Assembly (NCBI GenBank): GCA_035504215.1
Contig: DATJSI010000016.1
Location: 1-40,508, forward strand
Reading direction: 5' to 3'
DNA from: Mycobacteriales bacterium
GTDB taxonomy: Bacteria; Actinomycetota; Actinomycetes; JAFAQI01
Length of the DNA stretch: 40,508 nucleotides
In this document: one piece after another, positions 1 to 40,508 of the stretch
How the letters are laid out: each line of letters opens with the position of its first letter
Numbering within the stretch: the stretch's first letter is position 1
Notes under the pieces: model-generated
The model's database searches: none
The model's input: only the letters and a program-made list of their open reading frames with translations
What the model was told of the DNA's origin: nothing
Program-made: the position numbers and the translations under genes

Positions 1-1
1 C

Positions 2-88
2 GAGATCCTGCGCGACCTGCTCATCGACCCACGCAAGAACTACCAACCCCGAGGCATCCCACCCGGCCCAGCACCCAAAAAGCGATAA
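2..88 (+). CDS. Transposase/integrase C-terminal fragment (5' end outside window)
   Basis: Frame 2 reads 28 residues (beginning EILRDLLIDPRKNYQPRG and ending in a basic PKKR tail) to TAA at 86-88. The pattern of EILRDL, then DP, then NYQPRG and a Pro-rich basic tail is like the extreme C-terminus of IS481-type DDE transposases (rve integrase fold), which cut and join insertion-sequence ends. The catalytic core is not in the window, so activity cannot be judged. The adjacent hairpin and terminal palindrome support an insertion-sequence origin. An unrelated protein with a similar tail is possible. Confidence 0.5.
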   Translation, partial: EILRDLLIDPRKNYQPRGIPPGPAPKKR

Positions 89-91
89 CCC

Positions 92-112
92 GAACCTGCA
101 CAATGCAGGTTC
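92..112 (+). terminator. Hairpin after the transposase stop codon
   Basis: Perfect 9-bp inverted repeat GAACCTGCA (92-100) and TGCAGGTTC (104-112) around a CAA loop, starting three bases after the TAA at 86-88. There is no U-tract. It may terminate transposase transcription or block read-through toward the oppositely oriented tRNA gene. Confidence 0.5.
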
Positions 113-122
113 AGGCCATTCC

Positions 123-138
123 GATGTCCCGAGACATC
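123..138. repeat. Palindrome at the presumed insertion-sequence terminus
   Basis: GATGTC (123-128) and GACATC (133-138) form a 6-bp dyad around CCGA. It is followed by ACA at 139-141, which I take as the element border. Transposase-binding terminal repeats are expected at such a place; the matching copy at the other end is outside the window. Confidence 0.45.
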
Positions 139-145
139 ACAGAAG

Positions 146-219
146 TGGTCCCAGCAGGACTCGAACCTGCGACCTCCTCGTTGTAAGCGAGGCGCTCTAG
201 CCAACTGAGCTATAGGACC
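146..219 (-). tRNA. tRNA-Val (anticodon TAC)
   Basis: The reverse complement folds as a cloverleaf: acceptor stem GGTCCTA with TGGGACC (one G-U pair), D arm with AGCTCAGTTGGC, anticodon stem CCTCG/CGAGG around loop CTTACAA, and T arm with GGTTCGAGTCC. The loop places TAC at positions 34-36, which reads the GUA valine codon. The discriminator base is A at 146. The next bases are CT rather than CCA, so the CCA end must be added after transcription. The insertion-sequence end lies just past the tRNA 3' end. Confidence 0.93.
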
Positions 220-273
220 GTCGGGTCAGGATACGAGCCGGATCGCCTCGCATCGGGGAAGGCGTGCTGCCCC

Positions 274-729
274 CTAAAGCTCAGCGAGCGCTTTCACGTA
301 GTCCGTGATCCGTCGTGCCGTGTCGATCTCGTTGCGCACGCTCCAGCGCACGATGCCCGCACGGTCGATGACGAAGCTCGCCCGCACCGCCGCGCCGAGC
401 ACCGGTTCGAGCGCGTCGTACGCCGTGGCTACCGCGCCGTGCGGCCAGAAGTCCGAGCAGAGCGGGAACTCGATGCCCTCCCGGTCGGAGAACTCACGCA
501 GGGCCGGCACCGGATCGCAGGAGACAGCGAGGACATCCGCGCCGAGGCTGTCCCACGTCAGCGCGTTGTCCCGAAGCTCGCGCAGCTCGCCCCCGCAGAC
601 CTGCGTGAAGGCGAACGGGTAGAAGACGAGCAGGACATGGCGGGCGCCCCGGCGGTTGGCCAGGGTCTGCTCCCGGCCGTGCTGGTCGCGCAGTGCGAAC
701 TCCGGGGCGGCGTCGCCGGCCACCGGCAT
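274..729 (-). CDS. ahpE: AhpE-type one-cysteine peroxiredoxin
   Basis: A 151-residue thiol peroxidase of the AhpE/BCP class, which reduces hydroperoxides and peroxynitrite in the cytosol. The peroxidatic motif PFAFTQVC (residues 38-45) places the reactive cysteine at Cys45, the same position as in mycobacterial AhpE. The SDFWPHGAV segment (about 92-100) and the Arg of RASFVIDR also match the family. Additional cysteines at 71 and 91 are not in a classical resolving position, so a one-Cys mechanism using external thiols is likely. The ATG at 727-729 lies two bases after the stop of the DUF3052 gene, so the two are probably co-transcribed. Length is normal for the family. Confidence 0.93.
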   Translation of the reverse strand: MPVAGDAAPEFALRDQHGREQTLANRRGARHVLLVFYPFAFTQVCGGELRELRDNALTWDSLGADVLAVSCDPVPALREFSDREGIEFPLCSDFWPHGAVATAYDALEPVLGAAVRASFVIDRAGIVRWSVRNEIDTARRITDYVKALAEL

Positions 730-731
730 GG

Positions 732-1172
732 TCAGCGGCCCTTGCCCCGCGCGGCCTTGGGCGCGACCAGCCGCGCACCGTTCCAGTCGCTGCCGGCCGA
801 GATGCTCGAGGTCTGCTGAAGGCCCGCGGTCGGCGCGGCCTCGCTGACGTCACTCGGCTCGACGTGACCGTCGCGACCCGCCTTCGGGGTCAGCAGCCAG
901 ATCACCCCGTTGTCGGTGAGTGGCGTGAGCGCATCGACGAGCGCGTCGACCAGGTCGCCGTCGCCGTCGCGCCACCACAGCACGACCACGTCCACGACGT
1001 CGTCGTACTCCTCGTCAACCAGCTCGGATCCGGCACAACCGGCGATCGTCTGCCGGAAAGCCTCGTCGCAGTCGTCGTCCCACCCGAGCTCCTGGACGAC
1101 CGATCCCGTCACGATGCCGAGCTTGTCCGCGACGCCGCGCGGGCCCGCCGCACCGCCGGCGGTGACGCTCAC
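732..1172 (-). CDS. DUF3052 family protein
   Basis: A 146-residue acidic protein of unknown biochemical function, restricted mainly to actinobacteria. The conserved core is ADKLGIVTGSVVQELGWDDDCDE near the N-terminus, then an acidic YDDVVDVVVLWWRDGDGDL stretch and NGVIWLLTPKAG. The frame is open further upstream, but the GTG at 1170-1172 is preferred because GGAGGAG lies about six bases ahead and the conserved sequence begins soon after. The last 35 residues are poorly conserved and rich in Ala, Gly and Lys. It sits directly before ahpE and divergent from aceE, an arrangement also known in mycobacteria, so a link to central metabolism or redox status is possible but unproven. Confidence 0.88.
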   Translation of the reverse strand: MSVTAGGAAGPRGVADKLGIVTGSVVQELGWDDDCDEAFRQTIAGCAGSELVDEEYDDVVDVVVLWWRDGDGDLVDALVDALTPLTDNGVIWLLTPKAGRDGHVEPSDVSEAAPTAGLQQTSSISAGSDWNGARLVAPKAARGKGR

Positions 1173-1208
1173 GTGCCTTCTCCTCCTTCGCGGACCGGTC
1201 GGCCTCGC

Positions 1209-1227
1209 TCGACCGCAATTCGGTCGA
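1209..1227. promoter_or_regulatory. Operator-like dyad between DUF3052 and aceE
   Basis: Perfect 7-bp arms TCGACCG (1209-1215) and CGGTCGA (1221-1227) around CAATT, inside the divergent intergenic region and about 37 bp upstream of the DUF3052 GTG. Size and position fit a dimeric regulator site. The binding protein is unknown. Confidence 0.35.
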
Positions 1228-1279
1228 TGAGGCACAGTCCACCCGCTGAACGCGCCAAACGCAAGTGACAAGCCGGTAC

Positions 1280-1306
1280 GTCGCCCGGTTGGGCCGACCG
1301 GGCGAC
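1280..1306. promoter_or_regulatory. Strong hairpin upstream of the aceE promoter
   Basis: Perfect 9-bp arms GTCGCCCGG (1280-1288) and CCGGGCGAC (1298-1306) with a nine-base loop. If aceE is transcribed from the box at 1348 the hairpin is not in its mRNA, so it would act as DNA (protein site) or as part of a longer upstream transcript. Confidence 0.35.
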
Positions 1307-1347
1307 CGCTTCGGCGGGCGGTCCGACATCAGGCCGGCCACTCGGCG

Positions 1348-1359
1348 TACCGTCGCTGC

Positions 1360-1360
<1 letters not shown>
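1348..1360 (+). promoter_or_regulatory. Putative -10 box for a leaderless aceE transcript
   Basis: TACCGT (1348-1353) matches the actinobacterial TAnnnT -10 pattern and stands exactly six bases before the aceE ATG. No Shine-Dalgarno sequence precedes the ATG. Transcription starting at or next to the A of ATG is therefore likely. Confidence 0.5.
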
Positions 1361-4092
<2,732 letters not shown>

Positions 4093-4155
4093 ACCGCCCG
4101 ATATCGCTGCTCGCTCCCCCGGCGTGTTCTCCCGGGCGTGAGCGTGCACGCGACG

Positions 4156-4188
4156 GAGGATTCTCCTCGAAGCCGAGGAGAGCTCGTG
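4156..4188 (+). promoter_or_regulatory. Competing hairpins around the ribosome binding site of the 4186 gene
   Basis: The Shine-Dalgarno GAGGAG (4175-4180), five bases before GTG 4186, is the 3' arm of a perfect 7-bp hairpin: CTCCTCG (4163-4169), loop AAGC, CGAGGAG (4174-4180). An alternative hairpin GAGGA (4156-4160), loop TTC, TCCTC (4164-4168) uses the same CTCC bases and would free the site. The two folds exclude each other. This is seen directly; a regulatory role is inference. Confidence 0.45.
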
Positions 4189-5028
4189 AGCCGTCGCCGT
4201 ACCACCGAAGTGATCGCGTGCCTCGACGTGCATCCCAACGCCGGGGAGATCCGCGCGATCCTCTCCCGCCTGCCCTGCCTGCCCGACAGCGCCCTGCCGC
4301 TGCTGGCGAGCGCATGGCACAACACGACGCTGCTCGCCGAGGGTCGCCGCCGCGCGCTCGAGCCCGACTCGCCGTTGGTCGTCGAGGTGCTCGCCTGCTT
4401 CGAGACCGTGCAGTCGCTGTACGCCGAGGAGATCCGCGGCGGCGAGGACTACCTCACCGTGGATCCCGAGGTCACCTCCACCGCGCTCAAGGCGATCCGC
4501 GACGCGATCGCCGCCGCCTACGCCCGACCGGTCCTCACCGAGGCCGAGCACGCAGCGCTCATGCTGGCCTGGCGCAGCGTCTACCCGACCGATCTGGTGG
4601 CCGACCCGGATCTGGGTGTGCGAGCCGGGGACGTGACCGCGCTGCTCTCCGCGCTCCCGCGGCTCGCGGCGCGATGCCATGACGCCGGCGCGGCCGGCGA
4701 GTACGCCTCGATCCTGATGGCGGGCTCGGTGGCCGACGAGGAGATCCGCTGCGCGGCCCGGGACGAGGCGTGGCACGCGGCGATCCTGACGTCGAAGCGC
4801 CGGGTCTGGCAGCTGATCCGGCGCAGCGGCACCGAAAGCATCACGCGCTACTGCACGATCTGCCGGCAGCGCCGTCGCGACGAGGACACGACCCGAGTGC
4901 TGACCCTCTGCATCGACGCCGCCTGCGGGCTGGTGGTCGCCGGCGCCCTCGAGGAGGACATCGTCGACGTCCTCACCGCTCCGGTCAGCTGTCTGCTCCC
5001 GGCCCAGCGCCCGGCGTCCGGCAGCTGA
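4186..5028 (+). CDS. Uncharacterised helical protein with a four-cysteine cluster
   Basis: A 280-residue soluble, mostly helical protein that I do not recognise. The C-terminal part has Cys223-x2-Cys226-x15-Cys242-x4-Cys247, a spacing that could hold zinc or an iron-sulfur cluster. The preceding segment (TSKRRVWQLIRRSG) and the loop between the cysteine pairs (RQRRRDED) are basic, so nucleic-acid contact is conceivable. The frame is open to a GTG at 4138, but the GTG at 4186 has a good GAGGAG site and is preferred. It follows aceE by about 90 bp on the same strand and may share its transcript. No signal peptide or membrane segment is seen. Function is not assigned. Confidence 0.75.
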   Translation: MSRRRTTEVIACLDVHPNAGEIRAILSRLPCLPDSALPLLASAWHNTTLLAEGRRRALEPDSPLVVEVLACFETVQSLYAEEIRGGEDYLTVDPEVTSTALKAIRDAIAAAYARPVLTEAEHAALMLAWRSVYPTDLVADPDLGVRAGDVTALLSALPRLAARCHDAGAAGEYASILMAGSVADEEIRCAARDEAWHAAILTSKRRVWQLIRRSGTESITRYCTICRQRRRDEDTTRVLTLCIDAACGLVVAGALEEDIVDVLTAPVSCLLPAQRPASGS

Positions 5029-5097
5029 TCTCACCGCCACGCACAACACAGGGGCGGCTCGCGTGACGCGGGATCGGCCACGGGGGACGATGCGCTG

Positions 5098-5913
5098 GTG
5101 ACGGACGCCCTCGCCGACTTCGAGCGGGAGAGCTTCGAAGCCCTCGGCACGACCCGCGACATCTACCGGATCGGCACCGGCCCGGCCGTCATCGTGATCT
5201 CCGAGCTCCCCGGCATCACTCCGCTCGTCGCCGAGTTCGGCCGCAAGGTCGCGGCCCGAGGGTGCACCGCCGTACTCCCGCACTTGTTCGGTACGCCGGG
5301 AGCGCCGCCAGCACTGCCGTACAACATGCGGGTCCTCGCCGGCACCTGCATCTCACGGGAGTTCACGATGCTCGCGCACAACCGGGCCAGCCCGGTGACA
5401 GTCTGGCTGCGCGCGCTCGCCAAGGCCGAGCACGAGCGGTGCGGCGGACCTGGCGTCGGCGCGGTCGGCATGTGCCTGACCGGCGGGTTCGCGCTCGCCA
5501 TGATGGTCGACGACACGGTCGTCGCACCGGTGCTGAGCCAGCCGTCCCTGCCGTTCCCGATCGGGAGGCAGCGCAAGGCCGAGCTCGGGATCTCGCCCGC
5601 CGACCTGGCCAGGGTCAAGCAGCGCGTCGCCGACGGGACCTGCGTGCTCGGGCTGCGCTTCTCAGGTGACCTCTCGAGCCCCAAGGAGCGTTTCGAGACG
5701 CTGCACCGCGAGCTCGGCGCCGGGTTCATCGCGGTGGAGCTCGACTCCTCGGCCGGCAATCCCCATGGGCACCCGAAGGCGGCACACTCGGTGCTCACCG
5801 AGCACCTCGACGACCGCGAGGGCACACCGACCCGCGCCGCACTCGACCAGGTTCTCGACTTCTTCACCGAACGGTTGCACCCGCACCGGACGAGCGAGTC
5901 CGCTCCGCGATGA
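5098..5913 (+). CDS. Dienelactone hydrolase family protein
   Basis: A 271-residue alpha/beta hydrolase of the dienelactone hydrolase class. The nucleophile is Cys126 in GMCLTGG, the cysteine form of the nucleophile elbow typical of this family, and the catalytic histidine is probably in GNPHGHPKAAH near the C-terminus. The N-terminal VIVISELPGITPLVAEFGRKVAARGCTAVLPHLFGTPG matches the strand-helix pattern with the usual ELPG motif. The start is GTG 5098 after a purine-rich GGGGGA. Its stop overlaps the kinase ATG (ATGA), so it leads a four-gene operon. Chloroaromatic or carbohydrate-lactone substrates are possible; the operon suggests a role in polyol or lactone breakdown, which is inference. 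Confidence 0.85.
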   Translation: MTDALADFERESFEALGTTRDIYRIGTGPAVIVISELPGITPLVAEFGRKVAARGCTAVLPHLFGTPGAPPALPYNMRVLAGTCISREFTMLAHNRASPVTVWLRALAKAEHERCGGPGVGAVGMCLTGGFALAMMVDDTVVAPVLSQPSLPFPIGRQRKAELGISPADLARVKQRVADGTCVLGLRFSGDLSSPKERFETLHRELGAGFIAVELDSSAGNPHGHPKAAHSVLTEHLDDREGTPTRAALDQVLDFFTERLHPHRTSESAPR

Positions 5914-7361
5914 GCGGACCGGACTCCGGCGGCGCGATCCTCGCCGTCGACCAGGGCACGTCGTCGACGAAGGCGCTGGTGGTCGCACCGGACGGGTCGG
6001 TGCTCGCGGTCGCCCAGGTGGCCGTGCATCCGAAGCCGGTCGGCGATGACGGGGTCGAGCAGGATCCTGCGGAGCTGTACGAGTCGGTCGTTGAAGCCGG
6101 GCGACGCGCGCTCGCGAGCTCCGGCGTCGACGTCGTTACGATCGGCTTCGCGAACCAGGGCGAGACGGTCATGGCATGGGACCGCACCACCGGTGACCCG
6201 CTCGCGCCCGCGCTGTCGTGGCAGGACCGGCGCTCGGCTGCGATCTGTGCCGACCTGTCGGCGCACGCCGACCGGCTGCTCGAGCTGACCGGGCTGCCGC
6301 TGGACCCGTACTTCGCCGGCCCGAAGGTTCGCTGGCTGCGAGAACACGGCATCGCCGATGGCGTGGTCACGACGACGGACACGTGGTTGCTGCACCGCCT
6401 GACCGGCGCGTTCGTCACCGACGTGACCACTGCATCGCGGACCGCGTTGCTGGACCTGACGCGACGCGAGTGGTCCGCCGAGGCGTGCGAGCTGTTCGGC
6501 GTCGATCCCGATCTGCTCCCCGATGTGGTGGGCTGCACCGCAACGGTCGGGCACACCTACGCCTTCGGTCCGTCGTTGCCCGTGACCGGTCTCGCCGTCG
6601 ACCAGCAGGCAGCACTGTACGGCGAGGGCTGCCTGCGTCCGGGCGATTCGAAGTGCACGTACGGCACCGGCGCATTCCTGCTCGCGAACGCCGGACCCGG
6701 TCGCCCGCGCTCGACCCACGGGCTGTCCGCGTCGGTCGGGTGGGACGACCGCGGTGACATCGTCTACTGCCTCGACGGCCAGCTCTACACCGTGGGCTCG
6801 ATGGTCGACTGGCTGGTCGGTCGACGGCTGCTCGCCGGGCCGGCGGACCTCGACCCGGTCGCGTCGAGCGTGCCCGATGCCGGCGGCGTGGTCTGCGTAC
6901 CGGCCCTCGCCGGCCTGGGAGCGCCGTACTGGACGCCGCAGGCGCGCGCGTCGTTCGAGGGGGTGTCGCTCGCGACGACCGATGCGCATCTGGTCCGCGC
7001 GGTTGTCGATGGCATCGCCGGACAGGTGGCGCTGCTCGCGCAGGCTGCGGCGGCGGACCTCGGCGAGGCGATCGGCCTGCTCCGCGTCGACGGTGGCCTC
7101 ACCGCATCGCGGGTGCTCATGCAGACCCAGGCCGACCTGCTGCAGGCGCCGGTGGAGGTCTATCCCTCGCCGCATGCAACCGCGCTCGGTGTGGCCCAGC
7201 TCGCCCGACGTGGTCTCGGCGAGCCGGTGGTGCCGGTGACCGTACCCGGCGAGCGCTACGAGCCGCGAATCGGAGCCGATGAAGCGGCGGCCCGCCTCGA
7301 TCGGCTGGCCGCGTCGATCTCGCGCGCGATCGAGGCCACGCCGTCCGGCGGCGACCGTTGA
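5910..7361 (+). CDS. FGGY-family carbohydrate kinase, glycerol-kinase-like
   Basis: A 483-residue ATP-dependent sugar/polyol kinase of the FGGY family. The N-terminal phosphate loop is ILAVDQGTSSTKALV (about residues 9-23). The glycerol-kinase-like segments include SWQDRRSAAIC, GLAVDQQAALYGEGC, KCTYGTGAFLL and ASFEGVSLATTDAHLVRAVVDGIAGQ, the last matching the second FGGY signature. It is slightly shorter than typical GlpK (about 500). The ATG overlaps the upstream stop by four bases and the downstream TTG overlaps its own stop. With two flavin dehydrogenase genes following, phosphorylation of glycerol or a related polyol and oxidation of the phosphate is the likely pathway. The true substrate cannot be read from sequence. 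Confidence 0.88.
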   Translation: MSGPDSGGAILAVDQGTSSTKALVVAPDGSVLAVAQVAVHPKPVGDDGVEQDPAELYESVVEAGRRALASSGVDVVTIGFANQGETVMAWDRTTGDPLAPALSWQDRRSAAICADLSAHADRLLELTGLPLDPYFAGPKVRWLREHGIADGVVTTTDTWLLHRLTGAFVTDVTTASRTALLDLTRREWSAEACELFGVDPDLLPDVVGCTATVGHTYAFGPSLPVTGLAVDQQAALYGEGCLRPGDSKCTYGTGAFLLANAGPGRPRSTHGLSASVGWDDRGDIVYCLDGQLYTVGSMVDWLVGRRLLAGPADLDPVASSVPDAGGVVCVPALAGLGAPYWTPQARASFEGVSLATTDAHLVRAVVDGIAGQVALLAQAAAADLGEAIGLLRVDGGLTASRVLMQTQADLLQAPVEVYPSPHATALGVAQLARRGLGEPVVPVTVPGERYEPRIGADEAAARLDRLAASISRAIEATPSGGDR

Positions 7362-8746
7362 CGGACGGGGCGGGGTACGACGTCGCCGTGATCGGCGCCG
7401 GCGTGGTCGGCTGCGCGATCGCCCGGCGACTCGGCCGCACCTCGCGGTCGGTCGCGCTGATCGACGCACGGTTGGACGTCGGCGACGCCACCAGCAAGGC
7501 CAACACCGCGATCCTGCACACCGGCTTCGACGCGCCGGTCGGCAGCCTCGAGGCGAGGTTGGTGCGCGACGGCCACCGCCTGCTCGCGGCCTACGCCGGA
7601 CAGGTCGGGATACCCGTCGAGCGGACGGGCGCGCACGTGGTGGCGTGGACCGACGACCAGCACGCCGCGCTCAACGGGCTGCACGAGAAGGCGTTGGCCA
7701 ACGGGTACGACGCCGCCGAGCTGATCGATGCTGCTTCCCTGTACGACGCCGAGCCCCATCTCGGCGCGGGAGCGTTGGGAGCACTACGGATCGCTGACGA
7801 GTCGGTGATCTGCCCGTGGACGACGACGCTCGCCTACGCGACGGAGGCGGTCGAGTGCGGCGTCGAGCTCAGACTCGACGAGGCGGTCAGCGGCATTTCG
7901 ACCGATGCCGACGGCCACATGATCGCGACGTCCCGCGGCGTCCTTCGTGCGGCGTGGGTAGTCAACGCCGCGGGTCTGCGCAGCGACGAGATCGACCGGA
8001 TGTTCGGCGGCTCCGGCTTTACCGTCACGCCGCGCCGGGGACAGCTCGTCGTGTTCGACAAGCTCGCCCGGCGCCTGGTCCGCTCGATCGTCCTGCCGAT
8101 TCCGACCGGCACCACGAAGGGCGTTCTCGTCAACCCGACGATTTACGGCAACCTCCTGGTCGGGCCGACCGCCGAGGATCTCGACGACAAGTCCGACACC
8201 GCCACCACGCACGACGCGCTGCGCGCCTTGGTGGCCGCGGGCGTTGCGATCGTTCCCGGGCTGGCCGGCGAGGAGGTCACGAACAGCTACTCCGGGCTGC
8301 GTGCCGCGACCGAGCATCGCGACTACCAGATCCGGATCGCTTCCGAGCAGCGTTACGTGTGCGTCGGCGGCATCCGCTCCACCGGCTTGACCGCATCGCT
8401 GGCGATCGCCGAACACGTCGCTGGACTGCTCGACGCGGCCGGAGTCGATGTCGGCGAGCGGGCCGGTCTGCCACCACCGCCGCGGATGCCGAACCTCGGC
8501 GAGGCTTCCGAACGGCCGGCGCTGTCACCGAGCCGCGTGGCGGCAGATCCCGAGTACGGCCGGATCGTCTGCTTCTGCGAACGCGTGAGCCGCGGCGAGG
8601 TACGCGACGCGCTGCACTCACCGCTACCGCCGCGCGACCGCGGCGGCCTGGCCCGCCGGACCCGGGCGACGAACGGGCGCTGCCAAGGCTTCTACTGCGG
8701 TGCCGAGATCGCCGCGCTGCTCGGCGCGGGCCGGGGCGGGCGATGA
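7358..8746 (+). CDS. GlpA-like FAD dehydrogenase with C-terminal BFD iron-sulfur domain
   Basis: A 462-residue flavoprotein of the D-amino-acid-oxidase/glycerol-3-phosphate dehydrogenase class. The dinucleotide-binding motif VIGAGVVGCAIARRL lies at residues 10-24, and NTAILHTGFDAPVGSLEA follows at about 47. The C-terminus holds a bacterioferritin-associated-ferredoxin-like [2Fe-2S] domain with Cys405, Cys407, Cys442 and Cys447. This domain order is that of GlpA-type, quinone- or electron-transfer-linked glycerol-3-phosphate dehydrogenases, expected to yield dihydroxyacetone phosphate. Translation probably begins at TTG 7358, overlapping the kinase stop by four bases; its own stop overlaps the next ATG. 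The next gene probably forms the electron-accepting partner. Confidence 0.88.
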   Translation: MTDGAGYDVAVIGAGVVGCAIARRLGRTSRSVALIDARLDVGDATSKANTAILHTGFDAPVGSLEARLVRDGHRLLAAYAGQVGIPVERTGAHVVAWTDDQHAALNGLHEKALANGYDAAELIDAASLYDAEPHLGAGALGALRIADESVICPWTTTLAYATEAVECGVELRLDEAVSGISTDADGHMIATSRGVLRAAWVVNAAGLRSDEIDRMFGGSGFTVTPRRGQLVVFDKLARRLVRSIVLPIPTGTTKGVLVNPTIYGNLLVGPTAEDLDDKSDTATTHDALRALVAAGVAIVPGLAGEEVTNSYSGLRAATEHRDYQIRIASEQRYVCVGGIRSTGLTASLAIAEHVAGLLDAAGVDVGERAGLPPPPRMPNLGEASERPALSPSRVAADPEYGRIVCFCERVSRGEVRDALHSPLPPRDRGGLARRTRATNGRCQGFYCGAEIAALLGAGRGGR

Positions 8747-9987
8747 GCGAAGAGGTGGTCGGCGTCGTCGTGGTCGGCGCGGGACCGGCCGGGCTGGCGG
8801 CCGCTCGTGCGCTACGCGCGGGTGGCGTCCCCGATGTCCTCGTCATCGACCGCGAACGCTCCGCCGGCGGCGTGCCTCGGCACTGTCACCACACCGGCTT
8901 CGGGCTGCGTGACCTGCACCGGTCGCTGACCGGTCCGCGCTATGCCGCCGAGCTGGTCCGTCGTACGACGGCAACGGGGGCCCGGATCGAGACGGAGACG
9001 ATGGCAACCGGCTGGGCCGCACCGGGCGCGCTGTCGGTGACCGCGCCGTCAGGGATCCGGACGTTGACCGCGCATGCCGTCGTGCTCGCGACCGGCGCGC
9101 GGGAACGACCGCGCGCGGCCCGGTTGGTCGCCGGCGACCGCGGCGACGGCGTGTTCACCACCGGCCAGCTCCAGCAGTGGGTGTACGAGCAGCACCTCCC
9201 GGTCGGTCACCGGGCCGTCGTGGTCGGCGGCGAACACGTGTCCTACTCGGCGGTGCTCACGCTGCGGCACGCCGGCGCGCGAACCGTGGCAATGGTCACC
9301 GAACACTCCCGCCACCAGACCTATCCGGCCTTCGCGCGCGCAGTGCGAATCGGTCTGCGGGTGCCGCTGGTCACCGGCACGGAAGTCCTTGCGGTCCACG
9401 GCCGGCCGCGCGTTGCGGGCGTCGAGCTGCGCAACGTCGCTACGGGCGCGATCTCGACGATCGATGCGGACACCATCGTGTTCACCGGTGACTGGGTCCC
9501 CGACCACGAGCTCGCCCGGACGGCAGGCATCGATGTCGACCCGGGTTCCAAGGCACCGGTGGTCGACCTCGCCGGAGCGACTTCTGCGACCGCGGTGTAC
9601 GCCGCCGGCAACCTGGTGCATCCGGCCGAGACCGCGGACATCGCCGCGCTCCGTGGCGCGGCGGTCGGGACCGCACTCGCCCGCCGCCTCACCGGCGTTG
9701 ACCCGCCAGCCCGCAAGGCAACCAGCTCGATCGTGGTCGAGCCGCCGTTGCTCTGGGCCGCACCAGGACGGATCTCGTCGAGCCTCGGCACGTTGCCGCC
9801 GTACGGACTCGTGCTGCGGACCGCCGAACGGCGCCGACGCGCGACGGTCGTCGTCGAGCAGGGCAGCCGCGAGCTCGCGCGATTCCGCGTCCGGGTCGTG
9901 GTGCCGAATCGCTCGCTGCGCGTGCCGCTCGACTGGGCAGCACAGGCCAAGCTGGGCGGTGGCCCGGTCAGCGTTCGACTGACGTAG
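8743..9987 (+). CDS. FAD/NAD(P)-binding oxidoreductase, GlpB/sarcosine-oxidase-alpha-like
   Basis: A 414-residue pyridine-nucleotide-disulfide-oxidoreductase-fold protein. FAD is bound by VVVGAGPAGLAAARALRAGG near the N-terminus, and a second nucleotide site is the VVVGGEHVSYSAV segment near residue 160; VLATGARERPR and VYAAGNLVHPAETADIA are the usual linker and FAD-contact motifs. The last 90 or so residues form an extra beta-rich tail not expected in the core fold. ATG 8743 overlaps the upstream stop. In comparable operons this protein accompanies the GlpA-like subunit and passes electrons between NAD(P) or a quinone and the flavin. The frame is open far upstream, but that part is a shadow of the preceding gene. 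Confidence 0.85.
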   Translation: MSEEVVGVVVVGAGPAGLAAARALRAGGVPDVLVIDRERSAGGVPRHCHHTGFGLRDLHRSLTGPRYAAELVRRTTATGARIETETMATGWAAPGALSVTAPSGIRTLTAHAVVLATGARERPRAARLVAGDRGDGVFTTGQLQQWVYEQHLPVGHRAVVVGGEHVSYSAVLTLRHAGARTVAMVTEHSRHQTYPAFARAVRIGLRVPLVTGTEVLAVHGRPRVAGVELRNVATGAISTIDADTIVFTGDWVPDHELARTAGIDVDPGSKAPVVDLAGATSATAVYAAGNLVHPAETADIAALRGAAVGTALARRLTGVDPPARKATSSIVVEPPLLWAAPGRISSSLGTLPPYGLVLRTAERRRRATVVVEQGSRELARFRVRVVVPNRSLRVPLDWAAQAKLGGGPVSVRLT

Positions 9988-10063
9988 CCGCCGCGTCACG
10001 ACGAGTCGACCGCATAGAACGGGGCGCAGAAGTCCGGACGTCCGTCGCCGTTCCGGCGGGCGG

Positions 10064-10555
10064 TCAGACGGCCGAGCTCAGCCAGCGCACGGGCGTGCCG
10101 TCGCCCGCGCAGCGATAGGGCTCGAGCTCCTCGTCCCATGCCTTGCCGAGCAACCGCTGGATCGCGTGCACGAGCGAGGGCGAGTCGGCCGCCTCGGCGA
10201 GCACCGCGCGCAGCCGGTCCTCCTGGACGAGCACGTCGCCGTTCGCGCTCATCGCGGTCCGGTAGATGCCGAGATCCGGGGTCATCGCGTAGCGCTCGCC
10301 GTCGCATCCCTCGCTCGGCTCCTCGGTGACCTCGGCCCGGACGAGCGGCCAACCCCGAAGGGCCGCGGCGATCCGGCCCGCCGTACCGCTCGGTCCGCGC
10401 CAGCCTGACTGCGCGCGCTGGCAGCCGGGCTGGATCGGCTGGTCGTGCCAGTCGAGCCGAACCGGTACGCCGAGGACGCCGGCGATCGCCCACTCCACGT
10501 GGGGCCGCACCGCAGGCGGGCAGGAATGCACGAACAGCACACCTCGAGCGCTCAC
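10064..10555 (-). CDS. DUF3145 family protein
   Basis: A 163-residue cytosolic protein of the actinobacterial DUF3145 family, function unknown. Conserved blocks are RGVLFVHSCPPAVRPHVEWA at the N-terminus, VPVRLDWHDQP, GWRGPSGTAGRIAAALRGW, EVTEEP, and the C-terminal LLGKAWDEELEPYRCAGDGT followed by PVRWL. The open frame is longer, but the conserved region begins at GTG 10555, which has GGAGGT four to five bases upstream. It is convergent with the flavoprotein operon and divergent from the micropeptide and lipoprotein genes. Nothing here suggests its partner. Confidence 0.92.
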   Translation of the reverse strand: MSARGVLFVHSCPPAVRPHVEWAIAGVLGVPVRLDWHDQPIQPGCQRAQSGWRGPSGTAGRIAAALRGWPLVRAEVTEEPSEGCDGERYAMTPDLGIYRTAMSANGDVLVQEDRLRAVLAEAADSPSLVHAIQRLLGKAWDEELEPYRCAGDGTPVRWLSSAV

Positions 10556-10690
10556 CGTGACCTCCGTCGTGTCGGGAATCGCCTTCCCCAGCGGCCCGAG
10601 ACGACGCACGCGGCAGCCCGCATGTGTGCTCCCACCAGTGTGCCTCATCCGTCACAGGAGTACCAGCATCGCGCTGAGATCACGCTCGGA

Positions 10691-10704
10691 TAGGTTCGAT
10701 GTCG
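10691..10704 (+). promoter_or_regulatory. Putative -10 box for a leaderless micropeptide transcript
   Basis: TAGGTT (10691-10696) stands seven bases before GTG 10704, and no Shine-Dalgarno sequence is present. This is the spacing expected when transcription starts at the start codon. Confidence 0.4.
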
Positions 10705-10811
10705 TGCGCTACCTCGCCCTGCTGGTCCTTGGGGTCGTCTTCCTGACCGGGCTGGTCTGGTGGGTGGTCTTCATCGGCAACACCCTGTTGCACCTGATCC
10801 GCCGGCGGTGA
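10704..10811 (+). CDS. 35-residue single-pass membrane peptide
   Basis: GTG 10704 opens a 35-codon frame encoding a hydrophobic helix (about residues 4-27, LALLVLGVVFLTGLVWWVVF) followed by a short polar turn and a basic LIRRR end. The positive C-terminus suggests the N-terminus faces outward, or that RRR anchors it at the cytosolic face. A -10-like box seven bases upstream and a GTGA overlap with the following lipoprotein gene support real translation and coupling. I do not recognise the family. It might be a small accessory subunit for the lipoprotein or a neighbouring membrane complex; no catalytic residues are visible. Confidence 0.6.
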   Translation: MRYLALLVLGVVFLTGLVWWVVFIGNTLLHLIRRR

Positions 10812-11365
10812 ACCCTCGCCGGCTTCGTCTGGCCGGTGCGCTGGCCGGCCTCGCGCTGGTCGCGGCCTGCGGGTCGAGCGGGCCGGTCGACAGCCCGCCG
10901 ACCGCGGCGCCGGGCGTCGGCGGCGCCGGTTCCGCGCCCGACATCCAGAAGTTCCTGCAACTGCCGGTCGCCACGCCGAGCGTGTGCCCGAGCAACGAGA
11001 ACGGGACCACGATCGGCCGCGCCTCACCCTGGGTCGGCCACGTCGACCTCTCGATCTTCCTCTCGACACCGGTCAGCGCGGCGCAGACCTCGCGGGTCCG
11101 CCAGGTGCTCGCCAAGAGCATGCTCGTGCACCGCTTGTACTTCGAGTCCCAGTCGGAGGCGTACGCCGAGTTCCAGCGGCTCTACACCTGTTGGGCATCC
11201 GTCTCACGTTCGCAGACGCCGCCGTCGTACCGCGTCCTGCTGCTGCCCAGCATCACGCTGCAGCAACGCAACGGCCTGGTGCAGCAGCTGGTCAACCTGG
11301 CCGGTGTCGACTCGGTCAGCTGCGACCCGAACGTCCCCTGCACCCAGATCCACCGCACCACCTAA
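10808..11365 (+). CDS. Lipoprotein resembling a free-standing FtsX extracellular domain
   Basis: A 185-residue exported lipoprotein. The signal peptide ends in the lipobox LVAAC with the lipidated Cys21, followed by a Ser/Pro/Gly linker. Residues about 75-185 follow the FtsX extracellular domain pattern: a VDLSIFLSTPVS strand, VRQVLAKSMLVHRLYFESQSEAYAEF, PPSYRVLLL, and LVQQLVNLAGVDSVSCDP. In full FtsX this domain, held by four membrane helices, activates peptidoglycan hydrolases during division; here the membrane part and FtsE are absent. Four further cysteines (two in the C-terminal CDPNVPC) may form disulfides. GTG 10808 overlaps the micropeptide stop. The domain match is from recalled family features. 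Confidence 0.75.
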   Translation: MNPRRLRLAGALAGLALVAACGSSGPVDSPPTAAPGVGGAGSAPDIQKFLQLPVATPSVCPSNENGTTIGRASPWVGHVDLSIFLSTPVSAAQTSRVRQVLAKSMLVHRLYFESQSEAYAEFQRLYTCWASVSRSQTPPSYRVLLLPSITLQQRNGLVQQLVNLAGVDSVSCDPNVPCTQIHRTT

Positions 11366-11375
11366 CGCCCCGATG

Positions 11376-11417
11376 TGTGACGGGCTACGTACAGCCCGCT
11401 GTACCCACCCCGTCACA
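11376..11417 (+). repeat. Left terminal inverted repeat of the element
   Basis: Begins TGTGACGGGCTACGTACAGC and ends CCCGTCACA. Outer arms TGTGACGGG/CCCGTCACA pair; so do CGGGCT/AGCCCG around ACGTAC, and GTACAG/CTGTAC around CCCG. The TGA stop of the DUF559 remnant lies inside the repeat (11413-11415, minus strand). Confidence 0.8.
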
Positions 11418-11673
11418 ATCCAGCGGGCAGCCGCTGAGGGCAGCGTGCACAGCGCGTGAATCGGCCGGCCCATCCTTGTTGGCGAAGTACCAGCGCCTGT
11501 TGGATCGCGACCTCACAGGGGCGCTCGACGATGTCCGCCCAGCCGTATCGCAGCTGACGAAGGCCACGCATTTCACTGCTGTTGTCGCGACGCATGTCGC
11601 GCCAGATCTCGTGAGCCCGATCGTGGCCGAGTCGACCGTCGACCTCGACATGCAGACGAAACTCGCCTCGCAC
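11413..11673 (-). pseudogene. 3' remnant of a DUF559-type endonuclease-like gene
   Basis: An 86-codon frame whose residues 5-75 (beginning FRLHVEVDGRLGHDR, then RRDN, LRYGWADIVERPCEV and a C-x2-C near the end) match the C-terminal half of DUF559/AbiEi-associated proteins, a Vsr-like restriction-endonuclease fold common in actinobacteria. Normal members are roughly 280-310 residues. Here the codon before the first possible start (GTG) is TGA, and the upstream 140 bp show no matching N-terminal part in any frame. I take it as a truncated relic inside the palindrome-bounded element. Expression is possible but would lack the N-terminal domain. Confidence 0.65.
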
Positions 11674-11812
11674 TCAGCCAGCCCGACGGCGCCAGCACTC
11701 GCGGCACCCAAACCGGGACGTCGGCCGGGATAGGTCACGGATACGAGCCTCGGGTACGGACCTGAGCGGCGCAACCACGCAAGACGATCTGTGGACGCGG
11801 TCGCAATCGATT

Positions 11813-11854
11813 CGTGACGGACTGGATACAACCGGCTGTACGTAGCCGGTCACA
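11813..11854 (-). repeat. Right terminal inverted repeat of the element
   Basis: Reverse complement begins TGTGACCGGCTACGTACAGC and ends GTCCGTCACG. It differs from the left copy at seven positions. Two of these (7 and 22) swap G-C for C-G and keep the inner stem paired; C-to-T changes at 24 and 29 keep G-U pairs. Confidence 0.8.
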
Positions 11855-11860
11855 AACCCG

Positions 11861-12982
11861 TTAGGACCAGACCTCGGAGGCGGTTTCGACGATCAGGCGG
11901 AGCTTCGCCACCTGCTCGTCGTAGCTCAACGAGTTGCCTTCGACGGTCGAGGAGAAGCCGCACTGCGGCGAGAGGCAGAGCTGCTCGAGCGGAACGTACG
12001 TCGAGGCCTCGTCGATCCGCCGCTTCAGGTCGTCCTTGGATTCGAGCGCTCCCCGTTTCGTGGTCACGAGACCGAGGACGACGTGCTTTTCTTCGGGGAC
12101 GAAGCGCAGCGGCTCGAACCCGCCCGATCGGGCGTCGTCGTACTCCAGGAAGAACCCGTCCACGTCGAGTCCGCCGAACAGTGCCTCCGCGACGAAGTCG
12201 TAACCGCCTTCGGCCGCCCATGAGGACTGGAAGTTGCCGCGGCACATGTGAGTCGTGATGCGCATGCCTTCCGGCTTCGCGGCGATGACCCGGTTGAGAT
12301 TGCGGATGTACAGCTCGTGCTGGTGCTCGCGGTCGCCGCCGAGCGAAGCGATCAGCTCGCGCTGTCGAGGGTCGTTGAGATAGGCAAGGCTCGTGTCGTC
12401 GAGCTGCAGGTACTGGCAGCCCAGCTCGCCGAGGCGGCGAACCTCTTCGGCGTACGCCGCGGTGAGGTCGTCCCAGAATGTGTCGAGATCCGGATAGACG
12501 GACTCGTCGATCGCTGCCCGGCCGCCGCGGTAGTGCACCATGCTCGGCGACGGGATGGTGAGCTTCGGTGTCACGCCCTCGCCGGCCTGCTCGCGCAGGA
12601 AGCGGAAGTGGTCGGCGAAGATGGTGTCGTTCAGCCGGACCCGATCCGCGATTCGCAACGCGGCCGGAGCGAAGTCGATCGTGCCGTTGTCGTTGAAGAA
12701 CTGCACGCGCATCTTCTCGTTGGCCTGCGTGACGCCGCCGAGTGAGTAGATGAAGTCCATGTGCCACGCGGTACGACGGAACTCGCCATCGGTCGCCGAC
12801 TGCAGGCCGACGTCGCGCTGCATTGCGACGACATCGCGGATCGCGTCGTCCTCGATTGCGCGCAGCTCGTCCGCGTCGATCTCTCCGGCGGCCTCGCTCG
12901 CCCGGGCCTTCATCAACCGCTCTGGTCGCAACAGGCTGCCCACGTGATCGGCTCTGAACGGTGGCTCGCTGCGTCGGGTCAT
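11861..12982 (-). CDS. MetE-like (cobalamin-independent methionine synthase II family) protein
   Basis: A 373-residue zinc methyltransferase-fold protein corresponding to the C-terminal domain of MetE, like the YxjG/YxjH group. Zinc ligands are visible as His245 and Cys247 in THMCRGNF and Cys341 in LSPQCGFSS, with a candidate Glu in FFLEYDD. The N-terminal FRADHVGSLLRPERLMKAR is typical. Such proteins move methyl groups to a thiol such as homocysteine, or act on thioethers as in coenzyme-M epoxide lyases. The ATG at 12982 overlaps the stop of the MFS gene (ATGA), which itself touches pobA, so it is translated from an aromatic-catabolism operon. That context suggests use of methyl groups or thiol adducts from aromatic substrates (inference). 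Confidence 0.88.
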   Translation of the reverse strand: MTRRSEPPFRADHVGSLLRPERLMKARASEAAGEIDADELRAIEDDAIRDVVAMQRDVGLQSATDGEFRRTAWHMDFIYSLGGVTQANEKMRVQFFNDNGTIDFAPAALRIADRVRLNDTIFADHFRFLREQAGEGVTPKLTIPSPSMVHYRGGRAAIDESVYPDLDTFWDDLTAAYAEEVRRLGELGCQYLQLDDTSLAYLNDPRQRELIASLGGDREHQHELYIRNLNRVIAAKPEGMRITTHMCRGNFQSSWAAEGGYDFVAEALFGGLDVDGFFLEYDDARSGGFEPLRFVPEEKHVVLGLVTTKRGALESKDDLKRRIDEASTYVPLEQLCLSPQCGFSSTVEGNSLSYDEQVAKLRLIVETASEVWS

Positions 12983-14235
12983 GGTCCCTGCCTTTCGTCG
13001 TCGACGCCGACGGTGATGCCCGCCCCTGCCGTCACATAGCCGGTCGAACCGGCCGCCAGACCCGACACGAGCTGCGGAATCGTGAGGACCAGTAGGAAGA
13101 CCAGCGGGGCACCCCACCCACCGGTCCACGAGTGCAGGGCGCCAACGAACAGCGGGCCAAGGCCGGCGATGAGGTAGCCGACCGACTGCGCCATCGATGA
13201 CAACTGCGCGGTGGACCCGTGGCTTCGGGTCCGCATGACGATGAGCAGCAAGCCGACGGCGAACGCCGCGCCCTGGCCGATCCCGAGCAGCACGACCCAC
13301 AGCACCGCGGGTTTCGTCGGCGCCAGCCACAAGCCGAGAAAGCCGATCGCGGTGAAGCCGGTGGCGAACGCGACCGAGACGCGCTGGTCGCGGGCCCGTT
13401 CCGCGTACGTCGGCAGCACCAGCGCGATCGGTAGCTGCACGAACGCGGTCAGCGACAGCAGGCCTCCGGCAGAAGCCGCCGAGTAGCCGTGGTCCTGGTA
13501 GAGCGACGGCAACCAGTTGAGTACGGCGTAGAAGCTCAGCGACTGCATCCCGAAGAACGCGGTCACGGCCCAGGCCATCGGGTCGCGCCAGAGCCCGGGA
13601 GCCGGCCGCTCCGGCTCGGCCACGAGCGGCCGGTCGGCGCGAGCGTGCGGCAACCAGAGCAGGAAGGCGATCGCGGCGGCCGCGACCCAGATCCCGAGTC
13701 CACCCCGCCAGCCGTGCCCGATCGCGTCGGCGATCGGCACCGTCAGGCCCGCCCCGATCGCGGCGGAGCCAACGACAGCGGTCGTGTACAGCCCCATCAT
13801 GGTGCCGGTCGCCTCGGGAAAGTCCCGCTTGACGAGCACCGGCAGCAGCACGTTGGCGGTCGCGATGCCGGCCGCCGCGATCACCGTCCCGATGAACAGC
13901 GTCGCGATGTCGGGGCCGATGCGGATGACCAGGCCTACGGTCACCGTCGCGACGACGGCCAGCACCGCGCGATGCAAGCCCAGCCGGCGCGCAATCCGGG
14001 GGGCGACGAGTGCGAGCAGGCCGAAGCAGAACACCGGCGCCGCCGTGAGCGCCGACGCGCCTGCCGACGACAGCCCGAGCGAGTGCTGAACCTGGTCGAG
14101 GATCGGTCCTACGCTCGCGACGGCAAGTCGCTGGTTCAGTGCGACGACCACGACCGCGATGGCGAAGCCGATCGGCACGGCCCGCCCGGCCATGCCCGCC
14201 CGGCCTCGGTCCGGGCCGTTCTCAACAGTCGTCAT
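12979..14235 (-). CDS. MFS transporter, CynX/NimT-like
   Basis: A 418-residue membrane protein with about twelve hydrophobic segments in two halves separated by a polar loop (HARADRPLVAEPERPAPGLWRDP). The first helix pair IAVVVVALNQRLAVASVGPILDQVQ and the TGTMMGLYTTAVVGSAAIGAG segment resemble the cyanate/nitroimidazole transporter branch of the major facilitator superfamily. ATG 14235 shares its A with the pobA stop (TGATG), and its stop overlaps the MetE-like start, so the three are coupled. Uptake of 4-hydroxybenzoate or a methoxylated aromatic acid is the natural guess, but this branch differs from the PcaK-type aromatic acid transporters, so the substrate is open. Confidence 0.88.
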   Translation of the reverse strand: MTTVENGPDRGRAGMAGRAVPIGFAIAVVVVALNQRLAVASVGPILDQVQHSLGLSSAGASALTAAPVFCFGLLALVAPRIARRLGLHRAVLAVVATVTVGLVIRIGPDIATLFIGTVIAAAGIATANVLLPVLVKRDFPEATGTMMGLYTTAVVGSAAIGAGLTVPIADAIGHGWRGGLGIWVAAAAIAFLLWLPHARADRPLVAEPERPAPGLWRDPMAWAVTAFFGMQSLSFYAVLNWLPSLYQDHGYSAASAGGLLSLTAFVQLPIALVLPTYAERARDQRVSVAFATGFTAIGFLGLWLAPTKPAVLWVVLLGIGQGAAFAVGLLLIVMRTRSHGSTAQLSSMAQSVGYLIAGLGPLFVGALHSWTGGWGAPLVFLLVLTIPQLVSGLAAGSTGYVTAGAGITVGVDDERQGP

Positions 14236-15401
14236 CACGAGATCGGCATCCCGACATAGTTCTCGGCGATGCTGCGGCGGGCCGCCTCCGACCCGACGAC
14301 GTAACGCAGGCGAGCGAGCTGCCGCCGGTCCTCGAACGGGTCCGGGTTGGTGTGCATCATCGCCGTCATCTCGTTCGAGAAGTCCTGGGCCCGCCACACC
14401 CGACGAAGGACGACGTCGGAGTAGTCGTCGAGTCCGGTGGCGTTCCCGTCACGCAGGAAGTCGACGATCCGTGGAGCGAGGATCGCGACGTCGGCGATGG
14501 CCAGGTTCAGGCCCTTGGCTCCGGTCGGCGGCACGATGTGCCCGGCATCGCCGGCCAGCAGTAGCCGGCCGTGGCGCATCGGCTCGGCGACGACGCTGCG
14601 CATCGGTGTGACGCCCCTTTCGAGAATCGGGCCCTCGTGCAGCGTCCAACCGTCGACCCCGAGCCGAGCCTGCAGCTCGGCCCAGATCTCGTCGTCCGTC
14701 CACGCCGCAACGTCCTCGTCCGGGGCACATTGCAGATACAGCCGGCTCACGGTCGGCGAACGCAGGCTGTGCAACGCAAAACCCCGCTCGTGGCGCGCGT
14801 AGATCAACTCGTCGCACGACGGCGCGACGGCAGCAAGAATCCCAAGCCAGGCGAACGGATACTCGCGCTCGAACACCCGGCACCGTGGCGCAACCAGCGG
14901 CCGCGAGACCCCGTGAAAGCCGTCCGCGCCGACGACCAGGTCGCACTCCAGCGTCTCGGTCGAGCCGTCCGGCGCGCGCACCCTCACCGTGGGCAGATCT
15001 GCGTCGATGCCGTCGATCGCGACGCACTCGGTGTCGAACCGCAACGGCAGAGCGGAACCGACTCTGGCCGCGACCAGATCCTTGACCACCTCCTGCTGGC
15101 CGTAGATGACGATGGTGCGACCACCGGTGAGGTCGGACAGCGCGATCCGGTGACGATCGCCGTCGACCTGCAGCAGCACGCCGTGATGCACCAGGCCTTC
15201 GAGACGAGCACGTTCGCCGACCCCTGCTTCATCGAGCAGGTCGACGGTCGACTGCTCGAGCACGCCGGCCCGCACCCGGTGCTCGACGTACTCCTGACTT
15301 CGGGACTCGACGATGACGGTGTCGATGCCTTCGAGCTCGAGCAGCCGGCCGAGCGTGAGCCCCGCCGGACCCGCACCGATGATCCCGACCTGGGTGCGCA
15401 T
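14235..15401 (-). CDS. pobA: 4-hydroxybenzoate 3-monooxygenase
   Basis: A 388-residue FAD monooxygenase that converts 4-hydroxybenzoate to protocatechuate with NAD(P)H and O2. FAD motif GIIGAGPAGLTLGRLLE is near the N-terminus; RVRAGVLEQSTVDLL, LVVGADGFHGVSR, YPFAWLGILAAVAPS and GDAGHIVPPTGAKGLNLAIADV are hallmark PobA blocks. Length equals the family norm (about 390). ATG 15401 has no ribosome binding site, but TAGGTT lies six bases upstream, suggesting a leaderless transcript separate from the upstream aldehyde dehydrogenase remnant. It feeds protocatechuate to the divergent pca operon. Confidence 0.97.
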   Translation of the reverse strand: MRTQVGIIGAGPAGLTLGRLLELEGIDTVIVESRSQEYVEHRVRAGVLEQSTVDLLDEAGVGERARLEGLVHHGVLLQVDGDRHRIALSDLTGGRTIVIYGQQEVVKDLVAARVGSALPLRFDTECVAIDGIDADLPTVRVRAPDGSTETLECDLVVGADGFHGVSRPLVAPRCRVFEREYPFAWLGILAAVAPSCDELIYARHERGFALHSLRSPTVSRLYLQCAPDEDVAAWTDDEIWAELQARLGVDGWTLHEGPILERGVTPMRSVVAEPMRHGRLLLAGDAGHIVPPTGAKGLNLAIADVAILAPRIVDFLRDGNATGLDDYSDVVLRRVWRAQDFSNEMTAMMHTNPDPFEDRRQLARLRYVVGSEAARRSIAENYVGMPIS

Positions 15402-15413
15402 GCTTCGAACCTA
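15401..15413 (-). promoter_or_regulatory. Putative -10 box for a leaderless pobA transcript
   Basis: On the minus strand TAGGTT (15413-15408) is followed by CGAAGC and then the pobA ATG. No Shine-Dalgarno sequence is present in the 47-bp gap to the upstream remnant. Confidence 0.5.
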
Positions 15414-15445
15414 GACGGGCTGCGCGCGTGGAGATCGGACGGCCG

Positions 15446-15859
15446 CTAGAACGGGTGCGGCGGCACCTCGCTGCGCACCGTGACCCACTGGGTCTCGGTG
15501 AAGGCCTCGATGTTGGCGTCCGCGCCGCCGAAACGCGAGCCGGTGCCGGACGCTCCCACGCCGCCGAACGGGATCTGTGCCTCGTCGCACCAACGGATCT
15601 CCTCGCGGTTCGCTTCGACCAGCTCGCCCGCGCGACGCAAGATTGCCGCCCGCTCCTGGAACGGCGTCGCCGCCCAGCCCGGCTGCGCCTTCGCCGCAAT
15701 CGCGGCGGCCTGCTCGACGTCGGCCGCACTTGCCAGGCCGATGCTGCCGAGGGTCGAGCCAGTGGCCGGCTCGACGACGTCCCGTGACCCGCCGAGCGCC
15801 TCATGCCATCCGTCGGAGGAGATCTGGCCGGTCCAGGCGGCCGAGTCCAACCACGCCAT
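15446..15859 (-). pseudogene. Benzaldehyde-type aldehyde dehydrogenase with internal deletion
   Basis: A 137-codon frame joining the first 90 or so residues of an aldehyde dehydrogenase (MAWLDSAAWTGQISSDGW, VVEPATGSTLGSIGLASAADVEQAAAIA, ELVEANREEIRW) directly to its last 45 (CDEAQIPFGGVGASGTGS, then SRFGGADANIEAFTETQWVTVR, ending PPHPF). A normal member is about 480 residues, so roughly 340 central residues with the catalytic Cys, Glu and cofactor site are missing. The junction is near 15585-15590 and keeps the frame. Both ends best resemble benzaldehyde/vanillin dehydrogenases, which would have made 4-hydroxybenzoate-type acids for PobA. Start chosen at ATG 15859. A stable mini-protein might be made but cannot be a dehydrogenase. 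Confidence 0.88.
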
Positions 15860-15881
15860 GTTGCGCCATCTAGAGAACCAA

Positions 15882-15898
15882 CGTTCGCGAAGCGAACG
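15882..15898. promoter_or_regulatory. Operator-like dyad in the divergent ALDH/pca region
   Basis: Perfect 7-bp arms CGTTCGC (15882-15888) and GCGAACG (15892-15898) around GAA, about 25 bp upstream of the aldehyde dehydrogenase start. GTTCGC-type palindromes of this size are like sites of IclR-family regulators that control pob and pca genes. No such regulator gene is in the window. Confidence 0.5.
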
Positions 15899-15971
15899 GT
15901 TACTCTGATGCCGCAAACCCTACCGTGGCGCCGGGCGGCGTCAGCGCGGCTTCGGGGCCCGGCCCCCCGCG

Positions 15972-16021
15972 TTGACGACCCGAGTAGGTTCACGATAGGT
16001 ACGGCGGTGCGTAATGCGCAC
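15972..16021 (+). promoter_or_regulatory. Putative pca promoter with dyad over the start site
   Basis: TTGACG (15972-15977) and TAGGTA (15996-16001) are spaced 18 bp and resemble a sigma-70 -35/-10 pair. The predicted start near 16008 falls within GTGCG (16007-16011), TAATG, CGCAC (16017-16021), a perfect 5-bp dyad that could let a repressor block initiation. The pcaI ATG is about 55 bp further on. Confidence 0.45.
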
Positions 16022-16063
16022 ACGTTTGCGACCGGCTCCGACATCGTCGACGGGAGACCAGGT

Positions 16064-16897
16064 ATGGCCCGGGTCGTCTCTCTTCGCGATGCGATCGCCG
16101 GCCTGGTCGAGGACGGCGACACGGTGGCCCTGGAGGGCTTCACTCATCTCATCCCGTTCGCCGCAGCGCACGAGGTCATCCGCCAGGGCCGCAAGGATCT
16201 GAGTCTCGTGCGGCTCACGCCGGACCTGATCTACGACCAGATGATCGGCATGGGTTGCGCCCGGAAGCTGATCTTCTCCTGGGGCGGCAACCCGGGCGTC
16301 GGCTCGCTGCACCGCTTCCGCGACGCGGTCGCCGAGGGCTGGCCGGTGCCGCTCGAGGTCGAGGAACACAGCCATGCGGGCATGGCGAACCGCTACGTCG
16401 CAGGCGCGTCGGGTTTGCCGTTCGCCGTTCTGCGCGGTTACCGCGGCACTGACCTGATGGACCAGACCGAGAACATCGCGCCGATCACCTGCCCGTTCAC
16501 GGGCGAGGTCCTGACAACGGTTCCGGCGCTCAACCCCGACGTGACCGTGACGCATGCGCAGCGCGCCGACCGGGCCGGAAACGTCCAGATGTGGGGCATC
16601 ACCGGCGTACAAAAGGAGGCGCTGCTCGCGGCGCGATCGACGCTCGTGACGGTCGAGGAGGTCGTGGACGAGCTCGCCCCGATGCCCGGCCAGGTGATCA
16701 TTCCGTCGTGGGCGCTCACCTACGTCGCGGTGGCGCCGAACGGTGCCCACCCGTCGTACGCCGACGGCTACTACGAGCGGGACAACGCCTTCTACCGCGA
16801 GTGGGATGCGATCAGCCGCGACCGCACGCGATTCCGGCAATGGATGGCGGACCATGTGCTCGAGGCCGGCTCGGGCGCCGGCGTGGCGGCGATATGA
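16064..16897 (+). CDS. pcaI: 3-oxoadipate CoA-transferase subunit A
   Basis: A 277-residue alpha subunit of a class I CoA-transferase, which with PcaJ moves CoA from succinyl-CoA to 3-oxoadipate. Family features are VSLRDAIAGLVEDGDTVALEGFTHLIPFAAAHE, DLIYDQMIGMGCARKLIFSWGGNPGVGSLHRFRDA and the central PFTGEVLTTVPALNPDVTVTHAQRADRAGNV. The ATG 16064 is preceded by GGGAGA six bases upstream; the longer open frame into the divergent promoter region is not credible. Its stop overlaps the pcaJ ATG. It is the first gene of pcaIJHGBDC. Membership of the sequence-similar glutaconate CoA-transferase branch is possible, but the operon settles the role. Confidence 0.93.
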   Translation: MARVVSLRDAIAGLVEDGDTVALEGFTHLIPFAAAHEVIRQGRKDLSLVRLTPDLIYDQMIGMGCARKLIFSWGGNPGVGSLHRFRDAVAEGWPVPLEVEEHSHAGMANRYVAGASGLPFAVLRGYRGTDLMDQTENIAPITCPFTGEVLTTVPALNPDVTVTHAQRADRAGNVQMWGITGVQKEALLAARSTLVTVEEVVDELAPMPGQVIIPSWALTYVAVAPNGAHPSYADGYYERDNAFYREWDAISRDRTRFRQWMADHVLEAGSGAGVAAI

Positions 16898-17679
16898 CGG
16901 CGGTGGACACCGCGGGCGGTTGGACCGCCGACGAGATGATGACGGTCGCGGCCGCCCGCCAGCTGCGCTCGGCCACGACCTGCTTCGTCGGCATCGGGCT
17001 GCCCAGCACCGCCGCGAACCTCGCGCGCACGCTGTACGCGCCGGACCTCGTCCTGATCTACGAGTCGGGCTGTCTGGGCGCGAAGCCGAACCGGCTGCCG
17101 GCCTCGATCGGCGACGGGATCCTCGCCGAGACCGCGACGGCCGTCATCACGGTGCCCGAGGTGTTCAACTACTGGCTGCAGCCCGGGCGGATCGATGTCG
17201 GGTTCCTCGCAGCGGCCCAGCTCGACCGCTTCGCCAACATCAACACGACCGTGATCGGCGATTACGCCATGCCCAGCGTCCGGCTGCCGGGCGCCGGCGG
17301 CGCGCCGGAGATCGCGGCGTCCTGCCGCGAAGGCATCATCGTCGTGCGGCAGAACCGGCGGACGTTCGTCGAGAAGCTCGACTTCCTGACCTCGGTCGGC
17401 TTCGGCAGTGGTCCGGGCGATCGCGAGGCGCTCGGCCTTCGCGGGCGCGGCCCGCGTACGGTCATCACCGACATCGGAGTGCTCGAGCCCGACCCCGAAA
17501 GCTGCGAGCTCACGCTGACCGCGCTGCACCCCGGCTCGACCGTCGAGCAGGCGAAGGACGCGACCGGCTGGGATCTCGTCGTCGCGCGGACGCTGCACGA
17601 GACCGAGCCGCCAGGGGCCGACGAGCTCGCTGCGCTTCGCCGGTTGACTACCACGCTCGAGACGAACGGAACGCCGTGA
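16894..17679 (+). CDS. pcaJ: 3-oxoadipate CoA-transferase subunit B
   Basis: A 261-residue beta subunit partner of PcaI. The N-terminal TADEMMTVAAARQLRSATTCFVGIGLPSTAANLAR block and the following LVLIYESGCLGAKP segment are typical; the serine of ESG stands where many beta subunits carry a catalytic glutamate within E(S/N)G, so the Glu just before it is the likely thioester-forming residue. AMPSVRLPGAGGAPEIAASC and VITDIGVLEPDPESCELTLTALHPG also match the family. The ATG overlaps the pcaI stop (ATGA) and its stop overlaps the pcaH GTG (GTGA), so translation is coupled on both sides. Confidence 0.93.
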   Translation: MTAVDTAGGWTADEMMTVAAARQLRSATTCFVGIGLPSTAANLARTLYAPDLVLIYESGCLGAKPNRLPASIGDGILAETATAVITVPEVFNYWLQPGRIDVGFLAAAQLDRFANINTTVIGDYAMPSVRLPGAGGAPEIAASCREGIIVVRQNRRTFVEKLDFLTSVGFGSGPGDREALGLRGRGPRTVITDIGVLEPDPESCELTLTALHPGSTVEQAKDATGWDLVVARTLHETEPPGADELAALRRLTTTLETNGTP

Positions 17680-18398
17680 CCCAGCTGGATCTCCCGTCGT
17701 ACCGGCGCGAGCCGGGCGTGCACCCTCCGCTCGCGTCGCCGGACTACCGGTCGACGCGGTTGCGCAGCCCTCGTACGCCGCTCGTGCTGCTGCCGGGCTC
17801 CCTGACCGAGGTGACCGGGCCGCTGTTCGCCGGAGATCGCATCGCACCGAACGACGACGACCTCACCCGCCAGCACGAGGGCGAGCCGATCGGCCAGCGG
17901 ATCATCGTCCACGGCTACGTGCGAGACGGCGACGGTCGCGCCGTTGCGGACACGTTGGTCGAGATCTGGCAGGCGAACGCCGGCGGTCGCTACCGGCACG
18001 TCGTCGACAACTGGCCCAGCCCGCTCGACCCGAACTTCTCCGGCTACGGGCGAGTCGTCACCGACACCGACGGCCACTACCGGTTCACCACGATCAGGCC
18101 GGGCATCTACCCCTGGGGCAACCACCCGAACGCGTGGCGACCGGCGCACATCCACTTCTCGCTGTTCGGCCGGGCGTTCGCCCAGCGGCTGGTCACCCAG
18201 ATGTACTTCCCCGACGATCCGATGTTCTCGCGTGACCCGATCTTCAACTCGATCCCCGACGAGCGGGCAAGGCAGCGGCTGATCTCGCACTATGACCACG
18301 GCACGACCCAGGACTCCTGGGCAATCGGCTACCGGTTCGACATCGTGCTGCGCGGACGGGACGACACGCCCTTCGAGACCGAGCCCGACGATGACTGA
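17676..18398 (+). CDS. pcaH: Protocatechuate 3,4-dioxygenase beta subunit
   Basis: A 240-residue intradiol dioxygenase subunit carrying the non-haem Fe(III) site. Ligands are Tyr106 (AGGRYRH), Tyr145 (IYPWGNH), His158 and His160 (PAHIHFS); their spacing (39, 13, 2) equals that of the Pseudomonas beta subunit (408, 447, 460, 462). With PcaG it opens protocatechuate to 3-carboxy-cis,cis-muconate. Translation begins at GTG 17676, overlapping the pcaJ stop; the next gene starts eight bases before this stop. The N-terminal arm with HPPLASPDYRSTRLRSP is the usual subunit-contact region. Intact and probably active. Confidence 0.97.
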   Translation: MTQLDLPSYRREPGVHPPLASPDYRSTRLRSPRTPLVLLPGSLTEVTGPLFAGDRIAPNDDDLTRQHEGEPIGQRIIVHGYVRDGDGRAVADTLVEIWQANAGGRYRHVVDNWPSPLDPNFSGYGRVVTDTDGHYRFTTIRPGIYPWGNHPNAWRPAHIHFSLFGRAFAQRLVTQMYFPDDPMFSRDPIFNSIPDERARQRLISHYDHGTTQDSWAIGYRFDIVLRGRDDTPFETEPDDD

Positions 18399-18960
18399 GC
18401 GCTTCGAGCTGACCCCATCGCAGACCGTCGGGCCGTTCCTTTCGATCGGCCTGACCTGGTCCGATGGGCCCCACGTCGTCCGGGCCGGGACGCCCGGCGC
18501 GATCGAGATCTTCGGCTACCTGTACGACGGCGACGCAGCCCCGGTCCCGGACGGGTTGGTCGAGACCTGGCAGGCCGACCCGGACGGCCGGTTCGCCCAC
18601 CCCGACGATCCGCGCGGCGCCGCCGCCGGCCAGCCGGGTTTCCGTGGCTTCGGCCGGTGCGCCACCGACGCAGCGGGCAGATGGTGGGTTCGCACGCTCA
18701 AGCCGGGTCCGTTGCCGGCTCCCGACGGTCGGACCGAGGCGCCGCATCTCGACGTTTCGGTGTTCGCCCGCGGTCTGCTCGACCGGGTGGTCACCCGCAT
18801 CTACTTCCCGGACGAGCCCGCAGCCAACGATGCGGACCCCGTCCTCTCGGCGGTAGACCCCGCCCGACGTGCGACGCTGATCGCGACGCCTGACGGTGAC
18901 AAGCTGCAGTTCGACATCCACCTGCAGGGCGAGGATGAAACCGTCTTCTTCGATGTCTGA
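18391..18960 (+). CDS. pcaG: Protocatechuate 3,4-dioxygenase alpha subunit
   Basis: A 189-residue alpha subunit. The start MTERFELTPSQTVGPFLSIGL is characteristic, and GLVETWQADPDGRFAHP, GFGRCATDAAGRWWVRTLKPG and HLDVSVFARGLLDRVVTRIYFPDE follow the intradiol dioxygenase fold without the complete iron-ligand set, as expected for the structural subunit that completes the active-site pocket. ATG 18391 lies eight bases inside pcaH, and the pcaB ATG lies eight bases inside pcaG. The similar overlaps imply 1:1 coupled synthesis of the two subunits. Length is slightly under the usual 200. Confidence 0.96.
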   Translation: MTERFELTPSQTVGPFLSIGLTWSDGPHVVRAGTPGAIEIFGYLYDGDAAPVPDGLVETWQADPDGRFAHPDDPRGAAAGQPGFRGFGRCATDAAGRWWVRTLKPGPLPAPDGRTEAPHLDVSVFARGLLDRVVTRIYFPDEPAANDADPVLSAVDPARRATLIATPDGDKLQFDIHLQGEDETVFFDV

Positions 18961-20122
18961 GCGCGGCCTGATGGCGCCGCTGTTCGGCGACCCCGAGGTC
19001 GACACGGCGATCGGTGACGCCGCGCTCGCCCGGGCGATGCTGACCGCCGAGGCCGCGCTGGCACAGGCGTGCGAGCAGGCCGGCGTGATCCCCCGCGGCG
19101 CGGGATCGGCCATCGCCTCCGCCTGTGCCGGTCTCGAGGTCGACATCGTGGAGCTCGGCGGAGCAGCGCGGTCGAGCGGCAACCCGGTCGTGCCGCTGGT
19201 CTCCCTGGTCCGGGACGCGGTCGATCCGAGCCATCGGCCGTCGGTCCACGCCGGTGCCACCAGTCAGGACATCCTGGACACCGCCCTGATGCTGTTGTGC
19301 AGGGACGGCGTGGTCCTCACGGTCAACCGCTTACGGACCGCCATCGCCTCGTGCGTCCTGCTGTGCCGGGATCATCGCGACACGGTGATGCTCGGCCGCA
19401 CCCTGGGTCAGGCCGCCGCGCCGACGACATTTGGGCGCAAGTGCGCAGGCTGGCTGGTAGCGCTCGGCGAAAGCACCGATCGGCTCGAGGTCGTCGCACG
19501 GGACCGGCTCGCCGTACAGCTCGGCGGGCCGGTCGGCATCCTCGCGGCGTACGGCGACAAGGGCGCCGAGGTCGTTGCCGCGTTCGCGAGCCGGCTCGGC
19601 CTGCCGGCTCCGTTGCTGCCGTGGCACACCGACCGCGGGCGGGTCCACGAGCTGGCCGGCGCGATCGGTGCGGTCTCGGCGGCAGCGGCCAAGGTCGCCG
19701 GCGATGTCGTCCTGATGGCGCAGGCCGAGCTGGGCGAGGTGACGCTCGCCACCTCGGGAGGCTCGTCGTCCATGCCGCACAAGCAGAACCCGGTGACGGC
19801 GATCCTCGTGAACGCGGGCGCCATGCGGGTGCCGGGATTGGTCGCGACCCTGCTCGCGGTCGGCAGCCATGAGCACGAGCGCGCCTCCGGTCAGTGGCAT
19901 GCCGAGTGGGAGCCATTACGAGAGCTGGTCTCGCTGGCCGGCGGCATCGCGGCGAACACGGCCGATCTGCTGGCCGACTTGCAACCACACCCGGATCGAA
20001 TGCGCGCGAACCTCGACGCCGTCGCTGAGTCAATCGCACCCGCCGCCGATCCGCAGACCGTCCTCGGCTCAGCCGGGGCCATGGTCGACCGCGCACTGGC
20101 GACGTACGGCGTGACGCGGTGA
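18953..20122 (+). CDS. pcaB: 3-carboxy-cis,cis-muconate cycloisomerase
   Basis: A 389-residue member of the fumarase/aspartase superfamily that lactonises 3-carboxy-cis,cis-muconate to 4-carboxymuconolactone. The superfamily signature GSSSMPHKQNP is at about residues 270-280 with Met274, HAGATSQDILDTALML holds the Thr-Ser-Gln-Asp active-site block, and LGRTLGQAAAPTTFGRKCAGW is typical of PcaB. Length is at the short end for the family (up to about 450). ATG 18953 overlaps pcaG by eight bases; the stop overlaps the pcaD GTG. It acts directly after PcaHG in the same operon. Confidence 0.95.
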   Translation: MSERGLMAPLFGDPEVDTAIGDAALARAMLTAEAALAQACEQAGVIPRGAGSAIASACAGLEVDIVELGGAARSSGNPVVPLVSLVRDAVDPSHRPSVHAGATSQDILDTALMLLCRDGVVLTVNRLRTAIASCVLLCRDHRDTVMLGRTLGQAAAPTTFGRKCAGWLVALGESTDRLEVVARDRLAVQLGGPVGILAAYGDKGAEVVAAFASRLGLPAPLLPWHTDRGRVHELAGAIGAVSAAAAKVAGDVVLMAQAELGEVTLATSGGSSSMPHKQNPVTAILVNAGAMRVPGLVATLLAVGSHEHERASGQWHAEWEPLRELVSLAGGIAANTADLLADLQPHPDRMRANLDAVAESIAPAADPQTVLGSAGAMVDRALATYGVTR

Positions 20123-20886
20123 CCGCTCGGCTCGGCTACTCGATCACCGGAGCGGAGCAGGCACCGGTGCTGGTTCTCGGGAGCTCGCTCGGCACCACTC
20201 GCGCGATGTGGGACCGGCAGATCCCGGCCCTGTCCGAGCAGCACCGCGTCGTCGCGTTCGACCACCGCGGGCACGGCGAGTCCGAGGTGCCCGACGGTCC
20301 GTACTCGATCTCCGAACTCGGCGCGGACGTGCTCGCGCTGCTCGACGAGCTCGGGATCGCGCGGTTCAGCTATGCCGGGCTGTCGCTCGGCGGAATGGTC
20401 GGCATGTGGCTCGCCTCCGAGGCGCCGGACCGGGTCGACCGGCTGGCGCTGCTCTGCACGTCGCCGGCTCTGGACGCCTTGCCGGCCTGGCGTGACCGCG
20501 CGGCCTCGGTCCGGACCGACGGGATGGCGGCCGTCACCGACGTCGTGCTCGGCCGCTGGTTCACCCCCGGGTACGCCGCCGCGCACCCCGACGTCGTGGA
20601 CACCTACCGCGCCATGCTGCGCACGACGCCGCCCGACGGTTACGCCGGGTGTTGCGACGCCATCGGGCCGATGGACCTTCGGTCCCGCCTCGCCGCGATC
20701 ACCGCACCGACGCTCTCGATCGGCGGCGCCGAGGACCCGGCGATCCCGCCGGTACACGCAGAGCGAATGGCGGCCGCCGTCCCGCACGCCAGCCTGGAGA
20801 TCGTGCCGGGCGCCGCACACCTCGCCAACGTCGAGCGGGCCGACGAGATCACCGCTCTCCTGCTCGACCACTTCGGAGGCGAATGA
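20119..20886 (+). CDS. pcaD: 3-oxoadipate enol-lactonase
   Basis: A 255-residue alpha/beta hydrolase. The nucleophile elbow AGLSLGGMVG places the catalytic serine at Ser89. The oxyanion region LVLGSSLGTTRAMWDRQIPAL, the FDHRGHGESEVPDGPYSI segment and the C-terminal AAHLANVERADEI (catalytic His) are classic PcaD. It hydrolyses 3-oxoadipate enol-lactone to 3-oxoadipate for PcaIJ. GTG 20119 overlaps the pcaB stop, and its stop overlaps the pcaC ATG. In many actinobacteria PcaD and PcaC are one fused PcaL protein; here they are separate but overlapping. Confidence 0.95.
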   Translation: MTARLGYSITGAEQAPVLVLGSSLGTTRAMWDRQIPALSEQHRVVAFDHRGHGESEVPDGPYSISELGADVLALLDELGIARFSYAGLSLGGMVGMWLASEAPDRVDRLALLCTSPALDALPAWRDRAASVRTDGMAAVTDVVLGRWFTPGYAAAHPDVVDTYRAMLRTTPPDGYAGCCDAIGPMDLRSRLAAITAPTLSIGGAEDPAIPPVHAERMAAAVPHASLEIVPGAAHLANVERADEITALLLDHFGGE

Positions 20887-21266
20887 TCCAGATGGATGAT
20901 CGGGAACGGCACGAAGCCGGGATGCGCACGCGTCGCGAGGTGCTCGGCGACGAGCACGTCGACCGCGCGATCGCGCGAACCGACGACTTCGACGGCGACT
21001 TCCAGGACTTCATCACCCGGGTCGCATGGGGCGATGTCTGGCAGCGGCCCGGCCTCGACCGGCGGACCCGAAGCTGCATCACGATCGCAATGCTCGCCGC
21101 GCTCGGACGCGACGACGAGCTGGCCATGCACGTCCAAGCGGCGATCCGCAACGGTGTCACCCGCGAACAGATCGCGGAGGTCCTGCTTCACACGGCGGTC
21201 TATGCCGGAGTTCCGGCCGCGAACGCCGGCTTCCGCGCCGCTCGCACTGCATTTGAAAGCTCCTGA
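20883..21266 (+). CDS. pcaC: 4-carboxymuconolactone decarboxylase
   Basis: A 127-residue member of the carboxymuconolactone decarboxylase/AhpD-like fold. RREVLGDEHVDRAIARTDDF, DFITRVAWGDVWQRPGLDRRTRS and the catalytic region AMHVQAAIRNGVTREQIAEVLLHTAVYAGVPAANAGF fit true PcaC; unlike AhpD there is no CxxC pair. It decarboxylates 4-carboxymuconolactone to the enol-lactone, the step before PcaD. ATG 20883 overlaps the pcaD stop (ATGA). It ends the operon, only seven bases before the stop of the convergent CDF transporter gene. Confidence 0.95.
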   Translation: MIQMDDRERHEAGMRTRREVLGDEHVDRAIARTDDFDGDFQDFITRVAWGDVWQRPGLDRRTRSCITIAMLAALGRDDELAMHVQAAIRNGVTREQIAEVLLHTAVYAGVPAANAGFRAARTAFESS

Positions 21267-21273
21267 CGCCGGG

Positions 21274-22152
21274 TCAGTGCGTGGCGGCCTCGTGCTCGCT
21301 GTGCCCGGCGGGTTCGAGCTGGAAGGTCGAGTGCTCGACATCGAAGTGGCCGGACAGGCACGCCTGCAGGTGGTCGAGCAGGATCGGAGCCTGACCAGTC
21401 GCGAAGCACTCGTCGGTGATCACGACGTGCACCGACAGGGCCGGCAGTCCCGAGGTCACGGTCCACACGTGCAGATCGTGCAGGTCGACGACGTACGGCG
21501 ACTCGAGGACGTGCGTGCGGACCAGCGCAAGGTCGACCTCTGTCGGCGCCGCCTCGAGCAGCACCCGGCCGGAGTCAGCGATCAGGCCACGAGCCGCGCG
21601 CAGCAGCAGGAGTACGACGACCAGCGACGCGATCGGGTCGGCTCGCTGCCAGCCGGTCGTCACCACGACCACGCCCGCAATGATCGTCGCCGCGAAGGCG
21701 TAGGCGTCGGTGAGCACATGTGCCACTACGCCCGCGACGTTCATCGAGCGGCGGTCCGCTCGAGCGAGCACCGAAGCAACCGCGACGTTGACCACGAGCC
21801 CGATCACGGCAACCACGACGATCGTGCCGCCGCCGACGGTGACCGGAGTGACCAGCCGGCGGATCGCCTCGACCGTGACGATGACGGCCACCACGAGCAA
21901 CGTGATCCCGTTGAACGCCGCCGAGAGGATCTCGGCGCGCGCCAGGCCGAACGTCCAGTGCCCTCGAGCCGGCCGGCGCGCGAGCCGCGCGGCAACCAAG
22001 GCGGCACCGAGCGCCAGCACATCGGTCGCCAGGTGGCCCGCGTCGGCGAGCAGCGCGAGGGAGTGCACGAGCAGCGCGGCAACCAGCTCGCCGAGCAGGA
22101 ACGCCAGCAGCAGAGCGAACGCGACGAACAGCAACCGTTCGTCGCGTTTCAT
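21274..22152 (-). CDS. CDF-family metal (probably zinc) exporter
   Basis: A 292-residue cation diffusion facilitator that would expel Zn(II) or a similar ion in exchange for protons. Six membrane segments precede a C-terminal cytosolic domain. The transport site is complete: His40 and Asp44 in LLADAGHLATD (helix 2) and His145 and Asp149 in VVAHVLTD (helix 5), the HD-HD set of zinc-type members. The loop between helices 4 and 5 lacks a long His-rich stretch. The C-terminal domain contains YVVDLHDLHVWTVTSGLPALSVHVV, as in ZitB/CzcD. ATG 22152 is chosen because the conserved N-terminus begins there. A GNAT gene lies just upstream on the same strand, and a His-rich PadR regulator is divergent beyond it. 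Confidence 0.93.
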   Translation of the reverse strand: MKRDERLLFVAFALLLAFLLGELVAALLVHSLALLADAGHLATDVLALGAALVAARLARRPARGHWTFGLARAEILSAAFNGITLLVVAVIVTVEAIRRLVTPVTVGGGTIVVVAVIGLVVNVAVASVLARADRRSMNVAGVVAHVLTDAYAFAATIIAGVVVVTTGWQRADPIASLVVVLLLLRAARGLIADSGRVLLEAAPTEVDLALVRTHVLESPYVVDLHDLHVWTVTSGLPALSVHVVITDECFATGQAPILLDHLQACLSGHFDVEHSTFQLEPAGHSEHEAATH

Positions 22153-22187
22153 CCTTCGATGGTCCCATGCAGCGAGCGCCGGCAGCC

Positions 22188-22673
22188 TCAGCGCAAGATC
22201 GGCAACCGGTAGCCGAGCAGTTCCGGGTACGGCGGGAAGGGCGAGCGCAGGACCCGCCCGTCGGGGTTCCAGCCGCGCCGCTCGTAGAAGCGGCGGGCCC
22301 GGTGGTTGTCCGCCATCACGTCGAGCTCCGCGGCCGGGCAGCCGGCCGCGCCGATGATCTCGATCACCCGGTCGTGCAGCCGGCCGGCGACCCCGGTGCC
22401 CCAGTGCTCCGGGACCACGAACAGCGCCTCGAGCCGCGGCGGGCTCGCACTCGCCGTACCCACGATCTCGCCCTCGACGACGGCGAGCAGGACCCCGGCA
22501 TCGCTGGCCAGCCGGGTGACCCACTCCGCCCTGACCACGTCGTCCGGGAACGGGTACACGTCCTGGCGAAAGATGTGGGCGTAGCCGGCCAACGCCGAAC
22601 GGCGCTGCACGCCCAGGCAGGCCTCGGCGTCGGCGCCCGTTGCCGCCCGCAGATCGATCACCCGCCCATTCAA
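22188..22673 (-). CDS. GNAT-family N-acetyltransferase
   Basis: A 161-residue acetyltransferase of the GCN5-related fold. The acetyl-CoA region is EALFVVPEHWGTGVAGRLHDRVIEII, a near-canonical (R/Q)xxGxG/A pyrophosphate loop reading HWGTGVAG, and the C-terminal NHRARRFYERRGW is the usual closing motif. The substrate is unknown. The open frame runs into the divergent promoter region; I place the start at TTG 22673 because AAGGTGA lies seven bases upstream, with GTG 22661 as the alternative. It precedes the CDF gene by 35 bp and is probably co-transcribed. A resistance or polyamine-acetylating role is guesswork. Confidence 0.85.
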   Translation of the reverse strand: MNGRVIDLRAATGADAEACLGVQRRSALAGYAHIFRQDVYPFPDDVVRAEWVTRLASDAGVLLAVVEGEIVGTASASPPRLEALFVVPEHWGTGVAGRLHDRVIEIIGAAGCPAAELDVMADNHRARRFYERRGWNPDGRVLRSPFPPYPELLGYRLPILR

Positions 22674-22704
22674 GCCGGAATCACCTTGGGAATATCCGAG
22701 CCAA

Positions 22705-22729
22705 CGTGATATGTTGTCGATATATCGCG
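22705..22729. promoter_or_regulatory. Operator-like dyad and -10 box before the padR gene
   Basis: CGTGATAT (22705-22712) and ATATCGCG (22722-22729) form an 8-bp dyad with one mismatch around nine bases. It overlaps TATGTT (22710-22715), a -10-like box 18 bp after TTGGGA (22686-22691). The AT-rich dyad in GC-rich surroundings fits PadR autoregulation and lies between the divergent GNAT-CDF and padR units. Confidence 0.5.
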
Positions 22730-22788
22730 AGCGTACGCGAGGCACAGAGCGTGCCCCGGAGCGCCGCGACCTAGACAGGAGAACTGAC

Positions 22789-23427
22789 ATGAGACACGAC
22801 CACCATCACGACCACGACTCACCACACGCCCGCGAGCACGACTTCGCCGGCCGCTACGAGCGGGGCGAGCGGCGCGCGCACCGGCACGACCGCGGTCGCG
22901 GGCGCGACCGGAGCTGGGGCAGCCCGCGCGGGCGCGGCTTCGGCGGCCCGTTCGAAGGCGGCCGGCGCGCCGGCCGCGGCGATGTCCGGGCGGCGATCCT
23001 CGCCCTGCTCGCCGAGTCCCCGATGCACGGCTACCAGGTGATCCAGGAGATCGCCGAGCGCAGCAACGGTGCGTGGACGCCGAGCCCCGGCTCGGTCTAC
23101 CCGGCGCTGCAGATGCTGCAGGACGAGGGCCTGGTCAGCGCGACCGAGTCCGACGGCAAGCGGGTGTTCACGCTGACGGACACCGGTCGCACCGAGGCCG
23201 CCGCCCGCGGCGACGGCCCGCTGCCCTGGGAGGCGGCGGCGCGCGGCGAGCGCGGCCCGGCGAGCGATCTGCGGTCTGTCGTCATGCAGGTCGCAGCAGC
23301 CGTGCGCCAGATCGGAGTGGCCGGCAGCGACGCCCAGATCCAGAAGGCGATCCAGCTGCTCGGATCCACCCGGCGCGAGCTGTACCGCATCCTCGCGGAG
23401 GACGACACCGACACCACCGAGTCGTGA
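22789..23427 (+). CDS. PadR-family regulator with His-rich N-terminus
   Basis: A 212-residue winged-helix repressor. The PadR domain spans about residues 65-130, with VRAAILALLAESPMHGYQVIQEIAERSNGAWTPSPGSVYPALQMLQDEGLV as the DNA-binding helices and GKRVFTLTDTGRTEAAAR as the wing. The first 18 residues carry seven His and several Asp (HDHHHDHDSPH), followed by a long Arg/Gly-rich linker; this tail could bind metal or nucleic acid. The C-terminal part (ASDLRSVVMQVAAAVRQIGV and after) resembles the dimerising helix of PadR. ATG 22789 has AGGAGA eight bases upstream. Proximity to a metal exporter hints at metal sensing, which is inference. Confidence 0.9.
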   Translation: MRHDHHHDHDSPHAREHDFAGRYERGERRAHRHDRGRGRDRSWGSPRGRGFGGPFEGGRRAGRGDVRAAILALLAESPMHGYQVIQEIAERSNGAWTPSPGSVYPALQMLQDEGLVSATESDGKRVFTLTDTGRTEAAARGDGPLPWEAAARGERGPASDLRSVVMQVAAAVRQIGVAGSDAQIQKAIQLLGSTRRELYRILAEDDTDTTES

Positions 23428-23436
23428 GCCACTCGA

Positions 23437-23475
23437 CCGGTTCGGCGTACGCACAATTGGCGTACGCCGAACCGG
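23437..23475. terminator. Perfect 16-bp hairpin between convergent genes
   Basis: CCGGTTCGGCGTACGC (23437-23452) and its exact reverse complement (23460-23475) flank ACAATTG. It starts ten bases after the padR stop and lies 36 bases from the stop of the convergent haem protein gene. No U-tract follows, but the stem is strong and symmetric, so a bidirectional terminator is likely. Confidence 0.75.
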
Positions 23476-23511
23476 CGTCCCGGCCCCTGAGCGTCCCCTG
23501 GCTCTGAGCGC

Positions 23512-24060
23512 TCAGACCGCCGGCGTGAGCTTCGGCGCGAGCGCCACCCAGCACCGCCAAACCACTGCGGTGACCACGGCACAGATCGTCACGAGCACGA
23601 CGTCGAGCAAAACACCGCTGCGCAGGTCCGACGCGGCTCCGATGCCATGAACGGCGGCGATCGGCCAGATCGCATAGGCCAGCCAATGCACCGCTCGCCA
23701 GGTGTGAAAGCCGATCCGCCGGCGCAACAGGCTCGTCGCGACCACCGCAACTCCGAGGTCGAGAGCGAGCGCACCCAGTCCAAGCCAGACGGCTTCGTAG
23801 TGCGACGTGAACGGCACGATGACCGCAGCCAGGCTGATCGGCACGAACGGGTCGATCACGGCCGAGCCGACATGGATGACCAGCAGCGCGACAGCGAACA
23901 GCGCGGCGTTGCGATGGAAACCGACGCCGGCGAACCTGGGCAGGCCCGGGATCCTTCCCTTCCGCCCGATCGTCGCTCCGAGCACCACGACCAGCGACAG
24001 GACAACGAAGGACACCAGCCCGGTCGCCCGCGACAGGTACCACAGCGCCTGCGCGTTCAC
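23512..24060 (-). CDS. Ferric-reductase-like haem membrane protein
   Basis: A 182-residue protein with about five or six membrane helices of the ferric-reductase-like/YedZ class. Candidate haem ligands are His49 and His63 (FHRNAALFAVALLVIH) in one helix and His125 and His138 (HWLAYAIWPIAAVH) in another, the 13-14 residue spacing used to hold two b-type haems across the bilayer. Such proteins carry electrons across the membrane to extracytosolic flavoproteins. GTG 24060 overlaps the apbE stop (GTGA), so it is coupled to a flavin-attaching enzyme. No NAD(P)H or flavin domain is fused, so the electron donor is elsewhere. Confidence 0.85.
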   Translation of the reverse strand: MNAQALWYLSRATGLVSFVVLSLVVVLGATIGRKGRIPGLPRFAGVGFHRNAALFAVALLVIHVGSAVIDPFVPISLAAVIVPFTSHYEAVWLGLGALALDLGVAVVATSLLRRRIGFHTWRAVHWLAYAIWPIAAVHGIGAASDLRSGVLLDVVLVTICAVVTAVVWRCWVALAPKLTPAV

Positions 24061-25016
24061 GGCCGGTCGCTTTCCACCGGCCACCCGGGCAGGAGCGTGA
24101 CGTGCCCGTCGCGGTCGACGATGCGCGCCGCCAGGCCGAGGCCCACGAGCCAGTCGACAGCGGACCAACCGCGGACGATAGCGGCGGTACTCGCCACGTT
24201 GGCAGCCAGGCAGGTCGGCGCCGCGACGGTGACGGTCCGCCACGGGGAGGGCACCGGTACGCCGGTGCGCGGGTCGAGGATGTGATGCAGCACGCGCCCG
24301 CCACGAACCCAGCGACGGGCAGTGGTGCTCGACGTGGCGAGCCCACCCGAGGGCAACGACACCACCTGCGTCGGACCGGTCGGCTCCGCGCCGACCGGCC
24401 CGGTCACGTCCTGCACGCGCACACTCCACCCACCCGGCGGCGGCGTCCCTGCTGCCGCGACATCGCCGCCCAGCGCGACCAGCACTCCCCTGCCGTCGAG
24501 TGCATCCGCGATCCGGCCCGCCGCACGATCGGCGCAGAACGCCTTCGCGGTCGCCCCGAGGTCGAGCAGCACACCGCGCGGCACTCGCAGCGTGAGCGCC
24601 GACCGGTCCAGCCCGATCCGTCGCCAGCCGTGCGTGGACCGCCGGACAACGGTGACGGGCCCGGCGTCGGTCGGGATCGCCGCGTAATCCCGGTCGTAGC
24701 CGAGCTGTTCCATTGCCCGGCCCACGGTCGGATCGACGTCGCCGTCGCTCGCCGCGGCCGCCCACAGCGCGGCGTCAACCGCCTCGGCCAGCAACGCACT
24801 GATCGGAACCGGCCGGCCGGCACTGTCGGCACAGACCCGGGACAGTTCGCTGTCGGTGCGAAACCGGCTGCACACCCGATCGATCGCGCTGAGCTCGGCA
24901 TCAAGAATCGTCGTCGCCACGGCCAGGTCGCGCGGCTCGCCGACGACCAGGCGCACCGCGCAGCCGAGCGCGGACCAGTCGGCGGCCGTCTCGGCGGCCG
25001 CGATCGCGGGCGTCAC
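24057..25016 (-). CDS. apbE: FAD:protein FMN transferase
   Basis: A 319-residue ApbE-family flavin transferase that links FMN to a Ser/Thr of a target protein, using Mg2+ and FAD. Family features include the N-terminal ALGCAVRLVV strand, DAELSAIDRVCSRFRTDSELSRV, the LLDLGATAKAFCADRAA segment, VALGGDVAAAG, GGLATSSTTARRW and the metal/substrate motif HHILDPRTGVPVP. It has neither a signal peptide nor a lipobox at the chosen GTG 25016, so it may act in the cytosol, or the true start may lie in the upstream overlap. It overlaps both neighbours. No canonical flavinylation-motif protein is encoded beside it. Confidence 0.92.
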   Translation of the reverse strand: MTPAIAAAETAADWSALGCAVRLVVGEPRDLAVATTILDAELSAIDRVCSRFRTDSELSRVCADSAGRPVPISALLAEAVDAALWAAAASDGDVDPTVGRAMEQLGYDRDYAAIPTDAGPVTVVRRSTHGWRRIGLDRSALTLRVPRGVLLDLGATAKAFCADRAAGRIADALDGRGVLVALGGDVAAAGTPPPGGWSVRVQDVTGPVGAEPTGPTQVVSLPSGGLATSSTTARRWVRGGRVLHHILDPRTGVPVPSPWRTVTVAAPTCLAANVASTAAIVRGWSAVDWLVGLGLAARIVDRDGHVTLLPGWPVESDRP

Positions 25017-25321
25017 GATCCACCCGACGTCGCCTGCGGAGCCGACGACGACGCACTGAGCCCGGACGAGTCCGAACCGACCGAACCATTCGAATGGTTC
25101 GACTCGGACCTGCCGAACAACTCGCTCGAGGAACGCCGATCGGAGGTGGATCCGCCGGTGGTCGAGTCACTTGTCGAGCTGGCGCCGGCTTGCGCATGCG
25201 CGTCGTGCACCGCGACGACGGCAACTCCGCTGACGCCGAGCGCCACCAGGCCGACCGTCGCCTGTTGGAGGCGGCGAAGGCCGCGGGCTCGCGCGCTGCC
25301 TGGACGAAGCTTCGCTGTCAT
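25013..25321 (-). CDS. Small Ser-rich secreted or anchored protein of the apbE cluster
   Basis: A 102-residue protein: a basic N-terminus, one hydrophobic helix (about residues 20-40, ATVGLVALGVSGVAVVAVHDAHA) that could be a signal sequence or anchor, then 60 residues dominated by Ser, Gly, Thr and acidic residues. The tail shows no fold and no clear copy of the flavinylation motif, so I cannot claim it is the ApbE substrate, although its place at the head of the apbE-haem protein operon makes that the first idea to test. It overlaps apbE by four bases. A perfect 20-bp palindrome lies inside the coding sequence (25082-25101). Family not recognised. Confidence 0.7.
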   Translation of the reverse strand: MTAKLRPGSARARGLRRLQQATVGLVALGVSGVAVVAVHDAHAQAGASSTSDSTTGGSTSDRRSSSELFGRSESNHSNGSVGSDSSGLSASSSAPQATSGGS

Positions 25322-25370
25322 GGGTTCTTTGTGTCAGCCGGCACTGAACGGCCAGTGACCGTTGTCTGTG

Positions 25371-25402
25371 GCCCGGCTGTGAGCCCGCCCGGGCAGCCGG
25401 GC
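25371..25402 (-). terminator. Hairpin downstream of the beta-domain protein gene
   Basis: GCCCGGCTG (25371-25379) and CAGCCGGGC (25394-25402) form a perfect 9-bp stem ending one base beyond the stop of the minus-strand gene at 25403. It could end that transcript before the apbE operon begins; no U-tract is seen. Confidence 0.55.
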
Positions 25403-26305
25403 TCAGCGGAACGGGAGCGGGATGCGCTGCCACCGGGACACCAGTGACCACTGCCGTCCCGACGTGTCGATCCGCCACCTGGTTCGGCGCCGGCGCACGG
25501 TGCGCCGGCCGATCGACCGGACCAGTGGCGTCGCATCGCCGCCGAGGCCAGTGCTTCGGTGCAGCTCACCGTGGTCGATCGCCAAGCTGATCCGCCACCG
25601 TCCCGAACCCGCAGCGAGCGCGGCGAGGCTGATCGAGACCGACCACCCGGACCACGCGCGCCGAGTGAGCTCGGTGCCGGTGCCCGAGACCTGATCCGGG
25701 CGCCGGTGCCGGGCGCCCTCGACCACGACGTCCGGAACCCCGTCGCGGTGCAACACCGCGGTGATCCGCTCGCCCGCACTCGTCGACACGTTCCTGGACA
25801 GGTACGCCGTACCAGCCAACGACAGCGCGTCGGGAGTAAGGCTGACGTCGTCGACGCGAACCTGCAGCTTCACCGCTTCGGACAGCTCGTAGCACTCCTC
25901 CGGCGCGCCATAGCGCGGGTCGCGGAAGCCGGGCAGCCACGCGAACACGCGGGCCCCGTCAATATGGACGTAGGCCGGCGTGATCCGCTCGACCCCCTCC
26001 CTGACCAGCCGGGTGGCCTCGGTCAGCAGGTCCCATGCGGCCTGGTCGGCGCCCGCCACGATCAGCCGGTACGCGGTTCGCGGCCGCGTGTTGAGCGCAT
26101 CCCACGCCGCCGGATCGGTCTCCGACAGCGCGCGCCGGATCGAGTCCAGCAGGTCGGCGGGCGGCTGGTCGAAGCTGCCGTGGGTGGAAACCAGCACGTC
26201 GTAGAAGGCGGCCAGCTCACGGGTCCTCGCGGTGGTGTCGCTGGTGTCGGCCAGCCGCTCGGCGAGAACCGCGAGCGCGTCACCGACCTGCGCCGAACCC
26301 GTCAT
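25403..26305 (-). CDS. Beta-domain protein paired with a glycosyltransferase
   Basis: A 300-residue cytosolic protein without a recognised catalytic motif. The N-terminal 100 residues are helical (DALAVLAERLADTSDTTARTRELAAFYDVLV). From about residue 115 it is strand-rich, with YVHIDGARVFAWLPGFRDPRYGAPEECYEL, VKLQVRVDDVSLTPDALSLAGTAYLSR and RITAVLHRDGVPDVVVEGARHR, a style like the beta-sandwich tails of teichoic-acid-type glycosyltransferases. The divergent neighbour carries such a tail, so the two may act on one polymer. ATG 26305 is preferred, with GGGTGG just upstream; the longer frame would overlap the neighbour's start. The family assignment is tentative. Confidence 0.7.
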   Translation of the reverse strand: MTGSAQVGDALAVLAERLADTSDTTARTRELAAFYDVLVSTHGSFDQPPADLLDSIRRALSETDPAAWDALNTRPRTAYRLIVAGADQAAWDLLTEATRLVREGVERITPAYVHIDGARVFAWLPGFRDPRYGAPEECYELSEAVKLQVRVDDVSLTPDALSLAGTAYLSRNVSTSAGERITAVLHRDGVPDVVVEGARHRRPDQVSGTGTELTRRAWSGWSVSISLAALAAGSGRWRISLAIDHGELHRSTGLGGDATPLVRSIGRRTVRRRRTRWRIDTSGRQWSLVSRWQRIPLPFR

Positions 26306-26316
26306 TTCCACCCATC

Positions 26317-26331
26317 TATGATCCAACAGCG
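26317..26331 (+). promoter_or_regulatory. Putative -10 box for the glycosyltransferase gene
   Basis: TATGAT (26317-26322), close to the consensus TATAAT, stands eight bases before GTG 26331. Only 25 bp separate the two divergent start codons, so at least one transcript has almost no leader. Confidence 0.5.
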
Positions 26332-28211
26332 TGCAGCCGGACGTGAGTGTGGTGGTGCCGGTCTTCAATCCGGGGCCGAACCTGGACTATTGCGTCGGGT
26401 CGGTGCTCGGCCAGACGCTGGACCCGCGGCGTCACGAGCTGATCCTCGTGGACGACGGTTCGACCGACGGCTCGGCGCCGCGCGTCGACCAGATCGCCGC
26501 CGCACATCCGGATCGCATCAGGGCCACGCACATCCCGAGCTCCGGATGGGCGAGCCGGCCGCGCAACGTGGGCATCGAGATGGCGCGCGGTCGCTACGTT
26601 CAGCTGCTCGACAACGACGACACCCTAGCTCCGGACGCGCTGCGGCGTGAGCTCGAGGTCGCCGACAGCTCCGACGCCGACATCGTGATCGGCCGGTTCG
26701 CGAGCAACTTTCGCGGTCTCAACCACTGGTTGTTCAGAGAGACGGTGACCGGACGCACGCTCGCGGACTTTCCGATGGAGTACAGCCTGACGCCGCACAA
26801 GCTGTTCCGTCGCGAGTTCCTCGACCAGAACGCCCTGCGATTCGTCGAGGACATCCGCAACCTCGAGGACCAGATCTTCTGCATGCAGGCCTACGTCAAG
26901 GCCCGATCCGTCGCCCTGGTCGCCGACACGCTCTGCTACCACTACGAGCAGCGGCGTGGTCCGGGTCGGAACGCAGGCACCCGACGGCTGGACGCAGCGG
27001 CGTACTACGCCGCACTCGAGAGGGTCTTCGACGTCATCGACTCGGGAGTCGAGGACCCGACGCTACGGCTGCGGCTCTACCTGCGGTTCTACCGCGACGA
27101 GATGCTCCGGCGGCTGCGCGAGGACAACCTGCTGCGCTACCCGGTCCCCTACCGCGACCGGATGCAGGCGACGATCCTCGACCTCGCCCGCCGCCGCATT
27201 CCCGCGGAGCTGCATCCCACGCTCCCCGCACTGCTGCGCACCCAGTCCCGGCTGTTCCTTGACGACGACATCGAGGGGATGGTCGAGTACTCGAAGCAGC
27301 TCGTGGCGCTGACCCTCGACGCCCGGTGCGAAGACCCGGTCTGGGAGCAGGGACGGCTTTCGGTTCGCGCGCATGGCCGACTCATGCTGCGTGACCAGCC
27401 GTTCCGGCTCGAGCAGCACGACGGCGGCTGGGCGCTTCCGGAGGCGATCGCCCCGTCGGTGCGGCTCGAGGACCGCCGGCTGCTCGACCTCAACGACGAG
27501 GGATACACCGAGCTCAGCCTGGTCGCGCGCAGTGACGGCGCCTCCTGGTCGGCCGGTGCCGACATCGCGGTGACGATCGACGCGGACGGGTCCGTCCGCG
27601 TCGATGCGATCGCCGAGATCGACCCCGATCGCGTGGTCGGAGGCGGTCGGCTGGGACCAGGGCTTTGGGACCTCAAGCTGCGCGTGCAGTTCGCCGGGCT
27701 GACGCGCACCGCCATGCTCGGCATCGACCGACCCGCCGACTCGCCGCCCGGCGAGCCGTCCGCGTGGCTGACTTCGCAAGGTTCAGTCGAACCGTACTGG
27801 ACGAACAAGACCGTCCGGCTCTCGCTCGACGTCGACCAGTGGATGCATCCACTCGCCGCCAAGGTCGGACGCCCGCTTCACGCGCGTGGCGGCCGGGGCC
27901 GCTCACTGTTGCTCGATGCGCCGCGGCTGCAGGGTCCGCAGGGTCACGTCGTACCCGCCGAGTGCATCCTGACCGCCGCCGGAAAGAACCCGGCCGACGG
28001 CCGGCGCCGGGCCAAGGTCAGCGTTTCCCCGTCCGGTGGCGTCGTCGAGGTCGAGCCTGCGCACGGTCGGCACGGTGCCCATCCCGATCGGAACGGCAAC
28101 CTCCCCGGCTGGACGACCTGGTTGCGGATCGGAGCGCCCGGCACCGGGCCCATGATCGAGGTCGACCCCTCCAACGAGGCCACCGCAGCAGGGTCCGGCC
28201 CGCCGGCGTGA
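26331..28211 (+). CDS. Family 2 glycosyltransferase with beta-sandwich C-terminal region
   Basis: A 626-residue enzyme. The N-terminal GT-A domain (about residues 4-230) has VSVVVPVFNPGPNLDYCVGSVLGQT, LVDDGSTDGS and the metal-binding Asp94-Asn-Asp96-Asp97 in LLDNDD; GWASRPRNVGIEMARG and HKLFRREFL follow the TarP/TarS-like branch. A helical region (about 230-330) and a strand-rich region with repeated units (LSVRAHGRLMLRDQPFRLEQHDGG, TELSLVARSDGASW, TVRLSLDVDQWMHPL) complete it. No membrane segment is seen. Transfer of a sugar to a teichoic-acid-like or other surface polymer is likely; donor and acceptor are unknown. GTG 26331 is the only start near the conserved N-terminus, and the transcript may be leaderless. 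Confidence 0.85.
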   Translation: MQPDVSVVVPVFNPGPNLDYCVGSVLGQTLDPRRHELILVDDGSTDGSAPRVDQIAAAHPDRIRATHIPSSGWASRPRNVGIEMARGRYVQLLDNDDTLAPDALRRELEVADSSDADIVIGRFASNFRGLNHWLFRETVTGRTLADFPMEYSLTPHKLFRREFLDQNALRFVEDIRNLEDQIFCMQAYVKARSVALVADTLCYHYEQRRGPGRNAGTRRLDAAAYYAALERVFDVIDSGVEDPTLRLRLYLRFYRDEMLRRLREDNLLRYPVPYRDRMQATILDLARRRIPAELHPTLPALLRTQSRLFLDDDIEGMVEYSKQLVALTLDARCEDPVWEQGRLSVRAHGRLMLRDQPFRLEQHDGGWALPEAIAPSVRLEDRRLLDLNDEGYTELSLVARSDGASWSAGADIAVTIDADGSVRVDAIAEIDPDRVVGGGRLGPGLWDLKLRVQFAGLTRTAMLGIDRPADSPPGEPSAWLTSQGSVEPYWTNKTVRLSLDVDQWMHPLAAKVGRPLHARGGRGRSLLLDAPRLQGPQGHVVPAECILTAAGKNPADGRRRAKVSVSPSGGVVEVEPAHGRHGAHPDRNGNLPGWTTWLRIGAPGTGPMIEVDPSNEATAAGSGPPA

Positions 28212-28256
28212 CGTTCGCCCGATCGCGCGGGCGGTCTGTCGCGATCGCTGAAAGGC

Positions 28257-31200
28257 TCAGGGCACCAGGACGGAGCGAAGCTCCGCGACTTGACGGAGCG
28301 CGCGGGTCGCCCCCGCCGCAACCAGCACCGGCTCAGCCAGGTCCACCAGGCTTTCCGCTCCGGGCGCCTCGCGCTCGACCAGCGCGGCGGCGAGGTCGAG
28401 ACGTGTCCGGGCGGCCCAGTACGCCGCTCCCATCGCCTCGAACGTTGCGATCGCGTCGGCGAGCAGCTGGTCGGGCGCGTCGCTCAGCAACGCTGCTGCG
28501 CGCAGGTTGGTCCCGTGCAGCAGCCGGAACCGCTGGCCGATGGCGATCTGTTCGAACTCGTTGCTGAGCTCGGTGAGCTCGGACAGCGAGTCCGCCTCGG
28601 CGAGCATGTCGACTGCGAGGGCGTACCCGAGGGGGACGTCCTCGTTGGCGGGCTCCACCTCCGCCATGGTGCGCACCGCCTTGACCGCGATCGCCGAGCC
28701 CGAGACCAGGTCTCCTTCGAGCGCGGTCGCGACGGCCACTCGCATCTGCTGCCAGCCGTTGATCACCGGATCGCGGGACAGGACCTCGTCCGGAGTGAGC
28801 ATGAGGGAGGCGTCGTCCGAACCCCAGGCGATGCAGGCAGCCCCTGCGGCCAGATAGATCTCCCAATCCACCAGCTCCGTCGCGGCTTCTGCGGCGTGTG
28901 TCGCGATCACCTCGCGCGCTTGCGCCCAGGCCCCCGTTGCGATCGCGGACGCCACGTAGTGACCCATCGCAGCGATGACGCTCGTTCCCCGGCGCCGGCC
29001 CTCGGTGATGACCTCGGCCGAGATGCGCATCGCCTCGGCGGGGTCGTCGTGAGCAATGCTTGTGGCGAGGTTCAGCCTCGGTGCGATGTTGTCCGCGCTG
29101 CGGTTGTTTTCGGAAGCAACAGCAGCCCGCCGGACGACGACCGCCAGCCGACGGAACCCGCCGATCGACAACCACATCGAGATGGTGTCGAGGAACTCCG
29201 CGAACTCGGCATCGTCGGCGTAGCGCTCGATGTCGCCAAGAGCTGCCGTCACTGCTTGCTCCGCGATTTCGGCATCTCCGGAGTTCTGCGCGCAAAGGCA
29301 CAACAACCGGCTGGCCGTACCGAGGTGCGCCACCCGGTGCGGCCGGCCGATGCTCTGCTCGAAGACCTCTCTCGCCAGCGGAAGCGCGGCGTCGCCGTTG
29401 CTGGCGGTGAGGTAGAGCTGCGCGGCAGCGAGCTTCACCCACAGCTCGTCGTCGATGGCGCCCAGGCGCGAGGCAGCCTGCGAAGCCCGTTGCGCCCATT
29501 CGAGCGCGTGCTCGCGATGCGCGCCGCTTCTCGCTGCCAGGCGAGCGCCGGCGATCGCGGCTTTGACGAGCAGGTCGTCCGGAGGGTCGAGCGCCATGAG
29601 CCGGTCGTAGTGCGAGAACGCGAGACCCGGCGAGCCCACCATTGCCGCCTGTTGTGCGGCTTGGTCGAGCAGCAATGCCGCGGATCCCTTGAGCTCGGCG
29701 TTGTCGGCTTCGTCGGGCATCGCCTCGAAGGCATCCAGATAGTGCGCTGCGATGACGCCCGCCAGCGACTCCGCATCCGGCTGGGCAGCCAGGAACCGAG
29801 CCACCTCGATGTGGCGCGCCCGGCGATCGCGCCGCGCAAGCGTGTCGTAGGCGACCGACCGCAGCAGCGCCTGGACGAATCGGTACTGCCCGCGCTCGGG
29901 TGACCGCGGGTCGTTGTCGATGCTGAAGATCTCTTTACGTCGAAGCGAGTCGAGGCAGACGTCGAGGTCGGCGTCGGCCTGAACGAGTGCAGCGATGGCC
30001 GCGCGGGTGAACGACTGCCCGAGAACGCTGGCGTCCCGCACGACGCGACGTTCCAGCTCTGACAGCGCGTCGAGCCGCGCCGCCAGCAGGGCCTGCAGGC
30101 TCGCCGGCGGCCCGATCGCGGCCAGGTCCAGCGTGGCCGCCGACTGTGCGTCGATGACGAAGCTGCCGCCGGACGGCGTCGCGATCTCACGGTCGATCAG
30201 TGCGCGAATGGTCTCGACGGCGTACAGCGGCACGCCTTCGGCGCGTTGGACGAGCTCCGCGCGCACCGCCTCCGGGAGGTTCGTGACCAGGCCGGAGACG
30301 AGCCGGTCCATCGCAACGTCCGGCAACGGCTCGAGAAACACCGTGGTCGACCGACGCCCGACGCCCGTGCCGGGATGTCGCTCCGTGACCTCGGTCCGGG
30401 CCAGAACCAGGATCATGATCGGTGCCTGGCCCACCTCGAGAATGTGGTCGATGAAGGCCCGCAGCCCGTCGTCGGCCCATTGGTAGTCCTCGATGACGAT
30501 CGTGACCGACGATGCCCGGTCGTCCGGTAGCGCCTCGAGGAACGATCGCCAGCAGGCGAACAGGTCGGCCTGCTCGAACCCCCGGTCACTGAGGCCGAGC
30601 AGGCTCTCGAGCCTCGGCTGCAGGAACTCGCGCTCAGCCGGGTCCGGGACGTGCTCGCGCAGCCGCTGGTCGAGTGCCTGCCGAACGTCGGCCTCCACGC
30701 TCGCGTCGGTCAGCCGCAGCAGGTACCGGACCAGCTCGGCGATCACCCGGCCGGCAACCCCCTCGCCGTAGGACAAGCAACGTGCGCGCATCCACCAGGT
30801 CGTCGTGGTCGGGATCGCGTCGACGTACTTCTCGAACTCCCAGGCCAGTCGCGACTTGCCGATGCCGGGCTCACCGGTGACCAGGACGAGTCGCGGCCGG
30901 CCCTCCTCCGACGTGGCGTGGAAGAGCTCCTTCACCAGCCGAAGCTCGCGGTCACGCCCGACGAACGGGCCCTCGAGGCCGTCGACCCGCTGGTCGCCGC
31001 CGACCACTGCCGTGGTCCGGGTTGCGTGGAAAAGCTCGACCGGCTTCGCCTTGCCCTTCAGCTCGTGCGATCCCACCGACTCGTAGGCGAGCGACGCGGT
31101 GGTCAGCGACCGGGTGGTGTCGTCGACCCACACCTGACCGGGAGCCGCGATGGACTGGACCCGAGCGGCCGTGTTCACCGCGTCCCCGGCGACCACGCCC

Positions 31201-31757
31201 TCGCCGACCGCTCCGAGCGTCACCGCGACCTGACCGGTGGTGATGCCGACCCGCATGTTCAACGCTGGAACGCCGAGCTCCTCGCCCACCGCCGTCACCG
31301 CGCTGGTCAGGTCGAGGCCGGCGCGCACCGCCCGCTCAGCGTCGTCCTCGCGCGTGGCCGGCACACCCCAGATCGCGAACACGGCATCGCCGATGAACTT
31401 CTCGATCACTCCGCCGTAGCGCTCGACCACCGCGCGAACCGCCGCGAAGTACGCCGAGAGAAGTTCGCGGGCCGCCTCCGGGTCGAGTCCCTCGGCGATG
31501 GTCGTGAAGCCGACGAGGTCGCCGAACAACATCGAGACCACCCGGCGCTCGGTGGCCGGAAGCGGCCGATCCGCTGCCGCCCCGGGCGGCTCCGTCGTCG
31601 CAAGCGGGCTCCCGCACTCACTGCAGAACCTCGCCGGAGCGAGCGGCACGGTGCCGCACTGCGGGCACGGAACGAGCAGGGGCGCTCCGCACTCATGGCA
31701 GAACTTCGCACCCGCGACGTTGGGCGTCCCGCACGCCGTACACAAACGGTCCGCCAT
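28257..31757 (-). CDS. Class III adenylate/guanylate cyclase - AAA ATPase - TPR signalling protein with two zinc ribbons
   Basis: A 1166-residue cytosolic protein. Residues 6-48 hold two zinc ribbons (Cys6, 9, 20, 23 and Cys31, 34, 45, 48). A class III cyclase domain spans about 70-250: metal Asp80 (FGDLVGF) and Asp124 (EKFIGDAV), Lys120, then GDAVNTAARVQ with the Asn and Arg of the transition state, so catalysis looks intact and the Lys/Asp pair favours ATP. An AAA/STAND-like ATPase follows, with Walker A GEPGIGKS near residue 296 and a Walker-B-like VTIVIEDYQWADD. The rest is helical repeats resembling TPRs. Such proteins combine cAMP synthesis with a ligand-gated ATPase switch. A -10-like box is six bases before ATG 31757. 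Confidence 0.93.
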   Translation of the reverse strand: MADRLCTACGTPNVAGAKFCHECGAPLLVPCPQCGTVPLAPARFCSECGSPLATTEPPGAAADRPLPATERRVVSMLFGDLVGFTTIAEGLDPEAARELLSAYFAAVRAVVERYGGVIEKFIGDAVFAIWGVPATREDDAERAVRAGLDLTSAVTAVGEELGVPALNMRVGITTGQVAVTLGAVGEGVVAGDAVNTAARVQSIAAPGQVWVDDTTRSLTTASLAYESVGSHELKGKAKPVELFHATRTTAVVGGDQRVDGLEGPFVGRDRELRLVKELFHATSEEGRPRLVLVTGEPGIGKSRLAWEFEKYVDAIPTTTTWWMRARCLSYGEGVAGRVIAELVRYLLRLTDASVEADVRQALDQRLREHVPDPAEREFLQPRLESLLGLSDRGFEQADLFACWRSFLEALPDDRASSVTIVIEDYQWADDGLRAFIDHILEVGQAPIMILVLARTEVTERHPGTGVGRRSTTVFLEPLPDVAMDRLVSGLVTNLPEAVRAELVQRAEGVPLYAVETIRALIDREIATPSGGSFVIDAQSAATLDLAAIGPPASLQALLAARLDALSELERRVVRDASVLGQSFTRAAIAALVQADADLDVCLDSLRRKEIFSIDNDPRSPERGQYRFVQALLRSVAYDTLARRDRRARHIEVARFLAAQPDAESLAGVIAAHYLDAFEAMPDEADNAELKGSAALLLDQAAQQAAMVGSPGLAFSHYDRLMALDPPDDLLVKAAIAGARLAARSGAHREHALEWAQRASQAASRLGAIDDELWVKLAAAQLYLTASNGDAALPLAREVFEQSIGRPHRVAHLGTASRLLCLCAQNSGDAEIAEQAVTAALGDIERYADDAEFAEFLDTISMWLSIGGFRRLAVVVRRAAVASENNRSADNIAPRLNLATSIAHDDPAEAMRISAEVITEGRRRGTSVIAAMGHYVASAIATGAWAQAREVIATHAAEAATELVDWEIYLAAGAACIAWGSDDASLMLTPDEVLSRDPVINGWQQMRVAVATALEGDLVSGSAIAVKAVRTMAEVEPANEDVPLGYALAVDMLAEADSLSELTELSNEFEQIAIGQRFRLLHGTNLRAAALLSDAPDQLLADAIATFEAMGAAYWAARTRLDLAAALVEREAPGAESLVDLAEPVLVAAGATRALRQVAELRSVLVP

Positions 31758-31769
31758 ATCGTGACGCTA
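31757..31769 (-). promoter_or_regulatory. Putative -10 box for a leaderless cyclase-ATPase transcript
   Basis: On the minus strand TAGCGT (31769-31764) is followed by CACGAT and the ATG at 31757. No ribosome binding site is present. Confidence 0.45.
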
Positions 31770-31870
31770 GCGCGCAGCACAAGCCCCGGGCAGGAGAAAT
31801 GGCGCGCGCGCAAAAAGGATCAAGGAAATGAATGCGACGCGACCGTTCGCGGCGCAAAATCCGCGTTCGG

Positions 31871-31944
31871 TGGGGTGGGCAGGACTCGAACCTGCGGCCT
31901 AGGGATTATGAGTCCCCAGCTCTAACCAGCTGAGCTACCACCCC
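31871..31944 (-). tRNA. tRNA-Met (anticodon CAT)
   Basis: The reverse complement forms a seven-pair acceptor stem (GGGGTGG/CCACCCC), a D arm TAGCTCAGCTGGTTAGA, an anticodon loop CTCATAA closed by GGGGA/TCCCT, and a T arm with GGTTCGAGTCC. The CAT anticodon with full acceptor pairing indicates an elongator methionine tRNA; tRNA-Ile with modified C34 also has CAT and is the alternative. CCA is not encoded (the tail reads ACCG). Confidence 0.9.
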
Positions 31945-31971
31945 TGGTGGAGCCACCTCGGTGGTGGGCGA

Positions 31972-32047
31972 TGGCTCCCGCACCTGGACTCGAACCAGGA
32001 ACCTATCGGTTAACAGCCGAACGCTCTGCCAATTGAGCTATGCGGGA
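31972..32047 (-). tRNA. tRNA-Asn (anticodon GTT)
   Basis: The reverse complement starts TCCCGCATAGCTCAATTGGC and pairs with TGCGGGA at the 3' end. The anticodon loop CTGTTAA gives GTT, reading asparagine codons. The T arm contains GGTTCGAGTCC. The 3' CCA is encoded (31972-31974), unlike the two other tRNA genes in the window. The lowest anticodon pair is a T-T mismatch. It lies 27 bp from tRNA-Met in the same orientation and is likely co-transcribed. Confidence 0.93.
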
Positions 32048-32153
32048 ATGATCCTGCGATTGACCGGGCCAACCGACTAGCCAGATTAGCGCACCGCGCG
32101 GCGCCGGGCATGGCGTCCGCGGCGGCCGAGCGGCACGACCTGATCCGGCTGGT

Positions 32154-32166
32154 TACGCTGGGACCG
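32154..32166 (+). promoter_or_regulatory. Putative -10 box for a leaderless membrane-protein transcript
   Basis: TACGCT (32154-32159) stands six bases before GTG 32166 and no Shine-Dalgarno sequence is seen. Confidence 0.45.
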
Positions 32167-32609
32167 TGCGCAAGATCCTGCTCTCGCCGAAGTGGTGGGG
32201 TCTGCACCTGTTCGTCGTGGTCCTCGTGTTGGTCTTCCTTCGCCTCGGCCTCTGGCAATGGCACCGCGCCCAGTCGCCGAGCGGCGGGATCCAGAACTGG
32301 GCATACGCCTTCCAGTGGCCGCTGTTTGCGGCGTTCGGGATTGTGCTGTGGTGGAGGACCTTGCGGATCGAGGCTGCGGGCGAAGCGGACGAGACCGGCA
32401 CGAAGCCGCGTCCGCTGTCATCGCGGTTCGCCGCGCCCCCGCTGCCCAAACCCGAGATCGAGCACCGCGACGGCGTCCGGATCGGCATCACCACCCCCCC
32501 CGCGGAGGTGGACGAGGATGACGACGAGGTGAACGCGTACAACGCGTACCTCGCCCGGCTCAACGCCCGGGCGGAAGCCCTCACCACCGGACAGCGACGG
32601 AGTACCTGA
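32166..32609 (+). CDS. Small integral membrane protein with acidic tail
   Basis: A 147-residue protein with two membrane helices: about residues 10-28 (WWGLHLFVVVLVLVFLRLGLWQW) and 46-64 (AYAFQWPLFAAFGIVLWWRTLRI), joined by the polar loop HRAQSPSGGIQNW. The C-terminal half is cytosolic and charged, with an acidic EVDEDDDEVNAYNAYLARLNARAE stretch. The WHRAQSPSGGIQNWAYAFQWP region is a pattern I associate with conserved actinobacterial membrane proteins of unknown function found before DUF3817 genes. The GTG start is immediately downstream of a -10-like box. The next gene begins five bases after this stop, so the two form an operon. Confidence 0.8.
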   Translation: MRKILLSPKWWGLHLFVVVLVLVFLRLGLWQWHRAQSPSGGIQNWAYAFQWPLFAAFGIVLWWRTLRIEAAGEADETGTKPRPLSSRFAAPPLPKPEIEHRDGVRIGITTPPAEVDEDDDEVNAYNAYLARLNARAEALTTGQRRST

Positions 32610-32613
32610 CAAC

Positions 32614-33042
32614 GTGAGCACCCGACTGCTCGACGTGCACAGCGTCGAGGCCGCACTGCTGCGCTACCGGATCATCGCGCTGGTCGTCAGCGTGCTGCTC
32701 GTGCTGCTGTTCTTCGTCGGCCTGCCGCTGCAGTTCGCCGCCAACCAGGGCGGCGTCGACGCAGTGGTCGGCACCGTGCACGGCGTGTTCTGCTACCCGC
32801 TCTACATCCTGCTGACTCTCGACCTGACCCGCCGCGTGCGGATGACGCCGATCCAGCTCATCCTCACCATCCTGGCGGGCACGGTGCCGCTCGCGTCGTT
32901 CTATGCCGAGCGGCGTACGACGGCATACGTGCGGGCCCGACAGGCGGCCTTGACGGAGCAGGCCTCGCCAACCGCCGCAACGGCCGTCGATGCCCCCGGC
33001 GCGACGGTCGACTCAGACGGGAGCGGGGTCGTCGCCGGCTGA
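32614..33042 (+). CDS. DUF3817 family integral membrane protein
   Basis: A 142-residue protein with three membrane helices. The DUF3817 pattern is LLRYRIIALVVSVLLVLLFFVGLPLQFAA, VDAVVGTVHGVFCYPLYILLTLDLTRRVRMTPIQLILTILAGTVPLASFYAERR. The function of the family is unknown. The last 40 residues are a polar Ala/Thr-rich tail. GTG 32614 follows the previous stop by four bases. The 3' end overlaps, tail to tail, the last 30 bases of the convergent Pro-rich membrane protein gene. Confidence 0.9.
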   Translation: MSTRLLDVHSVEAALLRYRIIALVVSVLLVLLFFVGLPLQFAANQGGVDAVVGTVHGVFCYPLYILLTLDLTRRVRMTPIQLILTILAGTVPLASFYAERRTTAYVRARQAALTEQASPTAATAVDAPGATVDSDGSGVVAG

Positions 33043-33714
33043 CGGCTCGGTCGACTGCGCCGGCGGGGCCGGTGGCTGCATCGGCGGGGCCGGTGGCGCC
33101 GGCGGCGGCGCGTAGGTCGGCGTCGAGTAACCGGCTGTCGGCGCGCCACCCATCGGCGCGGGTCCGCCCGTCATCGGTGCGGCGCCTCCGGCGCCGGCCG
33201 CGCCGAACTGGTGCCACGGCACCTGCTCCTCGCTGCTCAGCGCGCTGATCACCGCGCACGCCGCGTTGAGCAGCACGATGATCAACAGCAGGTAGCCACC
33301 CCACTTGACTCCTTCGGAGGCGCTGATGCCGGCACCGAAGGAATGGTGGTGATGCGGAAGCGTGAACAGCCGGATCAAGTACAGCAACGCGCCGAGTGCA
33401 CACAGCCCGGCCGCGATCCAGCGCAACCCGATCGGCAGGCTCGGCGCCGACGATGACGCGAAGATCGCGATCGCTGCCACGATCGTGCCGAGCAGGATCA
33501 GCAGCAGTGCAAGCGTCGAGTAGCTGTGCCACGCCGTCACGGTGCTGCTCGTCTGGCCGAAGGTAGAGACGTTGATGCCGAGCACCGAGCCGGAGACCTT
33601 CACTCCGTAATAGGGAAAGAAGGAGAAGATGAAAGCGAGCAAGCCGGTCGCGAGCACACCGAGATCGAACGGCGGCAACGACTTGAGGTCGGGCATCGGG
33701 CTGGACTGCGACAT
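33013..33714 (-). CDS. Four-helix membrane protein with Pro-rich tail
   Basis: A 233-residue protein. An N-terminal polar stretch (SQSSPMPDLKSLPPFDLG) leads to four membrane helices: LGVLATGLLAFIFSFFPYYGV, STLALLLILLGTIVAAIAIFA, LRWIAAGLCALGALLYLIRLF and GGYLLLIIVLLNAACAVISAL. A His cluster (LPHHHHSFG) sits in the loop after the third helix. The last 50 residues are rich in Pro, Ala and Gly (TYAPPPAPPAPPMQPPAPP). The start ATG 33714 has GGGGGA a few bases upstream and is preferred to the longer frame. Similar DUF-type proteins are common in actinobacteria with no known function. The final 30 bases overlap the convergent DUF3817 gene. Confidence 0.8.
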   Translation of the reverse strand: MSQSSPMPDLKSLPPFDLGVLATGLLAFIFSFFPYYGVKVSGSVLGINVSTFGQTSSTVTAWHSYSTLALLLILLGTIVAAIAIFASSSAPSLPIGLRWIAAGLCALGALLYLIRLFTLPHHHHSFGAGISASEGVKWGGYLLLIIVLLNAACAVISALSSEEQVPWHQFGAAGAGGAAPMTGGPAPMGGAPTAGYSTPTYAPPPAPPAPPMQPPAPPAQSTEPSAGDDPAPV

Positions 33715-33880
33715 AGCGGATCCCCCAAGCTGGCGTCGGTAGTCGGCGACATCCTGTCGCCCGGCCCGCCAGAACACAAGCACCACGCCGTAAGCGGCAA
33801 AGCCGACCTAAGCGGCCGCAAGCCGCCGATCTGCGGGCGACGAGGACAACGCCGCGAGCCGCCGCCTGGGTCGTCGCACG

Positions 33881-35758
33881 CTAGAGCTCGCCGGCGCCTC
33901 GGCTGCGGAGCCCCTTCTTCTGCTGTTCGAGCACGATCAGCTCGCCGAACATCCGGTTGTACTCCGTCGCCTGCTCCACCGGGTTGAGCCGCTGCAGCCG
34001 GGACTTCAGCTCCTGGACCCGGCGGGTGAGCGCCATCTCCTCGAGCCGTACGACGAGCGCGCCGGCGTACCGGGCGTCGTCCTCCTCGACCGACTGCATC
34101 GGCTCGACCGCGAGCTCGGTGACCAGCTCGCGAACGGCGTCCACCTCTGCCGCCTCCTGCACGGACGCCACCCACTCGGCGCCACCGGCGGCCGCGGACA
34201 CGCCGCCGGCCTTGCCGATCGCAGCGCGGACGGCGGCGTAGGCGGGCGAGGTGAAGCATTCCTCGCCCAAGGCGTCGAACGCCGGCCCGGCCAGGGCCGG
34301 TCGTTGGACCGCGAGCTTGGCAACCTCCCGCTCCACGACCAGGCGTGGGTCGCGCGGATCGGGGCGGGTGTGCACGGCGCGGGAGCCACCACGTCGGGAG
34401 CCCGACGAGGCGTCGGCGCCCTGCACGGGCGGGCGGCCGCCACCGTGGCGGACCCGCTCGAGCACGGGCTCGACCTCCATGCCGAGCCAACCGGCCAGCC
34501 GGCGGGCGTACTCGTCGCGCAGCGAGACATCCTTCAGCCCGGCGACCACCGGCGCCGTCGCAGCGAGCGCCTGGACCCGGCCCTCGGGAATCGAGAGGTC
34601 GAAGCGTTCGAGGGTGACCCGGATCGCGAACTCGGCAAGCGGGATGTGGCTCGCGATCAGGTCACGCACGGCGAGGTCGCCGCGTTGCTGGCGCAGCTCG
34701 CACGGGTCGAGCCCGTCCGGCTGCACCGCGACGAAGGTCTGCGTCACGAACTTCTGGTCTCCGGCGAACGCCTTCAACGCCGCGTTGCGGCCGGCCTCGT
34801 CCCCGTCGAAGGTGAAGATCACGCGCCCTCGCAGCTCGTCCTGGTCCATGAGCATCCGGCGCAGGATCTGCACGTGCTCCTCGCCGAACGCCGTCCCGCA
34901 GGTGGCGACCGCGGTCCGCTCGCCGGCGAGATGGCAGGCCATTACGTCGGTGTAGCCCTCGACGACCACCGCCTTCAGCGTCGTCGCGATCTCGTGCTTG
35001 GCAAGGTCGACGCCGTAGAGCACCTGGCTCTTCTTGTACAGCGGCGTCTCCGGGGTGTTCAGGTACTTCGGGCCGTTGTCGTCCTCGCGCAGCCGGCGGG
35101 CGCCGAAGCCGATCACGTCACCCTTGCGGTCGCGGATCGGCCAGACCAACCGGCCGCGGAAGCGGTCGATCAAGCCCCGCTGGCCCTGGCTGGCGAGGCC
35201 TGCCGTCGACAGCTCCGCGTCGCTGAAACCGGCCGCGCGCAGATGCTTGATCGTGATGTCCCAGCCGTTGGGCGCGTAGCCGACGCCGAAATGCGCCCAC
35301 GCCGCCTCGTCGAAGCCACGTTCGGCGAGGAAGCGCCGGCCGATCTCGGCCTCGGGCGAATTGAGCTGCGAGCCGAAGTACGCCGCCGCGGCCGCGTTGA
35401 CGTCGAGCAGCCGCTGGCGTTGACCGTGATGGGCGCCCGGAGCGGATCCGCCCTCCTCGCGCCGCAGCTCCACGCCGGCACGGCGAGCGAGCATCTCCAT
35501 CGCATCGGAGAAGTCGAGATGCTCGATCTGGCGCACGAAGGTGATGACGTCGCCAGAGGCACCGCAGCCAAAGCACTTGTAGAAGCCGAGGGCGGGGTTG
35601 ACCGTGAACGACGGCGTCTTCTCGTCGTGGAACGGGCAGAGTCCCTTCAGCCGGCCGGCCCCCGCGCTGCGCAGCGCGACGTGGTCGGCAACGACCTGCT
35701 CGAGCGACACCCGTTCGCGGACCGCCGCGATGTCCTCGTCGCGGATCCGTCCGGGCAC
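33881..35758 (-). CDS. dnaG: DNA primase
   Basis: A 625-residue primase that lays down RNA primers at the replication fork and interacts with DnaB. The zinc-binding domain has Cys41, His44, Cys62 and Cys65 (GLCPFHDEKTPSF ... YKCFGCGASGD). The catalytic TOPRIM core contains VVVEGYTDVMACH and VIFTFDGDEAGRNAALKAF, with the metal-binding acidic residues intact. The last 150 residues correspond to the helicase-interaction domain. GTG 35758 has GGAGGA about five bases upstream. It is the last gene of the run ppdK, dgt, GNAT, dnaG; dnaG and dgt are also close neighbours in mycobacteria. The downstream 166 bp up to the next gene hold only its promoter region. Confidence 0.98.
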   Translation of the reverse strand: MPGRIRDEDIAAVRERVSLEQVVADHVALRSAGAGRLKGLCPFHDEKTPSFTVNPALGFYKCFGCGASGDVITFVRQIEHLDFSDAMEMLARRAGVELRREEGGSAPGAHHGQRQRLLDVNAAAAAYFGSQLNSPEAEIGRRFLAERGFDEAAWAHFGVGYAPNGWDITIKHLRAAGFSDAELSTAGLASQGQRGLIDRFRGRLVWPIRDRKGDVIGFGARRLREDDNGPKYLNTPETPLYKKSQVLYGVDLAKHEIATTLKAVVVEGYTDVMACHLAGERTAVATCGTAFGEEHVQILRRMLMDQDELRGRVIFTFDGDEAGRNAALKAFAGDQKFVTQTFVAVQPDGLDPCELRQQRGDLAVRDLIASHIPLAEFAIRVTLERFDLSIPEGRVQALAATAPVVAGLKDVSLRDEYARRLAGWLGMEVEPVLERVRHGGGRPPVQGADASSGSRRGGSRAVHTRPDPRDPRLVVEREVAKLAVQRPALAGPAFDALGEECFTSPAYAAVRAAIGKAGGVSAAAGGAEWVASVQEAAEVDAVRELVTELAVEPMQSVEEDDARYAGALVVRLEEMALTRRVQELKSRLQRLNPVEQATEYNRMFGELIVLEQQKKGLRSRGAGEL

Positions 35759-35809
35759 TGGTCCTCCGTCGCTGTGGTCGGTCGGCGGGGGAAGACGCCG
35801 CGACCTACT

Positions 35810-36268
35810 TTACGGCGGCCCGCCGACGTCGCCCGGTGCGAGCCGCCGGATCACCACCCGGTGCGGCAGGTCGTCGGGACCGTGGTTGAACACCGGTCCG
35901 GTCGCCACCCATCCCAGCCGACGGTAGAACTCCAGCGCGCTGACCCGGCCGTTCGCCCACAGCTTCGAGGCGCCGGCCGAGGCGGCAACCCTGGTCGCCT
36001 CCTCCAGCACGGCCCGGCCGATCCCCCGGCCCTGATGGTCGGGGAGGACGGCCATGCCGCGCATCCGCCACGACCGCTCGTCCCCGTCGTACGGCTCCGG
36101 CTGGACGGTGACCGTTCCGACCGCGACGCCGTCTTCGAAGGCCGCGACATGCACCGTCTCCGGGTCGTGGTCGCGCGGGTTGGGCACCCTCGGCACCGTC
36201 GGCCGGAGCACGCCGAGGCGCAGGTCGAGGACCTCCTCGGTCACGGCCCTGCGCACGGTGACGGTCAT
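35810..36268 (-). CDS. GNAT-family N-acetyltransferase
   Basis: A 152-residue acetyltransferase. The acetyl-CoA motif is RMRGMAVLPDHQGRGIGRAVLEEATRVAASAG with the canonical QGRGIG loop, preceded by VGTVTVQPEPYDGDERSW and followed by LWANGRVSALEFYRRLGWVATGPVF. The small ArgRRA start and DLRLGVLRP are like the ElaA/YitI-type group. The substrate is unknown. ATG 36268 overlaps the dgt stop (ATGA) and the gene ends 51 bp before dnaG, so it is embedded in the replication/nucleotide operon. The long open frame upstream is a shadow of dgt. Confidence 0.9.
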   Translation of the reverse strand: MTVTVRRAVTEEVLDLRLGVLRPTVPRVPNPRDHDPETVHVAAFEDGVAVGTVTVQPEPYDGDERSWRMRGMAVLPDHQGRGIGRAVLEEATRVAASAGASKLWANGRVSALEFYRRLGWVATGPVFNHGPDDLPHRVVIRRLAPGDVGGPP

Positions 36269-37506
36269 CCGGAGGGCACCCGGGCACCGAGCTGCCGCTC
36301 GTGCCACAACACGGCGGTTCGGTCGGTCAGGGATGCGACCTGGTCGACGACCACGCGCAGGCGGGCCGCGTCGTCCGGCGCGGCTCGGTACGCGTCGTGC
36401 AGCCACGGCTCGAGGGAGTCCGGCGCCGAGGCGCACAGGGCCCCGAGCAGCTCGGCCAGCTGCTCCCGCTGGCGCTGCTGGGTGCGGATCGCAGCGTCGC
36501 GTTGCATGACATAGCGGTCGGCGATCGCCTTGAGCACCGCGCACTCCGCTCTCGTGGCATCGGGGACGACCAGCTGGCCGTCGTAGCGCTGGACCGGACG
36601 TCCCTCGGCGCGGTCCAGCGTGGCCACGGTCGCGGCGCTGCACAGCCGGGCGATCAGCTCGCTCGTCATGCGCTTCAGCGCCACCATTGCCCGCATCGAG
36701 CCGTCGAAGTCTGCCAGCCAGTAGTCCTGTGCACGCAGGCGCTCGAACGCCGCGGTCAGCGCCGCGACGTCGACCTCGAGGTACGACGTACGAGCGACTG
36801 CCACGATCTGCGCCGCATGCTCGCGTTCGTCGAGCACGCGGAGAGGAACGTGCCCGGCCTGGACACCATCCTCGAGGTCGTGGACCGAGTAGGCCACGTC
36901 GTCCGCCCAGTCCATGATCTGCGCCTCGACGCAGCGCGCCGGACCGGCGCGACCGGAGCGCATCCACGTGAACACCGGGAGGTCATCGGCGTAGACGCCG
37001 AACTTGCGCGAGCCCGGCTGTCTGGTCCATGGGTACTTGGAGGCCGCGTCCAGCGTCGCGCGGGTCAGGTTGAGCCCGGCTCCGGCTCCGGCCCGGTCGA
37101 CGACCTTCGCCTCCAGCCGGGTCAGCACCCGGAAGCTCTGCGCGTTGCCCTCGAAGCCACCGATCCCGGCTGCGAACTCGTCGAGCGCCGCCTCGCCGTT
37201 GTGGCCGAACGGCGGGTGGCCGAGGTCGTGCGCGAGGCACGCCGCGTCGACGAGGTCGGGGTCGGCGCCGAGAGCGCCGGCGAGCTCGCGGCCGATCTGC
37301 GCGCACTCCAAGGAGTGCGTCAGCCGGGTGCGAGGGAAGTCGCTCTCGCCGACGACGACGACCTGGGTGCGTCCCGCCAACCGGCGCAGCGCCGCCGAGT
37401 GCAGCACCCGGGCGCGGTCGCGGACGAAGTCGTCCCGACTGCCGGGCGACTGTTTGGGCGGCTCCGGCACCAGCCGGGCACGCGACTCGTCGTCGTACCC
37501 GTTCAC
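36265..37506 (-). CDS. dgt: Deoxyguanosinetriphosphate triphosphohydrolase-like protein
   Basis: A 413-residue HD-domain hydrolase that splits dNTPs (classically dGTP) into the nucleoside and triphosphate. Metal ligands are His64 (LTHSLE) and the pair His93-Asp94 in LAHDLGHPPFGHNGE; the distal Asp is expected in MDWADDVAYSVHDLEDG. RDRARVLHSAALRRLAGRTQV is the typical N-terminal substrate region. Length matches the shorter, actinobacterial dgt branch. The start is GTG 37506, 56 bp after ppdK; its stop overlaps the GNAT gene. The link with dnaG fits control of dNTP pools. Confidence 0.96.
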   Translation of the reverse strand: MNGYDDESRARLVPEPPKQSPGSRDDFVRDRARVLHSAALRRLAGRTQVVVVGESDFPRTRLTHSLECAQIGRELAGALGADPDLVDAACLAHDLGHPPFGHNGEAALDEFAAGIGGFEGNAQSFRVLTRLEAKVVDRAGAGAGLNLTRATLDAASKYPWTRQPGSRKFGVYADDLPVFTWMRSGRAGPARCVEAQIMDWADDVAYSVHDLEDGVQAGHVPLRVLDEREHAAQIVAVARTSYLEVDVAALTAAFERLRAQDYWLADFDGSMRAMVALKRMTSELIARLCSAATVATLDRAEGRPVQRYDGQLVVPDATRAECAVLKAIADRYVMQRDAAIRTQQRQREQLAELLGALCASAPDSLEPWLHDAYRAAPDDAARLRVVVDQVASLTDRTAVLWHERQLGARVPSG

Positions 37507-37562
37507 GTCACACCCGCCCGGCGCTCGTCGTCGTAGCTGCGCGAGCGATCATGCCAACCCGG

Positions 37563-40253
<2,691 letters not shown>

Positions 40254-40343
40254 CCCTGCTCCTCGACTCGCAACGTCCGCCCATCCGGGCCCGGCTACGA
40301 CACTACCCAGCGCGCATGAACCGCGACCGCCCGCGTCCGCCGG

Positions 40344-40508
40344 TCAGGGTCGCCGGCGCGCGGCCTTGAAGGCCGCCACCGCCGCACCGTGCTCGACGAT
40401 CGGCGGCGGGTAGTCCGGCGTACCGAACTCGGGAACGTACCGGCGGACGTACCGCAGGTCCGGGTCGTAGCGGCGCTGCTGGAGCTCGGGGTTCAGGATC
40501 CGGTTCGG
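40344..40508 (-). CDS. Deoxyribodipyrimidine photolyase family protein, C-terminal part (5' end outside window)
   Basis: The minus strand reads 54 residues to a TGA at 40344-40346. The segment NRILNPELQQRRYDPDLRYVRRYVPEFG followed by YPPPIVEHGAAVAAFKAAR is the typical end of class I photolyases and cryptochromes, where the FAD-binding helical domain closes with (F/L)NP...Q...FDP....Y(V/I)R.(W/Y)VPEL. The bulk of the protein is beyond the window, so photolyase versus cryptochrome cannot be decided. It lies 90 bp upstream of ppdK on the same strand; the interval has no feature beyond the ppdK ribosome binding site. Confidence 0.85.
   Translation of the reverse strand, partial: PNRILNPELQQRRYDPDLRYVRRYVPEFGTPDYPPPIVEHGAAVAAFKAARRRP

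Follow-up and report, generated by a model that had tools for sequence, protein, structure and literature searches.

The window analyzed here, a 40,508-nucleotide stretch of an actinobacterial contig, contains a 479-bp segment bounded by two 42-bp palindromes, WL and WR, that enclose the remnant of a gene for an AbiEi-DUF559 nuclease (Table 1). The segment lies between the 3′ ends of two convergent genes, as is evident from the neighboring stop codons, which stand 10 bp before WL (FtsX_ECD gene) and 6 bp from WR (Meth_synt_2 gene). An earlier note on this DNA had described the ends as inverted repeats that are each an imperfect palindrome, and both observations hold: the pair gives the best ungapped 42-bp inverted match of all places in the 40.5-kb window, and dyad symmetry extends over 17 of 21 pairs in WL and 14 of 21 in WR. 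The two ends differ at positions 7, 22, 24, 29, 33, 34, and 42, and their match in the whole 3.47-Mb genome has a blastn E value of 2.8e-6. Relative to shuffled sequences, WL folds far better (z −4.3) and WR weakly so (z −1.6). Two other strong hairpins in the window, at 23434-23477 and 27575-27605, are unrelated in sequence and are probably terminators.

Table 1. Features of the palindrome-bounded segment and its neighbors (window coordinates)
Feature	Position	Strand	Remarks
Left 42-bp palindrome (WL)	11376..11417	+	TGTGACGGGCTACGTACAGCCCGCTGTACCCACCCCGTCACA; 65 bits with covariance model R1
Right 42-bp palindrome (WR)	11813..11854	-	TGTGACCGGCTACGTACAGCCGGTTGTATCCAGTCCGTCACG; inverted relative to WL, 35/42 positions identical; 59.8 bits with model R1
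AbiEi-DUF559 nuclease gene remnant	11437..11733	-	About residues 209-309 of a 312-aa relative (G004), 58% identity
Left neighbor, FtsX_ECD domain protein gene	10760..11365	+	Host gene, outside the element
Right neighbor, Meth_synt_2 (cobalamin-independent methionine synthase type) gene	11861..13330	-	Host gene, outside the element

The remnant retains approximately the last 100 codons of the gene, with one in-frame TGA, and its stop codon is the TGA within the TGTGA of WL (11415-11413, minus strand). It lacks the first ≈208 codons as well as the upstream spacer, and the window copy is ≈620 bp shorter than the complete unit of the relative G004 described below. Within its own genome (a draft that is 96% complete), the remnant is the sole homolog of the G004 protein at E ≤ 1e-15, so the gene that belongs to the palindrome family of the window has apparently been lost. 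The PF04480 genes of the source genome and its family were considered as active copies and set aside; most of them have no long palindromes, and the units described here differ in this respect from most PF04480-type loci of the same family.

Relatives carry the arrangement in complete form, with paired ends around whole DUF559-like genes, as the earlier note had envisaged. In G004, which belongs to the same family, a palindrome, an intact 312-aa gene, and a second palindrome make up 1101 bp between ruvC and yebC, and the two ends are identical at 41 of 42 positions. A second complete unit stands between deaminase and methyltransferase genes in a Frankiaceae MAG (G008, JAICMG010000017). The search for related loci returned two loci in genomes and none in viral contigs. 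Across the class, 129 of 395 genomes have AbiEi-DUF559 homologs, at least five in some of them, at most the best five candidates per genome having been scored. When 62 homolog loci were fetched with ≈4 kb of flank and scanned, palindromes with a score of at least 13 were present upstream of the gene in 31 and downstream in 28, and in 22 loci the gene had one on either side; among control windows taken from these loci, 3.2% and 2.3% scored as high. The palindrome centers typically lie at about −90 from the gene start and +22 from the stop. Framing of the gene by two matching long palindromes is seen in many families but not in all of them.

The two palindromes of a unit belong together. Their sequences vary from unit to unit, and a palindrome finds its best match in its own partner in 24 of 26 units, with a summed left/right similarity of 977 as compared with 755 at most in 5000 within-family permutations. 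The protein follows the same lineages: within one family, protein identity correlates with the similarity of the palindrome cores (Mantel 0.35, 0/5000). The gene, which the earlier note had taken for cargo, probably encodes the element's own protein and acts as its engine. The order of the ends is direct in about half of the complete units and inverted in the other half, so these are not classical terminal inverted repeats, and the units differ from classical insertion sequences and MITEs, whose ends are fixed in inverted order. The many homologs that lack palindromes, including all nine sampled f27 loci and several others, count against reading the family as a palindrome-nuclease element; at such loci the protein may have another function.

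The unit protein, of ≈310 residues, is predicted to join an AbiEi-like DNA-binding N-terminal part to a DUF559/Vsr-like (PD-(D/E)XK-type) nuclease C-terminal part. AbiEi models (PADLOC) match the N-terminal part in 25 of 25 proteins, and the AbiEi structures 6y8q and 9hlo match the first 110 residues in a profile search. Homology of the C-terminal part to DUF559 (PF04480) is found by profile-profile comparison (probability 97.5, E 3e-11), with a direct PF04480 match at E<0.01 in only three of the 25 proteins. Acidic and histidine residues are conserved in this part, with E199, D229, E240, H247, and D260 invariant across all 25 aligned proteins; the series E, D, (E), H, D is reminiscent of the EDxHD pattern of Vsr-type nucleases and Vsr-like homing endonucleases. 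A single-sequence structure model (pLDDT 40) was of no use.

The N-terminal part and the size of the palindrome recall the winged-helix AbiEi antitoxins of type IV AbiE systems and their binding sites. In Streptococcus agalactiae the AbiEi protein recognizes a pair of 23-bp inverted repeats separated by 3 bp (PMC7319586), a site as long as one palindrome here, and two molecules per palindrome are therefore a natural guess. Unlike type IV AbiE, the units have a nuclease part fused C-terminally and palindromes on both sides of the gene. Their neighbors at L040, at L045, and in the flank of L133/L147 are ruvC, yebC, deaminase, methyltransferase, and FAA hydrolase genes, and no AbiEii toxin gene was present in these flanks. 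A nearly full-length AbiEi-DUF559 homolog with 36% identity occurs in a fecal record labeled Bacteriophage sp. (MT835975.1:8497-9384). Searching the plasmid collection with the AbiEi-DUF559 protein gave no match, nor did blastn of one 58-bp palindrome against plasmids, and the plasmid and phage collections contained no real match to the 479 bp of the window.

In the source genome itself the ends recur, another expectation of the earlier note that was borne out. A covariance model built from five copies recovered at least eight strong palindromes, six of them single, along with a weak ninth relative of 25 bits in which both arms have diverged (L024/L046, G000 C37:36942-36983). A covariance model was needed because the palindromes diverge fast: an exact-motif search of 60 relatives came back nearly empty, with the source genome and one likely chance match. 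The single copies examined adjoin the 3′ ends of genes, behind glyoxalase-family, GNAT, and MiaE-like genes. WL and WR form a subfamily of their own, marked by C6, A18, and a paired change at position 25, with A6 and C18 in the other copies.

The symmetry of the palindromes is maintained as their sequences change. Over the full-length palindrome in nine copies, 93% of cells are paired, both members have changed at four pairs, and the score is attained by 0 of 500 shuffles. Among 28 palindromes of the genome G217, eleven pairs show such two-sided change, and there too no shuffle scores as high. These values are supportive rather than exact, as shuffling leaves the kinship among copies in place and similarity served to orient the alignments. 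The compensatory change at positions 7 and 22, from which a conserved stem had been proposed, is present between the two ends of the window, but the local hairpin that it would support is not conserved: across the nine sequences, 54% of its cells are paired, and the score is equaled by 282 of 500 shuffles. Selection on a folded form of the ends, also proposed from the window, agrees with the covariation of the full palindrome, yet the symmetry fits a binding site for two monomers just as well. Covariation of this kind shows that symmetry is kept and cannot tell a folded strand from a two-protein site, and by analogy with AbiEi (PMC7319586) dyad symmetry would be equally expected where two protein monomers bind.

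Lone palindromes far outnumber the units in some genomes. Seven genomes from two genera were searched with a gapped pattern of the outer arms, which finds 16-90 copies in each, and a control pattern finds 0. In G217, two unit genes were detected and 30 palindromes were sampled: 25 are closest to those of one of the two genes, and the other five are closest to the unit of another species of the same genus. These scattered copies, dozens per genome, lie mainly behind stop codons and between convergent genes. Based on gene calls by a simple GC3 method, 41 of 42 copies sampled in three genomes are outside predicted genes, compared with 78% of random positions that fall inside genes. In 12 of 34 copies the center is 22-24 bp behind a stop codon and the TGA of the arm is that stop. 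Arm-pattern matches in viral contigs were of varied lengths among the matches listed and were read as mostly chance. A different palindrome family, of ≈60 bp (GGGTGTGTCTCCCGGG...CCCGGGAGACACACCC), is represented behind a stop codon in G173 (L435, C1:787715), and the corresponding position of G155 (L425-L426) lacks it cleanly.

Two shared sites document turnover of the units, and empty sites, which the earlier note had proposed to look for in relatives, are among their states. Between yebC and ruvC, four genomes of the family (G000, G001, G007, and G010, that of the window included) have an empty gap of 117-161 bp, and G004 and G008 have the unit there. These two species differ from one another in both palindromes, and the two palindromes of one species are more alike, as concerted change would produce. 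In G002 the same gap has a different unit, with a 28%-identical protein and unrelated palindromes. The unit in this gap of G008 (L207, G008 C220, 883-1808) has a frameshift between residues 69 and 75 and is probably dead. Different DUF559-type genes occur in the gap (L198-L207) in G002, G003, G005, G006, and G011, which represent different genera, and it looks like an insertion hot spot.

The second site, behind an FAA-hydrolase gene, was compared in 12 species of one genus and displays at least four palindrome types, with the gene in either orientation. G146 has a solo palindrome at this site, G051 and G155 have relics, and G083 shows a near-empty state that consists only of CCCATGATCATCGGG. 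Between G155 and G173 both the type and the orientation of the element differ, the flanks being 94-98% identical, and the borders of the changes at this site are the palindromes. No target duplication was seen in the junctions compared, where divergence or alteration of the flanks prevents one from being delimited. In G146 (L250, C27), a small heat-shock-like gene, presumably Hsp20-like from a reading of its sequence, stands beside the solo palindrome.

The explanation that we favor, and consider rather probable, is that the copy in the window is dead, the product of an internal deletion of ≈620 bp from a ≈1.1-kb palindrome-gene-palindrome unit, and that the gene of this unit is a mobility gene in the manner of a REPtron. 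We infer the following mode of spread. Two protein molecules would each use the AbiEi-like part to bind one half of the cognate palindrome, the nuclease part would cut or nick at the palindrome or a related target, and repair would copy the palindrome, either alone or together with the gene, into the new location in a homing-like process. The protein would in this way spread its own gene as well as a large set of gene-less palindromes. Whether this constitutes a new class of mobile element, unrelated to any known transposon, in which an AbiEi-Vsr-like fusion propagates itself and gene-less palindromes by a non-HUH, palindrome-binding break-and-copy process, is in our judgment an even call. Against homing-like copying stands the fact that both palindromes of an intact unit stay complete, which leaves the absence of self-cutting unexplained.

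Of the other explanations, the one that fares best holds that the protein acts like a transposase: in place of copying by break repair, it would excise the whole unit, or just the palindrome, in hairpin or cruciform form and then insert it. In two sequence families that are unrelated to each other, symmetry is strong and accompanied by covariation, which would suit such a reaction, as would units in both orientations at one site and the nearly equal shares of direct and inverted ends. No clear target duplication, however, was seen in the junctions compared, whose flanks hardly allow one to be delimited; in addition, a nuclease of the DUF559/Vsr-like type is not known to join strands alone. We regard a transposase-like reaction as unlikely.

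Slightly less probable again is that the palindromes are operators of an AbiEi-like autoregulator, the scattered copies being regulon sites or terminators and the gene having spread by ordinary recombination. AbiEi does bind promoter inverted repeats of like size, and the upstream palindrome lies ≈90 bp before the gene start. An operator, on the other hand, would not account for the second, matching palindrome behind the stop codon, for scattered copies that avoid promoters in favor of stops and convergent gene ends, for left and right palindromes that change in concert while the flanks stay, or for the invariance of the predicted nuclease residues. As for terminators or attC-like sites, the palindromes contain neither T runs nor R′/R″ boxes.

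We find it distinctly improbable that these are ordinary REP-like palindromes moved by an IS200/RAYT-type (Y1 HUH) transposase encoded elsewhere, with the DUF559 gene a mere passenger. Dispersed extragenic palindromes at gene 3′ ends together with a framed gene are the known REP/REPtron pattern (PMC3733652); the earlier note had suggested looking for a trans-acting transposase or recombinase gene that shares the ends. Yet PF01797 had no match in 12 genomes from the palindrome-carrying families, although the positive control matched in five known genomes (a PF01797 search might miss a distant HUH family), and the cores of the palindromes follow the DUF559-like protein. Finally, chance or terminator hairpins of convergent genes around a decayed pseudogene, with no element at all, are barely credible: each palindrome of the window does lie 6-10 bp behind the stop of a convergent gene, but no T run follows, and sequence-conserved copies elsewhere in the genome, complete units in relatives, and site turnover all speak for an element.

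The palindrome-nuclease unit, as we favor it, can be compared with several known systems. In REP/REPtron systems, dispersed extragenic palindromes lie near gene 3′ ends and the cognate gene is framed by two of them; several palindrome families each have their own gene, and gene-less copies are the majority (PMC3733652, PMC2817692). The new units similarly feature many dispersed extragenic palindromes that are cognate to a framed gene. They differ in that the framed gene encodes an AbiEi-DUF559 nuclease and not a Y1 HUH transposase, and their palindromes, at 42-60 bp and with near-complete dyad symmetry, are unlike REPs; the GTAG tag of REPs was not apparent at the palindrome ends on a non-systematic look at the alignments. 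With homing endonucleases the units would share, besides a similar E/D/H residue pattern, the selfish spread of a single gene at defined sites. In contrast to those, the palindrome, if it is the target, is whole on both sides and not split by the gene, and there is no intron or intein. A literature search that covered few subscription journals and no preprints turned up no publication connecting dispersed palindromes to DUF559 or AbiEi genes, and the palindrome-nuclease unit is apparently an undescribed kind of selfish DNA in actinobacteria.

REP-type palindromes with no known mobilizer exist, for example the CGTC class (PMC3733652). The actinobacterial palindrome families have a cognate low-copy nuclease gene, one that is no known transposase. 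If our interpretation is correct, many genes annotated as "DUF559" or "type IV toxin-antitoxin AbiEi family" would become candidates for selfish genes, and each of their two domains would have a function that can be put to the test. The units would likewise supply numerous natural enzyme-site pairs in which both partners diverge jointly, of use in studying how DNA specificity evolves. Overall, the palindrome-nuclease units would represent an independent counterpart of the REP/RAYT system in actinobacteria, one that uses a non-HUH enzyme.
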